From positions 1-64,000 of the forward strand of contig JAFTXJ010000017.1 of the NCBI GenBank assembly GCA_017461625.1: DNA of 64,000 bases, written 5' to 3'. The notes below the pieces were generated by a model that did not search any database, was not told the origin of the DNA, and saw only the letters and a list, made by a program, of their open reading frames with translations. Position 1 is the first letter of the stretch. Each line of letters begins with the position of its first letter. Below are positions 1 to 64,000 of this stretch, in pieces. This DNA comes from Clostridia bacterium (lineage in GTDB: Bacteria; Bacillota; Clostridia; Oscillospirales; Acutalibacteraceae). Position numbers and translations under genes: made by a program.

Positions 1-141
1 TACACTTTTACAACAACGAGAGAATCCAACTTAAAACAAAACTGACTCCCCTTGAAAAACGAAATCAGTTTGTTGCTTAAAATTAAATCTTACCTACCAT
101 AGGTGCTTTTTTGTACTGTCTGCACAATTTGGGGCAGTTCA
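1..141 (+). mobile_element. Right end of an IS3-family insertion sequence (partial)
   Basis: The 3' end of an IS3/IS150-type transposase (3-80) is followed by about 60 bp ending in GGGGCAGTTCA (131-141). This reads like an IS3 right terminal repeat, which ends in CA; the left end would start TGAACTGCCCC. The rest of the element lies outside the window, so whether it is intact cannot be judged. Confidence 0.6.
3..80 (+). CDS. IS3-family transposase OrfB, C-terminal 25 residues
   Basis: Only the last 25 codons are inside the window, ending in TAA at 78-80. The peptide contains YNNERIQLKTKLTPLE and then RNQ. This matches the conserved C-terminal tail of the DDE integrase (OrfB) of IS3/IS150-type elements, where a YYN-R-----L---P--YR pattern follows the catalytic glutamate. 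The enzyme would catalyse cut-and-copy transposition of its own element. The tail directly precedes a candidate right terminal repeat. Identification rests on this short motif only. The reading frame is intact up to the window edge. Confidence 0.65.
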   Translation, partial: HFYNNERIQLKTKLTPLEKRNQFVA

Positions 142-207
142 CCTTTGAGAGGCTTTTTATTTATTACAAGTTTTTCTTTCACACAATCACCTCATCAATA
201 TTATGTC

Positions 208-237
208 TTGACAGATGTTATAAATATATGTTATAAT
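208..237 (+). promoter_or_regulatory. Sigma-A type promoter of a small transcript
   Basis: TTGACA at 208-213 and TATAAT at 232-237 are separated by 18 bp. This is near-consensus and should start transcription near 244. It drives the short hairpin-terminator unit at 244-316, not directly the GH35 gene, which has its own promoter-like sequence after the terminator. Confidence 0.65.
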
Positions 238-243
238 TCCTAA

Positions 244-316
244 CATACAGCAGAGGGGGGATTTTATATATCCAAATGCTGCTGTTAAAACCTGCTCTTC
301 GGGGCAGGTTTTTTCT
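244..316 (+). ncRNA. Candidate small RNA or attenuated leader (about 70 nt)
   Basis: The transcript predicted from the promoter at 208-237 would contain a hairpin with arms ACAGCAG (247-253) and CTGCTGT (279-285). A Rho-independent terminator follows, with arms AACCTGC (289-295) and GCAGGTT (304-310) and then a U-run. The first hairpin holds a G-rich loop (GAGGGGGG). I recognise no known riboswitch class. It could be a free small RNA or an attenuator for the downstream beta-galactosidase. Confidence 0.45.
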
Positions 317-344
317 TGTTTTATTCTTATCTTTATGTTATATT
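316..344 (+). promoter_or_regulatory. Putative promoter of the GH35 gene
   Basis: TTGTTT (316-321) and TATATT (339-344) have a 17 bp spacer and lie immediately after the upstream terminator. Transcription would begin near 351, giving a short leader to the Shine-Dalgarno GGAGG at 362-366. Confidence 0.4.
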
Positions 345-372
345 AAATTATACTTATTTTCGGAGGGATACG

Positions 373-2112
373 ATGACTTTTGAAATCAAGGGAAATCAGT
401 TTATAAAAGACGGTAAACCTGTTAAACTCATTTCAGGTGCTGTTCATTATTTTCGTAATCTGCCCGACACATGGCAGGACATTTTCAAAAAGATGAAGGC
501 TATGGGTCTTAACTGCGTTGAAACCTACTGTGCCTGGAATATGCACGAAAAGCACCCCGGTGAATTTGATTTCAGCGACATTTTAGATATTGCAAAATTT
601 ATTGAAACTGCCCGTAATGAAGGTCTTATGGCGATTGTCCGCCCCGGCCCTTACATCTGCGCTGAGTGGGAATTCGGCGGTCTGCCCTGGTGGATTCAGG
701 CTGATGAAAATATTGAAATCCGTTGTTCAAACGAGGCTTATATCAAATATTTTGACCGTTATCTCGACCATCTTTTTGATGAAATCCGCCCTCTGCTTTG
801 CACCAACGGAGGCAACATCATTATGCTTCAGTGCGAAAACGAATACGGTTATTACGGTGATGACAGAAAATATCTTCAGTATCTTAAAGAGGGCTACGTA
901 AAACGAGGAATCGATGTTCCCCTTTTCACCTCAGACGGAACTGAAGAAAACCATATTCTTGACGGCTCAATTGATGGTTGCCTCTCTACCCTCAATTTCG
1001 GCAGCCGTGTTGAAGAAAATTTCAAAGCTCACGACATTCTTTACCCCGACAGCCCGAAAATGTGCATGGAAATGTGGAACGGCTGGTTTGACGCATGGGG
1101 TGACGACAAGCATCATACCACCTCTGCCGAGGATTATGCAAAGGCTGTTGACGATATGCTCACCAGAGGCAGCGTGAATATGTATATGTTCATCGGTGGT
1201 ACAAACTTCGGCTTTACCAGCGGTGCAAACCACTATGAAAAGTTTGCTCCCGATGTAACAAGCTACGACTATGATGCTCTTCTTTCAGAATGTGGTGATG
1301 TTACTCCAAAATATATGGCAATCCGTGAAATTATCAAAAAGCATACAAATGCCGAGTTGCCCGAAATCCCTCAGAATCGCAAAAAACTGTCTTATGGCAA
1401 GACAATTTTAACACAACAGGCTGGTATTTTTGAAAATCTCGACAATCTTTCATCGCCTGTTCATTCCGACGTTCCTTTGTGTATGGAAAAATATTCTCAG
1501 GGCTACGGCTACATTGCTTACCGTTCAACCCTTAACCGTGATTATAACGATGTTACCCTTTCGTTTGAAAGCATTGGCGACCGTGCACAGATTTACATTA
1601 ACAAAAACCTCGTGGGAATTGTTTATATCAACGATGATAAGCTTGAAATTAATTTCTCTGCCAAAGAGGGTGATGTTCTTACCGTTCTTTGTGAAAATAT
1701 GGGCAGAGCTAACTTCGGCAGCAAAATGATGCGTAAAAAAGGCATTGCAGGTCGACTTCTTATTGACGACAAAATTCACTTCGACTGGGATGTTTATACA
1801 CTCCCGATGAATAACCTTGACAAGGTGGTTTATTCACCTGAAATTCCTGAAGAAAAATCGGTATTTTACAAAGGCACTTTCACCGTTAATGAAGCAGCCG
1901 ACACATTTATTAAGCTCGACAATTTCACAAAAGGCTTTGTAGTTGTCAACGGCTTTAATCTTGGCAGATATTGGGAAATCGGCCCGCAACGCACACTTTA
2001 TCTCCCCGCTTCACTTCTCAGATCGGGAGAAAATGAAATTGTTGTTTTTGAGTCCGACGGAATCAAAGGTGTTCCAGAAGTGGAATTTTGCGACACACCT
2101 GTTCTTGAATAA
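373..2112 (+). CDS. Beta-galactosidase, glycoside hydrolase family 35
   Basis: 579 residues. Retaining beta-galactosidase that removes terminal beta-linked galactose from oligosaccharides. The first half is the GH35 TIM barrel: FEIKGNQFIKDGKPVKLISG and AVHYFR at the N-terminus, then VRPGPYICAEWEFGGLPWW. The acid/base Glu is about residue 157 in QCENEYG and the nucleophile Glu about 233 in CMEMWNGW. The C-terminal beta domains end in a FVVVNGFNLGRYW motif typical of the family. There is no signal peptide, so it probably acts in the cytoplasm on imported sugars. The ATG at 373 is chosen because GGAGG lies 6 bp upstream; a longer open frame from 316 has no ribosome site and overlaps the promoter. 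No co-transcribed neighbour is seen. Confidence 0.9.
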   Translation: MTFEIKGNQFIKDGKPVKLISGAVHYFRNLPDTWQDIFKKMKAMGLNCVETYCAWNMHEKHPGEFDFSDILDIAKFIETARNEGLMAIVRPGPYICAEWEFGGLPWWIQADENIEIRCSNEAYIKYFDRYLDHLFDEIRPLLCTNGGNIIMLQCENEYGYYGDDRKYLQYLKEGYVKRGIDVPLFTSDGTEENHILDGSIDGCLSTLNFGSRVEENFKAHDILYPDSPKMCMEMWNGWFDAWGDDKHHTTSAEDYAKAVDDMLTRGSVNMYMFIGGTNFGFTSGANHYEKFAPDVTSYDYDALLSECGDVTPKYMAIREIIKKHTNAELPEIPQNRKKLSYGKTILTQQAGIFENLDNLSSPVHSDVPLCMEKYSQGYGYIAYRSTLNRDYNDVTLSFESIGDRAQIYINKNLVGIVYINDDKLEINFSAKEGDVLTVLCENMGRANFGSKMMRKKGIAGRLLIDDKIHFDWDVYTLPMNNLDKVVYSPEIPEEKSVFYKGTFTVNEAADTFIKLDNFTKGFVVVNGFNLGRYWEIGPQRTLYLPASLLRSGENEIVVFESDGIKGVPEVEFCDTPVLE

Positions 2113-2145
2113 TACAATAAAGATGAATAAATATCCAAAAAAATC

Positions 2146-2174
2146 TTGACATATACATTTTTTACTGTTAGAAT
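2146..2174 (+). promoter_or_regulatory. Promoter of the T-box/ABC importer operon
   Basis: TTGACA at 2146-2151 and TAGAAT at 2169-2174 with a 17 bp spacer. Transcription should start near 2181, just before stem I of the T-box leader. Confidence 0.7.
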
Positions 2175-2181
2175 TATTCCA

Positions 2182-2453
2182 TGTTAAATATTCAAAAAGC
2201 GTTTGAGCAAAAAGAGTAGGTCGGTGAAAGCCTGCAGAGAGTTGCCGTTTGGTGCGAGGCAATGGTATTACCCGTCTGAAGTTCATTTTGCGAGCCGTGT
2301 GTTGAAATTTGCAGTAGACACAACGGGTGCGACCGTTACATCGCTAAGACTTTTAAGCCTATTAAGGTCTTAACCGCAAGGTTAAGTACGAAAGCAGAGT
2401 GGTACCGCGATTTATTCGTCCCTGTATTCATAGAATACAGGGATTTTTTTGTT
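2182..2453 (+). promoter_or_regulatory. T-box leader (tRNA-sensing riboswitch)
   Basis: Stem I shows an AGAGAG bulge followed by a TTGCC/GGCAA hairpin with loop GTTTGGTGCGA. The T-box proper, CAGAGTGGTACCGCG, is at about 2395-2409. A terminator (CCCTGTATTC and GAATACAGGG arms, then a T-run) occupies 2420-2450. Uncharged tRNA pairing would favour the antiterminator and expression of the ABC importer. The specifier loop reads CTGAAG-TTC-A, so the codon is most simply TTC (Phe) at 2282-2284. That reading is an inference from loop position. Confidence 0.9.
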
Positions 2454-2507
2454 GGTAATTTCACGGCTGAGCCGTGTGGTTATAAATAAATTTTAGGAGT
2501 AATATTT

Positions 2508-3443
2508 ATGAAAAAAATTGTTTCTCTTGTTATGGCACTCGTTCTTTGTGTTGCAGTTTGCTTCTCACTTGCTTCCTGCAACAATGCTGAAGAAAAAACC
2601 GCTTATACAGTTGGTATCTGCCAGCTTATGGAGCACGAATCACTTGACAAAGCAACCAACGGCTTTGTTGACACATTGAAGGCTGAGCTTGAAAAAGCAG
2701 GCAAAACTGTTGAAATTGACACTCAGGTTGCAGGTGATCCCAACCTTTGCACCACTGTTATCAACACTTTCACAGCTAAAAACGTTGACCTTATTATGGC
2801 TAACGCAACACCTTGCCTTCTTGCAGCAGCAAATGCAACCACCACTATCCCCGTTCTCGGCACATCTGTAACAGACTATAAAGACACCTTCAAGGGTGAA
2901 ATCCCCGCTAACGTTTCAGGTACTTCAGACGCTGTTCCTTTTGACGAGCAGGCTCAGATGATGATTGATACTCTTAAGCTCGTTGCAGGCGACCAGGTTG
3001 GCGTTATCTACTGCACAAACGAGTCAAACTCACTTATTCAGTACAATGCAGTTAAAGCTCTTTTTGAAGCAAAGGGCATAGTAGTTAAGGCTTACACTTT
3101 CTCAGAAACAACTGAGCTTCAGGCTCTTACCACCTCTGCTGCAAATGAATGCAAAGCAATTTACATCCCCTCAGACAATACTGTTGCCGACAACGATTCA
3201 ATCGTTGGCACAATCTGCTCAGACAAGAAAGTTCCCGTTTACACAAGCTACGGCGGAGCAATCTGCTATGCAAGCCTTGCAATTGACTATTATGAGCTCG
3301 GCTGTGAGACAGGCAAAATGGCTGCAGAAATTCTCCTCGGCAACAAAACTCCTGCTGATTATGAAGTTGCAACTCTCACTCCTTCTGTTGTTTACAACGA
3401 AGAGCTTTGCGCAAATCTCGGAATTGAAGTTCCCCAAAACTAA
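2508..3443 (+). CDS. ABC transporter substrate-binding lipoprotein (TrpX type)
   Basis: 311 residues. Extracellular substrate-binding lipoprotein of the ABC.X4 (TrpXYZ-like) importer family. A lipoprotein signal peptide ends in LASC with the lipidated Cys at residue 24. The mature part has the periplasmic-binding-like fold typical of the family: a repeated alpha/beta pattern, YTVGICQLMEHESLD near the start, and ATTTIPVLGTSVTDY in the hinge. AGGAG lies upstream of the ATG. It is first in a three-gene operon under the T-box leader, so the ligand is expected to be an amino acid, probably aromatic. Family members under Trp T-boxes are called TrpX, but here the likely specifier suggests phenylalanine. 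Confidence 0.85.
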   Translation: MKKIVSLVMALVLCVAVCFSLASCNNAEEKTAYTVGICQLMEHESLDKATNGFVDTLKAELEKAGKTVEIDTQVAGDPNLCTTVINTFTAKNVDLIMANATPCLLAAANATTTIPVLGTSVTDYKDTFKGEIPANVSGTSDAVPFDEQAQMMIDTLKLVAGDQVGVIYCTNESNSLIQYNAVKALFEAKGIVVKAYTFSETTELQALTTSAANECKAIYIPSDNTVADNDSIVGTICSDKKVPVYTSYGGAICYASLAIDYYELGCETGKMAAEILLGNKTPADYEVATLTPSVVYNEELCANLGIEVPQN

Positions 3444-3462
3444 TATATAATTGAGGTAAAAA

Positions 3463-4383
3463 ATGGCTTTTTTAAATGCGTTGCCCGGTGCCGTTGCAGA
3501 GGGTCTTATATGGGGTCTTATGGCAATCGGCGTTTACATATCTTACAAAATACTTGATATTGCTGACCTTACCGTTGACGGCTCTATCTGCACAGGCGGT
3601 TGTGTTTGTGCCGTGCTTATTTCAAACGGTGTACCCGTTTGGCTGAGTATTGTTATTGCATTTTTTGCAGGCATGCTCACAGGTGTGGTAACAGGGCTTC
3701 TTCACACCGCTTTGGGAATCCCCTCCATTCTTGCAGGTATTCTCACACAGCTTATGCTTTATTCGGTAAACCTTTCAATCCTCGGCGGCAAATCACTTAT
3801 TGCAATAAACCCCAGAGAAAACAATCTTTTAATGCATATGAGTGATAACCCAAGTGCTATTGTTGCAGGTGTTATTGTTGTAACCGCAACAATCATATTG
3901 CTTTGGCTCTTTTTCTACACCGAGGTTGGTCTTACCCTTAAATCAACCGGTGACAACCCTGATATGAGCTGTGCTCAAGGCGTAAACGTTAACTTTAACA
4001 AGGTTCTCGGCCTTGCAATTTCAAACGGTATTGTTGCTTTGGCCGGAGCAATGCTTGCCCAGTACAAAGGCTCTGCCAACATCAATGACGGCCGCGGTGC
4101 CATTGTTATAGGCCTTGCCGCAATTTTCATCGGACTCTCTGTTTCAATGAAAATCAAGCCCAACTTTGTTGTCAGCCTCATCGGTGTAATCGGCGGCGGT
4201 ATTGTTTACTACATTATTTATAACTTTGTAGTTCTCCTCGGACTTAAAACCGATTACCTTAAGATGCTCTCGGCAATCATAGTTGCATTGTTCCTTGCCG
4301 TTCCCTATTTGAAAGGCAAATATTTTACGAAGCAAAAGCCCATAGCAGTTACAGAAAATGCAGGAGGTGGCAAAAATGCTTAA
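3463..4383 (+). CDS. ABC transporter permease (TrpY type)
   Basis: 306 residues, highly hydrophobic with about eight predicted membrane segments. Belongs to the BPD_transp_2 (branched-chain amino acid/ribose type) permease family, as shown by the DLTVDGSICTGG segment, the central ALGIPSILAGILTQLMLYS and an LKSTGDNPDMS loop. It forms the membrane channel for the importer whose binding protein precedes it by 19 bp and whose ATPase overlaps its 3' end by 8 bp. The ribosome site is GAGGT upstream of ATG 3463. Substrate is inferred only from the T-box leader. Confidence 0.85.
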   Translation: MAFLNALPGAVAEGLIWGLMAIGVYISYKILDIADLTVDGSICTGGCVCAVLISNGVPVWLSIVIAFFAGMLTGVVTGLLHTALGIPSILAGILTQLMLYSVNLSILGGKSLIAINPRENNLLMHMSDNPSAIVAGVIVVTATIILLWLFFYTEVGLTLKSTGDNPDMSCAQGVNVNFNKVLGLAISNGIVALAGAMLAQYKGSANINDGRGAIVIGLAAIFIGLSVSMKIKPNFVVSLIGVIGGGIVYYIIYNFVVLLGLKTDYLKMLSAIIVALFLAVPYLKGKYFTKQKPIAVTENAGGGKNA

Positions 4384-5170
4384 AATCACAAACCTCCAGA
4401 AAACATTTAACCCGGGCACTGTTAATGCTAAAACTGCCCTTAACGGACTTAACCTTACCCTTGAAGACGGTGACTTTGTTACCGTTATAGGCGGTAACGG
4501 TGCAGGCAAATCTACAATGCTCAACGCAATTGCAGGCGTGTGGAAACCTGATTACGGCACCATTGAAATTGACGGAGTTGATGTTACCAACATCCCCGAA
4601 TACAAAAGGGCAACATACCTGGGAAGAGTTTTCCAGGACCCGATGAAAGGCACTGCTCCTGATATGGAAATTGCCGAAAACCTTTCAATTGCCGCAAGAC
4701 GAGGAACAAAACGCAAGCTTAAATGGGGCATAAAAAAAGCAGAAAGAGAAGAATACAAAAAGCTCCTCGCAACCTTAGAGCTCGGTCTTGAAACAAGGCT
4801 TTCAAGTAAGGTCGGCCTCCTTTCAGGCGGTCAGCGGCAGGCAGTTACCCTTCTTATGGCAACATTGAAAAAGCCAAAGCTGTTGCTCCTTGATGAGCAC
4901 ACAGCAGCCCTTGACCCCAAAACCGCCGCTAAGGTTTTAGAAATCACAGATAAAATCGTTACGGAAAATCACCTTACCACATTGATGATTACCCACAATA
5001 TGAAAGACGCAATTGCTCACGGCAACCGTCTGATTATGATGCACGAGGGCAGAATCATTGTTGACATCAAAGGTGAAGAAAAGAAAAATCTTACCGTTGA
5101 AGATTTGATGAATCTCTTTGTTAAAGCAAGTGGTAAGGAATTCACAAACGACAGAGCCGTTCTTTCATAA
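4376..5170 (+). CDS. ABC transporter ATP-binding protein (TrpZ type)
   Basis: 264 residues. Cytoplasmic ATPase that powers the importer. Walker A GGNGAGKST is at about 39-47, the signature LLSGGQRQA at about 148, Walker B KLLLLDEHTAALDP follows, and the switch His is in MITHNMKDA. ATG 4376 is chosen because GGAGG lies 8 bp upstream. An in-frame ATG at 4358 sits before that site and is less likely. The start overlaps the permease stop by 8 bp, indicating translational coupling. The gene ends the operon, followed by a terminator. Confidence 0.9.
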   Translation: MLKITNLQKTFNPGTVNAKTALNGLNLTLEDGDFVTVIGGNGAGKSTMLNAIAGVWKPDYGTIEIDGVDVTNIPEYKRATYLGRVFQDPMKGTAPDMEIAENLSIAARRGTKRKLKWGIKKAEREEYKKLLATLELGLETRLSSKVGLLSGGQRQAVTLLMATLKKPKLLLLDEHTAALDPKTAAKVLEITDKIVTENHLTTLMITHNMKDAIAHGNRLIMMHEGRIIVDIKGEEKKNLTVEDLMNLFVKASGKEFTNDRAVLS

Positions 5171-5175
5171 AACAC

Positions 5176-5211
5176 AAAGGCTGAGCCAAAAGTTCAGCCT
5201 TTACTTTTTTG
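5176..5211 (+). terminator. Rho-independent terminator of the ABC importer operon
   Basis: AAAGGCTGA (5176-5184) pairs with TCAGCCTTT (5194-5202), followed by ACTTTTTT. Confidence 0.75.
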
Positions 5212-5260
5212 TATTTTATGATATAATTCTTTTTAATTTTGAAAGTTTTCAGGAGTTCCT

Positions 5261-6421
5261 ATGGCAACTATTCTTCTAATTGTTATTTTCATGGGATATA
5301 TCGGTCTCGGTATTCCCGATTCTCTTTTCGGTGCAGCGTGGCCGGCAATCTACAGCGATTTCGGTCTGCCGATTTCTTACGCAAACTTTGTAACAACCAT
5401 TGTTTCGTTAGGCACTATAGCCTCAAGCTTTTTCAGCTCAAGGGTTGTCAGCAGATTCGGCACGGCAAAGGTTGCCGCTGTGAGCACCGCTATGACCGCA
5501 ACGGCATTGCTTGGTTTTTCACTTTCACCAAACATAATCTGGCTTTGCCTTTTTGCAATTCCGTCAGGTCTTGGCGCAGGCAGTGTTGATGCCGCACTCA
5601 ATAACTATGTAGCACTCAATTACAAGGCAGCTCACATGAACTTTCTTCACTGCTTTTACGGAGTTGGTGTTTCGCTGAGCCCTTACTTAATGTCACTGTC
5701 TTTAACCAACAGCAACGACTGGCGCACCGGATACAAAAATGTTTTTTACATTCAGCTTGCTATTACTGCGGTGATGATTATTTCCCTCCCCCTTTGGAAA
5801 AAGGTTGGCGAAAAGAAAGCGGAAGAGGATGTTGCCCAAAAGGTTCTTAAATTCAGGGATATTATAAAAATCCCTGCGGCGAGGGCATCTATCGGAATTT
5901 TTATGGCATCCTGCGGAATCGAATCAATCTGCCTTGTATGGGGCAGCTCATTTCTTGTTGAGTCAAAAGGTCTCACTGCAGACGAAGCCGCAGGGCTGAT
6001 TACCCTTTACTTCGTCGGTCTTGCTTTGGGCAGATTTGTGTCAGGTCTTCTTGCAAACAAGCTCTCTGCCAAAGCGCTGATTATTGCAGGCGAAGTGATT
6101 CTTCTGGCTGCGGTCATTCTTCTTTTTGTTCCGTCAAACACCTATATCACAGTTGCAGGTATGTTTTTAATCGGCTTTGGTAACGGACCGGTTTTCCCAA
6201 ATATGACCCACCTCACTCCGCTTACATTCGGCAAAGAGGTTTCTCAGTCAATCATCGGCACCCAGATGGCTATGGCTTATGTAAGTATTCTTTTGTTGCC
6301 GATAGCTTTCGGTCAGCTTGCCGAGCATCTGAGTATTGGGCTTTTCCCCATTGTTCAGGCTGTTCTTTTTGTTGCAACAGCTATAACTACATTTATGATG
6401 TTCAATGGTACAAAGAAATAA
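5261..6421 (+). CDS. MFS transporter (fucose-permease-like)
   Basis: 386 residues with about twelve membrane segments, a standard major facilitator length. GYIGLGIPDSLFGAAWPAI near the N-terminus and the MNFLHCFYGVGVSLSPYLMS helix resemble the FucP/fucose-permease-like MFS branch, whose members carry sugars or related small molecules; the substrate here is not determinable. The ribosome site CAGGAG lies 5 bp before ATG 5261. It stands alone between two terminators. Confidence 0.75.
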   Translation: MATILLIVIFMGYIGLGIPDSLFGAAWPAIYSDFGLPISYANFVTTIVSLGTIASSFFSSRVVSRFGTAKVAAVSTAMTATALLGFSLSPNIIWLCLFAIPSGLGAGSVDAALNNYVALNYKAAHMNFLHCFYGVGVSLSPYLMSLSLTNSNDWRTGYKNVFYIQLAITAVMIISLPLWKKVGEKKAEEDVAQKVLKFRDIIKIPAARASIGIFMASCGIESICLVWGSSFLVESKGLTADEAAGLITLYFVGLALGRFVSGLLANKLSAKALIIAGEVILLAAVILLFVPSNTYITVAGMFLIGFGNGPVFPNMTHLTPLTFGKEVSQSIIGTQMAMAYVSILLLPIAFGQLAEHLSIGLFPIVQAVLFVATAITTFMMFNGTKK

Positions 6422-6425
6422 ATTA

Positions 6426-6455
6426 AGGAGTTGTCGTGTGACAACTCCTCTTTAT
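6426..6455. terminator. Bidirectional terminator between convergent genes
   Basis: AGGAGTTGT (6426-6434) pairs with ACAACTCCT (6441-6449). A T-rich tail follows on the plus strand and an AATTTAT tract on the minus side. It separates the MFS gene from the convergent YczE-like gene. Confidence 0.65.
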
Positions 6456-7102
6456 TTTGAAAGATACCTGTTAATGGGATTTAATAAGGGTGTAAAGAAT
6501 TTAACAACCAGCCCTGTTCCCACTGCGGCAATGAGAGTGCCTTCTCTTGCACCAACAACGGTAAAATCAAATAATATCAGCGACAGCAAAACAGACAGCA
6601 GCACATTGCTTATATCAAACGCGATTTTAACATTGCCGAACTTCTTTTTAGAGACATCTGCCACCACCTTAACAAAGGCTTCGCCTGCGTTCATTATAAC
6701 ATTTGCGGTAACCGAAAGTGCGATACCGAAGCCTAAAATCACAACCCCTGCCAAAACAAAAATCAACTGCGTTATATAGGAATTTATAGGGATAAACGAA
6801 ATACACCACATTCCGAAATCGGTAAAATATCCGCACAAAAATGACAGAGGCACCTGCAAAAGCTGAATGGGCTGAAACTTTTTTCTCAAAATCAGAATCT
6901 GACCCGCTATCAGTATGCAGTTCCACACAGTAAGCCAGTTGCCCATAGAAACATTTTCAAACCGAATGCTTAAAACATTGGGAACTGATGAAATCGGTGA
7001 AACTCCTAACTCTCCGCTTTTGGTAAATGCAATACCCAAAGCAATAAAAAACAGGCTAACTATAAAAAGGATATATCTTTTTGCAGTTTCTTTCTTCGTC
7101 AT
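6452..7102 (-). CDS. YczE/YitT-like integral membrane protein
   Basis: 216 residues. Five to six hydrophobic segments. The motif LGIAFTKSGELGVSPISSVPNVLS after the first helix and a GFGIALSVTANVIMNAGEAFV segment are typical of the YczE/YyaS/BcrU membrane family (DUF6198/COG2364). The function of this family is poorly known; a B. subtilis member lies beside surfactin genes. ATG at 7102 is preferred because AAGGTG lies upstream and it overlaps the MATE gene stop as ATGA, so translation is coupled. An ATG at 7123 would lie deeper in the MATE gene with no ribosome site. Confidence 0.7.
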   Translation of the reverse strand: MTKKETAKRYILFIVSLFFIALGIAFTKSGELGVSPISSVPNVLSIRFENVSMGNWLTVWNCILIAGQILILRKKFQPIQLLQVPLSFLCGYFTDFGMWCISFIPINSYITQLIFVLAGVVILGFGIALSVTANVIMNAGEAFVKVVADVSKKKFGNVKIAFDISNVLLSVLLSLILFDFTVVGAREGTLIAAVGTGLVVKFFTPLLNPINRYLSK

Positions 7103-8460
7103 TTTATCACCTTGCTTTTCCACTTACCGCTGAAATAAAATACAATTCCGATTACGAACGGGGTATATCCCGCCAAAGCATCACCAAGCCAGAAGCCGAT
7201 GTAACCCATATTAAATACCAATCCGAACAGCACGGATAATCCGATTCTCATAATAATTCCGTCAAAAATTGCAGTTGCAAAGTTGATTTTATGGATTCCG
7301 CTGCCGTTGATAAGGGCATTCATCGGTGCCCTGAAAGCACTGCCGAAGAAGATAACCGTTGCAACGGTGATATATTCCATCGCCACTGCAAGGACCGCTT
7401 TGTCTGAAGTGAAGAGACCGAAAATCTGCTGAGGGAACATATGCACAAGCACCGACATCACTGCAGAAATGCAAAGCCCCGAAGCAAAAAGAGTAACCAT
7501 AATTTTAGGAACTCGCTTAAACTGCTTTGCTCCGATATTCTGACCAACCATTGATGAACCTGCCGTGTTGAGCGAATTTGAAAGAAGATTGCTTATACTG
7601 TTGACCTTGTTAGCAACACCTGCGAAGGCTGAAACCACAACACCATAGGAGTTTATCCATGAATTTACAAACAGCTTTGAAAAGTGGATTGATGCACTTT
7701 TGATTGCCATAGGTACGCCCAGCTTAATAAGCTCCGAAAGCATCGGTTTATCCCAATCCCAAAAATATTTAGCCTGAAATTCAAATCCGAAATCATCTTT
7801 TCTTTTATACAAAAAGACACAACAGCTCAAAAAGCTCACTGCCTGGCTGATTACCGTTGCAAGGGCTGCACCGGATGACCCCATAGACATATATTTTACA
7901 AAAATTATGTCAAGAATAATGTTGAGAACAGCAGCGATGCTGATAAAAACAAACGGATGCTTTGAATCGCCCATACCTCTGAGCACTGCACTGACCATGT
8001 TGTAACCGTAAATAAACACCATGCCCACAATACAGACGGTGGAATATCCCAAAGCCTCTGTAAATGCCTCTTCGGGAGTATTCATCAAGGTTAAAATCTG
8101 CCTTCTGAAAACAAGACAAACAACACTGAGCACCGCGGCGATTATAGTTAAAAAAGAAAACATTGATGCAATAAATCTGCCCAATCGCTCTTTTTTGCCT
8201 GCACCTATATACTGTGAAACTATAACCTGACCCGCATTAGAAAATCCCATTGCAATAAAAGTTAAAAAGCTTGACACATCACCGCCAATGCTGACAGCAG
8301 AAAGTCCCGTTTTGCCCATTACGTGCCCGACCACAACCATATCCACCATATTATACACAACCTGCAAAAGGCTTGATAAAAACAGCGGTGTTGCAAAGGT
8401 AAAAAGCTGTTTTGCTATATTTCCTTGTGTAAAGTCAGAAATCAGTGTTTTATTTTTCAT
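7099..8460 (-). CDS. MATE family efflux transporter
   Basis: 453 residues, about twelve membrane segments. The N-terminus GNIAKQLFTFATPLFLSSLL and the VDMVVVGHVMGKTGLSAVS segment are the classical MATE signature, with the second half-repeat starting near LIKLGVPMAIKSA. Such transporters export cationic drugs or metabolites using Na+ or H+. Two adjacent ATGs (8463 and 8460) follow GGAG; the second has the better spacing of 7 bp. First gene of a two-gene operon with the YczE-like gene. The promoter region carries a perfect inverted repeat (8496-8520) that could bind a repressor. Confidence 0.85.
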   Translation of the reverse strand: MKNKTLISDFTQGNIAKQLFTFATPLFLSSLLQVVYNMVDMVVVGHVMGKTGLSAVSIGGDVSSFLTFIAMGFSNAGQVIVSQYIGAGKKERLGRFIASMFSFLTIIAAVLSVVCLVFRRQILTLMNTPEEAFTEALGYSTVCIVGMVFIYGYNMVSAVLRGMGDSKHPFVFISIAAVLNIILDIIFVKYMSMGSSGAALATVISQAVSFLSCCVFLYKRKDDFGFEFQAKYFWDWDKPMLSELIKLGVPMAIKSASIHFSKLFVNSWINSYGVVVSAFAGVANKVNSISNLLSNSLNTAGSSMVGQNIGAKQFKRVPKIMVTLFASGLCISAVMSVLVHMFPQQIFGLFTSDKAVLAVAMEYITVATVIFFGSAFRAPMNALINGSGIHKINFATAIFDGIIMRIGLSVLFGLVFNMGYIGFWLGDALAGYTPFVIGIVFYFSGKWKSKVIK

Positions 8461-8495
8461 CATTTTGCTCCAAAAGTATTTCTTTATTGATATAA

Positions 8496-8520
8496 TACCA
8501 CAAATTTCCTGTTTGTGGTA
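8496..8520. promoter_or_regulatory. Operator-like inverted repeat upstream of the MATE operon
   Basis: TACCACAAA (8496-8504) and TTTGTGGTA (8512-8520) form a perfect 9-7-9 palindrome. It lies 36 bp upstream of the MATE start, where the minus-strand promoter should be, and faces the divergent UPF0371 gene. Repressor binding is inferred. Confidence 0.45.
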
Positions 8521-8631
8521 AACTTTTTTAACAATTAATCTTTTACTTTGCAAATAATTGTGATATACTTAAATTTAGAGTTTGAATAATAAATATATCA
8601 AACCTTTCCAAAGGTGAAAGAGGTCTTTTTG

Positions 8632-10116
8632 ATGAATAAGATTGGATTTGACAACAGCAAATACCTTTCAATGCAATCTGAGCAGATTCGCAAGCGTATT
8701 GCCGATTTCGGCGGCAAGCTGTACCTTGAGTTCGGCGGCAAGCTTTTTGACGATTTTCATGCATCACGCGTGTTACCGGGCTTTGAACCTGACAGCAAAA
8801 TCCGTATGCTTCAGCAACTCAAAGACGATGCCGAAATCGTTATTACCATAAACTCTGCCGATATTGAAAACAATAAAATCCGTGGTGACCTCGGCATCTC
8901 TTATGAAGATGATGTTCTTCGCCTTATCGATATTTTCCGTGAAATGGGACTTTATGTAGGCAGTGTTGTTCTGACACGTTATATGGGTCAGGCAGCCGTT
9001 GATGCATTTTTAAAAAGGCTTAACGCTTTAGGGGTAAAAAGCTACTGCCACTACCCCATTGCAGGGTACCCGTCAGATGTTCAACACATTGTGAGTGACG
9101 AAGGTCTCGGTAAAAATGATTACATCGAAACAACCCATTCTCTTGTTGTTCTCACAGCTCCGGGCCCCGGAAGCGGAAAAATGGCAACCTGCTTAAGCCA
9201 GCTTTACCACGATTATAAACGAGGAATCAAGTCAGGCTACGCAAAGTTTGAAACATTCCCTATATGGAATCTTCCTCTTAAGCACCCTGTTAACCTTGCT
9301 TATGAAGCAGCCACAGCTGATCTTAACGACCTTAATATGATTGATCCGTTCCACCTTGAGGCTTATGGTGAAACAGCGGTTAACTACAACCGCGATGTTG
9401 AAATTTTCCCTGTGCTTAACACAATTTTTCAGCGTATTCAGGGTTCCTCACCATACAAATCACCTACAGATATGGGTGTTAATATGGCCGGTAACTGCAT
9501 TATTGACGACGATGCTTGTTGCGAAGCTTCAAAAATGGAAATTCTTCGCCGCTATTACACTGCCTGCTGTGAACGTTTAAGTGGAAAAGATGACGGCAAT
9601 CAGGTTACAAAGCTTGAAATTCTTATGAATCAGACAGGCATCACCTCAGACATCTGCCCTGCCGTTGCAGCCGCACTTCAAAAGGCTCAGGCAACCGGTG
9701 CACCTGCAGGGGCAATGGTTCTGTCCGACGGCAAGGTTGTTACAGGCAAGACCTCGGACACTCTCGGTGCTGCTTCAGCTCTCATTCTCAACGCACTGAA
9801 GGCACTTGGCAACATTGATGACCGCCTTGATTTGATTGCAGCTCAGGTTCTTGAACCTATATGTGAGCTTAAGACAAATTATCTTAAACACAGAAACCCT
9901 CGCCTTCACACCGATGAGGTGCTTATCGCACTTACCATTTCCGCTCTTACCAACCCTATTGCCAAGCTTGCTATGGACCAGCTTGATAACCTCAAGGGTT
10001 GCGAAGCTCATTTTTCAGTAATAATAAGCGATGAAGATATGAAGCTCCTTAAACGCTTAGGCATTAACGTAAGCTGTGAAGCACATTATGAAAACAAACG
10101 CCTTTTCCATAAATAA
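8632..10116 (+). CDS. UPF0371/DUF1846 family protein
   Basis: 494 residues, matching the roughly 500-residue UPF0371 family common in Firmicutes and Bifidobacteria. The conserved opening IGFDNSKYLSMQSEQIRKRI, the glycine-rich LYLEFGGKLFDDFHASRVLPG and the APGPGSGKMATCLSQLYHDY loop identify it. The last segment resembles a P-loop, suggesting nucleotide binding. The role is not established. ATG 8632 has AAAGAGG 8 bp upstream; a GTG at 8614 lies before that site and is rejected. It is followed by a terminator and is probably monocistronic. Confidence 0.85.
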   Translation: MNKIGFDNSKYLSMQSEQIRKRIADFGGKLYLEFGGKLFDDFHASRVLPGFEPDSKIRMLQQLKDDAEIVITINSADIENNKIRGDLGISYEDDVLRLIDIFREMGLYVGSVVLTRYMGQAAVDAFLKRLNALGVKSYCHYPIAGYPSDVQHIVSDEGLGKNDYIETTHSLVVLTAPGPGSGKMATCLSQLYHDYKRGIKSGYAKFETFPIWNLPLKHPVNLAYEAATADLNDLNMIDPFHLEAYGETAVNYNRDVEIFPVLNTIFQRIQGSSPYKSPTDMGVNMAGNCIIDDDACCEASKMEILRRYYTACCERLSGKDDGNQVTKLEILMNQTGITSDICPAVAAALQKAQATGAPAGAMVLSDGKVVTGKTSDTLGAASALILNALKALGNIDDRLDLIAAQVLEPICELKTNYLKHRNPRLHTDEVLIALTISALTNPIAKLAMDQLDNLKGCEAHFSVIISDEDMKLLKRLGINVSCEAHYENKRLFHK

Positions 10117-10122
10117 AATTCT

Positions 10123-10155
10123 GCCCGAAGCGTTGAGTTTCGGGCTTGTTTTTTC
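10123..10155 (+). terminator. Terminator after the UPF0371 gene
   Basis: GCCCGAA (10123-10129) pairs with TTTCGGGC (10138-10145), followed by TTGTTTTTTC. It lies between two plus-strand genes, so the symporter gene needs read-through or its own start. Confidence 0.75.
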
Positions 10156-10165
10156 AGGAGGATTT

Positions 10166-11488
10166 ATGACTGACAAAAAACGAGATTCATTTTCATCCCG
10201 ATGGGGATTTGTGCTTTCTTGTATCGGCTCCGCAGTGGGTATGGGCAATATATGGATGTTCCCAACAAGGGTTTCCACCTTTGGCGGAGGTGCATTTCTG
10301 ATTGCATATTTATTTTTTGTAATTCTTATCGGCTCAACGGGTGTAATCAGCGAAATGAGCTTTGGTAGAGCAATGCGTTCAGGTCCTATTGATGCTTTTG
10401 GCAAGGCCTGCAAAAACAAACCTGCTGTGGGCAAGGCTGCGGGAATCATCCCCACTGTCGGCTCTTTTGCCATGGCAATCGGCTATACGGTTGTTATGGG
10501 CTGGATTTTTAAATATACCGTAGGTGCTTTTACCGGAGCAACCCTCTCGGCTGACTCTGTTGACAGCTTCGCTAATGCATTCGGTTCAATGGCTTCTGCT
10601 TTTGGCAACAATCTGTGGCAGACTGTTGCTCTTATCTCGGCTGTTGTTATTTTGATTTTTGGTGTGGGCAAGGGCATTGAAAAAGCCAATAAAATTATGA
10701 TGCCTCTTTTCTTCTTCCTTTTTGCAGGTATCGGAGTATACCTTCTTTTTCAAAACGGTTCGGTTGACGGATACAAATATATTTTCACCGTGGATTTTGA
10801 TGCCCTCAAAAATTGGAAAACCTGGGCATACGCCTTGGGTCAGGCATTTTTCTCACTTTCCGTTGCAGGCAACGGCACGTTGATTTACGGCTCCTACCTT
10901 TCCGAAAAAGAGGATATTCCAAAATCCGCAAAAAATGTTGCATTTTTCGACACTCTTGCGGCTATGCTTGCGGCTCTTGTTATTATCCCTGCAATGGCAA
11001 CAACAGGGGCTCAGCTTAACCAAGGCGGACCGGGCTTGCTATTCATTTTCTTACCCAACTTATTTAAAAATATGCCCGGTGGCAGCATAATTTGCATTGT
11101 GTTTTTTGTTGCTGTTTTGTTTGCGGGGCTCACTTCACTTATAAATCTTTATGAAACCTCAATTGCCACCGTTCAGGAAAAGTTTGGTCTTAACCGTACA
11201 CTTTCCTGTGTTATAGTGGGCGGTGCAGGGCTTGTGATTTCGATTTGCATTCAGGGCATTGTGTCTGACTGGATGGATATTCTTTCAATTTATATCTGCC
11301 CTCTTGGTGCAGGCATTGCAGGAATAATGTTTTTATGGGTGCTCGGCAAAAAGTTTGTTGAAGCCGAGGTTAACAAAGGCAGAATCAAGCCCCTTGGCAA
11401 GTGGTTCTTCCCCATTGCAAAATATATTTTCTGCCCCGTTTGCTTCATTGTTTTAATTGTAGGCGCACTTATGGGTGGAATAGGATAA
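10166..11488 (+). CDS. Sodium-dependent transporter, neurotransmitter:sodium symporter (SNF) family
   Basis: 440 residues with eleven to twelve membrane segments, typical of bacterial SNF proteins such as LeuT and TnaT. SSRWGFVLSCIGSAVGMGNI with WMFP is the canonical TM1 Na+/substrate motif, followed by GGGAFLIAYLFFVILIG. These carriers couple Na+ entry to uptake of hydrophobic amino acids. ATG 10166 lies 3 bp after AGGAGG; earlier in-frame ATGs would lie within the upstream gene and terminator. Proximity to a terminator at 10123 suggests separate regulation. Confidence 0.85.
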   Translation: MTDKKRDSFSSRWGFVLSCIGSAVGMGNIWMFPTRVSTFGGGAFLIAYLFFVILIGSTGVISEMSFGRAMRSGPIDAFGKACKNKPAVGKAAGIIPTVGSFAMAIGYTVVMGWIFKYTVGAFTGATLSADSVDSFANAFGSMASAFGNNLWQTVALISAVVILIFGVGKGIEKANKIMMPLFFFLFAGIGVYLLFQNGSVDGYKYIFTVDFDALKNWKTWAYALGQAFFSLSVAGNGTLIYGSYLSEKEDIPKSAKNVAFFDTLAAMLAALVIIPAMATTGAQLNQGGPGLLFIFLPNLFKNMPGGSIICIVFFVAVLFAGLTSLINLYETSIATVQEKFGLNRTLSCVIVGGAGLVISICIQGIVSDWMDILSIYICPLGAGIAGIMFLWVLGKKFVEAEVNKGRIKPLGKWFFPIAKYIFCPVCFIVLIVGALMGGIG

Positions 11489-11492
11489 AAGA

Positions 11493-11529
11493 AACTCGCT
11501 ACTTTTTACGGTAGCGAGTTTTATTTTAG
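11493..11529. terminator. Bidirectional terminator
   Basis: AACTCGCTAC (11493-11502) pairs with GTAGCGAGTT (11511-11520), followed by TTATTTT on the plus strand. It serves the convergent symporter and CorC-like genes. Confidence 0.75.
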
Positions 11530-12908
11530 TCTTTTTTCTCTTTATCTTTGTCACGGTTAAAAAGCTTGTGCTCTTCTTCGTCTTCATCTTCTTCCTGAGG
11601 AGTGATTTCAACACGAACCTTTTCAATTCGTCTTTCATCCACATCAAGAACGGTGAACTTCAGGTTTTCATAAATAACCTCGTATATCTCACCCTTCTGC
11701 GGAAGAAAACCAAGGTTTTTAATAATAAAGCCTGCAAGTGTATCATAACTGCCCTCCGGCATTTCAACACCTGTGAGCTCTTCAACCTCTTCAAGGTTTG
11801 TTACGCCGTCAATGGTGAAGGTGGTTTCATCAATTTTTGAAATTTCTTCATCTTCATCGTCGTATTCATCCTGAATGTTACCAACGATAGCCTCAATAAT
11901 ATCTTCAAGAGTAACAATACCTGCAGTGCCGCCATATTCATCAACAACAACTGCCATCTGAGTGCGTTTTTCGGTCATTTCTTTAAACAAATCACCGCAC
12001 ACCTTGCTCTCGGGAACATACAAAGGCTCTCGCATAATATCACGAAGAGTTTTGTTGGGTAGCTTTTTGCCAACATATTCAAGCAAATCTTTGATATAGA
12101 CAATACCGATAATGTTATCCTGGTCATCTTCGTAAACGGGAATTCTCGAATAGCCGTTTTCAACAGAAACGTCGATAACCTCTTGCAAAGAGTCATTAAC
12201 CTCAACGGCAACCATATCGGTGCGGTGAGTCATGGTGTCACCTGCATCAAGGTCATCAAACTCAAAGATGTTGTTTATCATCTCTTTCTGAACATCTTCA
12301 ATAACGCCTTTTTCGCCACCGACATCAACAAGCATTCTGATTTCTTCTTCAGTTACGGTCTCTTCATCTGCATGGGGGTTGAAGCCCAACAGACGAACTA
12401 CTGCATTTGTGGACACAGCAAGCACCTTAACAAGGGGGCTGAAAATCTTTGAGAAAAACAGCAATATGCCCACAATTTTGAAAGAGATTTTTTCAGAAGC
12501 CTGCATCGCAATCTTTTTGGGAACAAGCTCGCCCAAAACAAGGGAAAAGTATGAAGTGATAATTGTAATCAAAACAATACTCACACCGCTGATGATGTTT
12601 TCGGGAAGTGTCGGCCACTGTTGCATAATCTTTTGAGTAAGAATCTCTGCAAAAGTGGTAGAAGCAGAAGCTGATGTCAAAAATCCTGCCAAGGTTACGC
12701 CAATCTGAATCATTGAGAGGAATTTTGATGAATTTTCTGTAAGCTTGGCAATTTTCTTTGCCTTTTTGTTGCCGTCCTCTGCCATCTTTTCGATTTTGTT
12801 ATCGTTAAGTGAGATTATGGCAAGCTCGCTCATAGCAAAAAATGCGTTTACAAGAATAAGTATGAATAATAAAACTAACTTGAGTATTAGACTGCCGGGG
12901 TCATCCAT
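11526..12908 (-). CDS. CNNM/CorC (HlyC-type) membrane protein with CBS domains
   Basis: 460 residues. The N-terminal DUF21/CNNM transmembrane domain (about 1-200) has the hallmark FFAMSELAIISLN. A CBS pair follows (TMTHRTDMVAVEVND and IPVYEDDQDNIIGIVYIKDLLEYV), then a C-terminal CorC/HlyC domain with MAVVVDEYGGTAGIVTLEDI and EEIVG-like EAIVGNIQDEYDDEDEE. The family takes part in Mg2+ or Co2+ export, although many members were named hemolysin. AAAGGAG lies 11 bp before ATG 12908. The tail is highly acidic and then basic. Confidence 0.9.
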   Translation of the reverse strand: MDDPGSLILKLVLLFILILVNAFFAMSELAIISLNDNKIEKMAEDGNKKAKKIAKLTENSSKFLSMIQIGVTLAGFLTSASASTTFAEILTQKIMQQWPTLPENIISGVSIVLITIITSYFSLVLGELVPKKIAMQASEKISFKIVGILLFFSKIFSPLVKVLAVSTNAVVRLLGFNPHADEETVTEEEIRMLVDVGGEKGVIEDVQKEMINNIFEFDDLDAGDTMTHRTDMVAVEVNDSLQEVIDVSVENGYSRIPVYEDDQDNIIGIVYIKDLLEYVGKKLPNKTLRDIMREPLYVPESKVCGDLFKEMTEKRTQMAVVVDEYGGTAGIVTLEDIIEAIVGNIQDEYDDEDEEISKIDETTFTIDGVTNLEEVEELTGVEMPEGSYDTLAGFIIKNLGFLPQKGEIYEVIYENLKFTVLDVDERRIEKVRVEITPQEEDEDEEEHKLFNRDKDKEKKD

Positions 12909-12945
12909 ATCGGATTTGCTCCTTTCAAATTTTTAAAATATGTGA

Positions 12946-15150
12946 TTATTTAATCATTCCGTGGTATCTTGCCATCCAGTACGGGTGGAGATAGTTAATG
13001 GGAACATACAAGTCCATTCCCTTGCTGCAACCAACACCGGGATACATCGGTCTTGAGTTGGGGTTCATATCCTCAACAATGTTGAGAAGGTCTTCACAGC
13101 CGCAGTCGCAAACAAAACGGTTGCCGTCATTGTAGCAAAGGCGACGTTCGTGAGGCTCAAGGGGCTCATAAAGCTGAGGCACCATACCAAGCTCGGCAGG
13201 ACGTAAATCCCAATTAAGGTCATCACGGTGACTATTGTAAACCTCCCAGGATATTGTGTCAAGAGGGAAATCTACAAGCTCGTCAATAATCACCTCAAGG
13301 TCACAGCTTTCACCTGTGAGTGAACCGTAAACCACGTTGAACAAAGCGTTCTTTTCAACACGTTCGTCTTTCCAATGGTGAGTAAGTCCCATTGTAATCA
13401 ATGAACGTACAGACGGGTCTTCAACATAGCGAAGAAGAGGAACAACTGTTGTGAAGCAGAGCTGATCATCAATGTGAAGCACGTGGTTATCAGGGATTCT
13501 GTACTGCATAACATTCATACCGTAGTGATAATTTGAAAGCAAATCATCAAACACTGCGGCATATTTCTTGTCGCCTGTGATATGCTCGGCAGTTTTGAGG
13601 AATGAGAGAATTTCAAGAGAATTTGTTCCCTTTTCATAAATCCACTTATGGTTTGAATTGAGGTCGTCAGGGTTCCAGTTTGCCCAGGTTGTGGGCTTAC
13701 CGTCAATATCAACAAGGTGGAAATCATTTTCAATGATATGGTCAATCATTTTTTTGACAACTTCGGCAATTTCCTTTTTCTCTTCGTCATTTGCACAAAG
13801 GTCAAAGTAATTTGCATAAGCGTAAAAATGACCTGTCATTTCGTCAGATGAGGTTTCACCAAGCCATTCAATTGCACCGTCCTGAACAACTGTCCATTCT
13901 TCAATATTGTCTGACTGCTGAAAACCGGGCTCATCACTGTATCTGATAGCTCTTGCCGTAAATCCCTCTTTTTCGGTGATTGTGGTGAGCTTGAACATTG
14001 CCTTAAGGCATCTGCGGGCAAGCTCCAACACTTTTTCATCTTTAGTTACTGCATATTCATAGCAAAGACCTGCAAGATAAAGACCTGTCCAGAGTCCGTC
14101 ATTGTCACTGATTTCAATCTGACCTGCGTTTTCATCAAGAACACCGCAATCGGCAAGGTTTCTCATAAGGCAATAGCCGTCTTTACGGATGTTATATTTT
14201 TCTGTTTTATCACGGAAGTAAACAGCCTTCTCTTCAAGAGACATTGTTTTCTTTTCAATAATGCTGAGTCCGCTTTTGGTTGCAACACAAATCATTTTGC
14301 CGTCTTTTGAAACAGCAACATCTGTTGCATGGGGATTAGGAAGCCAACGCTTATATCCGTAATATGAAAGAATACCGTTGTGCTGATAAATAAGACCTGT
14401 GGTGGTGGCGTAATATCTGTTACCTTCACCGTCAGTTGCCATACCTGTGATTGAAGCGGAGGGAAGACCGAGGGTGCTTTTAGAATCAAGCCAATAACCC
14501 TTATCGTCATAAACGCAAACACCTTTATCGGTGCCAACCCAAACATTGCCTGCAGCATCATATTCAACGCAGGTAACGTAGTCACTTACAAGACCTGTTA
14601 AATCTGCCATAAGCTCTGACCAATGCCAACGCTTGCCTGCAAGGGCATGAAGACCTCCGCCGAGAGTACCTACATAAACACGGTTATCTCTTAAAACGGC
14701 AAGGCTTGCTCCGTCACCGGGAACACCGATTTTAAGATCATAATCAGCAGCACCCTTTAACTTTCTGTAAAGAATGGTAGAAGTCAGCAACCATGTTGTG
14801 CCGTCCTCGTCAACCTTCATATCTTTGATGTCAGCATTAAACTTTTCTTTATTAACAACCTTTTTTCCGTTATATTCAACCAGTACATTACCTGCACCAA
14901 CAAAAAGGTGATTGTTTTTTGCGCAATAGAGCATACCGATTTCAGCTTCGCCTTCGCCCAAATTAACCTCGGCAAAGCCGTTGTCGTCAAATCGGGAAAG
15001 GCCCTTACTTGTTCCCACATAAAGAACACCGTTGTTATCAAAAGCAAGCGATGTTGCTCTGTCTGACGGGAGCCCCTGCTCGGTTGTATAAACCGTTCTT
15101 GAAAACTGCTCAAAAGGGTCAACGGTAACGCATCTGTTGTATTTTTTCAT
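12946..15150 (-). CDS. Two-component-regulator-type beta-propeller fused to an (alpha/alpha)6 domain
   Basis: 734 residues. The first 320 or so contain repeated blades of the Reg_prop kind: GLPSDRATSLAFDNNGVLYV, then further VGTxxGL-type strands such as AAGNVWVGTDKGVCVYDDKG and GNRYYATTTGLIYQ. The rest is mainly helical, with DGLWTGLYLAGLCYEYAVTKD and HFYAYANYFDLCAND, resembling six-hairpin epimerase or glycosidase folds. There is no signal peptide or transmembrane segment, so it should be cytoplasmic. This is odd, because Reg_prop propellers are usually extracellular sensor parts of hybrid histidine kinases. The exact function is unknown; an intracellular glycan-processing enzyme is the best guess. 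It has a ribosome site, AGGAACAGGAT, and stands alone. Confidence 0.55.
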   Translation of the reverse strand: MKKYNRCVTVDPFEQFSRTVYTTEQGLPSDRATSLAFDNNGVLYVGTSKGLSRFDDNGFAEVNLGEGEAEIGMLYCAKNNHLFVGAGNVLVEYNGKKVVNKEKFNADIKDMKVDEDGTTWLLTSTILYRKLKGAADYDLKIGVPGDGASLAVLRDNRVYVGTLGGGLHALAGKRWHWSELMADLTGLVSDYVTCVEYDAAGNVWVGTDKGVCVYDDKGYWLDSKSTLGLPSASITGMATDGEGNRYYATTTGLIYQHNGILSYYGYKRWLPNPHATDVAVSKDGKMICVATKSGLSIIEKKTMSLEEKAVYFRDKTEKYNIRKDGYCLMRNLADCGVLDENAGQIEISDNDGLWTGLYLAGLCYEYAVTKDEKVLELARRCLKAMFKLTTITEKEGFTARAIRYSDEPGFQQSDNIEEWTVVQDGAIEWLGETSSDEMTGHFYAYANYFDLCANDEEKKEIAEVVKKMIDHIIENDFHLVDIDGKPTTWANWNPDDLNSNHKWIYEKGTNSLEILSFLKTAEHITGDKKYAAVFDDLLSNYHYGMNVMQYRIPDNHVLHIDDQLCFTTVVPLLRYVEDPSVRSLITMGLTHHWKDERVEKNALFNVVYGSLTGESCDLEVIIDELVDFPLDTISWEVYNSHRDDLNWDLRPAELGMVPQLYEPLEPHERRLCYNDGNRFVCDCGCEDLLNIVEDMNPNSRPMYPGVGCSKGMDLYVPINYLHPYWMARYHGMIK

Positions 15151-15217
15151 TGAATTTATCCTGTTCCTTCCATTTTTAAAATAGATGAGTGTATTATATA
15201 TAGTTTTTACTCACCTG

Positions 15218-15910
15218 TCAATCATAGAGATAATCTTCCACATTAAAGTCAGCGTCAAAGTCATCGGCTGACACATAACCATCATCCTTTTCACCGGGGA
15301 TATAGGGAATCTGTGCGGTTACCTCAACCTTCCTTGCCTGTGACCACAGAGAAGGTGTTATTCTTAATTCATAACCGCATCCGCCGGGAACAGTCCACTC
15401 GTGCATCGGAGCTTCGGGCAAACCGAAGAAAGAAAGCAATGCACCGAGTACACCTGAATGGGTGATAACTGCACAGTGACGTGTGCCTGTTTTAATAAGT
15501 CCGTCAACGATTTTAACAAAAGTTTCGGCAATTCTTTTGGCAAACTCCTCATTACTTTCACCAAATGGTGGAGCAACACCCTGCTTACCTGCCAGCCAAT
15601 CCGGGAATACGGGATGCTCCTCTAATTCGGCAGCAGTTTTATCTTCAAACTCACCGAAGTTGCACTCAATAAGACCGTCAAGCTCAATTGGAGTAACTGC
15701 GGGATAAATGAGCTTTGATGTTTCAATGCACCTTTTAAGAGGGCTTGAAAAAATAACCGGTGCTGACGGATAATCATAATCTTTTTTCATTCTTTCAATC
15801 TGAGCAATTCCCTCCTGAGAAAGGGATTCGTCAGTGTGGCCTATGTACTTGCCGAGGGTATTACCTTCCGTCAGACCGTGACGGATAAGATAGATATAAT
15901 AGGATTTCAT
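15218..15910 (-). CDS. Histidine phosphatase superfamily protein (phosphoglycerate-mutase-like)
   Basis: 230 residues. The LIRHGLTEGN motif near residue 8 carries the phospho-acceptor His. A second arginine lies in SSPLKRCIETS, the acidic residue in ECNFGEFEDKTAAEL, and the second catalytic His in VITHSGVLGALL. Members dephosphorylate small metabolites, for example phosphosugars or alpha-ribazole phosphate; the substrate here is unknown. It lies 54 bp downstream of glgA on the same strand, separated by a hairpin but with its own GGAGG. A link to glycogen metabolism is possible but only by position. The C-terminal acidic tail (VSADDFDADFNVEDY) is an extra. Confidence 0.8.
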   Translation of the reverse strand: MKSYYIYLIRHGLTEGNTLGKYIGHTDESLSQEGIAQIERMKKDYDYPSAPVIFSSPLKRCIETSKLIYPAVTPIELDGLIECNFGEFEDKTAAELEEHPVFPDWLAGKQGVAPPFGESNEEFAKRIAETFVKIVDGLIKTGTRHCAVITHSGVLGALLSFFGLPEAPMHEWTVPGGCGYELRITPSLWSQARKVEVTAQIPYIPGEKDDGYVSADDFDADFNVEDYLYD

Positions 15911-15918
15911 TTAAACCT

Positions 15919-15946
15919 CCAAAACGGAAGACCGAAGCCTTCCGTT
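15919..15946 (-). terminator. Hairpin between glgA and the phosphatase gene
   Basis: On the minus strand AAAACGGAAG pairs with CTTCCGTTTT around a GGCTTCGGT loop, immediately before the GGAGG of the phosphatase gene. It may act as a weak terminator that separates the phosphatase from the glg operon. Confidence 0.5.
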
Positions 15947-15964
15947 TTATTGTATCGGATTTTA

Positions 15965-17389
15965 TTATTCTTTAAGCATTGCCTTATACATTCTTATATA
16001 CTCATTTGCCGAGCGGCCCCAGCTGAAGTCACTTTCAAGGGCACGTTGAACAAGCATTTTCCAACCGTCTTTATTGGCATAACCCTCAAGGGCACGGCGG
16101 ATTGTATGAAGCATTTCGTGAGCGTTGTAATTAGCAAAGGTAAAGCCGTTGCCTTCGCCGTCACCACTGTCTTTGATTGAGTCACGAAGGCCGCCTGTTT
16201 CTCTTACGATAGGAATGGTTCCGTATCTTAAAGCAACCATCTGTGAAAGTCCGCAGGGCTCACTCTTTGACGGCATAAGGAAAATATCACTGCCTGCATA
16301 AATCTTCTGAGCAAGGTCAGGCACAAAGCCTATCCACAAACCTACCTTACCGCTGTGACGTGAGGCAAGCTCTTTAAAGAAGTTTTCATACTGCCAATCA
16401 CCCGAACCGAGGATGATAAGCTGAACATCACTTGTGGAAAGAAGCTCATCTGCAACAGCCTTAACAAGGTCAAGACCTTTGTGAGAAACAAGTCGTGTTA
16501 CCATTGAAATAATCGGAACATCGTCACGCTGGGGAAGACCCATAAGCTCCTGCAAGGCTGCTTTGTTTTTCTTTTTATTCTGAGGCTTTTCGGCAGAATA
16601 ATTTTTGAAAATTCTTTCGTCTGTTTCAGGGTTATAATTTTCAACATCAATGCCGTTGAGAATACCCTGAAGCTTATACTTTCTCTCGTGTAAAATTGCA
16701 TCAAGACCGTGTGAATACCAAGGGTCAAGAATTTCATTGGCATAAGAGGGGCTTACGGTTGTAACCTTGTTGGCACACTCGATGCCGCCCTTCATAAAGT
16801 TTACGCATCCGTCGTATTCAAGGAGTGAAAAATGCTCTTCACCAAAGCCTAAAACATCGGTAAGAATCTCCTTACCGTAAACACCCTGATATTGAATGTT
16901 GTGAATGGTAATAGCTGTTTTGATGTTTTCATAGCCGGGCTTGTCGGCATACATTGTTGAATAATAAACAGGGGTAAGAGCAGTTTGCCAGTCATTGCAA
17001 TGAATGATGTCGGGCTTGAAGCCGATGTGGGGCAAAATCTCAAGCACTGCACGTGAGAAGAAAGCAAATCTTTCTGCATCGTCATACTGGCCGTAGATTG
17101 TATCTCTCTTAAAGTAATACTGGTTGTCAAGCAAATAGTAGATAACTCCGCCTACCTTTGCTTCAAAAATTCCGCAATACTGCCTACGCCAAGAAACGGG
17201 AACTGAAATATGGGTCACAAATTTCATTGTGTCTTTAAGCTCCTGCTTAATGGTGTCATAAAGGGGCATTACGATTCTGCAACCGATAAGTCTTTTTCTT
17301 AAAGCCTGAGGAAGTGAGCCTGCCACATCACCAAGACCACCGCTGGCCATAAAGGGCAGGGCTTCACTCGCTGCATATAAAACTTTCAT
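15965..17389 (-). CDS. glgA: Glycogen synthase (GT5)
   Basis: 474 residues, standard bacterial GlgA length. Transfers glucose from ADP-glucose to the growing alpha-1,4 chain. The N-terminal Rossmann domain begins MKVLYAASEALPFMASGGLG, and the C-terminal GT-B domain contains GSDIFLMPSKSEPCGLSQMV, with the family's catalytic Glu in SEPCGL. The usual KTGGLGDV loop reads ASGGLGDV, so the lysine known to contact ADP-glucose in E. coli is replaced. Last gene of glgB-glgC-glgD-glgA on the minus strand, 9 bp after glgD. It uses the ADP-glucose made by the adjacent pyrophosphorylase. Confidence 0.95.
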   Translation of the reverse strand: MKVLYAASEALPFMASGGLGDVAGSLPQALRKRLIGCRIVMPLYDTIKQELKDTMKFVTHISVPVSWRRQYCGIFEAKVGGVIYYLLDNQYYFKRDTIYGQYDDAERFAFFSRAVLEILPHIGFKPDIIHCNDWQTALTPVYYSTMYADKPGYENIKTAITIHNIQYQGVYGKEILTDVLGFGEEHFSLLEYDGCVNFMKGGIECANKVTTVSPSYANEILDPWYSHGLDAILHERKYKLQGILNGIDVENYNPETDERIFKNYSAEKPQNKKKNKAALQELMGLPQRDDVPIISMVTRLVSHKGLDLVKAVADELLSTSDVQLIILGSGDWQYENFFKELASRHSGKVGLWIGFVPDLAQKIYAGSDIFLMPSKSEPCGLSQMVALRYGTIPIVRETGGLRDSIKDSGDGEGNGFTFANYNAHEMLHTIRRALEGYANKDGWKMLVQRALESDFSWGRSANEYIRMYKAMLKE

Positions 17390-17398
17390 ATAATCACC

Positions 17399-18508
17399 TT
17401 AGATAACAATTTGTTTGCCGATATAAATCGGATATTTGGGGTCACCGGAGAGGTTTTTGTTAGGCTTGATAACAACCTCTTTGTCTGCAATTACGCAGTT
17501 AAGGTGAACACCTTCGCTGATGTAGGTATTGTTCATAATAATGCAGTTTTTAACCACTGCACCCTTTGCAACGTGAACACCGTGAGCAAGAATTGAATTT
17601 TCAACCTCACCGTCAATTACACAGCCGTCGGTAACAAGTGAGTTGTTAACCTTTGAGCCGAGACCGTAAATTGCAGGGATTTCATCACGGATTTTTGTAT
17701 ATACCTTTCTTCCTGAGAAAAGAGCCTTACGGTTATCTTTTTCAAGAAGTGACATATTAATTTCAAAATAGCTCTCGATTGAATCAATTACCTTGACAAA
17801 GCCTGTTTCTTCATAGCCGTAAACCTTCATTGTTGAAAGGTTGTTCATAACAATGGAAGAACCGAAGTCAGTGTCGTTAACTCTTACAGCTTCATTGATA
17901 ATCTGCTCAAGCAAAGCCTTTCTCATAAAGATAACATTGAGTGAATAGCAGGTATCCTCTGTTTCGGGAATAAAGCCTGCTTCTGTGATTTTTGCATCAT
18001 CATCAAGAGAGAGACCAAGCCATTTATTAAGCTTGGGTGATTTGCCCTTAGCACAGGCAACGGTAATATCTGCACCCTTTTTCTTATGGAAATCAAAAAG
18101 CTTCTGGAAATCAATGTTGCAAACAACATTACAGTCACAAAGAAGAACATACTCATCATCACTGTGACCAAGGAAATCTCTTGCACCTGCAAGACCTTCC
18201 ATCTTTGTGGAATGAAGACCTGCACCTGCAGTGTTGAATGGCGGAATGATATAAAGACCGTCGTTCTTTCTTGCCAAATCCCATGCACGGCCTGAGCCTA
18301 CATGATCCATAAGTGACTGATAATTACTCTTTGTGATAACACCGATTTTGCTCATTCCGCAAGCCACCATTGATGACAACGGAAAGTCGATTAAACGGTA
18401 TCTGCCGCCAAAGGGAACCGAACCCATCGAACGCAAAGCGGTAAGTCCGCCAAGAGCTTCATCATAAACATTAGGGAATATTATTCCAAGTACGTTATTG
18501 CCTCTCAT
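17399..18508 (-). CDS. glgD: GlgD-type subunit of glucose-1-phosphate adenylyltransferase
   Basis: 369 residues. Homologous to GlgC but lacks the full GGxGxRL nucleotide-binding loop: the N-terminus reads [20 protein letters not shown] instead. It retains [20 protein letters not shown] and the C-terminal left-handed beta-helix. In Bacillus and other Firmicutes GlgD is a partner subunit that enhances GlgC activity rather than a full catalyst. It overlaps the end of glgC by 4 bp (ATGA-type coupling), and glgA follows 9 bp later. Location in the operon supports a heteromeric ADP-glucose pyrophosphorylase. Confidence 0.92.
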
Positions 18509-19722
18509 TTTGCTTCCCCCTTTACATCTTCGCCAACCATTTCTTTAGGAGCTACCTTTGCACCCTCGCCAACGTTAACGCCTGCGCCAACAACGGCAAC
18601 GCCCCAATCATCAAGGTTTTCCATATCTTCAGGTCTCTGACCAACCACTGCACCGGGCTCAATAACTGCACCCTCGGCAACAATGGCATACTGAACAGTT
18701 GCACCTGATTTGATAACTGTGTTTGGCATAATAATTGAATCTTTAACAACTGCACCCTCTTCAACAGTTACATCAGAGAAGAGAACAGAGAAATCAACAT
18801 CACCGTAAACCTCACATCCCTCTGTAATCATTGAGTTCTGAACCTTTGCGTCAGCAGAAACATAGTGAGGTGTTGAAGCTGTGGTTTTAGCATAAATTTT
18901 CCATGAAGTGTCGGTCAAATCAAGGTCAACCTTCGGATTGAGAAGGTCAAGATTTGCCTCCCACAAACTGTCGATTGTGCCAACATCCTTCCAGTATCCG
19001 TCAAAGGCATAAGCAAAAAGACGCTCGCCGTTTGAATGCATGGCAGGAATAAGGTCATGACCAAAGTCGTTGCTTGACTGAGGATTTGCTTCATCGTCAA
19101 GAAGATACTGACGGAGCTTTTTCCAAGTGAACATATAAACACCCATTGAAGCCTTGTTGCTCTTGGGGTTTTTGGGCTTTTCTTCAAAAGCAGTGATTCT
19201 GCTTTCATCGTCAACAAACATAAGACCGAAGCGTGAAGCTTCTTCCCACGGAACCTCAAGCATTGCGATGGTGCAATCAGCGTTCTTTTCTTTATGGAAA
19301 GCGAGCATATCGGAATAATCCATTTTATAAATATGGTCACCTGAAAGAACTGCAACATATTCGGGGTCATATCTGTCAATGAAATTGATGTTCTGATAAA
19401 TTGCGTTTGCTGTGCCCTTATACCATTCTGTGCCCTTAATCTGCTGATAAGGTGAAAGAATGTGAACTCCGCCGTCAGCTCTGTCAAGGTCCCAGGCGTG
19501 ACCGTTGCCGATATAATCGTTAAGCTCCAATGGCTGATACTGAGTCAGCACACCAACTGTGTAAATGCCCGAATTCACACAGTTAGAAAGAGGGAAATCG
19601 ATAATGCGGTATTTGCCGCCGTAAGGTACGGCAGGCTTTGCGATGTTTTTGGTGAGTATTCCCAAGCGGCTTCCCTGTCCGCCGGCGAGAAGCATGGCAA
19701 TACATTCGTGTTTTCTGGACAT
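18505..19722 (-). CDS. glgC: Glucose-1-phosphate adenylyltransferase (ADP-glucose pyrophosphorylase)
   Basis: 405 residues. Makes ADP-glucose from ATP and glucose-1-phosphate, the committed step of glycogen synthesis. The catalytic loop [16 protein letters not shown] and the [20 protein letters not shown] motif are intact, as are the [12 protein letters not shown] metal site and the FEEKP loop. The C-terminal beta-helix carries hexapeptide-like repeats. The start follows GAGGATTAATAAA, and the stop of glgB lies 4 bp before it. Part of the glgBCDA operon, with a promoter upstream of glgB. Confidence 0.95.
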
Positions 19723-19726
19723 TTTA

Positions 19727-21655
19727 TTAATCCTCCTTCTTTGTTTTGCCGGATTTTCTTATTGGATTTTTGCGTTTTAATTTAATATAAACAGCACTCA
19801 GACCTGCTAAATCAAGGTCAATACTGTTTGATTGTGAATGCATGGGGATTTTTTCACTCTTGATAATCTTCTTTTCCGATATGCCGTCACCACCGTATCG
19901 CTTATCATCTGAGTTAAAAATCACCTCGTAAGTTCCTGCAACAGGAACACCGATACGGTAGCTTTCACGGCGTATTGGTGTGAAATTGCAGACTGTGATA
20001 ATCTCTTTGCCCTGCTTATCCTTTCGTCTGAAAGCGATAACCGAGTTCTGATTATCATCGCTGACTATCCACTCAAAGCCTTCCCACGAAAAGTCAATCT
20101 GCCACATAGCAGGTGTGTTTTTATAAAAAGCATTAAGTTCTTTAACAAATTGCTGAAGCTGACGGTGCTTATCATAATCAAGCAGCAGCCAATCAAGCCC
20201 CTGTTTATAATTCCACTCAATAAACTGACCGAACTCCGAGCCCATAAACATAAGCTTTTTGCCCGGGTGTGCCATAAGGTAGCTCATAAACGAGCGCACA
20301 CCTGCAAACTTCTCTTCATAAGAGCCGGGCATTTTGTTAATCAACGAGCATTTGCCGTGAACAACCTCATCGTGTGAAATGGGGAGAACAAAATTTTCAG
20401 AAAAAGCATACATAAATGAGAAAGTAAGGTTGTTATGATTATCCTTTCTGAAAAGAGGGTCAAGTGAAAAATAACGAAGGCAATCGTTCATCCAACCCAT
20501 ATTCCATTTAAAGTTAAAGCCCAATCCGCCGTCACCTGCAGGCTTTGAAACCATAGGCCAGGCTGTGCTTTCTTCCGCTATCATAAGTATGTCATTATGC
20601 TCGTTAAAAAGAACCGTATTGAGCTTTCTTATAAATTCAATGGCTTCAAGGTTTTCGTTGCCGCCGTATTGATTGGCAATCCAATGTCCGTCATCTCTGC
20701 CGTAATCAAGGTAAAGCATTGATGCAACTGCGTCCACCCTGATACCGTCAAAGTGATACTTTTCAATCCAGAACAGTGCACTTGAAAGAAGGAAGCTTTT
20801 AACTTCATTTCTTCCGTAGTCAAAAACCTTTGTGCCCCATTCAAGGTGCTCACCCTTGCGAATATCGGGATATTCGTAGCACGCCTCACCGTCAAATTCA
20901 TAAAGCCCGTGAGCATCCTTCGGGAAGTGAGCAGGCACCCAATCAAGGATAACTCCGATTCCGTTCTGGTGAAGCTTATCCACAAGATACATCAAATCCT
21001 TCGGCTCACCGTAGCGTGCAGTGGGGGCAAAATAGCCCGTCACCTGATAACCCCACGAGCCGTCAAAGGGATATTCACTAAGGGGCAAAAACTCAACGTG
21101 AGTGTAGCCCATTTCTTTAACATAATCACAAAGCTCGTCTGCAAGCTGACGGTATGAGTAAAAATTGCCGTCTTCGTGCTGTTTCCAAGAGCCTGCGTGA
21201 ATTTCATAGATATTTACCGGGCTTTCATAAATGTTGGAGCTTTTTCTGTTTTCAAGCCACTTTGAATCGTTCCATTCATAGCCCTCTATGTCATAAAATT
21301 TAGATGCATTTGCAGGACGTGTTTCTGTATGAAATCCGTATGGGTCAGCTTTCATAATCTGCCTACCGTCAGCAGTTGTTATGCAAAATTTATAAACATC
21401 AAAAGTATTAACATCGGAAACATAACCTTCCCATATTCCGCCGTCATTGATTTTAACCATTGGGTTCGCACTTGCGTCCCATGAGTTAAAATCGCCTACC
21501 ACACTTACTCCTTGTGCATGGGGAGCCCAGGTGCGAAAAACAACACTGCCGTTGTCACATCTGTGTGCACCGAAGAAGTCATATCCCTTTGCGTTTTTTC
21601 CTTCATGAAAAAGATAAACGGGAACATCGTAGCCTTCCGGGAGTTTGTTTTGCAT
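19727..21655 (-). CDS. glgB: 1,4-alpha-glucan branching enzyme (GH13)
   Basis: 642 residues. Introduces alpha-1,6 branches in glycogen. An N-terminal CBM48 ([23 protein letters not shown]) precedes the GH13 barrel, which shows YEIHAGSW, the nucleophile Asp in [11 protein letters not shown], the acid/base Glu in [11 protein letters not shown] and the stabilising Asp in [12 protein letters not shown]-terminal beta domain follows. First gene of the glg operon. AAAGGATG lies upstream of ATG 21655 and a TTGAAT-16-TATAAT promoter is about 40 bp upstream. No signal peptide; cytoplasmic. Confidence 0.95.
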
Positions 21656-21691
21656 TTCTTACACATCCTTTCACACAACTATACATTTTCT

Positions 21692-21719
21692 ATTATAACA
21701 GACTTTTTTCATTATTCAA
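21692..21719 (-). promoter_or_regulatory. Promoter of the glgBCDA operon
   Basis: On the minus strand TTGAAT (21719-21714) and TATAAT (21697-21692) are separated by 16 bp. They lie 37 bp upstream of the glgB start, with the ribosome site in between. Confidence 0.65.
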
Positions 21720-21811
21720 TAGTTTTTGACTATTATATTCAAAAAAACTTTACCAACCATACCTTTCATTTGTATAGTTTGTTACAAAATTTTCTCTTTT
21801 TCTCCATAAAA

Positions 21812-21838
21812 AAGCATCGGAAGCTAATCCCGATGCTT
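21812..21838 (-). terminator. Terminator of the YD-repeat membrane protein gene
   Basis: AAGCATCGG and CCGATGCTT arms around an 8-9 nt loop. On the minus strand a TTTTTTATGG tail follows. It lies 10 bp after the stop at 21848. Confidence 0.7.
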
Positions 21839-21847
21839 AATTTTATA

Positions 21848-22609
21848 TTATTCGTCAACTCGGTGAATGGTTTCCTGAGCAACTCCGTTTTCATCATAGG
21901 TATATGTGCGATAATTATCAAGCTCACCATTTACATATTCACTCATTTTAACTCGTCTGCCGTCTTTGTCATATTCATACTCAACGTGACCGGTTATACC
22001 TTCACCGTCATAAAATGTAACCTTGCTTTCTTTACCGTCTGCGTTATATTCATAAACAGTTTTGGCAATTTGATTACCGTCTTTGCCTGTTTCAAGGTAA
22101 AGAGTTATTGCACCTTGGTCGTTATACTCTCTTTTAACAGTTTTAACAACCTGATTTTCGGCATCATACTCGGTGGAGTTGAGGAGCAATCCGCTGTCTG
22201 TATATTCATAAGTGAAATGAGAACCGGTTGCCTCACCGTTAACATATTCACGGTGTGAAGCAAGCTTTGAGCCGTTATATTCATCCACACTTGAAATAAC
22301 GCCACCGTCGTTGTAATTAACAATTTTGATAACCTTGTTTTCAGCACTCATATATGTTTCTTTGGCGAGCTTTGTTTTTTCGGCATCACTGTAGCCTTTG
22401 ATAACAGAATATTCAAGCTTGCCGTCATCGTCGTAATATTCATCCCTTACAACATAAGAACCGCTTTCGTCATAAACCTGTTTCACTTCAAGCTCGTCTT
22501 TGCCACCAAACCAGCCTGCGTTGTAGCCCACAATGCCAACAACAGCAGCGGCAACAACAACCAACACTGCGGCAATTATTATAATAACTTTAGTTTTTTT
22601 GTTTTTCAT
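21848..22609 (-). CDS. Membrane-anchored protein with YD-like repeats
   Basis: 253 residues. An N-terminal membrane anchor (KTKVIIIIAAVLVVVAAAVV, about 5-28) is followed by an extracellular region built from short repeats such as YEYTDSGLLLNSTEYDAENQ, REYNDQGAI and YEYNADGKESKVTFYDGEG. These resemble single-strand YD or RHS-type repeats found on bacterial surface proteins. Function is unknown; binding of surface glycans is a common guess for such repeats. ATG 22609 is taken because CGGAGG lies upstream. A longer open frame reaches 22891 but crosses the divergent protease promoter. A second protein with the same repeat style is encoded at 49232-50467. Confidence 0.65.
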   Translation of the reverse strand: MKNKKTKVIIIIAAVLVVVAAAVVGIVGYNAGWFGGKDELEVKQVYDESGSYVVRDEYYDDDGKLEYSVIKGYSDAEKTKLAKETYMSAENKVIKIVNYNDGGVISSVDEYNGSKLASHREYVNGEATGSHFTYEYTDSGLLLNSTEYDAENQVVKTVKREYNDQGAITLYLETGKDGNQIAKTVYEYNADGKESKVTFYDGEGITGHVEYEYDKDGRRVKMSEYVNGELDNYRTYTYDENGVAQETIHRVDE

Positions 22610-22678
22610 TTCAAAACCTCCGTGAGTTCTGTTGTTTGTTATTTTACCCTCTTTGATGTTGATTGTCAATAATTCCAC

Positions 22679-22707
22679 TTGAATTAAACCAATTTTAATG
22701 CTATTAT
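22679..22707 (+). promoter_or_regulatory. Promoter of the protease-pyrophosphatase operon
   Basis: TTGAAT (22679-22684) and TATTAT (22702-22707) with a 17 bp spacer. Transcription would start close to the Shine-Dalgarno AAGGAGG at 22714-22720, so the leader is very short. Confidence 0.5.
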
Positions 22708-22727
22708 TATAAAAAGGAGGGATTTCT

Positions 22728-24584
22728 GTGATAAGAACAGTAATCAGCTTTTTATTGAGCATTCTCATCGCGATTTTTCCATCCCTGGCCAACATTATTA
22801 ACCCCCACGACATTGAGCAAAAGCTTGAAATTATAAGTATGGTTGATACTGTTGATTTCAACATTTTACTTAAAGATAAAGACGGTAACACTGTTTATGA
22901 CAGTCAGTTTTCTGACCAGACTACCCAGACACCGCCGGACATCGTTATCCCTGAGCGTTATGACGCAAGAGAGCAGGGTCTTGTTACATCTGTTAAAAAT
23001 CAGGCAAGCACCGGTGCCTGCTGGGCTTTTGCCGCACTTTCTGCGGCTGAAACAAGTGCTGTTAAAAACGGATTTGCCGATATTGACACCGTCGATTATT
23101 CTGAAGCACATCTGACCTGGTTTGGTCTGAGAAGCCTCAGTGATAACGAAGATGACCCCACCCACGGTGACGGAATTTTTTCTGACTCGCCTTATACCGA
23201 CGGCGGTAATTGGATGCGTTCTTTGTTTGCCCTTGCCCGTTGGTCAGGTGCCGAAAATGAAGAAAACGCCCCGTTCAACGGATTCCCCGAAGCTATGGGC
23301 AACTATGGTGAGGATGCACGTTACTCCTCTTACGCTCATTTGCAAAATTCAAAATACATCTCACCCGATGATGAAACAGGCATAAAGCAAGCTATTATCG
23401 ACAACGGCTCTATCACCACTTCATTTTATTACTCGCAGTCATTTTTAAAGTATTCGGATGATGGAGCTGCATATTATCAAAAAAGTGTAACCAACACCAA
23501 TCACACTGCCGTTATTGTAGGATGGGACGATAATTTCAGCAAAGATAACTTCAAGCGTTCCCCCGAACGTGACGGTGCATGGCTAATTAAAAATTCCTGG
23601 GGTGAATACTGGGGCACTGACGGATACGTCTGGGTTTCTTACTGCGACCCGTCTCTTTCTTGCTTTGTTACTTATGAAATGGAAAGTGCTGATAATTATG
23701 ATAACATTTATCAGTATGACGGTTTCGGATACAAAGGTTGGGCATACATCACAGGTGAAAATAAAATGACAATGGCAAATATTTTCACTGCTGACAGCCT
23801 TGAAGCATTAAAGGCAGTTTCATTCCACACCGTTCAGAATGACGTGGATTACGAAGTCAAAATTTATACTTTTCTTGGTGAAAATGACCTGCCTACCGAA
23901 GGCAGATTATCTGCTGAAAAATCAGGTCATCTTGACCACCGCGGATACTACACCGTTGAGCTTGATGAGCCTGTACCGATAAAGGCCGACAGCAGATACA
24001 GCGTGGTTGTGAGCATCACCGTACCCGACGGTTACAATGCCTGCATTCCCCTTGAATATCCTGAAGGCTTTGACGGTGCACATACACGCTCATATTCATC
24101 TGAAGAGGGTGTCAGCTATTTCACCGTCGGTGATGATTATTCTCAATGGACTGATTCGTCCGTTGAAGGATATAATAATGTTTGTATCAAAGCTTTTACT
24201 GATGAAATGCAGCTGGCCCTTAAGGGCAAATCCACCTTCAGAATGAGCCTGGGTTACCTTACAGGTGTTCACTTGCATATGAGCACCGAATACATTATCA
24301 ATCAATTTTATAACAAAGATGCTGTTTACGAAAACGGATTTGTTATGCTTTATGACACATTGGGCAACCTTATTGACAGCCTTGAAATTTCATTTTATGC
24401 CGACATTGACGATGACGGCGAAGTGAATGAAGACGACTATGAGCTTTTGAGCCTGATACTTAAAGCAGAAGTTTTTTATGACGACAAAGAAGCTGCGGCA
24501 GGCGACCTTGACTTTGACGGAACCCTCACCACGGCAGACCTGAAACTTTTGGAAGAATATGTTAAATCAGGAGGCAACACATGA
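22728..24584 (+). CDS. Secreted papain-family (C1) cysteine protease with C-terminal dockerin
   Basis: 618 residues. A signal peptide (TVISFLLSILIAIFPSLA) precedes a C1 peptidase domain. The catalytic Cys is in TGACWAFAALSA (about 101), the His in NHTAVIVGWDD and the Asn in LIKNSWGEYWG. A beta-rich lectin-like region follows (about 350-490), then a type I dockerin pair: DIDDDGEVNEDDYELL and DLDFDGTLTTADLKLL with Ca2+-binding spacing. Dockerins bind cohesins on scaffoldins or on the cell surface, so the enzyme is probably displayed extracellularly. The GTG start at 22728 has AAGGAGG 7 bp upstream. The stop overlaps the next gene as ATGA. Confidence 0.85.
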   Translation: MIRTVISFLLSILIAIFPSLANIINPHDIEQKLEIISMVDTVDFNILLKDKDGNTVYDSQFSDQTTQTPPDIVIPERYDAREQGLVTSVKNQASTGACWAFAALSAAETSAVKNGFADIDTVDYSEAHLTWFGLRSLSDNEDDPTHGDGIFSDSPYTDGGNWMRSLFALARWSGAENEENAPFNGFPEAMGNYGEDARYSSYAHLQNSKYISPDDETGIKQAIIDNGSITTSFYYSQSFLKYSDDGAAYYQKSVTNTNHTAVIVGWDDNFSKDNFKRSPERDGAWLIKNSWGEYWGTDGYVWVSYCDPSLSCFVTYEMESADNYDNIYQYDGFGYKGWAYITGENKMTMANIFTADSLEALKAVSFHTVQNDVDYEVKIYTFLGENDLPTEGRLSAEKSGHLDHRGYYTVELDEPVPIKADSRYSVVVSITVPDGYNACIPLEYPEGFDGAHTRSYSSEEGVSYFTVGDDYSQWTDSSVEGYNNVCIKAFTDEMQLALKGKSTFRMSLGYLTGVHLHMSTEYIINQFYNKDAVYENGFVMLYDTLGNLIDSLEISFYADIDDDGEVNEDDYELLSLILKAEVFYDDKEAAAGDLDFDGTLTTADLKLLEEYVKSGGNT

Positions 24585-25150
24585 ACATCTGGCATGATAT
24601 AGCTGCTGAAAAAATCACTCCCGAAGATTTTTATGCAGTTATTGAAATCACAAAAGGCAGCAAAAACAAATACGAGCTTGACAAAGAAACGGGTCTTATG
24701 CTCCTGGACAGAATTCTTTACACTTCAACTCACTACCCCGCCAACTACGGCTTTATTCCCAGAACATATGCCGATGACGAGGACCCGCTGGATGTGCTTG
24801 TTCTCTGCTCAGAAAAAATTAATCAGCTCACCCTTGTTCGCTGTTACCCCATTGGTGTAATCACCATGACCGACGGCGGTAAAAAGGATGACAAGATTAT
24901 CGCCATACCCTTTAACGACCCCACATATAACTCTTATAAAAACCTTGAAGAGTTACCCGACCATGTGTATAACGAGATGAAGCATTTCTTTGAGGTTTAC
25001 AAAATGCTTGAAGGCGGCAAAAAAACATCTGTTGACACAATCCGTGGCAGAGAAGCTGCAATTGAAATTATTAAACAGACTATCGAAAGCTATAAAAACA
25101 ATTTGTATATGCTCCTCAATAAGCACCACGGTGTATTTGACGGAATTTAA
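24581..25150 (+). CDS. ppa: Inorganic pyrophosphatase, family I
   Basis: 189 residues. Hydrolyses pyrophosphate to two phosphates with Mg2+, pulling biosynthetic reactions such as ADP-glucose formation forward. The diagnostic DEDPLDVLVL carries the metal-binding aspartates. YPANYGFIPRTYADD precedes it, and the KKDDKIIAIPFND segment completes the active site. The N-terminal region with EITKGSKNKYELD is normal for the family. The start codon overlaps the protease stop (ATGA), which couples a cytoplasmic housekeeping enzyme to a secreted protease; this arrangement is odd. Ends with a terminator. Confidence 0.92.
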   Translation: MNIWHDIAAEKITPEDFYAVIEITKGSKNKYELDKETGLMLLDRILYTSTHYPANYGFIPRTYADDEDPLDVLVLCSEKINQLTLVRCYPIGVITMTDGGKKDDKIIAIPFNDPTYNSYKNLEELPDHVYNEMKHFFEVYKMLEGGKKTSVDTIRGREAAIEIIKQTIESYKNNLYMLLNKHHGVFDGI

Positions 25151-25156
25151 TCTCAG

Positions 25157-25190
25157 GCTCCCTTTGTATAAAGGGAGCTTAATTTTTTGC
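25157..25190 (+). terminator. Terminator after ppa
   Basis: GCTCCCTTT and AAAGGGAGC arms around GTAT, followed by TTAATTTTTT. A close relative of this hairpin occurs at 30612-30634, so it may belong to the dispersed repeat family of this genome. Confidence 0.7.
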
Positions 25191-25207
25191 ATAATTAAAG
25201 CAATCGG

Positions 25208-25344
25208 TCTCCCCGAAGCTCGGGGAGGTGGATTTTGCGAAGCAAAAGACAGTGGGGGTTGATAAAACGCATCGCAAACCCTCACTTTTCACTATTACTT
25301 ATTACTTTTTACTTAGTCTTTACCCCCTCAGTCACTTCGTGACA
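25208..25344 (+). repeat. Dispersed repeat, copy A (direct, near-identical to copy B)
   Basis: Bases 25222-25344 match 27785-27907 over 123 bp with a single difference. The unit starts with a CTCCCCGAAGCTCGGGGAG hairpin and ends in the small palindrome GTCACTTCGTGAC. A diverged, inverted copy lies at 50697-50800. It carries an open frame that is probably not a gene. Confidence 0.85.
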
Positions 25345-25520
25345 ACTCCCCCTATTTTAAAATATGGGGAGCCAATAAACAGTCAATCCGTAGAGGCTGC
25401 CATTGCAATCCGTTTTTGTTTTCGGACGTGCAATGCACGCCCCTACCCGGCTGACGGTGAGAATTTGTAGGGGATGATGCCCACATCATCCCACTGACCG
25501 ATGTGGGCATTGTCCACTAC
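25345..25520 (+). repeat. Accessory repeat block adjoining copy A
   Basis: Non-coding. Contains the unit GTAGGGGATGATGCCCACAT and then GACCGATGTGGGCATTG, related to 50598-50650 on the opposite strand. A GTGCAATGCACGCCCCTAC motif also occurs in similar form in the block after copy B. No gene is supported here. Confidence 0.6.
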
Positions 25521-25535
25521 GTTTACTTGGCAAAA

Positions 25536-25564
25536 AAGAGCTGTGCATAAACACAGCTCTTTTA
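25536..25564 (-). terminator. Terminator of the dockerin protein gene
   Basis: AAGAGCTGTG and CACAGCTCTT arms around CATAAA; on the minus strand a TTTTT run follows. It lies about 75 bp beyond the stop at 25640. Confidence 0.65.
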
Positions 25565-25639
25565 CGTCACTAAATTTTAATATTAATTGATAAACAGGGT
25601 TTTAAATCTTTCCTCCTCTCATTTTATTGCTGTTTACCG

Positions 25640-27253
25640 TTAAAAACCGGATATAAGATTGGTTGCAAACTGTAAAATAAGAAGGGCATCGCCTGCATTT
25701 ATTTTTCCGTCTTTGTTAACATCAGCAAATGATTTTTGCTCTTGAGTTAAGTTTATAATACCTGTTGCAGACTGAAGCACAAGCAACGCATCTGAAGAAT
25801 TTATCTTGTTGTCGTCATTAAGGTCACCGGGCTTCTGCTTATTCAAAACAATATCTGTTTCTGCTACTCGGGTTTTGTATTCATCTTCAGTACTCTCAAA
25901 AAGATACATATTTTCAATCAGATATACTTTGTCGTTCAGAATAAAAACATCTATATATTCTTTATTAAATCCAAATGATGTTATATTATGTTTTTCATAT
26001 TCTAACGGACTGCCCGTATCAGAAATACACAATGCATTATTTGCATAAAAGAAAAGATAGTCACCTCTAAATCCATACAATTCACCTTCGGATAAATTAT
26101 AGTCTATATCCTTTTTATTGAAAGAATTGTTCCTGCTGTCAAAAATATATGCCTCAACATCGCCATTTTCTTTTTCAATTATATAATATAAACTGTCTTC
26201 TTTTTGGTTATAATAAGAGATGTACATCCAATATTTTAATTTAGTTTTCAATATTTCTCTTTCGTTTTCATTGTCTAAATCAACGGCAACAAACCTATTT
26301 TCGACATATTTATTATATGATGAATTATAAACACAATCATATCTATAAATTTTATTATTACACTCAATATATTCACTTGTGTAATCGAAATCATCGCTGT
26401 TATCTTTAAAAATCATAACATATTTGTCCATATTCTTTGTTGCATAGGCAAACTTATGATAAACAATATCATAAATTTCTCCTTCTTGATATTCGATTAC
26501 AATATAATTATTTAAAACTTTGCTTTTAAAAAATATAGAATAGTAAGCTTCATTGTCCCAGCTTTTTTCGTTATTTAGCACTTCGGGAGTGTAGTGTTTT
26601 TCCCAATTTATAAAATCTGTAGTTGTATAGCAAATTCCTCTAACGTACCTTCCACCATCAACAACTTTGGTTACCTCAAATAAATCACCGATATAAACAA
26701 ACTTATCCCCAAAACAATGCAAAATAGTTCCTATGGATCCTCTTTCTTCTGTATCAAAATTTGAATAAACATTTAAATCAAAATTTGCGTTATATTTTTC
26801 ATATGAAACAAAATCAGTAGTTGTTAAAACCATGTGGTGAGTTGCAACCTGGTTTTCGTTTTCTTCATAATAATACTCATCTTCATACTCATCATAATAT
26901 TTTTCTTTAACAATTTCCATTTTGTACGCTCTTAAAAGAAAAACAAAAGTATCACCATTAATTGTATAATCTAAAACAGAAATCCATTCGCTGCCTTGGG
27001 GCAAATATTTATCAAAATTAAGTATAGTGTAGTCTTTACCATTCATTGTAACTGCATATTGCAAATAATGATTTATAGTCAAAATCGCAATCGTACCTGA
27101 TTCGTTGGTCTCTACAGAATCCACACTGAATCCGTCAAGTTCATCAATTTCATAAACATTACCGCTTGCAGCAACTGAACCCACCGACAATGTAAGGCAA
27201 GTGATAACCACACACATTATCAAAGCTACTGATTTTAAAAATTTCTTTTTCAT
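25640..27253 (-). CDS. Secreted AT-rich protein with C-terminal type I dockerin
   Basis: 537 residues. A signal peptide (KSVALIMCVVITCLTLSVGSVAA) is followed by about 440 residues of beta-rich sequence with many Tyr, Asn and Asp. A linker leads to a dockerin: GDLNDDNKINSSDALLVLQ and ADVNKDGKINAGDALLILQ, two Ca2+-binding repeats. The middle region has no recognisable family to me, but it shows WxKHYTPEVL-type and VLTTTDFVSYEKYN repeats suggesting a propeller of glycosidase type. Base composition is clearly more AT-rich than the neighbouring genes, suggesting recent acquisition. It lies between two direct repeat copies. AGGAG lies before the ATG. Confidence 0.7.
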   Translation of the reverse strand: MKKKFLKSVALIMCVVITCLTLSVGSVAASGNVYEIDELDGFSVDSVETNESGTIAILTINHYLQYAVTMNGKDYTILNFDKYLPQGSEWISVLDYTINGDTFVFLLRAYKMEIVKEKYYDEYEDEYYYEENENQVATHHMVLTTTDFVSYEKYNANFDLNVYSNFDTEERGSIGTILHCFGDKFVYIGDLFEVTKVVDGGRYVRGICYTTTDFINWEKHYTPEVLNNEKSWDNEAYYSIFFKSKVLNNYIVIEYQEGEIYDIVYHKFAYATKNMDKYVMIFKDNSDDFDYTSEYIECNNKIYRYDCVYNSSYNKYVENRFVAVDLDNENEREILKTKLKYWMYISYYNQKEDSLYYIIEKENGDVEAYIFDSRNNSFNKKDIDYNLSEGELYGFRGDYLFFYANNALCISDTGSPLEYEKHNITSFGFNKEYIDVFILNDKVYLIENMYLFESTEDEYKTRVAETDIVLNKQKPGDLNDDNKINSSDALLVLQSATGIINLTQEQKSFADVNKDGKINAGDALLILQFATNLISGF

Positions 27254-27390
27254 AAAAACACTCCTCTTTCTATTCAGGCATCAGCCTTGTAAAAATTGTA
27301 ACACAAAAAAATCAAAAATTTCATCAAAGGGTACGAATCGTATGAAATTGGGTACAGAAAGGTGTTTTTTGTGTTTACACGGCTAATTAT

Positions 27391-27431
27391 AAATCCGTTT
27401 GGATTTAAAGTCAATACACCCAAACGGATTT
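27391..27431. promoter_or_regulatory. Perfect 12-bp inverted repeat between dockerin and XRE genes
   Basis: AAATCCGTTTGG (27391-27402) and CCAAACGGATTT (27420-27431) with a 17 bp loop. It lies 40 bp upstream of the XRE gene start and on the upstream side of the divergent dockerin gene. It could be a regulator binding site or a terminator-like hairpin. Confidence 0.45.
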
Positions 27432-27470
27432 GTTTTAAAATAATTGCAAATATCAAAGAGGATTGATTTT

Positions 27471-27689
27471 GTGTTTTACTACCAAAGGCTCAAAGACCTT
27501 CGTGAAGATAAAGACCTGACTCAGGCTGACGTTGCAAAATTGCTGTTGACCACCCAACAGCAATACGGAAGATATGAAAACGGTTTAAGAGAAATCCCAC
27601 TTCACCACCTTGTTACCCTTTGCAAATTTTATAATGTCTCCGCCGATTATATTCTTGGCCTCACAAACGAATACCGTATATTAAAATGA
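27471..27689 (+). CDS. XRE-family helix-turn-helix regulator
   Basis: 72 residues, only the DNA-binding domain. The HTH motif is DLTQADVAKLLLTTQQQYGRYENG, with the recognition helix around TTQQQYGRYE, and the end reads NVSADYILGLTN as in many small XRE proteins. It probably binds an operator as a dimer. The GTG start at 27471 has AAAGAGG 8 bp upstream. A TTG at 27444 would put the ribosome site inside the gene. It may control itself or the divergent dockerin gene through the 12-bp inverted repeat. Confidence 0.8.
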   Translation: MFYYQRLKDLREDKDLTQADVAKLLLTTQQQYGRYENGLREIPLHHLVTLCKFYNVSADYILGLTNEYRILK

Positions 27690-27722
27690 ACCTGATTTTA
27701 AATTTTACAGGTTCATTTTTTA
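27687..27722 (+). terminator. Terminator of the XRE gene
   Basis: TGAACCTG (27687-27694, including the stop codon) pairs with CAGGTTCA (27708-27715), followed by TTTTTTATTTT. Confidence 0.75.
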
Positions 27723-27768
27723 TTTTGGGGGCAAACACAAAAACCTACCGTTGCGAACTTTCCGTCAG

Positions 27769-27907
27769 CCTCCCCCGAAGTTCGGGGGAGGTGGATTTTG
27801 CGAAGCAAAAGACGGTGGGGGTTGATAAAACGCATCGCAAACCCTCACTTTTCACTATTACTTATTACTTTTTACTTAGTCTTTACCCCCTCAGTCACTT
27901 CGTGACA
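27769..27907 (+). repeat. Dispersed repeat, copy B (direct)
   Basis: Same orientation as copy A; 123 bp match with one difference. Starts with CTCCCCCGAAGTTCGGGGGAG and ends with the GTCACTTCGTGAC palindrome. Confidence 0.85.
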
Positions 27908-28186
27908 GCTTTTTCTCCGAAAACTGGCACCCCTTTGTCGCTACGCGACATTTCCCCTGTCAGTGGAATACCCTATAAGCAATAGGTGGAGCCGATAAGC
28001 AGTTGACTCGTAGGGGTGCACATTGCGCGTCCGTAAAATGACACAAACCACGGACGGCCAATGGCCGCCCCTACGATATTGCGATAACATGCCGTTTTCG
28101 GCTCCTTTGTATAAAAACATTTCGGACATCAGGTTGACGCCCATACTCAGCTCCCACCTATCTTAACAGGAACATACACCAAAAAA
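27908..28186. repeat. Non-coding block following copy B
   Basis: Contains small palindromes (GTCGCTACGCGAC), a GCGCGTCCG-containing block and GGCCAATGGCCGCCCCTACG, similar in style to the block after copy A. The segment GGCTCCTTTGTATAAA echoes the hairpins at 25157 and 30612. No gene is supported. Confidence 0.5.
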
Positions 28187-28210
28187 ACGCAGAGGCCGAA
28201 ACCTCTGCGT
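28187..28210 (-). terminator. Terminator of the Sm_multidrug_ex gene
   Basis: AACGCAGAGG and CCTCTGCGTT arms around CCGAAA, with TTTTTT following on the minus strand. The hairpin abuts the stop codon. Confidence 0.75.
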
Positions 28211-28713
28211 TAAATTTTATTGAAAAGTCCTACAATTCCGTAGGAAAGTGTACCTACGATTATGCCTGCCACCAAAACGCCCAATGCAATCGCCGGCAAG
28301 GCTTTTTTCATTCTCAAATCCATAAGTGCGGCAACAAGAGCACCTGTCCAGCCACCTGTTCCGGGCAAAGGAATTGCAACCAAAATAAACAATCCCCAAA
28401 AGCCGTATTTTTCAACCTTATCAGAATGCTTGTGGGCTTTTTCTTCAAGCTTGTCCACAACCTTTCCGAGAGGGCCCCATTTTTTCATAAGCTGAAAAAT
28501 CTTCCTGATAAAAAGAAGAATAAATGGCATGGGGAGCATATTACCTAAAAAGCAATATATAAATGCACTCCACCATTCAATGTCCATAAGGCTGGCGGCG
28601 ATAAGACCGCCTCTCAATTCCAACACAGGAAGAACAGATATGATAAACACCACAAGCTCTTCCGGAATTTTATCCTGCAAAAAGGTAACGATATTCTGGA
28701 TTATACCATCCAT
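28210..28713 (-). CDS. Small multidrug export family (COG2426) membrane protein
   Basis: 167 residues, four to five hydrophobic segments. The LPVLELRGGLIAASLM motif and the AIPLPGTGGWTGALVAALM loop identify the Sm_multidrug_ex family. The family was named for a putative export function, but its real role is unclear. GAGGA lies upstream of ATG 28713. It lies 10 bp after the PPase/Nudix gene on the same strand and probably forms an operon with it, ending in a terminator. Confidence 0.8.
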   Translation of the reverse strand: MDGIIQNIVTFLQDKIPEELVVFIISVLPVLELRGGLIAASLMDIEWWSAFIYCFLGNMLPMPFILLFIRKIFQLMKKWGPLGKVVDKLEEKAHKHSDKVEKYGFWGLFILVAIPLPGTGGWTGALVAALMDLRMKKALPAIALGVLVAGIIVGTLSYGIVGLFNKI

Positions 28714-28723
28714 AAATAATTCC

Positions 28724-29461
28724 TCAAGCTTTCACTGTATTTTTGGCGATAAAGTCAACCGCCTTATCCAAAATTGCATGGTCATTTTCAAACTTAAGGC
28801 GTGTTTTTGCCTTATCATAACCGAGCCAGACATAATCTTCAATTTCTTCTTTTTGAATGATTGTGTTAGTGTCATCAGTTGTAGCAAGATAAATGCTTAC
28901 ACTTTTTTCAACCTTGCCCTGAATGCTGTATTGGCTCCTTGTTACAAACCCCGGCAAAAAGCGGATGTGAATTCCCGTTTCTTCAAGAACTTCACGGTAA
29001 GCTGTCTGCTGGTCGGTTTCACCCATTTCAACGTGACCCTTCGGGAAACCCCAATGGGCACTTCTGCGGTTTTTAATTAAAAGAAATCTTGTCATTCCGC
29101 CGATTTCTCTGAATACCACCGCACCGCAGGACCTTTCATAAAGGCAGTCAAGAGTGTAATCTCTGCCGTCAAGGGCAAAATTCATTGCAACGATGATATC
29201 AATGTTAATAAATCTTGTGCTTTTAGGTGCAACCACGATATAGACCGAATCGTTGTCCTTATACCTGACGATTGCTATAACCCTGCCATCAAAACTGCGA
29301 ACGGGATGATTGATGCCCATAATATAGGCACCTTTGACCGCCAGATTGAAGCGTTTGTTACCCTCCACCTGGCCAAAGTTGAGGTCATAGGTAATATTCT
29401 CTTCCGCATTGTGAGAATGAATGGGATGGGTTACTTTAACACGAACATATTTCCCAAGCAT
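28724..29461 (-). CDS. PPase-like domain fused to a Nudix hydrolase
   Basis: 245 residues. The N-terminal 130 residues follow the inorganic-pyrophosphatase-like pattern: GKYVRVKVTHPIHSHN, LNFGQVEG, then AYIMGINHPVRSFDGRVIAI, typical of Clostridia proteins that combine this domain with Nudix. The Nudix box is GHVEMGETDQQTAYREVLEE with the final TGI, complete with the REVLEE metal site. It probably hydrolyses a nucleoside diphosphate linked to another moiety. ATG 29461 follows GGAGGAG by 7 bp; an ATG at 29527 lies ahead of the site and is rejected. A hairpin (CCCCGA/TCGGGG) lies just upstream of the ribosome site. Confidence 0.8.
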   Translation of the reverse strand: MLGKYVRVKVTHPIHSHNAEENITYDLNFGQVEGNKRFNLAVKGAYIMGINHPVRSFDGRVIAIVRYKDNDSVYIVVAPKSTRFINIDIIVAMNFALDGRDYTLDCLYERSCGAVVFREIGGMTRFLLIKNRRSAHWGFPKGHVEMGETDQQTAYREVLEETGIHIRFLPGFVTRSQYSIQGKVEKSVSIYLATTDDTNTIIQKEEIEDYVWLGYDKAKTRLKFENDHAILDKAVDFIAKNTVKA

Positions 29462-29568
29462 GTTCTTTCTCCTCCACCCCGAAAAATCGGGGATATTTGC
29501 GGGTAGGGTGACGATAATAAATCCCACGTAGTAAATAACATACTACTCCCGCATCTTACGACCCATAT

Positions 29569-29597
29569 ATTATACATACATTAAATTAAAATTACAA
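29569..29597 (-). promoter_or_regulatory. Promoter of the Nudix operon
   Basis: Minus strand TTGTAA (29597-29592) and TATAAT (29574-29569) with a 17 bp spacer. It implies a leader of about 100 nt that contains a CCCCGATTTTTCGGGG hairpin beside the ribosome site. Confidence 0.5.
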
Positions 29598-29617
29598 TAG
29601 GAAAATATAAATTTATA

Positions 29618-29646
29618 TGGACTTGTGGGGATATTTTATGTATAAT
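29618..29646 (+). promoter_or_regulatory. Promoter of the DMT transporter gene
   Basis: TGGACT (29618-29623) and TATAAT (29641-29646) with a 17 bp spacer. Transcription from here starts after the ATG at 29617, which supports the TTG start at 29671. Confidence 0.45.
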
Positions 29647-29670
29647 TGTCCGTTGGAAAGGGATGATTTT

Positions 29671-30522
29671 TTGTATTACGGTATTATTTTAGCGGCAGTT
29701 GTAATGTTTGGTATCCAGTTTCTTGTTAATGAAAAGTTTGAAGCCAAAAACGGCAACAGCCTCGCATCATCTATGATTTTTATTTTTGGCGGAAGCATTG
29801 CAGGTCTTTTTGTTTTGCTTGCAATCAACAGCTTTCGTCTTGAATTCACGCTTTACACCCTTGTGATGTCAGTTATCACTGCCCTTAATATGATAGCCTG
29901 TATTGTCTGCAGCCTTAAAGCGCTGGCTTACATAAACCTTTCACTTTATTCAATTTTTTCAATGCTTGGCGGTATGGTCCTCCCCTTTGTTGCAGGGATT
30001 CTCTTCTACGGCGAACCTCTTACAACAGGCAAAATCGTATGCTTTGCAGTAATTACCGTTGCTCTTTGTCTCACTTTTCAAAAAAGCGACGGCAACAAAA
30101 AAGGCTATATTTATTACGCAGGAATTTTTATTTTTAACGGAATGTCGGGCGTGCTTTCAAAGATTTTTCAGGAAAGTGAATTTCCCAAAACTAGCTCAGC
30201 AGGGTATTCAATCCTTTCTGCCGCAGCAACAGTGGTTATTGCAGGAATTTTCCTCATTTTCCTCAGAAAACAGCTTCCGAAAATTGACAAGGCTTCAGTT
30301 TTTCAGCTCAATGCTTACGGCATTTTAAACAAGGTTGCAAACTACCTTTTGCTCATCGCTCTTGTTCATGTACCTGCATCAACTCAATATCCGATGGTTA
30401 CGGGCGGAGTTATGATTGTGTCCACCATTCTGGGATTTTTCACAGCAAAAAAGCCAAGTGCAAGAGAAATCGCCTCAGTTGCCCTCTCCTTTGCAGGAAT
30501 TATGGCATTGGTGGTTATTTAA
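29671..30522 (+). CDS. EamA/DMT family transporter
   Basis: 283 residues, ten predicted membrane segments in two EamA-like halves. Motifs such as ALNMIACIVCSLKALAYINL and the second half-repeat GIFIFNGMSGVLSKIFQ are consistent with drug/metabolite transporters, exporters or importers of small metabolites; the substrate is unknown. The TTG at 29671 is preferred because GGAAAGGGA lies just upstream and the likely promoter at 29618-29646 excludes the ATG at 29617. If that ATG were used the protein would be 301 residues. A strong terminator follows. Confidence 0.75.
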   Translation: MYYGIILAAVVMFGIQFLVNEKFEAKNGNSLASSMIFIFGGSIAGLFVLLAINSFRLEFTLYTLVMSVITALNMIACIVCSLKALAYINLSLYSIFSMLGGMVLPFVAGILFYGEPLTTGKIVCFAVITVALCLTFQKSDGNKKGYIYYAGIFIFNGMSGVLSKIFQESEFPKTSSAGYSILSAAATVVIAGIFLIFLRKQLPKIDKASVFQLNAYGILNKVANYLLLIALVHVPASTQYPMVTGGVMIVSTILGFFTAKKPSAREIASVALSFAGIMALVVI

Positions 30523-30561
30523 TTTGCAATTCGTAATGCGGAATTATTTTACGGTAAACTT

Positions 30562-30597
30562 AAAACTCCCTCAAACCGATTGGTTTGGGGGAGTTTT
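30562..30597 (+). terminator. Terminator after the DMT transporter gene
   Basis: AAAACTCCCTCAAACC (30562-30577) pairs with GGTTTGGGGGAGTTTT (30582-30597), nearly perfect over 16 bp. Confidence 0.75.
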
Positions 30598-30611
30598 CTG
30601 CAATTTTTTTC

Positions 30612-30637
30612 AGGCTCCCTTGTGCAAAGGGAGGCTT
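30612..30637. repeat. Hairpin related to the one at 25157
   Basis: AGGCTCCCTT and AAGGGAGGCT arms around GTGCA, nearly the same sequence as the hairpin after ppa. It lies at the 3' end of the convergent dacA-like gene. Confidence 0.5.
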
Positions 30638-30639
30638 TG

Positions 30640-32031
30640 TCAATGCTTCGGTTTGTAATTTCTGTCTTGCTTTTTAGTATTCTGTGTCTTTTCCATATCA
30701 TTGATTTTAACGATTCTGAGCTGGTTCTTTTTCTTCTTTCTCACAGCGTTTGAGCGCATAACAAGTGCAATATAAACAATAACTCCGATAACCGCAAGGG
30801 CAAACAGAATTTTAAATATTGTGCTTGAAAACAACCTCATCAGAAGGCTCCAACCGTAAAGGAGGTAGTTTTTGCCCACACTCTGAGAATAAACCAGATC
30901 AATCGTTGCAATTTCGGTGTCAGCGTAAATTACTTTTGCCTTGCAGGCAACATCGCCTGCTTTTATGGGAGCATCAACTGTTTCGGGCTTGTCAATGGGT
31001 TCAATAAGCACACTGCCCTCATCAGTACCTGTCGGAACAAGGGTTCTGAAATCATCCTTTGGCTTTAGCTGAACATAGTCCGTTTTCCAAGAATAATTTA
31101 CCCCCACCTCAGAAACCATCATATTTTTGGGGGCAACAAGCTCATAGCTGAGGTTAGCAAATGCCCATTCATACATTCTGATGGTGTCCATAAAAGACTG
31201 ATTTTCTTCAATATTATCTTTATCAGAGTCACGGTAATCGCCGTTCATTGCAACGGCAAGGTAATTATAACCGTCTTTTGAAGCATATGTTGAAACGCAG
31301 TAACCTGAATCTTCAGTATGACCCGTTTTAATGCCTTTTACAAAGCTTCTGTAATATGTTACATATACCGGGTTTATCAAAAAGTTGGTGTTGATAAGTG
31401 TGCGTTCCTTATTCATATTTGTGGCTTTAAGGGTATATTTCGGTTCACTGACAATGTTTTTGAAAGCATTGTGTTCAAGCGCTGCCTTTGCAATTATGGC
31501 AATATCCTCAGCGGTTGAATAATGAGTTTCACTGTCAAGGCCGTGGGGATTATCATAATGAGTGTTTTTACAGCCGAGCTTTTTTACGCAGTCATTCATC
31601 ATCTGAACAAACTTTGCCTGGCTGCCTGCAACGTGCTCAGCGAGCACAACCGCAGCATCATTACCGCTGGGAACAAGCAGACAGTGAAGCATATCAAGAA
31701 GGCTCATCTGCTCACCGACTTTAAGGCCTGAAAGGGAGCTGCCCGTTCCTTTAAGGGCATCAACGGCATTCTGTGAAACAGTTACCGTTTCGTTAAGGTC
31801 AGGGCAATTCTGCAAAACAACCAGCGCTGTGGTAATTTTTGTCATTGATGCAGGGGCTGCCTTTTTCTGTGCATTTTTTGAAATAACCACGCTGCCGTCA
31901 TCAAGGCTTATCATATAGTCAATTTCACAATTCAGCTCAACATAAGAGGAATAATCCTGTGCATTGGCAGGAATAACCGCTGTTGTTAAAATTAAAACGA
32001 GAATACTTATAAAAATTATAACTTTTTTCAT
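30640..32031 (-). CDS. D-alanyl-D-alanine carboxypeptidase (PBP5/DacA family)
   Basis: 463 residues. A serine peptidase that trims the terminal D-Ala of peptidoglycan stem peptides. A signal peptide (VIIFISILVLILTTAVIPANA) is followed by the penicilloyl-serine domain: SMTK (acylated Ser) in APASMTKITTALVV, SGN in LLVPSGNDAAVVLA and KTG in GIKTGHTEDSGY. A second beta domain and a C-terminal membrane helix (ILFALAVIGVIVYIALVM) anchor it to the membrane, with a basic cytosolic tail. ATG 32031 begins the signal peptide; a longer frame to 32085 has no ribosome site and crosses the divergent promoter region. Confidence 0.9.
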   Translation of the reverse strand: MKKVIIFISILVLILTTAVIPANAQDYSSYVELNCEIDYMISLDDGSVVISKNAQKKAAPASMTKITTALVVLQNCPDLNETVTVSQNAVDALKGTGSSLSGLKVGEQMSLLDMLHCLLVPSGNDAAVVLAEHVAGSQAKFVQMMNDCVKKLGCKNTHYDNPHGLDSETHYSTAEDIAIIAKAALEHNAFKNIVSEPKYTLKATNMNKERTLINTNFLINPVYVTYYRSFVKGIKTGHTEDSGYCVSTYASKDGYNYLAVAMNGDYRDSDKDNIEENQSFMDTIRMYEWAFANLSYELVAPKNMMVSEVGVNYSWKTDYVQLKPKDDFRTLVPTGTDEGSVLIEPIDKPETVDAPIKAGDVACKAKVIYADTEIATIDLVYSQSVGKNYLLYGWSLLMRLFSSTIFKILFALAVIGVIVYIALVMRSNAVRKKKKNQLRIVKINDMEKTQNTKKQDRNYKPKH

Positions 32032-32160
32032 AGACAAACCACCATGAATTGTTGTATTATATAATAGTATAGGTTTATGAACCACGAGTATTATAACAAA
32101 CTATTTTCAAAAAATAAAGAGTGTAGCAAAATTTTATATTTTGCAGACGGGAGCAAGCTT

Positions 32161-32853
32161 ATGATTTTTGTAACAGGCGATATGCACGGCGATGCAAAAA
32201 TTTTTAAACAGCCGACTTTCAAAAACATCAAAAAGGATGACACCCTTATTATCTGCGGTGATTTCGGCTTTATATGGAACGGTGACAAAAGCGAAAAAGT
32301 AACATTAGACAAGCTGTCAAAAAAACCTTACACCATCTGCTTTGTTGACGGCACTCACGAAAACTTTGACCTGCTTGCAAAGTACCCCGTTGTGGAATTT
32401 GCAGGCGGAATGGCTCACAAAATAAGAGACAACATCTATCACCTGCTCAGAGGATATGTGTTTGAAATTGAAGGCGAAAAAATCTTTGCCATGGGCGGAG
32501 GCGAAAGCCCCGACATTGACATTCGCTTTGAAAACAACACCTGGTCAAAAGCCGAGATTCCATCTGCGGAAGAGATGAAAAACGGTGTTCACAACCTTGA
32601 AAGAGAAAAATTTGAGGTTGACTTTATTGTTACCCACGAGCCTCCTCAAAAAATCAAAGCTTTTTTAAATCTTAAAGACAAAGAAAATGTCCGTTTCACA
32701 GGTCTTAACTCTTATTTTGAAGAGATCAACAGCTCGTGCAAATTCACACGCTGGTATTTTGGCAGTATTCACGAAGATAAATTCGTTTCACCCTCGCACA
32801 TCGCAGTTTACAGAAACCTTATCAAAGTTCAATCAGGGGAGATTGCAAGATGA
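32161..32853 (+). CDS. Calcineurin-like metallophosphoesterase
   Basis: 230 residues. The motifs GDMHGD (GDxHGD), ICGDFGFIW (GDxxD-like) and FIVTHEPP are present. The usual GNHE motif reads GTHEN: Thr replaces the Asn that normally contacts the second metal (about residue 65). That may reduce or change activity. ATG 32161 has GGGAG 7 bp upstream; an open frame from 32077 has no such site. The gene overlaps rpe by 4 bp (ATGA), so the two are translationally coupled. The substrate is unknown, and the coupling to the pentose phosphate enzyme is positional only. Confidence 0.75.
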   Translation: MIFVTGDMHGDAKIFKQPTFKNIKKDDTLIICGDFGFIWNGDKSEKVTLDKLSKKPYTICFVDGTHENFDLLAKYPVVEFAGGMAHKIRDNIYHLLRGYVFEIEGEKIFAMGGGESPDIDIRFENNTWSKAEIPSAEEMKNGVHNLEREKFEVDFIVTHEPPQKIKAFLNLKDKENVRFTGLNSYFEEINSSCKFTRWYFGSIHEDKFVSPSHIAVYRNLIKVQSGEIAR

Positions 32854-33503
32854 ACAACATTCTTATTTCACCGTCAATTTTATCCTGCGATTTCAGTATG
32901 GCAGGTGAAGAAATTGCCAAAATTGACCGTTGCGGAGCAGACTGGATTCACGTTGATGTTATGGACGGTCATTTTGTGCCTAACATAACCTTCGGTGCCC
33001 CTGTTATGAAAATGTTCCGTCGTCACTCCGAAAAGTTTTTTGATGTTCATCTGATGATAAGCGACCCGCTTTTTTATGTCAAAGACTTTGCCCTGGCGGG
33101 TGCAGACGGAATCACCTTTCACGTTGAAAGTGACAGCGATATTGACCTGACTATTGAAGAAATAAAAAAATACGAAAAAATCCCTGCCCTGAGCGTTAAA
33201 CCGGGCACCCCTGCTGAGGCAGTTTTTCCGTATCTTGATAAAATCGGTATGGTGCTTGTTATGACTGTTGAGCCGGGCTTTGGCGGCCAGAGCTTTATGG
33301 CAGATATGCTGCCAAAAATCAAAGCAATCAGAGAAGAATGTAACAGTCGAAACCTTCCTATGCACATTCAGGTTGACGGCGGAATAAGCGAAAAAACCGC
33401 CCCCCTTGTTAAGGAGGCCGGTGCTGATGTGCTTGTGGCAGGCAGTGCCGTTTTCGGTGCTCAAAACACAGCTGAAGCTATTGAAAAAATCAGAAACGCC
33501 TGA
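32850..33503 (+). CDS. rpe: Ribulose-phosphate 3-epimerase
   Basis: 217 residues, TIM barrel of standard length. Interconverts ribulose-5-phosphate and xylulose-5-phosphate in the pentose phosphate pathway. SPSILSCDFSMAGEEIAKID is the N-terminal signature; WIHVDVMDGHFVPNITFG carries the first catalytic Asp and metal ligand, and MTVEPGFGGQSFM and HIQVDGGISEKTAP the other. The phosphate-binding loop VAGSAVFG is intact. The start overlaps the previous stop as ATGA. Convergent with the MecA-like gene, only 3 bp apart. Confidence 0.95.
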   Translation: MNNILISPSILSCDFSMAGEEIAKIDRCGADWIHVDVMDGHFVPNITFGAPVMKMFRRHSEKFFDVHLMISDPLFYVKDFALAGADGITFHVESDSDIDLTIEEIKKYEKIPALSVKPGTPAEAVFPYLDKIGMVLVMTVEPGFGGQSFMADMLPKIKAIREECNSRNLPMHIQVDGGISEKTAPLVKEAGADVLVAGSAVFGAQNTAEAIEKIRNA

Positions 33504-33506
33504 TTA

Positions 33507-34049
33507 TTAAATATGCCCTGCACTTTGCCAATGCTCAAGGGTATAATTAAGAGTAAACGCATCTTTCCCAACAGGGACAGAATACTCTTCAATAATCTTT
33601 TTTTCGTCGGCAGACGGTATGGTACAGCACACAAGCCTCAGCCTTTCACCGTTTTTGAAGAGCCTGCTTTTATACTTTAGCCCGGAGCTTTTCATTGCCG
33701 TTATCATATCGAGCAAATCGTCATAATTTTTAAATTCATAGATAACGCTTTCAGCTGTTTTGGTAAGCTTCAACGGCTGACGGAGTTCAGAATTACGCCT
33801 TTTTTCTGTTACGGTAAAGCTCAAAACACAGCCTCCGCGGCTGTCTGCCGCAGCTTCAATCAGCAGATTACCCGACGGGTCAACATCTTTGCCCAGGTCG
33901 TCACGGACCTTTTGCAATATGGTCCAGATTACACGACGGGTTTCAATTTTAGAATAATCCATTTCTTCGTATGTAATATCAAGCTCCTGCATATCTTTTT
34001 GAGTAAGCTCCACAACAAACTTGTTTTTGCCCGATGAATGAATATACAC
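33507..34049 (-). CDS. MecA-like adaptor protein
   Basis: 180 residues. Homologous to MecA/YpbH adaptors that deliver proteins to ClpC(P) for degradation. The ELTQKDMQELDITYEEMDY N-terminal domain, SGNLLIEAAADSRGGCVLSFT and the C-terminal KNYDDLLDMITAM and KSRLFKNGERLRLV follow MecA order. The GTG at 34049 is chosen because AAGGGGGA lies 6 bp upstream, and the peptide starts VYIHSSG like other MecA starts; an ATG at 34124 has no site. In Bacillus it controls competence and sporulation. Confidence 0.8.
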   Translation of the reverse strand: MYIHSSGKNKFVVELTQKDMQELDITYEEMDYSKIETRRVIWTILQKVRDDLGKDVDPSGNLLIEAAADSRGGCVLSFTVTEKRRNSELRQPLKLTKTAESVIYEFKNYDDLLDMITAMKSSGLKYKSRLFKNGERLRLVCCTIPSADEKKIIEEYSVPVGKDAFTLNYTLEHWQSAGHI

Positions 34050-34213
34050 AGCAAATCCCCCTTTTATGCTCTGATATTTGTCAGATAATATATTCTTGCA
34101 ATGTGAAATCGGTATTGCCGACACAAAACCTCACATAAGCAGGAATCTATGCAAATTATAAATCAGAATCCAAGCTTATTTCAATGAATAAAATATGGAA
34201 AGAGGTGAGCAGA

Positions 34214-35179
34214 ATGCCGGTGAAGAAAAAAGGAAAGAAAAAGAAGAACACATATTATTCGGATATGTGCTTTGCGTTATTTATTCTGCTCACAATCGCC
34301 TGCCATTTTCACGGAATAAAAGCACTCTCTCTTTTTGCCGTTTCCGTTTTAAGTGCTCTGATTTTTGACTGTATCGGTTGCAAGGTTATCAACCGCAAGT
34401 TTAAAATCAAAAACTGCCACGCAATTTTCATCGGCGGGCTGACCGCTTTGATGCTCCCTGCCTCTGCCCCACTGTGGTTACCGGTTGCAGGGTGTGCGTT
34501 TTCCGTGTTTATGATTAAAATACCTTTCGGCTCGCTCAACCTTTCGCCTTTTTCTGCTGTCGCGGCAGGCATTGCTTTTTTGAGCATCTGCAGACCCGAC
34601 CTTGTTTTTGACTATCAAAGCGACAGCGTAGGAAGCATTTCAATAGCCCAGAGCCTTTCCAGAGGCACACCTATCGTTACCGCCATTGATTTGATAAACG
34701 CATTTATCGGCTCAGTGCCAGGGGCTATGGGCACCACCTGCACCGTTGCGATGCTCGGACTGCTGATTTTTGTGATTTTAAAAAGACCCAAAAATTTTCT
34801 TAACTCCTTTGCATTTCTTTTCACCTGCTTTATAGGTGCAGTTATAATAACAGCCGTTAACAGTGAAAACTTTTTTACTCAAAACGTTTTCAGAGTTATC
34901 TGCCTGAGAATGTGCAGCGGCTTCACTTTGTGCATGGCCGTTTTCTTCGTTACGGAAGATTCACTTTTACCCAAGAAAAATATTCAACGCATTTTATACG
35001 GTATGATGATGGGCGTTGTTTACATTATACTTAACCGGGTTGGAACATATGAAGACGCAGGATGCTTTGCCGTGCTTCTTACCAACGCTTTTTGGCCCGT
35101 AATTAAAAAATATATTTTCACCGCAGGAAAAGTCAGAACGGAGGTGGTTGCAAATGAACCGACAGAAAGCCTCACTTAA
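34214..35179 (+). CDS. RnfD-like membrane subunit (divergent)
   Basis: 321 residues, about nine to ten membrane helices after a very basic start (KKKGKKKK). Homologous to RnfD/NqrB: GSVPGAMGTTCTVAML matches the family's PGSxGET region, and SLSRGTPIVTA (Thr 152) is where the flavinylation motif SGATPLA would lie. The motif is altered (RGT for GAT), so FMN attachment is uncertain. First gene of an rnfD-rnfE-rnfA-like run lacking RnfC before it and RnfG after it. ATG 34214 follows AGAGGTGAG; an ATG at 34184 precedes that site. In true Rnf the complex oxidises ferredoxin and pumps Na+ or H+. Confidence 0.8.
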   Translation: MPVKKKGKKKKNTYYSDMCFALFILLTIACHFHGIKALSLFAVSVLSALIFDCIGCKVINRKFKIKNCHAIFIGGLTALMLPASAPLWLPVAGCAFSVFMIKIPFGSLNLSPFSAVAAGIAFLSICRPDLVFDYQSDSVGSISIAQSLSRGTPIVTAIDLINAFIGSVPGAMGTTCTVAMLGLLIFVILKRPKNFLNSFAFLFTCFIGAVIITAVNSENFFTQNVFRVICLRMCSGFTLCMAVFFVTEDSLLPKKNIQRILYGMMMGVVYIILNRVGTYEDAGCFAVLLTNAFWPVIKKYIFTAGKVRTEVVANEPTESLT

Positions 35180-35867
35180 AGATATGATTTACCTTGACGG
35201 TTTTATCAAAAACCCTGTTCTGGTTCAGGTTGTGGGTATTTGCCCTGTTGCCGCGGCAGCTACTTCGGTGATAAACGCTCTTGCATTATCACTCATTTTT
35301 TCAATTTCGCTTATTTTGTGTGAAACGGTAGCAAGTCTTATTCTCAAAAAAGTTCCACGTTGGGTAAGAATGGCAATTTACTCTGTAATCAATCTGTTGG
35401 TTGTTTTTCCTACAATGTTTTTGCTTGAAAAATTTTCACTCTCACTGTTTTCTTCATTGGGTATTTATCTGCCACTTATGGCGTTCAACTCACTGAACTG
35501 TGTAAGATGCGAAAAATTTGCTGTTAAAAACTCTGTTAAGCTGAGCTTTTTTGATTCAATTGCCTGCAGTGTGGGATATTGCAGTGTTCTTATTGCCATT
35601 GGTTTAATAAGGGAGATTTTCGGCAACGGTACTTTCCTCGGAGCAGATATTCCTTTTATCGGCGGAATGAACGGCCTGCTTATGCCCTTCGGCGGATTGT
35701 TTATCATCGGCATTCTTGCCGCTTTTCACAAATCCCGGGTTATTAAAAACCACCCCGACAAGCTTAAAGAAACAGAAACAAAATTTGTTCTTGATGAAAG
35801 CGATGATAAAGAAGCAACCTTTACCTACGCTTTAAAACACAGATTCAAAAAGAACTCTACCTTATAG
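35154..35867 (+). CDS. RnfE-like membrane subunit (partly lost Fe-S ligands)
   Basis: 237 residues, six membrane helices. NPVLVQVVGICP (Cys 30) keeps the first conserved Cys of RnfE/NqrD, but the second, normally in an NC motif before GRAEAFA, reads FNSLNCVRCEKFA, so Ser 113 replaces it. Two extra cysteines lie nearby (NCVRC) and are not equivalent. LIREIFGNGTFLG is typical of RnfE. It overlaps the RnfD-like gene by 26 bp. GGAGG lies 9 bp before ATG 35154. RnfG, which lies between D and E in normal rnfCDGEAB operons, is missing here. Confidence 0.85.
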   Translation: MNRQKASLKDMIYLDGFIKNPVLVQVVGICPVAAAATSVINALALSLIFSISLILCETVASLILKKVPRWVRMAIYSVINLLVVFPTMFLLEKFSLSLFSSLGIYLPLMAFNSLNCVRCEKFAVKNSVKLSFFDSIACSVGYCSVLIAIGLIREIFGNGTFLGADIPFIGGMNGLLMPFGGLFIIGILAAFHKSRVIKNHPDKLKETETKFVLDESDDKEATFTYALKHRFKKNSTL

Positions 35868-35895
35868 TATGATTTTTATTTAAGGAGGTGCGTGT

Positions 35896-36489
35896 ATGCA
35901 ATGGTTTTTTGATATGCTTGCAGCTGCATTTTATGCCGTAATTGTGCAAAACCTTGTTTTCAGCGGTGGCTACGGACTGACCGAAGCTGTGCGAATGGCA
36001 TCAAAGCCCAAAAAGCTTTTTTCAACAGCAGGTATGATTATCTACTTTTCAACCGTTACTGCCGTAATTTGTCGCATACTCGACTTCCTTCCGATTATTG
36101 AAAAGCAAAATCAATCTGTTCATTTTCTTATATTTTTTGCGGTACTGATAATAATTTATTTTATAACAGGTATTCTCAGCCTGATTATACTAAAACCCAA
36201 CAAAAGATTTATGACCAAGCTTGCAATGTGTGCCATGAACACACTTGTTATGGCAATTCCCCTTATCAACCGCCGAAGTGTAAGCACCTTTGGTGAAAGC
36301 ATCGGCACGGGGTTTGGCTCAGGCATCGCTTTTATTGTGGCTTCAATTCTCATAAGTGTGGGCTTTTCCAAAATAGCTCACAGCAAAAAAATCCCCGAAC
36401 CGTTCAGAGGCACACCTGCAATGTTTATTTATGTTGCCGTTTTATCAATGGCAGTTACAGGCATAACAGGTTCAGGCGTGTTCGCATAA
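35896..36489 (+). CDS. RnfA-like membrane subunit lacking both conserved cysteines
   Basis: 197 residues, six membrane helices. Recognised by the order of helices and by the C-terminal EPFRGTPAMFIYVAVLSMAV, as in RnfA/NqrE. The first canonical cysteine site (NNFVL..FLGICPFLG) reads QNLVFSGGYGLTE, with Tyr 26 in place of Cys. The second (TTNCAILG) reads CAMNTLVMA, with Thr 116 in place of Cys. The intramembrane [2Fe-2S] cluster shared by RnfA and RnfE therefore cannot form as usual. AAGGAGGTG precedes ATG 35896. Third gene of the D-E-A run; RnfB would normally follow but a different gene does. Confidence 0.85.
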   Translation: MQWFFDMLAAAFYAVIVQNLVFSGGYGLTEAVRMASKPKKLFSTAGMIIYFSTVTAVICRILDFLPIIEKQNQSVHFLIFFAVLIIIYFITGILSLIILKPNKRFMTKLAMCAMNTLVMAIPLINRRSVSTFGESIGTGFGSGIAFIVASILISVGFSKIAHSKKIPEPFRGTPAMFIYVAVLSMAVTGITGSGVFA

Positions 36490-36514
36490 AACTTGACTCA
36501 GGAAGGAGTTACTT

Positions 36515-36922
36515 ATGGCAGAAAGAAACAACGGCTCAAGACGCAGAAAGGCCTTTGCCGATTTTAAAGAAAATCAATATAACGACTCCTTTTCCATAAG
36601 CGAGTCACAAAAAAGAAAAATATTTTTCAAAACCGTATTCAGGTATGTTTTTATAATTCTGATTACTCTCGTTTTTATAGCTGTGGGATTTGTTATTTCG
36701 GACGCTTTGCTTGATATATCCGAAGCGGAATATCACGACACTAAAGTATATACCCCAACCAACACCACGGCTGAAAGCACCACTCTTTTGCCTACAAACC
36801 CATCAAGCGAAGCTGACGAGAGCAACTCTGACCCGAGTAACACCGACAACAGCAGTGAAGCATCATCACAGGCAAACGATGAAACTCAACCTGACTATCA
36901 AAACAATCCGGAGCAAGAATAA
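36515..36922 (+). CDS. Single-pass membrane protein with Ser/Thr-rich tail
   Basis: 135 residues, no recognised family. The cytoplasmic N-terminus (about 1-40) is rich in Arg and Lys. One membrane helix follows (YVFIILITLVFIAVGFVIS, about 44-63). The extracellular tail is low-complexity and rich in Ser, Thr, Asn, Asp and Glu (for example SSEADESNSDPSNTDNSSEA). AGGAAGGAG lies before the ATG. It follows rnfA by 25 bp, and its stop overlaps the GH13 start (TAATG), so it belongs to the same transcript. It could anchor a surface complex. Confidence 0.6.
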   Translation: MAERNNGSRRRKAFADFKENQYNDSFSISESQKRKIFFKTVFRYVFIILITLVFIAVGFVISDALLDISEAEYHDTKVYTPTNTTAESTTLLPTNPSSEADESNSDPSNTDNSSEASSQANDETQPDYQNNPEQE

Positions 36923-38769
36923 TGTATATTCCCTTTAATTCTACAAAAGAATATCACAAATACCCACTCGGGGCAGTGAAAGAAGACACTCAAATCACTT
37001 TCAGAATTATTCTGCCCAGAGATTTCGGTTGCACAGGTGCACGTGTTGTTATCACAAAAGACGGTGAAACCTCCTGCCGCTATTCAATGTGGTGGGACTG
37101 TATGCAAAACGACAACGAGGAATGGTGGAAATTTCAGATTCCCCTTGGTGAAAAGGGTCTGTATTTTTATCACTTTGAGTATGACACAAGCTTTGGAACA
37201 AGCAACATTTTTCGTTACCGTGACACACTTAACGGCTGCTTTGCTCCTTCGGGTGAGGAATGGCAGATAACCGTTTATTCCAAAGATTTTTCTACCCCCG
37301 ACTGGATAAAAGGCGGTGTGATTTATCAGATTTTCCCTGACAGATTTTATTTTTCAGGGCAGGCGAAAGCTGATGTTCCCAAAAACCGAATTATCAGAAC
37401 CGACTATGATGGGGAGCCTTACTGGCGACCTGATCAAAACGGCAAAGTTTTAAACAACGACTTTTTTGGCGGTGACCTGAAAGGCATTGAAGAAAAGCTT
37501 GATTACATCAGCTCACTCGGTGTCAGCTGTATTTATCTCAATCCCATTTTTGAGGCTCAGTCAAACCACCGTTATGACACTGCTGATTATGAAAAAATTG
37601 ACCCTCTGCTTGGTAATGAAAATGACTTTGTTTCTCTTTGCAAAAAAGCTGAGGAACACGGCATTAAGATAATACTTGACGGTGTTTTCAGCCACACAGG
37701 CAGTGACAGCCGATATTTTAACAAAAACGGAAGATACCCGGACACAGGTGCTTTTCAGAGCAAAGACTCACCTTATTATAAATGGTATAAATTTCTTTCG
37801 TGGCCACACAAATACGAAAGCTGGTGGGGCATTGACATTTTGCCCGAGGTCATTGAAGAAACACCTGACTTTATAAACTACATTTCAGGTGAGGGCGGAA
37901 TTTTACAAAAATGGCTCTCTGCGGGCGCAAGCGGATGGCGGCTTGATGTTGCAGATGAGTTGCCCGATGAATTTCTTGATGCATTGAGAAAAAGCGTTAA
38001 ATCCCACAACCCCGATGCCCTTATTATCGGCGAAGTGTGGGAAGACGCTTCAAATAAATCGAGCTACGGCAAAAGACGCCGTTATCTGCAAGGCGACCAG
38101 CTTGACAGCGTTATGAACTATCCCTTTGCTGATTGCATTATTGATTTTGTGCGTTACGGCAATGCTGAAAACTTTGAAAAAGCTGTTGTTACCGTTATTG
38201 AAAATTATCCCAAGCCTGTTATCGACACGCTTATGAATCACATCGGCACTCACGACACGCAAAGGGCAATCACTGCCCTTGCAGGTGAAAGCTGTATTTA
38301 CCGTGGCAGAGAGTGGCAATCCGGCAGAAAGCTTGATGAAGAAAAGCTCAGAACCGGCATCCGCCTTTTAAAACAGGCGGCTGTACTTCAGTTTACTCTC
38401 CCCGGAGTTCCAAGTGTTTATTACGGTGACGAAGCAGGTCTTGAAGGCTATAAAGATCCGTTTAACCGAGGCTATTACCCTTGGGGCAAAGAGAATAACG
38501 ACCTTCTTGAGTTTTACCGTGCCCTCGGCAAGGTAAGAAAAGAAAACCCCCAATTTGCCTCGGCTGAGTGCAAAATAATTTCAGCCGTCATGGGCTGCGT
38601 TGCTTATTCAAGAGACGACATTACCGTTATTTCAAACAGCAATAATCACCCCATCAGATATTTTTTGCCTGAGGACAGGCATGGCAGTTATGTAATTTTC
38701 GGTGAGAGCGAATGCGACGGAATTTCTGTAAGCATATGTGCCAACTCATCAGTAATTTTAAAAAGGTAA
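36922..38769 (+). CDS. Cytoplasmic GH13 alpha-amylase family enzyme (neopullulanase-like)
   Basis: 615 residues. Hydrolyses alpha-1,4 glucans or maltodextrins. The N-terminal beta domain (1-130) precedes the GH13 barrel: GGVIYQIFPDRF, GGDLKGIEEKLDYISSLGV, DGVFSHTG, the nucleophile Asp in GWRLDVADEL, the acid/base Glu in LIIGEVWEDAS and the stabilising Asp in NHIGTHDTQR. The C-terminal beta domain follows. No signal peptide, so it acts inside the cell on imported dextrins or on glycogen. Translation couples to the preceding membrane protein by a TAATG overlap; an LCP-like gene follows 9 bp later. Confidence 0.92.
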   Translation: MYIPFNSTKEYHKYPLGAVKEDTQITFRIILPRDFGCTGARVVITKDGETSCRYSMWWDCMQNDNEEWWKFQIPLGEKGLYFYHFEYDTSFGTSNIFRYRDTLNGCFAPSGEEWQITVYSKDFSTPDWIKGGVIYQIFPDRFYFSGQAKADVPKNRIIRTDYDGEPYWRPDQNGKVLNNDFFGGDLKGIEEKLDYISSLGVSCIYLNPIFEAQSNHRYDTADYEKIDPLLGNENDFVSLCKKAEEHGIKIILDGVFSHTGSDSRYFNKNGRYPDTGAFQSKDSPYYKWYKFLSWPHKYESWWGIDILPEVIEETPDFINYISGEGGILQKWLSAGASGWRLDVADELPDEFLDALRKSVKSHNPDALIIGEVWEDASNKSSYGKRRRYLQGDQLDSVMNYPFADCIIDFVRYGNAENFEKAVVTVIENYPKPVIDTLMNHIGTHDTQRAITALAGESCIYRGREWQSGRKLDEEKLRTGIRLLKQAAVLQFTLPGVPSVYYGDEAGLEGYKDPFNRGYYPWGKENNDLLEFYRALGKVRKENPQFASAECKIISAVMGCVAYSRDDITVISNSNNHPIRYFLPEDRHGSYVIFGESECDGISVSICANSSVILKR

Positions 38770-38778
38770 AGTGAGCTT

Positions 38779-39630
38779 ATGAGCAAAAAAGATGAACGAC
38801 TTTTCAACCCCGTCAGGGTTCAAAAAAAGGGACGGTGGAAGTTTTTTCTGCTGGGTTTTGTTGCCTTTATTTTAGTTTTCGGCAGTGGAACTCTTGTCTA
38901 TCTCTCTTCAAAAGTAGATAACCTGAGTATTGATAAAATTATGTCTTCTTTTGAAAAAGAATTTCAGGATGACTCTGCATATTCAGGAAAAGAAGGTGAA
39001 GCCACCATTCTTTTCACAAGCATTTCATCCTCCGAAACTGCAGAAACAGGCAAAAAGGAAATGTATTTTTTAGTGTTAGCAAAGGTCAATGCATCTGATG
39101 GCAGTATCAAAATTTGCCCTCTTGAGGTTAAAGACAGCTATATTCAAAGCTATGAATCAGGCGGAGAAAACGAAGTTATGAACGCTGTCAGCAAAGACTG
39201 CAACATTAAAATTGACCGTTTTGTTTCTTCAGATGAAAACACCTTTGCCCTTGCCGTAAATTATATGGACGGTCTTGAATACAATGTTCCGGAAAGGGTT
39301 GAATACCGTACCAAGGACCTTACCCTCATTCTTACACCCGGCAGGCAGACCATCAAGGGTGAGTCGCTTTTAAAATATTTAAAATATTTTAAAGAAAAAG
39401 GGCTTTCAGGTCAGGCTGATCTTTTTTGTGCAATGGTTGAAGATTATATAATTGAAGAAAATATGGAAAACCCGATGAAAATTTACAAGGGTGTTCTCGG
39501 TGAACTGAACGGTAACAGCAACATCTCTTTTGTTGACACTGCAGACAACCTTGATATTATTAAAATTATTGCTCAAAAAGATGATGCAAAAGCCGTTGCC
39601 GTTAAAAGCATTGAAGACCTTAAAAGCTGA
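38779..39630 (+). CDS. LCP (LytR-CpsA-Psr)-like membrane protein, divergent
   Basis: 283 residues. One N-terminal membrane helix (FFLLGFVAFILVFGSGTLVY). The extracellular part follows the LCP outline: DRFVSSDENTFALAVNYMDGLEYNVP, then LILTPGRQTIKGESLLKYLKYF, matching LCP motifs DGG(V/I)xVxVP and L.PG.Q.LdG..AL.Y. The arginines that bind the pyrophosphate lipid head group (DxxR and YxRxR) are not seen, so it may be inactive or play a regulatory part. LCP enzymes attach glycopolymers to peptidoglycan. It lies in the rnf-GH13 run, 9 bp after the GH13 gene. Confidence 0.6.
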   Translation: MSKKDERLFNPVRVQKKGRWKFFLLGFVAFILVFGSGTLVYLSSKVDNLSIDKIMSSFEKEFQDDSAYSGKEGEATILFTSISSSETAETGKKEMYFLVLAKVNASDGSIKICPLEVKDSYIQSYESGGENEVMNAVSKDCNIKIDRFVSSDENTFALAVNYMDGLEYNVPERVEYRTKDLTLILTPGRQTIKGESLLKYLKYFKEKGLSGQADLFCAMVEDYIIEENMENPMKIYKGVLGELNGNSNISFVDTADNLDIIKIIAQKDDAKAVAVKSIEDLKS

Positions 39631-39653
39631 ACCCAACCAAGAACGGTGAAAAA

Positions 39654-40826
39654 ATGAAAAAATTTTTAAGCTTTGTGACTGCAATTGTAATTATCGCCGT
39701 TGCTGTCAGCCATAAAACAGAAATCCTTGAAGCTGTTGATAAAACCTTCGGGGCAGAAACCGTTATCAATTGGGATGAAATCCCCCTTGAGCAAAGCAGC
39801 TTCGGCTCTGCTTATAAAAATCATTATTCAAAACTAAATAACAATCAGAAAAAAGCGTATAACCATATTCTTGATGAGATTTTCAATGCCGAATATGAGT
39901 TCCCTGACATGATTCAGGTACCTTTGATGACCGGCGAAGAGCTCACCGCAGTGGTTGAAGCTGTTAATTATGATAACCCGACAGTTATGTGTATAGGCAG
40001 AGACAATACAATTATTACAAGTGATGACCTTTGTTACCTTAAACCCAATTACACAATGTCTCCACCTCAGCAGCGTGTAATGCTGAACACCCTCGACAGC
40101 GTGTGCAACAGCATTCTTTCTCACATTGACACAGATGCTGATGACTTTGAAAAAGAGCTTTTCATTCATGATTACATTGTAAACAACTGCACCTACGACT
40201 CCGCTGTTGCTCTGAGCTCTTCAACACCGTACAGCTGCCTTGTTGACGGCTTATCTGCTTGTGAAGGCTATTCAAAGGCAGCAAAGCTCCTTTTAGAAAA
40301 AGCCGGACTTGAGTGCTATACCGTTTCGGGTCAGGCAACATCAACTGACGGCAAAACCGAAGGGCATATGTGGAACATTGTAAATATTGACGGAGCCTAT
40401 TACCACCTTGATGTTACGTGGGATGACCCCACAAACCAAAGCGGAAAGGAAACTGTTTCACATCTTTTTATGAATTTAAGTGATGAAGATATCGGCATCG
40501 ACCACTTTGATTATGAAAAGTTTTTTGCCTGTGACAGTGGCGAAGCAAACTATTTCATAAAAAATGACTGCCTTTTCGGTAAGCTTAATTCCAAAGCTTT
40601 ATCAAGACTCAAAAAGCTTATGGCACTCAAAAACAACAGCCACCTTGAAATCCGATTTAAAAGCAGCTCTTATTATTCACAGGCATTCGACTACCTTATA
40701 ACTGACGGCAAAATCTATAAACTAACCGATTCAGCCAACAAAATATACAATACTCAGCTTAATACACGCTCTGTAAGCTACATCGAAAACAAAGAAAGAA
40801 ACTGTATTGACTTTTATTTTGACTGA
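39654..40826 (+). CDS. Secreted transglutaminase-like protein
   Basis: 390 residues. A short N-terminal hydrophobic segment (FLSFVTAIVIIAVAVS) suggests export. The transglutaminase-like core has the catalytic Cys in LSACEGYSKAAKLLL (about 202), the His in EGHMWNIVNIDG and the Asp in YHLDVTWDDP. Such domains act as cysteine peptidases or crosslinkers in cell-wall proteins. The gene closes the run that begins with rnfD, 23 bp after the LCP-like gene. No strong terminator was found after it, but a new promoter lies at 40831. Confidence 0.75.
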   Translation: MKKFLSFVTAIVIIAVAVSHKTEILEAVDKTFGAETVINWDEIPLEQSSFGSAYKNHYSKLNNNQKKAYNHILDEIFNAEYEFPDMIQVPLMTGEELTAVVEAVNYDNPTVMCIGRDNTIITSDDLCYLKPNYTMSPPQQRVMLNTLDSVCNSILSHIDTDADDFEKELFIHDYIVNNCTYDSAVALSSSTPYSCLVDGLSACEGYSKAAKLLLEKAGLECYTVSGQATSTDGKTEGHMWNIVNIDGAYYHLDVTWDDPTNQSGKETVSHLFMNLSDEDIGIDHFDYEKFFACDSGEANYFIKNDCLFGKLNSKALSRLKKLMALKNNSHLEIRFKSSSYYSQAFDYLITDGKIYKLTDSANKIYNTQLNTRSVSYIENKERNCIDFYFD

Positions 40827-40830
40827 TAAT

Positions 40831-40859
40831 TTGACAAAATCGTCAAGTGATAATATAAT
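40831..40859 (+). promoter_or_regulatory. Promoter of the 40895 membrane protein gene
   Basis: TTGACA (40831-40836) and TATAAT (40854-40859), 17 bp spacer. Transcription should begin near 40866, before the AGAGGAG ribosome site. Confidence 0.7.
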
Positions 40860-40894
40860 ACTTTTATAATGCATTGCCGGAGAGGAGACTCTTT

Positions 40895-41692
40895 ATGAAA
40901 AAAGATAAAAATGCATCACAGGATGTTATGCCTAAAAAAGATTATCAACAGGAATTTGACCCTGATGTTAAGAAAAGCAGCAAAAGCAAAAAGGCTGTTA
41001 TTGCCGTTTCGGCTTTTATCGCACTTTTCTTTCTCGTTCTTCTTGTGTGGTACATAAGCGACAACAGCGTTAAAGAAGAGCATTATGACGTTGAAGGTGA
41101 AACAGCGGCGGCTGTTGTTCAGCAAGGTCAGGAAAGCAGCGATGAGGTTATTGCTGTTAAAGATTCACTCCTTGACCTTTCAGGTGAAACTGTTGAAATC
41201 ACCGTTCCTCTTGCCTATTATCAGGGTAACGTTCCTGCAGACACATTAAGTGACGAGCAGCTTGCAAGCGGCTACGTTGCTGTTAAAAAAGATGATGTTA
41301 ATGTTGTTTACACCGTAAAAACTTCATTTTACCCTTCAATGGTTGAAAATTTATATGAATATAATGAAACCAAGGGCAATGAATACGAAAAGAAAAACGG
41401 TGTAGAGCTTGTCAGCTTCAACAAGGGAGGAAACCTTTTCACCGTAACAGTTAACAAATCCGGTTACAAAGCAAATGCCCATTATGATATGCTTGAAGAT
41501 TTATATTATAACGCTTCAATTTATCAATGTTATTTAGGCGTTACAAATCCGTCGGTTGATTTTCAGATGAAATATCTGCGTGAACAGTTCCCCTTTGCCG
41601 ATTATCAGTTCCCCAACAGCCTCGGCAAAGATTTAAGCGTTATTGCCGCGGACAAACCGACAACCACCACTGCCGCAACCGAAGCCCAATAA
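40895..41692 (+). CDS. Single-pass membrane protein of unknown function
   Basis: 265 residues. The basic cytoplasmic start (KKDKNASQ...KKSSKSKKAV) is followed by one helix (AVIAVSAFIALFFLVLLVWY, about 34-53). The extracellular region is beta-rich and ends in a Thr/Ala-rich tail. No family is recognised. ATG 40895 is taken for its AGAGGAG site; an earlier start at 40874 precedes it. A consensus promoter lies upstream and a terminator follows, so it is probably a single-gene unit. Confidence 0.65.
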   Translation: MKKDKNASQDVMPKKDYQQEFDPDVKKSSKSKKAVIAVSAFIALFFLVLLVWYISDNSVKEEHYDVEGETAAAVVQQGQESSDEVIAVKDSLLDLSGETVEITVPLAYYQGNVPADTLSDEQLASGYVAVKKDDVNVVYTVKTSFYPSMVENLYEYNETKGNEYEKKNGVELVSFNKGGNLFTVTVNKSGYKANAHYDMLEDLYYNASIYQCYLGVTNPSVDFQMKYLREQFPFADYQFPNSLGKDLSVIAADKPTTTTAATEAQ

Positions 41693-41695
41693 TAA

Positions 41696-41727
41696 AATCC
41701 CCGCAGAACCTTCTGTGGGGATTTTCA
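41696..41727 (+). terminator. Terminator after the 40895 gene
   Basis: AATCCCCGCAGAA and TTCTGTGGGGATT arms with a CC loop, followed by TT. Confidence 0.7.
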
Positions 41728-41792
41728 GGTCAGACTAACATAATTGTCAGTATTTCTGCTTTTAAAAAGTTTATTTTTAAGAGGATTGTTTT

Positions 41793-43217
41793 ATGGTTTT
41801 TTCATCTTATGAATTTGTGTTTGCATTTTTGCCTATTGTACTGGTAGGCTACTTCTGTGCACACAAAAGCATGCTTGTTCAGAATATTATTCTGGTTGTT
41901 GCATCATTGTTTTTTTATGCATATTTCAATATAAGTTATCTTCCTATCATTCTTGCATCAATCGTTATTAATTACCTCATCGGTTATTTTATAAGCAAGA
42001 CTTTTGATAAAAAATGGCTTTCAAAATCCTTGTGTGCCACAGGTGTTTTGTTTAATCTCGGTTTGTTGGGCTATTTTAAATATTACGATTTTTTTGTTGA
42101 AAACATTAACTCCGTTTTCGGCACCGACTTTGTTCTCAAAAACATTCTCTTGCCTTTGGGTATCAGTTTTTTCACCTTCCAACAGCTTTCTTTTATTATA
42201 TCTGTTTATAAAAAAGAAGAAAAGGTTGAAGACTTTTTGACCTATTCCCTTTTTGTAAGCTTTTTCCCTCAGCTTGTTGCAGGCCCCATTGTTTCATATT
42301 CAGAAATGATGCCTCAATTCCTTAACAAGAAAAACCGACGCTTCAATTTTGAAAATTTCTGCCCCGGGCTTTATATTTTTGTTTTCGGTCTTTTTAAAAA
42401 GCTTGTTATTGCCGATACACTTAATATTTTTGTAAACAACGGTTTCAGCTCTGACGAGCTTTCTTTTGCCGCCGGTTGGGTAACTTCGCTCAGCTACACC
42501 TTACAGATTTATTTTGACTTTTCAGGTTATTCCGATATGGCTATCGGACTTGGCAAAATGTTTAATATCGACATCCCACTGAACTTCAATTCACCTTACA
42601 AATCACAAAGCATCGGTGAATTCTGGCAGCGTTGGCACATTACCCTCGGCAGAGCGTTACGCACTTTTATTTATATCCCTTTAGGCGGCAATCGCAAAGG
42701 TAAAATTAGAATGTATTTAAATTACATGATAACATTTTTATTAAGCGGATTGTGGCACGGCGCCAGCTGGACCTTCGTTTTATGGGGCGGACTTAACGGG
42801 CTTTGCATCGTTTTTGAAAAAATCTTTTCAAAGCTTCTCGCAAAAATTCCGAAACCAATTAAAATTGCAGTAACATTTTTAATAACAAATGCATTATGGG
42901 TTCTTTTCAGGGCAGAAAGCTTTGACCGTGCTTTGGCTGTATATAAGGCCATGGTCAATGTTTCAAACCTTGGCATTTCTGCCGTTGCCGACATTGCCGC
43001 TGACGGAATTATGGGACTGCCAGCTCCAATTGCCCTTGCTTATGTATTTATTCTTATTGTCGGCTTACTTGTTACGGTATTTTTCAGCAAGAATGTTATT
43101 GAAAGGGCAGAAAAGTTTAAGTTGACAACACTCAACTCAGTTATTGTTGCTGTTCTTTTTGCAGTTTCTGTCTTATTCATTTCAAGAGAAAGCGTATTTA
43201 TCTATTTTAATTTCTGA
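41793..43217 (+). CDS. MBOAT family O-acyltransferase (AlgI/DltB-like)
   Basis: 474 residues, about eleven membrane segments. AlgI-type acyltransferase that moves acetyl or acyl groups onto exported polysaccharides. NILLPLGISFFTFQQLSFII is the family motif, the catalytic His is in SGLWHGASWTFVLWGG and the upstream Asn/Asp pair lies in FNFENFCPGLYIF. The SGNH-like partner follows 9 bp downstream, as in alginate or teichoic acid acylation loci. AAGAGGA precedes ATG 41793. The target polymer is unknown. Confidence 0.9.
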   Translation: MVFSSYEFVFAFLPIVLVGYFCAHKSMLVQNIILVVASLFFYAYFNISYLPIILASIVINYLIGYFISKTFDKKWLSKSLCATGVLFNLGLLGYFKYYDFFVENINSVFGTDFVLKNILLPLGISFFTFQQLSFIISVYKKEEKVEDFLTYSLFVSFFPQLVAGPIVSYSEMMPQFLNKKNRRFNFENFCPGLYIFVFGLFKKLVIADTLNIFVNNGFSSDELSFAAGWVTSLSYTLQIYFDFSGYSDMAIGLGKMFNIDIPLNFNSPYKSQSIGEFWQRWHITLGRALRTFIYIPLGGNRKGKIRMYLNYMITFLLSGLWHGASWTFVLWGGLNGLCIVFEKIFSKLLAKIPKPIKIAVTFLITNALWVLFRAESFDRALAVYKAMVNVSNLGISAVADIAADGIMGLPAPIALAYVFILIVGLLVTVFFSKNVIERAEKFKLTTLNSVIVAVLFAVSVLFISRESVFIYFNF

Positions 43218-43226
43218 GGGATTTTT

Positions 43227-44312
43227 ATGACACACAAAAAATGGGCAATCAAGACCATAGCATTTTCATTAATTCTGCTGTTAATTCTCGGCGGTATAAC
43301 CTTTGCCGTCGACCCTTTATACCAATACAGATATGATGAAAGCGACAACTATTTTTTGAGCCCGAAATTTTCTTGCGTAGGTCTTGTTAAAAATTATAAA
43401 TATGATTCCGTTATGCTCGGCTCATCTATGACACAGAATTTTGACCCCGATGTTTTTAAAGAAACAATGGGTCTTAACCTTTTAAAGGTTAATATCGGTG
43501 GTATGACTGTTCCCGAAACATGCTTTTATCTTAAACATATTAATAAATATTCAAAAAGCAAAAAGATTTTTGTTTCAATTGACCTTCAGCGTTTTGCAAT
43601 TGAGCCTGACGATGCTGAGTTTAACATTCCGGAATACCTTGCTAACGGCTATGAGGATGACTACAAATATCTTCTCAGCAGTGAGGTTTATACAAGATTC
43701 TTACCTCTTGACCTTATGATTAAAGGAATGGAAAAGCTCAACATCAGTGTGCCGTCATTTATTAAAAACTCCACTGATATTGACGAGCTGGGTGCGTGGC
43801 ATAATGACTACCAAACCGGTGAAAATAAGGTTTTGGAATCTTTAGAAAAAAACGGCTACGGTGTAAGCGAAATTGAAGCTGAAGGAATCGAAAAACCGGT
43901 TAACGCAAACATTGACCTTTTGTTTTCAACCATTTCAGAATTAAACAGTAACACAGAGTATGTATTGTTCTTTCCGCCATATTCTTCTCTTTATTGGATA
44001 TATGCCAAACAAAACGGTCACTTTGATGCATTTTGTGATGCAAAAGAGCGTATTTTTGAGCTTTCACAAAAATATAAAAATGTTAAGATTTATGATTTTC
44101 AAAGTTTTGAGATAACTTCTGACCTTAATAATTACAGGGATATAAGTCATTATTCTAAAGAAATAAATGATTATTTAACTCAGTGCTTTGCAGACGGAAC
44201 AGGTTTGGTTAATAGCATAAATGACCTCAAAAACAATCGCTCCTTAATTTTACAATATGCAGATTTAACAGAACAAAAATACAAATTTTATATAGAAAAT
44301 TATTGCCGATAA
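43227..44312 (+). CDS. Membrane-anchored SGNH/AlgX-like acyltransferase partner
   Basis: 361 residues. An N-terminal hydrophobic helix (IAFSLILLLILGGITFAV) anchors it. The SGNH-type nucleophile Ser lies in MLGSSMTQNFD and the Asp-His pair in DISHYSKEINDYL near the C-terminus. Proteins of this form (DltD, AlgJ/X type) act with an MBOAT partner to acylate a surface polymer outside the membrane. GAGGGA lies upstream and the gene follows the MBOAT gene directly, so the two form a pair. Confidence 0.8.
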   Translation: MTHKKWAIKTIAFSLILLLILGGITFAVDPLYQYRYDESDNYFLSPKFSCVGLVKNYKYDSVMLGSSMTQNFDPDVFKETMGLNLLKVNIGGMTVPETCFYLKHINKYSKSKKIFVSIDLQRFAIEPDDAEFNIPEYLANGYEDDYKYLLSSEVYTRFLPLDLMIKGMEKLNISVPSFIKNSTDIDELGAWHNDYQTGENKVLESLEKNGYGVSEIEAEGIEKPVNANIDLLFSTISELNSNTEYVLFFPPYSSLYWIYAKQNGHFDAFCDAKERIFELSQKYKNVKIYDFQSFEITSDLNNYRDISHYSKEINDYLTQCFADGTGLVNSINDLKNNRSLILQYADLTEQKYKFYIENYCR

Positions 44313-44341
44313 AATCTCTAAAAAATTTCATAAAACCATAT

Positions 44342-44373
44342 ACCTCCGTTAACAATAAATAAAAAACGGAGGT
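44342..44373 (+). promoter_or_regulatory. Hairpin sequestering the CotJC-like ribosome site
   Basis: ACCTCCGTT (44342-44350) is perfectly complementary to AACGGAGGT (44365-44373), which contains the Shine-Dalgarno of the gene at 44380. Folding would hide the ribosome site; a helper factor or temperature could control it. Confidence 0.5.
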
Positions 44374-44379
44374 GTTTTT

Positions 44380-45048
44380 ATGTTCAAACACGAAAAAATG
44401 CTTTTTCACCCTGTTGAGGTTGAAAGACCCAATCCCCAATATGCCGCCCTTTTGCAGGAGCAACTTGGCGGTGCAAACGGAGAGCTGAAAGCGGCTATGC
44501 AGTATATGTCTCAAAGTTTCAGAATAAAAGACCCTGAAATCAAAGATTTGTTTCTTGACATTGCCGCCGAAGAGCTTGGTCATATGGAAATGGTTGCACA
44601 GACAATCAATCTGCTTAACGGCCACGATGTAGATTGCTGTGAGGTTCCTGCAGGTGAAATTCAGTCTCACGTATTATTGGGGCTTAATCCCGGGCTTATC
44701 AACGCTTCAGGCTATTCCTGGACAGGAGATTATGTCAGCGTAACCGGTGACCTTTGTGCAGATTTGCTTTCAAACATCGCCTCAGAGCAGAGAGCTAAGG
44801 TAGTATATGAATACCTTTATCGACAGATCGACGACAAAAAGGTTAAAGAAACCATTGACTTTCTTCTTAACCGGGAAGAGGCACACAACGCTCTTTTTCG
44901 TGAAGCATTCAACAAGGTTCAGAACACAGGCTCAAACCGTGATTTTGGCACAACTCAGGCGGCTAAGATGTATTTCAGCATGTCTGAGCCCTCACCTGAT
45001 AACACACAGTTTAATAAAATCGACGGCAAAGCTCCGTCTTTTAACTAA
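44380..45048 (+). CDS. CotJC/manganese-catalase-like ferritin-fold protein
   Basis: 222 residues. Ferritin-like four-helix protein with di-metal ligands: E in GANGELKAAMQYMSQS, the EELGHM motif (E and H) and E and H in NREEAHNALF. These match manganese catalases and the CotJC spore coat family. It may detoxify peroxide or form part of a coat. The context (after surface-polymer genes, before a convergent GH106) does not indicate sporulation. The start is set by AACGGAGGT, which lies in a hairpin. Confidence 0.85.
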   Translation: MFKHEKMLFHPVEVERPNPQYAALLQEQLGGANGELKAAMQYMSQSFRIKDPEIKDLFLDIAAEELGHMEMVAQTINLLNGHDVDCCEVPAGEIQSHVLLGLNPGLINASGYSWTGDYVSVTGDLCADLLSNIASEQRAKVVYEYLYRQIDDKKVKETIDFLLNREEAHNALFREAFNKVQNTGSNRDFGTTQAAKMYFSMSEPSPDNTQFNKIDGKAPSFN

Positions 45049-45053
45049 AAAAA

Positions 45054-45082
45054 CCTTGCAGATTTTTAAGTCTGCAAGGTCT
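45054..45082. terminator. Bidirectional terminator
   Basis: CCTTGCAGA (45054-45062) and TCTGCAAGG (45071-45079) arms, A-rich before and T-rich after, between the convergent CotJC-like and GH106-like genes. Confidence 0.75.
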
Positions 45083-45092
45083 TAATTTTAAC

Positions 45093-48000
45093 TTATTTTG
45101 TAAAAATTCTGGGTGCAGTAAGAAGTCCGTCAGTAGTAATTCTGTATTCATAGCTCCAGAATTCATCTTTTGAATACCAGCCGTCAGGACCGAACCACAA
45201 GCAAGCATAGTTTGAGTGGTGAAGAGCACCGAAGGTGTTAATTCGGCTGAGGTAAACTTTCAAATCAAGAATGTGTTCGCCATCGCTGAGTTCGCCCAAA
45301 TCTGCCTCATAAGGGGCAAGTGAAACGTTGGCTACACGCTCGCCGTCAAGGTCTGCCACAACGCAGGGAGCTGCAAAAAGACCGAGACGGATTTTTGTTT
45401 TCTTGCCTCCGTCAAGCTTAAAGCGATAAGTCATTGCACCACCGTAGAAGGGGTATCCCTGTCTTGTTACGTCACCAATGCGAACAGTCTTTTTAGGTGC
45501 AATAATTTTAACATCTGTGCCGTTGACCTCAACACAGAAGTCACCTAAAACAAACACATTTTCAACATTTGAAACAACGGTAAAGGGTTTTGTGATTTCA
45601 ACGGTATTTTCGCCTTTGTTTATTTTGCCGATATTGACCTTGGTGATTGAGAAGTCAACATAATATCCCTGTGCAACCTTTTCAACCTTTTCTCCGTTGA
45701 AAATGATGTCGCTTATATCAAAATCTTCAAGGGCAAGAACTGCATTTTCCACCTCAACCTCTGAAACAAAGGTCATCTTTGTGGTGATTGTGTTCTTTGC
45801 CTCAACCTTGCCCACAACCCAAGGCTGTGCACCGTCAACCGCTGCAGTTGAAAAGCCCAGCATTTCTTTTGCTTTTACGCAAAGGCGAAGATTTTCTTCT
45901 TTTTCCTGCCAATCGCCGTCGTCAACCTTCCACTGTGCCATATCAAGCACACAAACATTAGGTTCGTCAAGAATAAGCTCTGCTTCATTCTGAAGATATG
46001 AAAGCTCGCCCAAATCTTCTTTTTCATTTTCAACAAGCTCGCTCTTGCCGTTTTCAAGGCGAAGAAGAAGGCTTGACTGTGAATAAGATGTCCAATTAAT
46101 AAGAGTTTTTCCGTTTTTGTATGTCGCAGGAATTTCCCTGCTGTCACCTGTTTGGGTATCCATAAGAATCGGGCGATATTCACCTTTGATAGTGATGAGG
46201 TACTCTTCTTCTCTGTCAACGCATCTTCTGTCAGGAGCTTTTGCGTGGCAGATAAAGAGATTTTTGCCTTCACCGTCATTTCTCATTGAATAAATAAGGT
46301 TATCGGAATGATGACCCCATCTGCCAAAAATTTCAACAGTTCTGTAATTCTCAAGAGCTTTGAAAAGAGCAGCCTTGCTCCAGCTGATACACTCGCATTT
46401 TTCTGCAAGAGCTTTGGGTTCGTCTGAAGCCTTTGCATCAACAAGAGATGCAACCTCGCCCATAATAATAACCTTGCCGCCGTTATCGGCAAATTCATTG
46501 AGAGCCTTAACAGTTGAATCTCTCAGGGTTTCGCAACCCGGAACAACTACAACGTCATATTTCATCTTGCCAACGTTAAAGCCACCTTCTGCACCTGCAT
46601 ACTGATTCTGAAGAAGAGATTCGCTGATATAATCAAAATCAAGTGTGCCGTAAATCAGCCATTCGGTAATATCCTGAAAACGCTTGTCAATTTCTTCACG
46701 AGTTTCACCTGTTACATCTGTGGGGCCATAGTGGAGCCAATAAGATTCAATAGGATGAATCACACCGATTTTAACATCGGCTGTACCTCTTGTCATAAGA
46801 GTATTTACTCTTGCGAAATGGTCTTCGATAAATGAATATTCTTTATACCATGCTGACTGGTGACCGATTGATGCAGGATAGTCACGCTTTGCCTCACCGC
46901 GCATTGAAACCCAATAAAGGTGGGGAACACGAACACTTACACCAAGGGCTGCTTGCCAGTCACCCTGAAGCTTGTGACCTCTGAAGTCAAAGTCCCAGTT
47001 AGTAACACCGTAAAGCTCACTCATAACACCGGGGTAACCAAACTGATGTGTTGCACTTGCAGCTTGCTTAACGGTGGTGAACTCTCTGTTATCGCAAAGC
47101 ATATCCACACCCGGGAGTCCGAATGAACGGTAAGCTCTCATTGCCTCACCAACAGCACAGGTCTGGCTTTCAAGGGTAGGCTCTTCCATCATATGACCGG
47201 TGAGAAGAATGTTATTCTTTTTACACCAGTCGCCGATATTATCACAAAATGCTTCAACAAAGCGGTCTGTTGCGTGGTCGTGATAGCGGTATCTTGCAAG
47301 GTGGTCACCGTCTTTTTTGTCCCACACAACTTCGGGAAGCGTGTCAAAGAAGTCCACGCCATAGGTTGCCTTATATGTATCGTTAAAATCGGTTGTAAAT
47401 GGCATCTGCATCTCTTCATCAGAGTCAGCGTAGTCCATGCTGTTTTTACGGGCAACCTGAGGCTCGTCGGTAAAGATTGCAGGCACTGTTTCACCAAAAT
47501 CTTCACCTACAACTTCTTTATATTTTTCGTGGGTAACATTAATAAAATCATCAATAGCTGACTTGGAAAGGGTGTCAACATAAGTCTGGAAATTGTGCCA
47601 GGGGCTTTCTTCCGAAGTTTCAAGAAAAGCGTAGCGTGGCATATTCTCTGACTCTTCACCATCGTTAAGACGTTTGTAGCTTTCAAGGTATCCGTCAGCG
47701 TCAAGCTTCACATCATAGCGCGCAAGAAGCTCGCCCTTGCCGTCCTCTTTATACTGAGTGAACAAAAGAAACTTCTGACGGTTTTCTGCCTTTTTGGTAA
47801 CCAATCCACCTGCAAAGCCTGATGGCCATTTATCCTCATCATAAAGCCATGAAAGCATTTTTTCTTTCTTAGCCTTTTCGGTGCAGGACTTAATAAAGCT
47901 CATATATTCATCTGAAAGATATTCGGTAGACTGACCAACACGTGTGTGCATGTGGAATCCGCCCATACCCATCTCTTTCATAAAGTCGATTTCCTGATGA

Positions 48001-48119
48001 AGGTCTTTTTCGTTAAGCTCACAGTTCCAAGCCCAGAATGGAGTACAACGATACTCAGAAGTGGGATTTTTAAAAAGCTCTTCACTTAATTTTTTATCTT
48101 GATTTTTGGGATAAAGCAT
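45093..48119 (-). CDS. GH106-like alpha-L-rhamnosidase family glycosidase
   Basis: 1008 residues. The N-terminal motifs CTPFWAWNCELNEKDLHQEI, GMGGFHMHTRVG and LSWLYDEDKWPSGFAGG are those of the GH106 and related glycosidase superfamily. The long C-terminus contains several beta-sandwich domains. Substrates of GH106 are terminal alpha-L-rhamnosides in plant pectins and flavonoids; another sugar cannot be excluded. No signal peptide, so it acts in the cytoplasm. AAAGGAGG lies before ATG 48119, and the promoter (TTGATT-17-TATACT) is at 48150-48178. It is transcribed away from the acetyltransferase gene. Confidence 0.75.
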   Translation of the reverse strand: MLYPKNQDKKLSEELFKNPTSEYRCTPFWAWNCELNEKDLHQEIDFMKEMGMGGFHMHTRVGQSTEYLSDEYMSFIKSCTEKAKKEKMLSWLYDEDKWPSGFAGGLVTKKAENRQKFLLFTQYKEDGKGELLARYDVKLDADGYLESYKRLNDGEESENMPRYAFLETSEESPWHNFQTYVDTLSKSAIDDFINVTHEKYKEVVGEDFGETVPAIFTDEPQVARKNSMDYADSDEEMQMPFTTDFNDTYKATYGVDFFDTLPEVVWDKKDGDHLARYRYHDHATDRFVEAFCDNIGDWCKKNNILLTGHMMEEPTLESQTCAVGEAMRAYRSFGLPGVDMLCDNREFTTVKQAASATHQFGYPGVMSELYGVTNWDFDFRGHKLQGDWQAALGVSVRVPHLYWVSMRGEAKRDYPASIGHQSAWYKEYSFIEDHFARVNTLMTRGTADVKIGVIHPIESYWLHYGPTDVTGETREEIDKRFQDITEWLIYGTLDFDYISESLLQNQYAGAEGGFNVGKMKYDVVVVPGCETLRDSTVKALNEFADNGGKVIIMGEVASLVDAKASDEPKALAEKCECISWSKAALFKALENYRTVEIFGRWGHHSDNLIYSMRNDGEGKNLFICHAKAPDRRCVDREEEYLITIKGEYRPILMDTQTGDSREIPATYKNGKTLINWTSYSQSSLLLRLENGKSELVENEKEDLGELSYLQNEAELILDEPNVCVLDMAQWKVDDGDWQEKEENLRLCVKAKEMLGFSTAAVDGAQPWVVGKVEAKNTITTKMTFVSEVEVENAVLALEDFDISDIIFNGEKVEKVAQGYYVDFSITKVNIGKINKGENTVEITKPFTVVSNVENVFVLGDFCVEVNGTDVKIIAPKKTVRIGDVTRQGYPFYGGAMTYRFKLDGGKKTKIRLGLFAAPCVVADLDGERVANVSLAPYEADLGELSDGEHILDLKVYLSRINTFGALHHSNYACLWFGPDGWYSKDEFWSYEYRITTDGLLTAPRIFTK

Positions 48120-48149
48120 TAAAACGCCTCCTTTAAACTTATCGTTTCA

Positions 48150-48237
48150 AGTATAACAACTCCTATGGTAAAAATCAATGAATTATTTTGCATTTTCATA
48201 AAAGTGTATTGATTTTTAAAAATCAATGTGTTATCGT
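48150..48237. promoter_or_regulatory. Divergent control region of GH106 and acetyltransferase genes
   Basis: Minus promoter: TTGATT (48178-48173) and TATACT (48155-48150), spacer 17. Plus promoter: TTGATT (48209-48214), with weak TATCGT at 48232-48237, spacer 17. TAAAAATCAATG occurs at 48169-48180 and 48217-48228, and its inverse forms a 20-bp palindrome at 48208-48227. These repeats overlap both -35 boxes, so one regulator may act on both genes. Confidence 0.5.
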
Positions 48238-48271
48238 TTTATAGTAACCTAACAAAACGGAGGTAAAAATA

Positions 48272-48943
48272 ATGGGATTTTTTACAGATATTTTTAATGG
48301 ACTTAATGATGAAGAAAAAGAAAGCTTTTATCAGACAGTTATTATGAACGACCCTTCTGACTACGCAGCAAAGGCAAGGGTTGAATATTACAAAACAAAG
48401 CTTAAATTTATGGGTGAAAATGTGACAATTGGTGCAGGGGTTAAGCTTGTTAACCCTGAATACATCTCCCTTGGCAACAATGTATGCATCAAAGACGACT
48501 GCACTCTGATAGCACGCGGCGAAGGCGGAATCACCCTTGGCGACAATGTTGCCGTTCAAGAAAGGGTGTACCTTGACACCGAGCGTGTTTCAACAGGCTA
48601 CATCAAGGTTGGCAGAGGCTCATATATCGGTACAGGCACAACTCTTTTCGGTCACGTGGGCCTTGAAATCGGTGAGGACTGCCTTCTTGCTCAGAATATT
48701 TCTCTCACCCCCTACTCTCACATTTATGACGATCCGGAAAGAATCATTTATTCTCAGGGCGGTCACTGTGAAAAGGTTACAATCGGCAATGACTGCTACC
48801 TGGGCATGGGCGTTTGCGTAATGTATTCTGGCAATATCGGTGAGGGCTCCGTTATCGGTGCAGGCTCAACAGTTGTGAAGCCCATTCCACCATACTCAAT
48901 CGCCGTCGGCTCCCCCGCAAGAGTAATAAAAAACAGGAAATAG
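48272..48943 (+). CDS. Hexapeptide-repeat acyltransferase (maltose/galactoside acetyltransferase-like)
   Basis: 223 residues. Left-handed beta-helix with many hexapeptide repeats (ITLGDNVAVQERVYLD, IGTGTTLFGHVGLEIG, IGAGSTVVKPIPPY). The catalytic His probably lies in LTPYSHIYDD. The ending YSIAVGSPARVIKNR is typical of maltose or galactoside O-acetyltransferases. It probably acetylates a sugar or a surface precursor with acetyl-CoA. AACGGAGG precedes ATG 48272. Divergent from the GH106-like gene; both may share control. Confidence 0.85.
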   Translation: MGFFTDIFNGLNDEEKESFYQTVIMNDPSDYAAKARVEYYKTKLKFMGENVTIGAGVKLVNPEYISLGNNVCIKDDCTLIARGEGGITLGDNVAVQERVYLDTERVSTGYIKVGRGSYIGTGTTLFGHVGLEIGEDCLLAQNISLTPYSHIYDDPERIIYSQGGHCEKVTIGNDCYLGMGVCVMYSGNIGEGSVIGAGSTVVKPIPPYSIAVGSPARVIKNRK

Positions 48944-48993
48944 TTTTTCCACTCCTCTTAGGCAAGGGCGTTTTTTTAAATATAGTCAACAAA

Positions 48994-49026
48994 ATTCAGC
49001 AGATATTATTTATCTGTTGAATTTTT
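48994..49026 (+). terminator. Terminator after the acetyltransferase gene
   Basis: ATTCAGCAGAT (48994-49004) pairs with ATCTGTTGAAT (49012-49022, one G-U), followed by TTTTATTT. It overlaps the -35 box of the next promoter. Confidence 0.7.
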
Positions 49027-49045
49027 ATTTCTCCTATGGTAGAAT
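49017..49045 (+). promoter_or_regulatory. Promoter of the structured RNA
   Basis: TTGAAT (49017-49022) and TAGAAT (49040-49045), 17 bp spacer. Transcription starts near 49052, at the base of the long hairpin. Confidence 0.65.
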
Positions 49046-49049
49046 AAAT

Positions 49050-49215
49050 CTGCGACACAATCGAATAATAAATCATCATTAGGTGTGTATTTTTATCTTC
49101 TGGTAAAAATACATGCTCTGTTCTTGCATACCTTAATGATGATTTGCAAGATTGTGTCGCAGCAAATGGAGCTATGTATTTTTCGGTGCGTAGCTTCGGC
49201 TGCGCACTTTTTTAT
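49050..49215 (+). ncRNA. Highly structured RNA or leader ending in a UUCG terminator
   Basis: Outer stem CTGCGACACAATC (49050-49062) pairs perfectly with GATTGTGTCGCAG (49150-49162). A second stem, AAATCATCATTAGGT (49070-49084) with ACCTTAATGATGATTT (49130-49145), has one bulge. Inside are a GTATTTTTA/TAAAAATAC hairpin and a weaker ATGC/GCAT hairpin, giving a three-way junction. After a 23-nt link, GTGCGTAGC-TTCG-GCTGCGCAC with TTTTTT ends the transcript at about 49213. No known class was recognised. The lipoprotein gene lies right after it, so it may be a leader. Confidence 0.5.
49186..49214 (+). terminator. UUCG-loop terminator of the structured RNA
   Basis: GTGCGTAGC (49186-49194), TTCG loop, GCTGCGCAC (49199-49207), then TTTTTTATTTT. 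It lies 25 bp before the lipoprotein ATG and could act as an attenuator. Confidence 0.75.
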
Positions 49216-49231
49216 TTTGGAGGAAGAAAAA

Positions 49232-50467
49232 ATGAAAACCCGAAGAATTTTATCTGTTATTCTCATTTTAGCAATGCTTATGTCCTTAATCACTGCTTGC
49301 GAAGTGAAAGGTGACAAGTGGGTACTAACAAAAGAAGTAAAAGAATATTCTGATGAATATGACACACCAACTATATCATATCAAAAGACATTTGAATATG
49401 ATTTATCAGGTCGTATTGTAACTGAAAAAGAGACTGATTATGATTTTGATATTTGGTATTCAAGCTATGATTTTGAGTATAATGACAATGGACAGGTGAT
49501 TACTAAAACAGTTGAGAGCGATGATGAAACATTTTCCGAGCACAATATAAGTCATTATGAATATAAATACAATTCATATGGGAATTGTGTGTCAGAAAAG
49601 GTTGTTTATCCTCAAGACCCGGATACAACATATTATACAGAATATACTTATGATAAAAATGGAAATGTAATTGAAGAATATTATAAATATACTATTGGGG
49701 GAGAGTATTATGAAGTAACCAAAAGTAAAAAACTAACTTATGAAGATGATAAATGTATCCAAGCCGAAATTACCACGATTTCCAGTAATAATATTGCATA
49801 TTTTTCAGTTGAACAGTTTATATACGATGAAAATAAAAATCTTTCTCAAATATTATATTATACGGGTATAGAAAATTCAACTGAAGCCAAATCACCGCTA
49901 ACTATAGGAAACAGAAACTATAAATTGGATTACACCATAACCTATACATATGAAAAGTTAAAAGATGTAGCGATAAAAAAACATGAATATGCATCGAATT
50001 TTACCACTACGATAACAGCTATAACTACGACAAATTTGAAAGACATAGGCTTTTATAATATTGAAGAATGGGGTAGCAAACTAATTGAAGTTCAAACAAA
50101 TGATAGAGGCGATTATATTTTTGAAGATAATTTTGGTAAATATGTTATTATTAAAGAGGGAACGGGTATTTATGAATTTTATCCAAATCAAAAGCAAGTT
50201 ATATTCAGTTCCTATTATGTTAACAGACCATACTCAACAGAAGCATCAGGTACATACACAATTTTAGATAACGATACTTTTACCACAAACGGATATGCTA
50301 TAAGAATAATTAATCGATTTTCTATTGAAACTACAAGTTTTATTCAAATGACAAATGGAGGTAACCTATCTTATTTGTATATTCCTTATGTAATGTTAAA
50401 TCAAGAAACTATGAAACTTTATGAAGACAACGGCAGACTCGATAGTTATAAATGTTATTTGAAATAG
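49232..50467 (+). CDS. AT-rich lipoprotein with YD-like repeats
   Basis: 411 residues. A lipoprotein signal peptide ends in MSLITAC (Cys about 23). The mature part is built from tyrosine-rich repeats such as FEYDLSGRIVTEKETDYDF, YEYKYNSYGNCVSEKVVY and YTYDKNGNVIEEYY, the same style as the 21848-22609 protein. Function is unknown, perhaps surface binding. Strong A+T bias (many ATA, AAT and GAT codons) against neighbours suggests foreign origin or weak selection. ATG 49232 has TTGGAGGAAG upstream. It is preceded by a terminator-like hairpin and by the RNA at 49050. Confidence 0.6.
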   Translation: MKTRRILSVILILAMLMSLITACEVKGDKWVLTKEVKEYSDEYDTPTISYQKTFEYDLSGRIVTEKETDYDFDIWYSSYDFEYNDNGQVITKTVESDDETFSEHNISHYEYKYNSYGNCVSEKVVYPQDPDTTYYTEYTYDKNGNVIEEYYKYTIGGEYYEVTKSKKLTYEDDKCIQAEITTISSNNIAYFSVEQFIYDENKNLSQILYYTGIENSTEAKSPLTIGNRNYKLDYTITYTYEKLKDVAIKKHEYASNFTTTITAITTTNLKDIGFYNIEEWGSKLIEVQTNDRGDYIFEDNFGKYVIIKEGTGIYEFYPNQKQVIFSSYYVNRPYSTEASGTYTILDNDTFTTNGYAIRIINRFSIETTSFIQMTNGGNLSYLYIPYVMLNQETMKLYEDNGRLDSYKCYLK

Positions 50468-50519
50468 TTGAAAGATGAATTATATTCATCATCTCTCATC
50501 AAAGGACATCTCAACTATG
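50465..50519 (+). other. Inverted repeat after the lipoprotein gene
   Basis: ATAGTTGA (50465-50472, at the stop) and TCAACTAT (50512-50519) form a perfect 8-bp pair, extended by GATG/CATC inside. No T-run follows. Role unclear. Confidence 0.35.
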
Positions 50520-50548
50520 TCTGTATATTCAAACAGAATAATGCTTAA

Positions 50549-50576
50549 GGGAGAGCTTCTGTGCTCTCCCGTTTTT
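50549..50576 (+). terminator. Terminator of the lipoprotein gene
   Basis: GGGAGAGC (50549-50556) and GCTCTCCC (50563-50570) arms followed by GTTTTTT. Confidence 0.75.
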
Positions 50577-50597
50577 TGTTTTTTTACTTTGCAAAAT

Positions 50598-50800
50598 GTA
50601 GTGACCGATGCCCACATCGGTCAAAGGGATGATGAGGTTCATCGACCCCTGTAAATCGACCGCCTATCAGGCTCCCACTATTGATATAGGAGAAGCTGTC
50701 ACGAAGTGACTGAGGGGGTTAAGCAAAGTAAAAAGTTATAGTGAAAAGTTAAGAAGTGAGGGTCTGCGATACAATTTATCAACTCCACCGTCTTCGGGTG
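50598..50800 (-). repeat. Dispersed repeat, copy C (inverted, diverged)
   Basis: On the minus strand 50697-50800 resembles copies A and B from ACGGTGGxGTTGATAAA through CCCCCTCAGTCACTTCGTGAC, but with many differences and small deletions. Adjoining 50598-50650 carries GACCGATGTGGGCATCGGTC, related to the block after copy A. No gene is supported in 50577-50821. Confidence 0.65.
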
Positions 50801-50821
50801 AGGGTAACGGTTACTATTAAA

Positions 50822-50852
50822 AATGCCCGGATGCTGACAGCATCCGGGCATT
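50822..50852 (-). terminator. Terminator of the secreted hydrolase gene
   Basis: AATGCCCGGATGC and GCATCCGGGCATT, a perfect 13-bp stem; on the minus strand a TTTTTA tail follows. It lies 17 bp beyond the stop. Confidence 0.8.
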
Positions 50853-50868
50853 GATTTTAAATTGTTAA

Positions 50869-52719
50869 TCAGTCGAAGAATCCTTTAGGACCAACTACCA
50901 TATAAACGATGTCACTTGCAACTCTTGCGATTGTTTCAAGGATTGTATCCTGAGTTGAAGTGTCTTCTTCAGCTTCATATACTCCGCAGAATACAAGAGC
51001 ATCATAAAGCTTCTGAACTGTTGCTGCATCGCCTTCAACGTCAACGATTGTTCTGTTCATCATCTCATCTGTTTCTGCAAGAGCTTCGTCAAGAACTGCA
51101 ATCTGCTCTGCTGTGAGAGTTGAACGGTCAATTGCTGCTGCATCGGGAAGATAGCTTCTCTTAACCCATTTTGTGTTTCTTGTGCCGTTATACTGAGGCC
51201 ATCTTGAAGGATTGGAGTGAACGTCAACAAGAGTTTCATCAAGAAGAAGTTCTACAGCAAGCTTAAGAGCTACGTCATTACCGCCGATTTCATGATGCTG
51301 ATTTTCAAAGAACCATGTGTTATCGGGGAAAGCACATGTTGAAGCATCAACCTCACCGTCAGGTGAAAGATATTTAGGGTCAGCGTTTTCAAGCTTTTCA
51401 CCAGGGAGAGCTGCTGTTGCACCGAGAGATGTTGAATCAAGCTGAATAATACCGTCGCTGTTTACATCTTTATAGCAAGCAACTGTTGCGAAGAATGAAT
51501 ATTCCTGCTCACCAAAGAAGAGGCCGTAACCGCAAAGGGTGTTGAACTGACCACCTTTAGCCATAAACTTTCTGATGTTGTCTTCAAGGTTCAACTGTGC
51601 CTGATAGAATGCATCTGTGCTCTTGCGAAGCTCTGCATGCTCTGCATCAGAAAGGTATTTGTCAGCAAGCTCGGGATATGCATCGCTTGGAAGCATTGCC
51701 CAGAACTGTGATGTGTTGTGAAGGAAGTTTTCAAAAATTACATCATAAGCTGTTGTGAGAAGAAGCTCTAACTCAGCTCTCGGAAGAATTCTTAAAAGAA
51801 TGTTGATAAGGTAACCGAGTGCAGCTCCGTCACCCTCAACTGACATAATGTATGGGAACAATTCTTTATAAATGCTCTCGTCTGTGAGGTTCCATTCTCT
51901 CTGATAAAAATCTTCAAGAATACGTGTGCCGTCATGAACAGCAACAACGCTTACGATTTCGTTAACCTTTTCAGCAGCATCAAACTGATCCATATATGCT
52001 GTGAAAACAGTACCGCCAAGGCTTACGTTAAGAAGGTTAACTTTGTCTGAACCTGTTTCTTCCATAACGAAGTCGATGAATTCATCAAGACCTCTTGCTG
52101 ATTCCATAACATTGCCGAAAAGGTTGAAGGTGTAAAGATAAACTTCATCTTCACCAACGATGTCGGTATAAGCCTGGATGGGAAGCTGACGGTAGAACCA
52201 ATCTCTGTCATATTCACCGTCAAAAGAATTTTCATCAAACTTTGAAAGTGGGAAGTGGAAATCCTTTAACTGAAGGTTGTTGATAAGCTTTCCGTCAGGA
52301 GTTGTTTTCTGAAGTGAAAGCAATTCATCAACAAGAACCTTAACGCCTGCTGCAAGACCACAATCCTTCTGAGTAATAAGCATAAGAATAAGCGGAACTG
52401 CAACATGCTTGAGAATAAGGGGAACCATGTTGTCGGTGTTAACCATAAGGAGTGTTCCGTTGGTTGTGCCGCCTTCTTCGTCAAAAATCACTTCGTTGTT
52501 TTCATCGCAGAGGTAAACCGGAGAATGGTTGATACCGGGGCAGATGATAAGAGGATATGTTTCATCTGAAAGGGCGAGTGCCTGGGCTGCTTCTTCAACT
52601 GAGTTTGCCTGAGTGTAGCCACCGTTTGAAGCAGAAGCAACAAAAGCAACAGCACAAACAGAGAAAATCAAGCTGATTGAAAGCAAAACAGATACAAGTT
52701 TTTTAGCTGTCTTTTTCAT
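50869..52719 (-). CDS. Secreted alpha/beta-hydrolase (lipase-like)
   Basis: 616 residues. A signal peptide (LVSVLLSISLIFSVCAVAFVASAS) leads to an alpha/beta-hydrolase domain starting YPLIICPGINHSPV. The nucleophile elbow is LLNVSLGGTVFTAY (Ser about 243, GxSxG variant NVSLGG). A candidate catalytic His lies in ENQHHEIGGNDV. The fold resembles PGAP1- or LCAT-type lipases, but the substrate is unknown. A long helical insertion follows the elbow. It is extracellular. AGGAGG lies before ATG 52719, and the gene is probably monocistronic. One calcium-like loop (KDVNSDGIIQLDS) is present but no dockerin pair. Confidence 0.7.
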   Translation of the reverse strand: MKKTAKKLVSVLLSISLIFSVCAVAFVASASNGGYTQANSVEEAAQALALSDETYPLIICPGINHSPVYLCDENNEVIFDEEGGTTNGTLLMVNTDNMVPLILKHVAVPLILMLITQKDCGLAAGVKVLVDELLSLQKTTPDGKLINNLQLKDFHFPLSKFDENSFDGEYDRDWFYRQLPIQAYTDIVGEDEVYLYTFNLFGNVMESARGLDEFIDFVMEETGSDKVNLLNVSLGGTVFTAYMDQFDAAEKVNEIVSVVAVHDGTRILEDFYQREWNLTDESIYKELFPYIMSVEGDGAALGYLINILLRILPRAELELLLTTAYDVIFENFLHNTSQFWAMLPSDAYPELADKYLSDAEHAELRKSTDAFYQAQLNLEDNIRKFMAKGGQFNTLCGYGLFFGEQEYSFFATVACYKDVNSDGIIQLDSTSLGATAALPGEKLENADPKYLSPDGEVDASTCAFPDNTWFFENQHHEIGGNDVALKLAVELLLDETLVDVHSNPSRWPQYNGTRNTKWVKRSYLPDAAAIDRSTLTAEQIAVLDEALAETDEMMNRTIVDVEGDAATVQKLYDALVFCGVYEAEEDTSTQDTILETIARVASDIVYMVVGPKGFFD

Positions 52720-52843
52720 AATAAACCTCCTAAGATTTATATTCAGTTTATATTATCATAATTTGGTTATTTTTTCAACACCATAATTTCACAAAGTCAA
52801 AACGACAAGTATGTATAATTTTAACAAAGAAATTAGTATTTGA

Positions 52844-52872
52844 TTGACGAAGCATTAATTAGATGATATAAT
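52844..52872 (+). promoter_or_regulatory. Promoter of the polysaccharide exporter operon
   Basis: TTGACG (52844-52849) and TATAAT (52867-52872), 17 bp spacer, 34 bp upstream of the exporter start. Confidence 0.65.
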
Positions 52873-52905
52873 AAAATAGATTAAATTTGTTTGAAAGGTG
52901 ATCTG

Positions 52906-53742
52906 ATGCAAAAAACAATAATTGAGCCAAATGGGCACAATATGCAATATTGGAAAGATATCTGGCGTTACAGAGAGCTGGCATTTAACTTTGCCAAAAG
53001 AGACGTTACCGTAAGATATAAGCAAACCATAATCGGATTTGGCTGGGCGGTTATCAGCCCCATTATCAATATGTTGCTGATGACTTTCATCTTCGGCAGC
53101 GTTGCCGGGCTTTCAAGCGAAGGCGACACACCTTATTACATAATGGTTTATGCAGGTCTTATTCCCTGGGCACTTTTATCAAAGAGCTTGCAAAGCGGAG
53201 CAGGAACATTCATAAGCAACGCCGGCATTATGAATAAAGTTTATTTCCCCAGAATTTTATCTCCGTTGGGCTCTATGCTTGCATTTTTGATTGACACATC
53301 TATATCCTTCGCCGTTTTGTTTGTGCTGATGATAATTTTCCACTTTACCGAAGGCTTTGTTCCGTCAATCAGAATGCTTCTTTGCCCACTTGTTTTGTTA
53401 TGGGTTGCAACCCTCGGGCTTTTTGCCGGTCTTTTCCTTTCAGCTTTTAATGTTAAGTGGCGTGATCTTAATCAGATGCTGCCCTTCATTATTTCAATCG
53501 GTCAGTACGTTTCTCCTGTTGCATATTCGGTTTCTGAAAACTTTGGCGATAAATGGTGGCTTCCCCTTTATTGCCTTAACCCTGCCGTGGGTGTTCTTGA
53601 AACCTTCAAATGGTGTGTTATTGACTCTATGGAATTTAACTCTTTCGCATTTTTTGCTTCCCTCGGCTGGACAATCCTGTTCATCCCCTTGGGTATAAAG
53701 TGTTTCAGAAAAACTGAAAGAACCTTTGTTGATATTGTTTAA
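52906..53742 (+). CDS. ABC-2 type polysaccharide exporter permease (Wzm/TagG-like)
   Basis: 278 residues, six membrane segments. DIWRYRELAFNFAKRDVTVR and YKQTIIGFGWAVISPIINML are the standard opening of Wzm/RfbA and TagG permeases that export O-antigen or teichoic acid. It works with the ATPase encoded 33 bp downstream. ATG 52906 follows AAAGGTG; an earlier GTG or ATG at 52891 precedes that site. First gene of an exporter-ATPase-glycosyltransferase operon. The polymer is not known. Confidence 0.9.
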   Translation: MQKTIIEPNGHNMQYWKDIWRYRELAFNFAKRDVTVRYKQTIIGFGWAVISPIINMLLMTFIFGSVAGLSSEGDTPYYIMVYAGLIPWALLSKSLQSGAGTFISNAGIMNKVYFPRILSPLGSMLAFLIDTSISFAVLFVLMIIFHFTEGFVPSIRMLLCPLVLLWVATLGLFAGLFLSAFNVKWRDLNQMLPFIISIGQYVSPVAYSVSENFGDKWWLPLYCLNPAVGVLETFKWCVIDSMEFNSFAFFASLGWTILFIPLGIKCFRKTERTFVDIV

Positions 53743-53775
53743 AAACTCGTAACAGAGAAAGGTTAAGGATTTGTT

Positions 53776-55047
53776 ATGGACAACAGACCCGTAATGATAG
53801 ATTTACAAAACGTTAAAAAGAAATATGTTATCAGACATAATTTTGAAAAGCCAACCACGTTTTCAGGCAAACTGAAGCTTTTGGCTAAAAGAATTGCTCA
53901 CCCCACCAAAAAGCACGAAACTGAAGATTTTTATGCTCTTAACGGTGTCACCTTTCAGGTAAGAAAAGGTGAAAAAGTAGGAATTATCGGCAAAAACGGT
54001 GCCGGTAAATCCACACTTTTAAAAGTGCTTTCAAGAATCACCGAGCCCAGCGACGGCAGAATTGAGATGCTCGGCAAGCTCTCTGCTATGCTTGAGGTCG
54101 GAACCGGCTTCAACGGTGAGCTTACGGGAAGAGAAAATATTTATCTCAACGGTGCAATTCTCGGCATGACAAAAGAAGAAATAGACTCAAAGCTTGATGC
54201 AATTATTGAATTTTCTGAAGTCGGCAGATTTATTGACACTCCTGTTAAAAGATATTCAAGCGGTATGTTCGTTCGCCTTGCTTTTGCCGTTGCATCAAAC
54301 CTTGACCCCGATATTCTCATTGTTGACGAGGTTCTCGCCGTCGGTGACACCAAGTTTCAGCGAAAGTGTATTGATAAAATGATGAACATTGCCGACAGTG
54401 GCAAAACCATCCTTTACGTAAGCCACCAGATGCAGACAATTCAGCAGCTTTGTGACCGAGTTATCGTTCTTAAAGAAGGTAAGGTTGTTTATGACGGCGA
54501 TGTTGAAAAAGGTATCGAAATCTATACCGAAACGGTTGATGTTGATGCCACAAGCTTTGACCTTACTGACCACAAGCCACGTGGCTCACAAATGGCAGTA
54601 ATTGAAAAAGTTGATATTATTGACAAGAAAACCTGCTCTTGGTTTTATAATGAACCGATAAGATTTAAAATCAAGATCAAAGCCAAAGAGAAGTGCGACA
54701 AGGTTAAGTTATACTTTATAATCAGAGACCTTAATGTTAACAATGTTTTCGGCAAGTCAGAGTCTGCAGAAATCAATTTTTCTCAGGCGGGTAAAACATA
54801 TGAAATTGAGTGCAGTGTGGGCACCACCAATCTCCTTGCACCGGGCAAATACATAGCCGGCCTTGAGCTTTGGAGGGATGATGAAGGCATTGTTACCATT
54901 CATGATATTGTTCCGGAAGTATTTTCTTTTGAAATATTGGGTGAAGACACCGAAAATCACACTGTCCCTCCCCTCGCATGGGATACCAAAATATTTGGCC
55001 ATATGATGGCAGACGAAACTCAGTGCAATATAATTAACATTGAATGA
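53776..55047 (+). CDS. ABC exporter ATP-binding protein with C-terminal glycan-binding domain (Wzt-like)
   Basis: 423 residues. Nucleotide-binding domain (about 1-260) with Walker A GKNGAGKST, signature RYSSGMFVRLAFAVA, Walker B ILIVDEVLAVGD and switch His in LYVSHQMQ. The C-terminal 150 residues form a Wzt_C-like beta-sandwich (PIRFKIKIKAKEKCDKVKLY), which in Wzt proteins recognises the sugar end of the polymer. It powers export with the preceding permease. The ribosome site AAGGA lies upstream of ATG 53776. A glycosyltransferase follows. Confidence 0.92.
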   Translation: MDNRPVMIDLQNVKKKYVIRHNFEKPTTFSGKLKLLAKRIAHPTKKHETEDFYALNGVTFQVRKGEKVGIIGKNGAGKSTLLKVLSRITEPSDGRIEMLGKLSAMLEVGTGFNGELTGRENIYLNGAILGMTKEEIDSKLDAIIEFSEVGRFIDTPVKRYSSGMFVRLAFAVASNLDPDILIVDEVLAVGDTKFQRKCIDKMMNIADSGKTILYVSHQMQTIQQLCDRVIVLKEGKVVYDGDVEKGIEIYTETVDVDATSFDLTDHKPRGSQMAVIEKVDIIDKKTCSWFYNEPIRFKIKIKAKEKCDKVKLYFIIRDLNVNNVFGKSESAEINFSQAGKTYEIECSVGTTNLLAPGKYIAGLELWRDDEGIVTIHDIVPEVFSFEILGEDTENHTVPPLAWDTKIFGHMMADETQCNIINIE

Positions 55048-55088
55048 ATTCAGTTATACACTTGATCTGCTGATGCGGAGGATTATAA

Positions 55089-56114
55089 ATGCCGAAATTC
55101 AGTATAATTGTTCCTGTTTATAATATCGAAAAATATATTAAAAAATGTGTTGACTCTATTTTAGCTCAAAGTTTTTCAGACTTTGAGCTTATTCTCGTTG
55201 ATGACGGCTCACCCGACAGTTGCCCACAGATTTGCGATGAATACACCAAATCCGACAGCCGTATAAAAGTAATTCACAAAAAAAACGGCGGACTTTCTTC
55301 TGCAAGGAATGCAGGGCTTGATATTGCAACAGGGGAGTTTTGCTGGATGGTTGACGGCGATGATTATATCAGCACAGATGCTCTTGAAAAAATCGTACCA
55401 TTCGCCAATGGTGATATTGACATTATAAACGTAGGATTTGTCGCTTTTGACGACGGCAATCTCGCCGATTTCAGCAAAAAACGCACACGTTACAAATTCA
55501 CAGGTCTTGCAGACAAAAAAACAATCTGCGCTTTGGCTGAGCAAGCATGCTCAACAAGATTGCTGACGTTTGTTTGGCGAAACATATACAAAACCTCATT
55601 TATTAAAAAAAATCATCTCCGTTTTGAAGAAGGACTTTGCTATGCAGAGGACTCAGCTTTTAACATGGAAGCCTTTATGAAAGCGGATAAAATATATTTT
55701 GCCGATGTGTTTGTTTATGCTTATTGCAACCGTGCAAGCAGTATCAGCAAAAAGATAACCAAAAACTTCGACCATTCGGTTATACGTCATTTCGGGCTTT
55801 ACGATAAAATCCGTGATGAAAACTACAAAAATTTCTGCACTTATCCAAGTGAAAAGTATTATGAAGATGCAGGAATTTTCACAATAAAAACACTTTATGT
55901 ATACGCATTACTTCACAGGCTTTATTGCAGCTCTTCAAAAAACAACTTCTTTTTATTTAAAAAGATTTCAAAAACCGATATGATCAAAAAAGCCTTCAGC
56001 CGATTTGATATTAACAAAATTAAATCCAAAAGCCTTGAATGGCACATGTTTAATTTTGTAAAGCACCACATGTATTTCACTGCATTTATAATTTACAGAT
56101 TTTTTATATTTTAA
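55089..56114 (+). CDS. Family 2 glycosyltransferase
   Basis: 341 residues. GT-A fold: FSIIVPVYNIEKYIKKCVDS, LILVDDGSPDSCPQICDEY, and the DxD-like metal motif in WMVDGDDYIS. It would add a sugar from a nucleotide donor to a surface polymer, most likely the one exported by the preceding ABC pair. The C-terminal part is basic with several aromatic residues. GGAGG precedes ATG 55089. Third gene of the operon, with a terminator following. Confidence 0.88.
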   Translation: MPKFSIIVPVYNIEKYIKKCVDSILAQSFSDFELILVDDGSPDSCPQICDEYTKSDSRIKVIHKKNGGLSSARNAGLDIATGEFCWMVDGDDYISTDALEKIVPFANGDIDIINVGFVAFDDGNLADFSKKRTRYKFTGLADKKTICALAEQACSTRLLTFVWRNIYKTSFIKKNHLRFEEGLCYAEDSAFNMEAFMKADKIYFADVFVYAYCNRASSISKKITKNFDHSVIRHFGLYDKIRDENYKNFCTYPSEKYYEDAGIFTIKTLYVYALLHRLYCSSSKNNFFLFKKISKTDMIKKAFSRFDINKIKSKSLEWHMFNFVKHHMYFTAFIIYRFFIF

Positions 56115-56119
56115 AGCAA

Positions 56120-56158
56120 ACACTCCGTTGCAGAACTAACTGTAACGGAGTGTGTTTT
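56120..56158. terminator. Bidirectional terminator
   Basis: ACACTCCGTT (56120-56129) and AACGGAGTGT (56144-56153), then GTTTTATTT. It lies between the convergent glycosyltransferase and zinc-ribbon genes. Confidence 0.75.
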
Positions 56159-56639
56159 ATTTATTCCCTTTTTCCAACAGTTCGCAATAATAGAGCTTAT
56201 CGTTTGCTCGGGGTTTCACTGCTTCAATTCTGTTTTGCATCGCCATTTTCTTTTTACCCGAAAGGATTGCAAGTGTTTCCTTTTCGGCAATGACGATTTT
56301 TCCGTCTCTGTCGGTGCAATTCGGATGACATTCTCCGCAGTTCATACAAATGTAAATTCCGCACACGGGGCAACGGGGGCTGTCCTGCGATGTGACCTGT
56401 TTACCGCAGGCATAACAATTGCTGTTATACGGCGAATATACCGGATAATGATAGTTAAGATAAATGTTGCATACGGTCTCTTCCCTCTCGGTAAAATTGC
56501 CGTATTTAAGGCTCATCAAAAAATCTGAAAAAGAATCTTTTGCTTTGAACCAAAAAGCAACAACTCTGTTGCGAAAAACAATTGCAAGAATCAGGCAAAT
56601 CAGCACAACCGTCAGTATCAAAACCTGTGGAACAGACAT
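56157..56639 (-). CDS. Membrane protein with zinc-ribbon-like Cys clusters
   Basis: 160 residues. One N-terminal helix (VLILTVVLICLILAIVF). The soluble part has CYACGKQ, then CPVCGIYICMNCGECHPNC, giving several CxxC pairs typical of zinc ribbons. No family name can be given. The C-terminal 40 residues are basic. GGAGG precedes ATG 56639. It lies 34 bp after the foldase-like lipoprotein gene on the same strand, so the two may be co-transcribed. Confidence 0.65.
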   Translation of the reverse strand: MSVPQVLILTVVLICLILAIVFRNRVVAFWFKAKDSFSDFLMSLKYGNFTEREETVCNIYLNYHYPVYSPYNSNCYACGKQVTSQDSPRCPVCGIYICMNCGECHPNCTDRDGKIVIAEKETLAILSGKKKMAMQNRIEAVKPRANDKLYYCELLEKGNK

Positions 56640-56673
56640 TATAAACCTCCTGCTATTTATTTAAATAGTGAAC

Positions 56674-57558
56674 TCAGCCTACAGCCTCTACCTTATAGCT
56701 CTGTGCTGCAGCCTTAATTTCACCAAGGACATAATCTTTTTTCATTTTAACAATACATTCTGACCTATACATATCATAATATTCGGAAGAATCAACCCTC
56801 TGAACAAGATATATTCCCGTTGAATAGCGAAGCACCATGGTTTCACCATTTTTGCCCTGAGCTACTTTTTTAAACAATCCGTCAGGGTAAGATGTATCAA
56901 AGGCAGAAATAATATGTGCGTTATCTTCAGACTCCGCCATATCGGGGAACTGCTCAACGGCCGAAGCAAAGCTACCGCCCGAACGCACAGATGTTGCCAT
57001 TGTTGAATAATTGTCGGTAATTTTTTTGATTTCGCTTTCACTCATCTGAGCGTCAAACGGAGTGAACGCTGTTTTGGCAGCAAGATAATTTGCATTAAAA
57101 AACGCCTTTACTTCTTGTTCGCTGAGTGCACGCTCACCGTCAGCTCCGTAAAGGAACTTAACCAATGAATTTATCAAGCTCTCATGCTCAAGTATTTCAC
57201 ACAGGGTCTGTTTGCTCACAGAGTATTTTTTATAAAAATCAGAATACATCTGCCAATTCGCCTTAACCTCTGAAGACACAACAACCTTCTCTTCTGCCGA
57301 AAGCTCAATGGAATACTTTTTTATCATCTCTTCCCCTGCAACATACTCGGCACAAAGCTCTTTTGCAAGCTTCTGTTTGTTTTTATCATCGGTGTAGTTG
57401 TAGCTGTTTTCGGCAACTGAAAGAAAATAGCCAAAAACCTCTTCGCTCACCGGGGTAGAGTTAACCGTAAGTGCTGTTTTGTTTATTCCGCAGGCACAAA
57501 AAGACAAAAAGCATATGCACAATGCCGTAACTGCACTGATTATTTTAACTGCTTTCAT
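56674..57558 (-). CDS. SurA/PrsA-type foldase-like lipoprotein
   Basis: 294 residues. A lipoprotein signal peptide (IISAVTALCICFLSFCACG; Cys about 23). An N-terminal SurA_N-like helical region contains VNSTPVSEEVFGYFLSVAE, and a C-terminal region with SYPDGLFKKVAQGKNGE and TGIYLVQRVDSSEY resembles the end of PpiC-type chaperones. A clear PPIase domain is not seen, so it may be a chaperone without isomerase activity. It is extracellular and membrane-anchored. GGAGG lies before ATG 57558. Confidence 0.65.
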   Translation of the reverse strand: MKAVKIISAVTALCICFLSFCACGINKTALTVNSTPVSEEVFGYFLSVAENSYNYTDDKNKQKLAKELCAEYVAGEEMIKKYSIELSAEEKVVVSSEVKANWQMYSDFYKKYSVSKQTLCEILEHESLINSLVKFLYGADGERALSEQEVKAFFNANYLAAKTAFTPFDAQMSESEIKKITDNYSTMATSVRSGGSFASAVEQFPDMAESEDNAHIISAFDTSYPDGLFKKVAQGKNGETMVLRYSTGIYLVQRVDSSEYYDMYRSECIVKMKKDYVLGEIKAAAQSYKVEAVG

Positions 57559-57589
57559 CCTGTCACCTCCGATAATTTATATGATTATA

Positions 57590-58417
57590 TCATACCTCAA
57601 ACGGGTTTTCAACATTTCGTCTCCAATGGAAAAGATATTGCTGAGCAACACCTTCAACACCTTGGGTTACTTCGGGCAAACCTTCGGGATAAAGCTCCTG
57701 CATAATACGCCTTACCCACACATCAACCGGAAAAGCCTCAACCCTGCCAAAACCGTAAAGCAAAGCACATTCTGCCACTTTCGGTCCGACTCCGCTGATT
57801 TTCTGAAGCTCGGCACGTGCCTCGTCCATTGAGGCTGATGCAATTTTTTTAAAGCTGACCTCACCCGAAGTTACTTTTTTTGCAGCGTCAATGATATACT
57901 TTGCCCTGAAGCCTGCACGAAGCGGAGTTAAATCCTCAACGCTTTTTTGAGCTATCACCTCTGCCGACGGAAAAGTGAAGTCACCATCACCAAGGTCATC
58001 ACCCAGAAGGCAACAAAGCCTTGAAATTATACCTTTTATACGTGGAATATTGTTGTTTTGAGAAATGATAAAGGAGCAAAGTGTTTCCCACGGCTCCTGT
58101 TTAAGTATGCGGATACCGGGGTAAGCTTCAATCGCTTTATTAAGCCACTTGTCACTCGAAAGATTATTGCAGATTGCATTATAATCTCTGTCAAGGTCAA
58201 AATATGCCCTCCAGAAAGCTTCGTCGTCATCACCGTAAATGAGCAGGTCATCGCCCTGAATTTCTGCAAAAACACTTTTGTTTTTTACTACGGCATGCCA
58301 CCTTCCGTCATCGCTCTCAGCCCAACGGAAGCTCTGACCGCAATCAAGGGTGAGTGAAAGATCCAAAGGGTGAATTTTGGTCAATGTTGTGACAATTTTT
58401 TCATTTTGAAAGTTCAT
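57590..58417 (-). CDS. 8-oxoguanine DNA glycosylase (OGG family)
   Basis: 275 residues. Repairs 8-oxoguanine in DNA. The N-terminal OGG_N domain has LDCGQSFRW, and the helix-hairpin-helix core reads KISGVGPKVAECALLYGFG with the catalytic Lys in GPKVAEC and the Asp in AFPVDVWVRRIM. This is the eukaryote-type OGG1 form found in Clostridia. ATG 58417 is selected because GGAG lies 5 bp upstream; an ATG at 58474 lies before that site. It lies upstream of the foldase gene on the same strand. Confidence 0.85.
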   Translation of the reverse strand: MNFQNEKIVTTLTKIHPLDLSLTLDCGQSFRWAESDDGRWHAVVKNKSVFAEIQGDDLLIYGDDDEAFWRAYFDLDRDYNAICNNLSSDKWLNKAIEAYPGIRILKQEPWETLCSFIISQNNNIPRIKGIISRLCCLLGDDLGDGDFTFPSAEVIAQKSVEDLTPLRAGFRAKYIIDAAKKVTSGEVSFKKIASASMDEARAELQKISGVGPKVAECALLYGFGRVEAFPVDVWVRRIMQELYPEGLPEVTQGVEGVAQQYLFHWRRNVENPFEV

Positions 58418-58533
58418 TCTGACTCCTGCCTTTAAAAATCTTGTCAAGGGCTTTACAATTAAAATTATTGACAAAGATTTATGAGTTTTTTGGTAGTTTT
58501 TTATACTTTTTTGTCGGTTAATTTTTTAACAAT

Positions 58534-58656
58534 TTATTCACAAAAAAATATGCACAAACGAGTTTTGCACAAGAAAAACACGTAAAATCAAGGGTTTTTT
58601 GAAAAGTTATACACATTTTGCACAGAGTTTTGCACAACCACAAGCCTTTTTGCACC
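58534..58656 (+). other. AT-rich region with DnaA-box-like and TTTTGCACA repeats
   Basis: TTATTCACA (58534-58542) and TTATACACA (58607-58615) resemble DnaA boxes (TTATCCACA). TTTTGCACA occurs exactly at 58563-58571, 58616-58624 and 58628-58636, with a near copy TTTTGCACC at 58648-58656. The whole 58418-58796 gap is AT-rich and non-coding. A replication-related role is a hypothesis; no dnaA or rpmH gene is near. Confidence 0.4.
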
Positions 58657-58796
58657 TTATGACAGGTGTTTTTAAACAAAAATTTTTTTGCGGATTTTGA
58701 CGGTAAAAAAGGTAATTTGTCGTAAGCTCACCTGCATAAAAAAACATCAATCCGCCAACAATATTATCGTAAAAATTTGTGAAATCAGGTGATAAA

Positions 58797-59063
58797 ATGC
58801 TTCAGGGAGTTAACCATCAGGTTGTTGAAGTTACACGACCCGAATGTGAATATTTTGAAAGGGTAATCTTTTTTGTAAAGCCTGAATATTCCTCCGTCAG
58901 CGAAGGAACCCTCCGAGAACGGGCAGGTAAAATTGCAGGTGAGGCAGGTGCACCGCCACCCACCAAAGCAAAAATCAACCGCCTTGCCTCAATAGGAAAG
59001 CTTTTTCTTTCAGCCGCCGTAGGGGCAACGGTCACTGCCCTTGTGTTTCGGTTGTTTTTTTAA
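58797..59063 (+). CDS. Small tail-anchored membrane protein, unknown
   Basis: 88 residues. The N-terminal half (VNHQVVEVTRPECEYFERVI) is soluble; the C-terminus ends in a helix (LFLSAAVGATVTALVFRLFF, about 69-88). No family known to me. ATG 58797 has CAGGTG upstream; a GTG at 58779 lies before it. Its 3' end overlaps the convergent nth gene by 32 bp. The gene lies just after the AT-rich repeat region. Confidence 0.55.
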   Translation: MLQGVNHQVVEVTRPECEYFERVIFFVKPEYSSVSEGTLRERAGKIAGEAGAPPPTKAKINRLASIGKLFLSAAVGATVTALVFRLFF

Positions 59064-59679
59064 AGCTGCAGATTTCAGCCATACAGCATTTGTGGCATTG
59101 CGGCCGCCTTGCTATGCACACTGCTCTTCCGTGGAGAACACAGCGATGACAAAAGTCATTGCTCTCTTCGGGGGGCAGTATTTCTTTTAGCTTAAGCTCA
59201 ACCTTATACGGGTCCTTTGTGTTAACAAAGCCTAAGAGATTGCTTATTCTGATTAAATGAGTGTCAGCAACCACAGCCGGCTTACCGTAAACATCACCGC
59301 AGATGAGGTTTGCCGTTTTTCGACCCACACCGGGGAGGGATGTCAGGTCTTCAATATTATCGGGCACTTTTGAATCAAAACGCTCTATAATCATTTTTGC
59401 CATGGCGATAATATCCTTCGCCTTTGTGTGATAAAATCCGCAAGGGCGAACTATCGCCTCAACATCCGAAAGATCTGCCTGTGCATAATCCTGAATAGTT
59501 TTATATTTCGAAAAAAGCTCAGGGGTAACAATATTTACCCTTGCATCGGTGCATTGAGCCGAAAGCCTTGTTGCCACAAGAAGCTCAAATTCATTTGATG
59601 CATCAAGGGAACATATTGCATCGGGATATTCCTTTTTTAAAGCATTTACCGCAAACAGTGCTTTTTCTTTTATATCCAT
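59032..59679 (-). CDS. nth: Endonuclease III (DNA-(apurinic or apyrimidinic site) lyase)
   Basis: 215 residues. Base-excision glycosylase and AP lyase for oxidised pyrimidines. RLSAQCTDARVN is the N-terminal signature, and the HhH motif LPGVGRKTANLICGDV carries the catalytic Lys (GRKTAN). The catalytic Asp lies in VVADTHL. The 4Fe-4S cluster ligands are in CIARRPQCHKCCMAEIC, matching C-x6-C-x2-C-x5-C. The gene stands alone, with the first ATG at 59679 (AAGGTG site). Confidence 0.93.
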   Translation of the reverse strand: MDIKEKALFAVNALKKEYPDAICSLDASNEFELLVATRLSAQCTDARVNIVTPELFSKYKTIQDYAQADLSDVEAIVRPCGFYHTKAKDIIAMAKMIIERFDSKVPDNIEDLTSLPGVGRKTANLICGDVYGKPAVVADTHLIRISNLLGFVNTKDPYKVELKLKEILPPEESNDFCHRCVLHGRAVCIARRPQCHKCCMAEICSFKKTTETQGQ

Positions 59680-59762
59680 ATAATCACCTTTTGTATGATG
59701 TTAAAATCTGATTACATTGTATCATATTTTTGTTCGAAATGTTTAAGTTTTTGTTAAATGGA

Positions 59763-59791
59763 TTGAAAAAAAATAATATTTATGATATTAT
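59763..59791 (+). promoter_or_regulatory. Promoter of the propeller lipoprotein gene
   Basis: TTGAAA (59763-59768) and TATTAT (59786-59791), 17 bp spacer. It overlaps an ATG at 59782, which excludes that ATG as a start. Confidence 0.55.
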
Positions 59792-59823
59792 CATTTTATA
59801 AAAGGGAAAGGATTGTGATTTTT

Positions 59824-61614
59824 ATGAATCTTAAAAAAATAATCGCAGCATTAATGAGTGTTCTTTTAATTATGCTCACCTTTGCTGCTTGCTCAAACAC
59901 CGAGCCACCCAACAATGAAAAGGAAACCGATACTCCACCCGAAACCCTTGTTATTTCAGGTGAATCCACAGAAGAAGTTACTGCCATTACAGGCAGCACC
60001 GACAAAGACGGCAATGTAATTGACAGCGAAGGCATTGTTGACAATGACGGTCACAAGGTTTATTACACCGGTCACGACACCGATGACGGCAAAAAAATTT
60101 ACACCACAGGCAAAAAAGATGCCAATGACAACATTCTTTACACCCTCAACACCACTGATGACAGAGGCAATCTTATTTATTTCACAGGTAAAGAAGATGG
60201 CGGCAAGCTCGTGCTTGACAAAACAAATGCCGTTCCTGATTACACAACCAACGAAAACTCCTCGCTCAACACCAACTCACGTTACACATCAACATCAACC
60301 GTGAGTTATAAAGCAGAGGATATTAAAGAAAAAGCCACTGACATCAAAAAGAGCTTTTTAACATATTCAGCCTCCAAAGGCGACGATACATTCAAAAAGA
60401 TTATCCCTGCTGAAGACGGCGGATTTATTGCCGTAACCTTCTCAATGACAAAAGAAGGTATGTATAACAAGGTAAGCAAGTCATGGGATAACTTCGGCAG
60501 CATTGTTAAGTTCAGTGCCGACGGCAAAATTGAATGGACTTATTCAGTAGGCGGTAACGGTCAGACTGACCTCAGCGACGTCACTCAGCTTAAAGACGGT
60601 TCAATTGTTGCAGTAGGTTACACACTTGCAACAGACACCGATGCTCCTATGCAGAGCCTTCTCACTTCTTCACTTATTGTTAAAGTAAGCGAAGACGGCG
60701 AATATATGTGGTCTTACTCCTTCCCCGGTGATGAAAATTCAAACGGTGACTACCTTGTAAGCGTTTGTGCAACACCCGACGGCGGATTTGTTGCCGGCGG
60801 ACGTGCTGATTCAACCACAGGCTTTTTCACAGGAACTCAGTCAGACCACTTCAAAGCATTCCTCTTTAAGTTTGACAAAAAAGGTAACGTTGAATGGCGA
60901 AAGACCCTCACCGGTTCAAGAGGTAACACCTTTGAAGCTATTGATGTTAACGAAGACGGCGATATCTTTGCCCTTTGCTCAACCCTTTCAAACGACGGCA
61001 GCTTCACAGCCTTCAAGGGCTACAACAACCAGACCGCCAACACAGTTGTTATGAAATTTGACAAAAAGGGCGGCCTTGAATGGTCAAAGAACCTTATGAG
61101 CTCAGGATTGAGCAAGTTCACGGCAATTGATGCCACCAAAGACGGCGGATGCCTTGTAGGCGGTACATTCTCTATCTATAAGAGAGCCGACGGCAGCTTC
61201 CAGGTAAACTACGGCAAAACTGACGGCTACATTGTTAAATATGATGAAAACGGCGGTGTTTGCTGGTCAAGAAATGTTGCCGGTGCAGGTGATGACGAAG
61301 TTCTTGCCGTTGCCGAAACAGATAACGGCATTGTAATTGTAGGCAAAACACAGTCAAACAACCTTGACTTCTCTGAGTTTGATAATCTCGGTGAATATGA
61401 CGGCTTTGTTATGATTGTTGACAATTCAGGCAAAACAATCTGCACCAACAAAATTGCAGGCAAAGGCAACGATACAGTTAATGACATCGCATTGACCGAA
61501 ACAGGCTTTGCCGTTGTTGGCTGGACCAACTCAACCGACAGCGACTTTGCAGACAACCCTGCAACTGATTGCTTCAGCGGATTCTGCGGAAAATACGATT
61601 TTGTAATCGGATAA
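59824..61614 (+). CDS. Lipoprotein with repeated beta-propeller
   Basis: 596 residues. A lipoprotein signal peptide (LMSVLLIMLTFAAC; Cys about 22) is followed by a Pro/Glu-rich linker and small repeats (TGHDTDDGKKIYTTG and TDDRGNLIYFTG). About six blades of a propeller then follow, each with W-E/D...SADGKIEWTYS-like strands (FSADGKIEWTYS, VSEDGEYMWSYS, FDKKGNVEWRKT, FDKKGGLEWSKN, YDENGGVCWSRN). The function is not known; surface glycan or signal sensing is possible. ATG 59824 is chosen because the promoter lies over the earlier ATG at 59782. A GTG at 59815 is a weak alternative. Confidence 0.65.
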   Translation: MNLKKIIAALMSVLLIMLTFAACSNTEPPNNEKETDTPPETLVISGESTEEVTAITGSTDKDGNVIDSEGIVDNDGHKVYYTGHDTDDGKKIYTTGKKDANDNILYTLNTTDDRGNLIYFTGKEDGGKLVLDKTNAVPDYTTNENSSLNTNSRYTSTSTVSYKAEDIKEKATDIKKSFLTYSASKGDDTFKKIIPAEDGGFIAVTFSMTKEGMYNKVSKSWDNFGSIVKFSADGKIEWTYSVGGNGQTDLSDVTQLKDGSIVAVGYTLATDTDAPMQSLLTSSLIVKVSEDGEYMWSYSFPGDENSNGDYLVSVCATPDGGFVAGGRADSTTGFFTGTQSDHFKAFLFKFDKKGNVEWRKTLTGSRGNTFEAIDVNEDGDIFALCSTLSNDGSFTAFKGYNNQTANTVVMKFDKKGGLEWSKNLMSSGLSKFTAIDATKDGGCLVGGTFSIYKRADGSFQVNYGKTDGYIVKYDENGGVCWSRNVAGAGDDEVLAVAETDNGIVIVGKTQSNNLDFSEFDNLGEYDGFVMIVDNSGKTICTNKIAGKGNDTVNDIALTETGFAVVGWTNSTDSDFADNPATDCFSGFCGKYDFVIG

Positions 61615-61634
61615 TCCGACTATATTATATTTTT

Positions 61635-61665
61635 CGGCACTCTTCCCCCGGGAGGGTGCCGTTTT
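61635..61665 (+). terminator. Terminator after the propeller lipoprotein gene
   Basis: CGGCACTCTTCC and GGAGGGTGCCG arms (some G-U pairs), followed by TTTTA. Confidence 0.65.
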
Positions 61666-61678
61666 ACGAGGTAGAGAT

Positions 61679-64000
61679 ATGATTAAAGATAAGTTTATGA
61701 ACCTTGCAGGCAAGGTGTATGTTAAGTTCAGCGGAGTGGCTCAGGAAAAGACCCTCAGAGCCAAAGAAAAAATCACTGTCACCGATGAAATGAAAGATAC
61801 TCTTCGTCGGGTTGCAGGTGAAGGTGCCGTTCTTATTAAAAATAACGGTGTTCTCCCTTTGAAAAAGGGTACAAAGGTTTCCCTTTTCGGAAGAGTTCAG
61901 CACAACTGGTTTTTCACCGGCTACGGTTCAGGCGGTGATGTTAACCGTCCTTATGCAGTAAACCTTATTGACGGCATACGCAAATGCCCTGACCTTGTGC
62001 TTAACGAACAGCTTGCCATCACCTACGAAAGCTGGTGCATTGATAACATTATCAACGATGCTGTTTGGGGAATGTGGCCAAGATTTTACCCTGAAATGCC
62101 GATAACCGACGGTGATGTGTTAAACGCATCTATTGATTCTGAATGTGCTGTTGTTACTATCGGCAGATCTTCAGGTGAAGACAGAGAAAATGCCCTTGAA
62201 AAAGGCAGCTATTACCTCACCGATGATGAGAGAAAGCTCCTTGATAAAGTTGCTTATCGCTTTGATAAAACCGTTGTACTTCTCAACATCGGCAGTTTAA
62301 TTGACCTTGCCTGGATTGAAGAATACGGTGATAAAATTGATGCCGTTTTGATTTTGTGGCAGGGCGGTATGGAAAGCGGAAACGCTGCCGCAGACCTGCT
62401 TTGCGGCAAAACCAATCCCTGCGGTAAGCTCACTTCAACAGTCAGCAGGAACTATACCGACCAGCCAAGTGCTAAGGATTTTGGTGGCAAAAAGTTCAAT
62501 AACTACACAGAGGATATTTATGTAGGCTATCGCTATTTTGAAACCTTTAACAAGGATGCCGTTCTTTATCCCTTCGGCTATGGTCTTTCATACACAGATT
62601 TTGAAATCGGCTGCAGCTCTGCCGTTTCTACCAAAGACGGATTCAGATTTGATATAGAAATTAAAAACACCGGCTCGCTCAGGGGCAAAGAAGCATTCGG
62701 ACTTTATGTTAAAAAGCCCATAGGTGTTCTCGGCAATCCCGAAAAGCAGCTTGTTGCCTTCGGCAAATCAAAGCTGATTTCACCCCAAAAGAGTCAGAGC
62801 TTAAAAGCTGACGTTTCATTTTATCAGCTTGCGTCATATGATGACAGCGGTATCACGGGCTTTAAGTCCGCTTATGTAATTGAAAAGGGTGAATATGAAT
62901 TTTATCTCGGCGGCGATGTAAGGAACGCCCAAAAGATTTTTACATATTATCAGGAAGAAACCGTTCTCTATTCTCAGCTTTCACAGTGCCTTGCTCCTGA
63001 AAATTCTTTTCCTGTGCTTAACCCCATTGACGGCACAAGACTCTGCACTGCGAATGAGACTAACCTTAAAACAAAAATTCTTGACAATATGCCAAAAGCC
63101 ACACCGATTACAGGTGACAAAGGCTATAAACTTCAGGATGTTAAATCGCGCAAAGTTTCGATGGACGACTTTGTTGCTCAGCTGAGCCTCACCGAGCTTG
63201 AAGCCATTACCCGAGGCGATTACACCATGGGCAGCCTCCTTGGCACACCGGGTAACGCATCAGTTTATTGCGGAGTGCTTGAATCATTGAGGAGCAAGGG
63301 CATACCTGCCGTTTCGACCTCTGACGGTCCGTCGGGTATCCGCCTGAGAGCCAGCTGTTCGCTTATTCCCATCGGCACCCTTCTTGCCTCAACCTTTGAC
63401 ATCAAGGCTGTTAAAGATGTGTATTCACTCGTTGCCCTCGAAATGAAAGAAAAAGGCAGTGACGTTCTTCTTGCCCCGGGAATGAACATTCACCGAAACC
63501 CTCTTTGCGGAAGGAATTTTGAATACTATTCCGAAGACCCGTACCTCACAGGCAAAATCGGAGCAGCAGCAGTTATGGGTATTCAGGCTCAGGGTGGTTC
63601 GGCTTGTCCGAAGCATTTTGCCTGCAATAATCAGGAAATCAAACGTCTTGTTAATGACTCAAGGGTGTCTGAAAGAGCTTTGCGTGAAATTTACCTCAAA
63701 GGGTTTGAAATTTGCATTAAAGAAGCTAAGCCCAAAAACATTATGACATCATACAACAAAGTCAACGGTGTCTGGAGCTATTATAACTATGACCTTGTAA
63801 CCTCCGTTCTTCGTGATGAATGGGGCTATGAAGGCTGTGTTATGACTGACTGGTGGACTAAATCAGACAAAAGTCCCCTTTTCCCAAAGGTGTTTGACAA
63901 CGCTTACAGAGTAAGGGCTCAGGTTGATGTGCTTATGCCGGGCGGTGGCAGAGCAGGCAACCGCAAACCTGATGACTCATTGCTGAAATATGTTGACAAC
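61679..64000 (+). CDS. GH3 beta-glucosidase, circularly permuted (3' end outside window)
   Basis: At least 774 residues; the frame is open to the window edge. Domain order is reversed against most GH3: the alpha/beta sandwich comes first (GEGAVLIKNNGVLPLKKG at about 50; SSGEDRE-like loop), then a fibronectin-III-like part (IEIKNTGSLRGKEAFGLYV, about 325), then the TIM barrel. The barrel has TSDGPSGIRLRASC, GMNIHRNPLCGRNFEYYSED, PKHFACNNQE and the nucleophile Asp 724 in CVMTDWWTK. Known permuted GH3 enzymes occur in Ruminococcus albus. No signal peptide, so it is probably cytoplasmic. GAGGTAGAG lies before ATG 61679. Confidence 0.88.
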   Translation, partial: MIKDKFMNLAGKVYVKFSGVAQEKTLRAKEKITVTDEMKDTLRRVAGEGAVLIKNNGVLPLKKGTKVSLFGRVQHNWFFTGYGSGGDVNRPYAVNLIDGIRKCPDLVLNEQLAITYESWCIDNIINDAVWGMWPRFYPEMPITDGDVLNASIDSECAVVTIGRSSGEDRENALEKGSYYLTDDERKLLDKVAYRFDKTVVLLNIGSLIDLAWIEEYGDKIDAVLILWQGGMESGNAAADLLCGKTNPCGKLTSTVSRNYTDQPSAKDFGGKKFNNYTEDIYVGYRYFETFNKDAVLYPFGYGLSYTDFEIGCSSAVSTKDGFRFDIEIKNTGSLRGKEAFGLYVKKPIGVLGNPEKQLVAFGKSKLISPQKSQSLKADVSFYQLASYDDSGITGFKSAYVIEKGEYEFYLGGDVRNAQKIFTYYQEETVLYSQLSQCLAPENSFPVLNPIDGTRLCTANETNLKTKILDNMPKATPITGDKGYKLQDVKSRKVSMDDFVAQLSLTELEAITRGDYTMGSLLGTPGNASVYCGVLESLRSKGIPAVSTSDGPSGIRLRASCSLIPIGTLLASTFDIKAVKDVYSLVALEMKEKGSDVLLAPGMNIHRNPLCGRNFEYYSEDPYLTGKIGAAAVMGIQAQGGSACPKHFACNNQEIKRLVNDSRVSERALREIYLKGFEICIKEAKPKNIMTSYNKVNGVWSYYNYDLVTSVLRDEWGYEGCVMTDWWTKSDKSPLFPKVFDNAYRVRAQVDVLMPGGGRAGNRKPDDSLLKYVDN

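Follow-up and report, generated by a model that had tools for sequence, protein, structure and literature searches.

Gene content of the locus

The DNA analyzed, here called the window, was a stretch of 64,000 nucleotides from a member of the Clostridia. Three consecutive genes on its forward strand encode membrane proteins resembling RnfD, RnfE, and RnfA (Table 1). Their order, D-E-A between positions 34214 and 36489, had been proposed in an earlier sequence-only reading and was borne out by matches to PF03116 and PF02508. The closest chains in the PDB were chains D, E, and A of 7zc6, with matches spanning most of each protein, and all three proteins scored below the NCBIfam cut-offs of the matching Rnf/Nqr models. 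The genes were intact in the window, each preceded by a Shine-Dalgarno-like stretch. PF03116 was the sole above-cut-off match in the window D, which carries no NAD-binding domain and no PF00175 fusion. The window E has a short C-terminal tail, unlike the E proteins of many relatives, which end in long acidic tails (median E length of 355.5 aa over 80 rows). The single-helix gene behind A, termed S in the window, is probably part of the module.

Table 1. Positions of the module genes, diagnostic codons, and neighboring genes in the window
Feature	Position	Strand	Length	Evidence or remark
rpe, ribulose-phosphate 3-epimerase	32850..33503	+		PF00834, 236 bits
MecA-like adaptor	33507..34124	-		PF05389, 36.5 bits; divergent, between rpe and D
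RnfD-like membrane protein (D)	34214..35179	+	321 aa	PF03116, 159.5 bits; ATG at 34214; Shine-Dalgarno AGAGGTGA
RnfE-like membrane protein (E)	35154..35867	+	237 aa	PF02508, 115.5 bits; GGAGGTGG 5' of ATG
E Cys30 codon, first ligand site	35241..35243	+		Alignment; Cys in 60/80 core rows
E Ser113 codon, second ligand site	35490..35492	+		Alignment; Cys in 0/80 core rows
RnfA-like membrane protein (A)	35896..36489	+	197 aa	PF02508, 49.1 bits; AAGGAGGTG 5' of ATG
A Thr29 (ligand site) and Glu30 codons	35980..35985	+		Alignment of core rows
A Asn115 (Na+ site) and Thr116 (second ligand site) codons	36238..36243	+		Alignment
S, probable fourth subunit	36515..36922	+	135 aa	Basic segment, one hydrophobic helix, polar tail; ribosome site AGGAAGGAG
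Alpha-amylase	36922-38769	+		Start overlaps S stop codon
LCP-family protein	38779-39630	+		Same direction, downstream of module
Transglutaminase-like protein	39654-40826	+		Same direction, downstream of module

Ordinary Rnf of the genome and the missing subunits

A complete rnfCDGEAB operon with apbE was present on contig C17 of the same genome, and its E, A, and D products scored 233, 192, and 371 bits, respectively. The window trio is therefore a paralog. The absence of RnfB, RnfC, and RnfG from their usual places, noted in the sequence-only reading, was confirmed, as no gene for any of them adjoined the trio in the window. The genome as a whole does encode them. RnfC_N and FMN_bind each had a single match in the genome, both within the ordinary operon, and no FMN_bind match lay beside the trio. 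One RnfB was encoded in the ordinary operon, and another PF04060 match fell in a 459-aa frame. No second B/C/G set with trio-like divergence was detected in this genome, whose 86.6% completeness leaves room for a gap; the B, C, and G genes found belong to the separate, high-scoring ordinary Rnf.

In a check suggested by the sequence-only reading, the trio was seen without B, C, and G in many relatives. Among the 81 core loci, the RnfC and RnfG models had no match, and the RnfB model had one weak match (43 bits), located in L101 some 5 kb upstream of D. An A1 match in G562, outside the order, turned out to belong to an ordinary C-D-G-E-A-B set and not to the module.

Distribution and conservation among relatives

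The module was found in 17/60 relatives and 4/17 congeners and was not detected in the other 43 and 13, respectively; three of these 13 congeners (G001, G008, and G015) are at least 95% complete. The trio has thus not been lost in all relatives, an outcome that the sequence-only reading had flagged for checking, though its distribution is patchy. D, E, and A lie on one strand in the same order in 80/81 core loci, the exception (L117) being at a contig end. In a tree whose outgroup consisted solely of ordinary Rnf from within the order, the module sequences grouped as a single derived clade (SH-aLRT, 100). For D, E, and A, dN/dS was 0.07 to 0.21 in all cases with an estimable dS, which indicates purifying selection and agrees with the earlier view that the genes are not decaying. 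In-frame TGA codons were present in E of G058 and in A of G253.

Loss of cluster ligands and partial retention of ion-gate residues

Residues of the window proteins were counted from the ATG, and reference numbering follows Acetobacterium woodii. Comparison groups comprised 29 ordinary, 25 second-tier, and 81 (A) or 80 (E) core rows. All four [2Fe-2S] ligands were cysteine in 29/29 ordinary controls, which were the best-scoring loci, a choice favoring cysteine retention. Cysteine was present at A-C25 in 0/25 second-tier and 0/81 core rows, at A-C113 in 9/25 and 0/81, at E-C25 in 1/25 and 60/80, and at E-C108 in 0/25 and 0/80, many of the core rows being close relatives of one another. The window A carries threonine at both ligand sites (Thr29 and Thr116), while the window E has Cys30 at the first and Ser113 at the second. 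Three of these sites had been assigned correctly before (A Thr116, E Cys30, and E Ser113). Tyr26 of A had been named in error; the first RnfA cysteine aligns to Thr29, with the motif GLTE in place of GICP, and the profile alignment to 7zc6_A agrees. No full set of shifted but equivalent cysteines was seen in the alignment. The ligand counts support the earlier proposal that the membrane [2Fe-2S] cluster cannot form as usual, and the core clade is very probably disconnected from redox chemistry by the known route.

Other positions have become fixed in the core clade. Beside the lost ligand, Glu30 of A is glutamate in 81/81 core rows, while the ordinary RnfA has proline (29/29). New cysteines are near-invariant at A Cys59 (80/81) and E Cys119 (75/80).

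In a study of Acetobacterium Rnf, N112 of A and R67 and E115 of E are described as Na+-binding or -gating residues (PMC11889175). The Asn at A-N112 was conserved in 29/29 ordinary, 24/25 second-tier, and 81/81 core rows (window Asn115). Likewise, E-R67 was kept in 29/29, 21/25, and 80/80 rows (window Arg72), and E-E115 in 29/29, 9/25, and 79/80 (window Glu120). This retention tilts the case toward an ion-coupled machine. The ion path of core A is nevertheless partly lost, as T110 is replaced by alanine in 77/81 rows, L108 by isoleucine, valine, or methionine, and E88 is gone. According to the same study, A. woodii with RnfA T110G did not grow, while of the RnfE mutants E115A grew about as well as the wild type, E115Q grew poorly, and E115K did not grow (PMC11889175), so the role of E-E115 is itself mixed.

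Flavin sites in D and the RnfC-like partner of older branches

The window D has serine at the N123 and glutamate at the D249 riboflavin site (A. woodii numbering). N123 was retained in 17/17 ordinary, 17/25 second-tier, and 2/80 core D proteins, D249 in 17/17, 17/25, and 36/80, and both ligands together in 17/17, 15/25, and 2/80. At or next to the covalent-FMN acceptor site, core D has serine in 75/80 rows of one alignment or threonine in 29/80 rows of another whose register is shifted; the match to 7zc6_D shows the shifted register as well. Core D may therefore hold a bound flavin.

RnfC-like proteins are encoded with the module in older branches and are absent from the core clade. All eight [4Fe-4S] cysteines, in two motifs, were present in 14/14 of them, and the Gly-rich FMN/NADH loop was present in 0/14. 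With such a partner in older branches, the redox function was seemingly lost stepwise, and the pattern suggests that the redox pump was dismantled under continued selection. The NADH loop would have gone early, together with B, G, and the majority of the A/E cluster ligands, and C and the riboflavin site would have followed.

The probable single-helix partner

A single-helix gene (S/X) lies behind A in 66/80 core loci. The part of the protein behind the helix exceeds 250 aa in 38/66 cases and is at most 25 aa in 15/66. By the positive-inside rule, the S/X helix runs from inside to outside, as in RnfG; RnfG is reported to move together with A/E in Rnf. DUF4015 (PF13200), a putative glycosyl hydrolase domain, was found in 9/9 long S/X proteins scanned and was detected neither in the window S nor in the window genome.

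Possible function of the module

We give about an even chance to the reading that the trio is a paralogous Rnf membrane core stripped of the known electron path, with the ion gate partly kept. For the retained function, a cation-coupled activity is the most likely option, at somewhat below an even chance. The trio would probably work with S, or with S and an outside DUF4015 domain. We infer that, around a cation, the A/E pair still opens alternately to the inside and to the outside. The driving role of the electron would be taken over by an ion or solute gradient or by the fixed charge of A Glu30, and the A/E switch would move a cation or cation-coupled solute, pass its movement on to S/X, or both. 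More specifically, and more tentatively, the duplicated core might act as a cation-driven transporter or mechanical transducer in which the glutamate replaces the charge of the reduced [2Fe-2S] cluster and which moves a solute or a cell-wall-facing single-helix partner. The earlier suggestion of a repurposed channel, transporter, or scaffold stands as regards the loss of redox parts; it is amended by the S gene and by the RnfC-like partner of older branches.

Alternatively, the trio might transport nothing and serve as a scaffold, with the D-E-A platform holding S/X, whose glycosidase-like domain would face the cell wall, outside the cell and a cytosolic partner through the acidic tail of E. 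The frequency of S/X behind A, the large outside parts of 38 of these proteins, the long acidic E tails (median E length as given above), and the envelope-type neighbors in the window (a carboxypeptidase and the LCP protein) are in keeping with such a platform, and the same residue losses would be expected. However, the window E tail is short, the window S lacks a large outside domain, 15/66 S proteins stop within 25 aa of the helix, and the kept Na+-site Asn and Arg-Glu pair would be unexpected in a mere platform. We consider a scaffold unlikely, at roughly one chance in four.

Less likely still is a one-armed or flavin-only conduit, in which D passes electrons and A/E are structural; in its second-tier version, the RnfC-like protein would hand electrons on from its [4Fe-4S] sites to the riboflavin of D. 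Both [4Fe-4S] motifs in all 14 module RnfC-like proteins, both riboflavin ligands in 15/25 second-tier D proteins, and Ser at or near the FMN place in 75/80 core D proteins fit this idea, and one-armed NQR/RNF-like systems have been described (PMC8238504 and PMC11334425). It is opposed by the core clade, which lacks RnfC and has both riboflavin ligands in only 2/80 D proteins, and by the window D, which lacks a NAD-binding domain. Furthermore, an FMN_bind protein was found in 0/5 module-only genomes (drafts, one 79% complete), and ApbE was not found in 3/5; in these three, Asn occupies the FMN-acceptor position of D.

The trio might also borrow the B, C, and G subunits of the cell's ordinary Rnf and so form a hybrid redox pump. 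An ordinary E/A pair does accompany the module in 43/48 module genomes, and rnfCDGEAB is complete in the window genome. However, the other 5/48, the same five drafts (one 79% complete), have the module without an ordinary pair or FMN_bind, which rules out such sharing as a general rule, and the known A/E electron step is gone through ligand loss. A hybrid pump is therefore very improbable.

Decay of a duplicated rnf operon would account for the lost B, C, and G, the divergent sequence, the presence in just 17/60 relatives, and the TGA codons in G058 and G253. It was rejected as scarcely credible, given the intact genes and ribosome sites, the dN/dS of 0.07 to 0.21, the order shared by 80/81 loci, and the new residues that are specific to the clade and nearly invariant within it (A Glu30, A Cys59, and E Cys119). 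Another metal or Fe-S site, built from A Cys59 (80/81), E Cys119 (75/80), and E Cys30 (60/80), is just as improbable, as E Cys30 is absent in 20/80 rows, A has one conserved cysteine, 30 residues from the former ligand, and A Cys59 and E Cys119 presumably lie on opposite membrane sides.

Comparison with known systems

The module, read as an Rnf-core paralog with a partly kept ion gate, shares the D-E-A order, the Na+-site Asn, and the Arg-Glu pair with the Rnf complex (RnfABCDEG; Clostridium tetanomorphum 7zc6 and A. woodii 9eri). Unlike that complex, the core-clade module has no B, G, or C beside it, no longer has the riboflavin Asn or, at three of the four [2Fe-2S] ligand sites, a cysteine, and has an extra single-helix gene and a linkage to rpe. 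Core subunits of Na+-NQR (NqrB, D, and E) are homologous to the trio, but the window A and D match Rnf better, and the ligands are lost in the trio. The one-armed NQR/RNF-like systems described in PMC8238504 and PMC11334425 share with the module partial machinery and possibly the absence, from the D/B-type subunit, of the conserved FMN Thr; they consist of two subunits, an FMN_bind-type protein and a D-type protein carrying a fused NAD-binding domain, whereas the module keeps A/E and shows no FMN_bind partner. No description of a D-E-A module without cluster ligands was found in the open literature in PMC (preprints lying outside it), as judged by titles and the starts of abstracts among the matches listed.

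Whether the ion in Rnf/Nqr is carried by D/NqrB or by A/E, and how electrons drive it, is disputed (PMC12174285 and PMC11889175). The module offers a natural test, since transport of Na+ or another cation by it would mean that the A/E gate is separable from electron transfer. Furthermore, a gene score for Rnf D, E, or A in these genomes does not by itself imply electron transport.

Genomic neighborhood

A T-box, far from the module, was the only Rfam match in the window at the gathering threshold. In L039 and L111, D and E are separated by a gene that encodes a CAP-domain protein and not RnfG. A link to kinase/RsgA genes expected upstream of rpe was dropped, as the one locus scanned (L036) has EF-G and MarR-GNAT genes there. 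An amylase lies downstream of the module in 19/81 core loci and upstream in L085. A divergent MecA-like gene was present between rpe and D in 54/74 core and 7/19 second-tier loci; its functional tie to the module is uncertain, and an action of MecA on the acidic E tail is speculation. The rpe gene lies directly upstream of the module in 68/74 core loci with room for it and upstream in 19/19 of loci L136 to L154.

Genes of the module and ordinary Rnf in the same genome

The three genes matching RnfD, RnfE and RnfA (D, E and A; hereafter the module) are followed by a gene for a single-helix protein, and Shine-Dalgarno-like stretches lie upstream of all four, in keeping with the claim of the sequence-only reading that the ribosome sites of the trio are intact. 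With the NCBIfam Rnf and Nqr models, trio scores were significant, yet under the model cut-offs.

Features and coordinates (window positions unless a locus or contig is named)
Feature	Position	Strand	Length	Remarks
T-box leader (RF00230)	2193-2426	+		113 bits; no other window stretch reached an Rfam gathering threshold
MecA-like adaptor gene	33507-34124	-		divergent between rpe and module; 54/74 core loci
D-E-A trio	34214-36489	+		Pfam matches
D, RnfD-like		+	321 aa	Pfam 159.5 bits
E, RnfE-like		+	237 aa	Pfam 115.5 bits; start overlaps end of D
A, RnfA-like		+	197 aa	Pfam 49.1 bits
Single-helix protein gene	36515-36922	+		stop overlaps amylase gene start
CAP-domain (PF00188) gene	L039 5418-6191			between D and E
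CAP-domain (PF00188) gene	L111 7096-7878			between D and E
Radical-SAM/SPASM and Orn/Lys/Arg-decarboxylase-like proteins	L006 8457-11141			behind own genome's ordinary rnf operon
Second PF04060 Fe-S match	G000:C4:182593-182691	-	459-aa frame	outside rnf operon

The own genome (86.6% complete) carries two more PF02508 genes on contig C17 (233 and 192 bits), both in a complete rnfC-D-G-E-A-B operon with apbE upstream. BLASTP identities between the trio and these ordinary proteins were 21.7% (D), 34.7% (E) and 22.2% (A, over 135 residues). The genome's single RnfC_N and FMN_bind matches fall within this operon, and PF04060 was matched there and in one frame on contig C4. The absence of RnfB, RnfC and RnfG asserted earlier stands for the surroundings of the trio and not for the genome. 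RnfC and RnfG models had no match in the 81 core loci (the window and 80 related loci), where the RnfB model gave one weak match, in L101, roughly 5 kb ahead of D. Genome G054 has a second ordinary-type set, C-D-G-E-A-B, in which C, on visual inspection, is extended at its N terminus by a long hydrophobic stretch, and the G209 set is likewise of full type (loci L055 and L155).

Cluster ligands

Ligand positions, numbered for A. woodii from passages of PMC11889175, were compared in 81 core A, 80 core E, 25 each of module proteins from outside the core (second-tier) and 29 ordinary rows, the latter being the best-scoring from 29 relatives of the 60-relative search. Profile alignments to PDB chains agree on these ligand columns.

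Conservation of ligand and ion-gate residues
Residue	Ordinary	Second-tier	Core	Window residue
A-C25	29/29	0/25	0/81	Thr29
A-C113	29/29	9/25	0/81	Thr116
E-C25	29/29	1/25	60/80	Cys30
E-C108	29/29	0/25	0/80	Ser113
A-N112	29/29	24/25	81/81	
E-R67	29/29	21/25	80/80	
E-E115	29/29	9/25	79/80	
D-N123	17/17	17/25	2/80	
D-D249	17/17	17/25	36/80	
D-N123 and D-D249	17/17	15/25	2/80	

The core counts support the proposed inability of the [2Fe-2S] cluster to form normally, and the alignment places A Thr116, E Cys30 and E Ser113 at ligand sites as originally read; Tyr26, given as the first lost RnfA ligand, was a miscount for Thr29. Shifted but equivalent cysteines were looked for in the core A and E alignments, and no conserved replacement set was found, with only A Cys59 (80/81) and E Cys119 (75/80; Cys121 when counted from the TTG start) being conserved. 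The known Rnf route for electrons across A and E is almost certainly closed in the core modules.

Distribution among relatives

A divergent E or A gene was detected in 17 of 60 relatives (4/17 congeners, 9/19 members of the same family and 4 of the rest), 15 of which also have the ordinary pair. The distribution is patchy, as the other 43 relatives yielded none at E 0.001, including three congeners at least 95% complete (G001, G008 and G015). Scanning species-genome contigs with the alignment of A yielded 203 candidate stretches and 123 relatives, from which 80 loci, all MAG or uncultured records, were kept and with the window form the core. Candidatus Limimonas, one of two named genera checked, is placed in Acutalibacteraceae. 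The order D, E, A on one strand is found in 80/81 core loci, the exception, L117, ending at its contig end.

In an order sample of 394 genomes, the A match exceeded 200 bits in 10 and reached 85-130 bits in 23 more, and all 18 neighbourhoods inspected among these 23 contained modules. A class sample (391 genomes, 1e-20) gave 10 matches: the own genome, eight same-order genomes (G086 and G118 known from the A match alone) and G562, which was rejected as a module because its locus is ordinary Rnf. No module was detected outside the order at this threshold, which would miss distant ones like that of G042.

A search of 48 genomes, selected because the module occurs in them or in their genus, found an ordinary E/A pair in 43. 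The pair was missing from five: G042, G066 and G085, which share a genus and are 95-98% complete; G235, 99% complete on two contigs; and G028, 79% complete. FMN_bind was found in none of these five, versus 3/3 other genomes tested; the module is therefore kept where neither was found. ApbE is absent from G042, G066 and G085 and present in G235 and G028. Its absence alone is weak evidence, because it was also not found in G017 and G031 despite their ordinary Rnf, but it agrees with the Asn at the FMN-acceptor place in D of G042, G066 and G085.

Gene neighborhood

Directly upstream of D lies rpe (PF00834) in 68 of the 74 core loci whose upstream sequence reaches 2 kb or more. Of these 68, 60 were counted by distance and 8 overlap D as called; the other 6 loci have no rpe there. 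A hydropathy scan close behind A recovered a single-helix frame in 68 of 80 core loci with enough sequence (four core loci have <1 kb behind A). Two, L130 and L133, were dropped as LCP proteins, leaving 66 (S, or X in the long form); short S-type matches in both loci stand outside this count. The helix is followed by no more than 25 residues in 15, 25-120 in 13 (including L100, cut by its contig) and >250 in 38. DUF4015 was present in 9/9 long forms scanned, five of them from core loci (L086, L068, L087, L077 and L063). A hydrophobic-Ser pair follows the helix in 65/66, a raw count with no chance expectation set against it. The scan found no frame in the 12 other core loci, in 7 of which an aminotransferase gene comes next (L103, L105 and L134 by scan, four by similar starts).

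The L039/L111 sub-branch, with a CAP-domain gene inside the module, has no upstream rpe found. In many relatives (e.g., L107, L119, L068 and L087), the C-terminal tail of E is long and acidic and bears motifs of the type YLDDFSDMLSELE or ELEELMSKSLDDI; E of the window ends in a short tail. In L049, L158 and L159 (one genus), E is extended at its N terminus by a long stretch rich in Pro, Ala and Glu (in L049 about 290 aa), and no ordinary Rnf pair or ApbE was found in their genomes.

Possible function

Cryo-EM, simulations and mutants in passages of PMC11889175 locate Na+ near A-N112 and indicate that the E R67-E115 pair modulates Na+. In the alignments, the module retains some of the residues reported to bind and gate Na+. 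Our favored account is a cation-coupled machine derived from a redox pump that would act with S/X, the last step being one that we infer. A simple ion-gate reading is opposed by wild-type growth of E115A (E115Q and E115K grew poorly or not at all) and by changes at RnfA T110, T111, L108 and E88; T110 is Ala in 77/81 core rows, and T110G abolished growth in the same excerpts (PMC11889175). A Glu30 is present in 81/81 core rows, compared with Pro in 29/29 ordinary rows and Arg (12/25) or Thr (4/25) in the second tier, and A Pro122 and Tyr179 are new and invariant (81/81 each). A pure scaffold is a less likely account.

A conduit using flavins only is more doubtful still. The riboflavin ligands N123 and D249 were compared with ordinary D rows from the 17 of 29 ordinary loci whose D was long enough. 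At the covalent FMN place, core D has Ser in 75/80 in one alignment and Thr in 29/80 in the other register; because of this ambiguity, core D may still carry a flavin.

Going by title and abstract opening, none of the open PMC papers listed in literature searches describes such a module. The nearest published kinds, one-armed NQR/RNF-like systems, are described in excerpts of PMC8238504 and PMC11334425 as having an FMN_bind-type subunit and a D-type protein fused to an NAD-binding domain. We do not class the module among the Rnf complexes.

Proposed order of loss, and selection

A tree built from concatenated D, E and A covered 17 ordinary, 24 second-tier and 23 of 80 core rows, 64 in total. 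All module rows form one clade in it, and the core forms a clade within that (SH-aLRT 100 each); the method was quick, three second-tier rows sit on long branches and some forks are unresolved. L049 splits first, with L038 and L053 near the base, and all three have both an RnfC-like and a DUF4015-type gene. Twenty further loci were fetched, of which L155 is an ordinary set; in the 19 second-tier loci (L136-L154), an RnfC-like gene occurs in 9, a DUF4015-type gene in 11 and upstream rpe in 19 (one overlapping D), with no G or B match. In each of the 14 module RnfC-like proteins found, both [4Fe-4S] motifs have their full eight cysteines, and the Gly-rich FMN/NADH loop is missing. On the simplest reading, B and G would have gone first, together with the NADH loop and most cluster ligands, and C and the riboflavin Asn later.

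Between the window and near relatives, dN/dS (NG86) was 0.15-0.17 for D, 0.13-0.21 for E and 0.07-0.15 for A, with rpe as yardstick at 0.07-0.14; dS was close to saturation, and several pairs yielded none. An in-frame TGA occurs in E of G058:C22 and in A of G253:C139, reflecting either decay or sequencing error.
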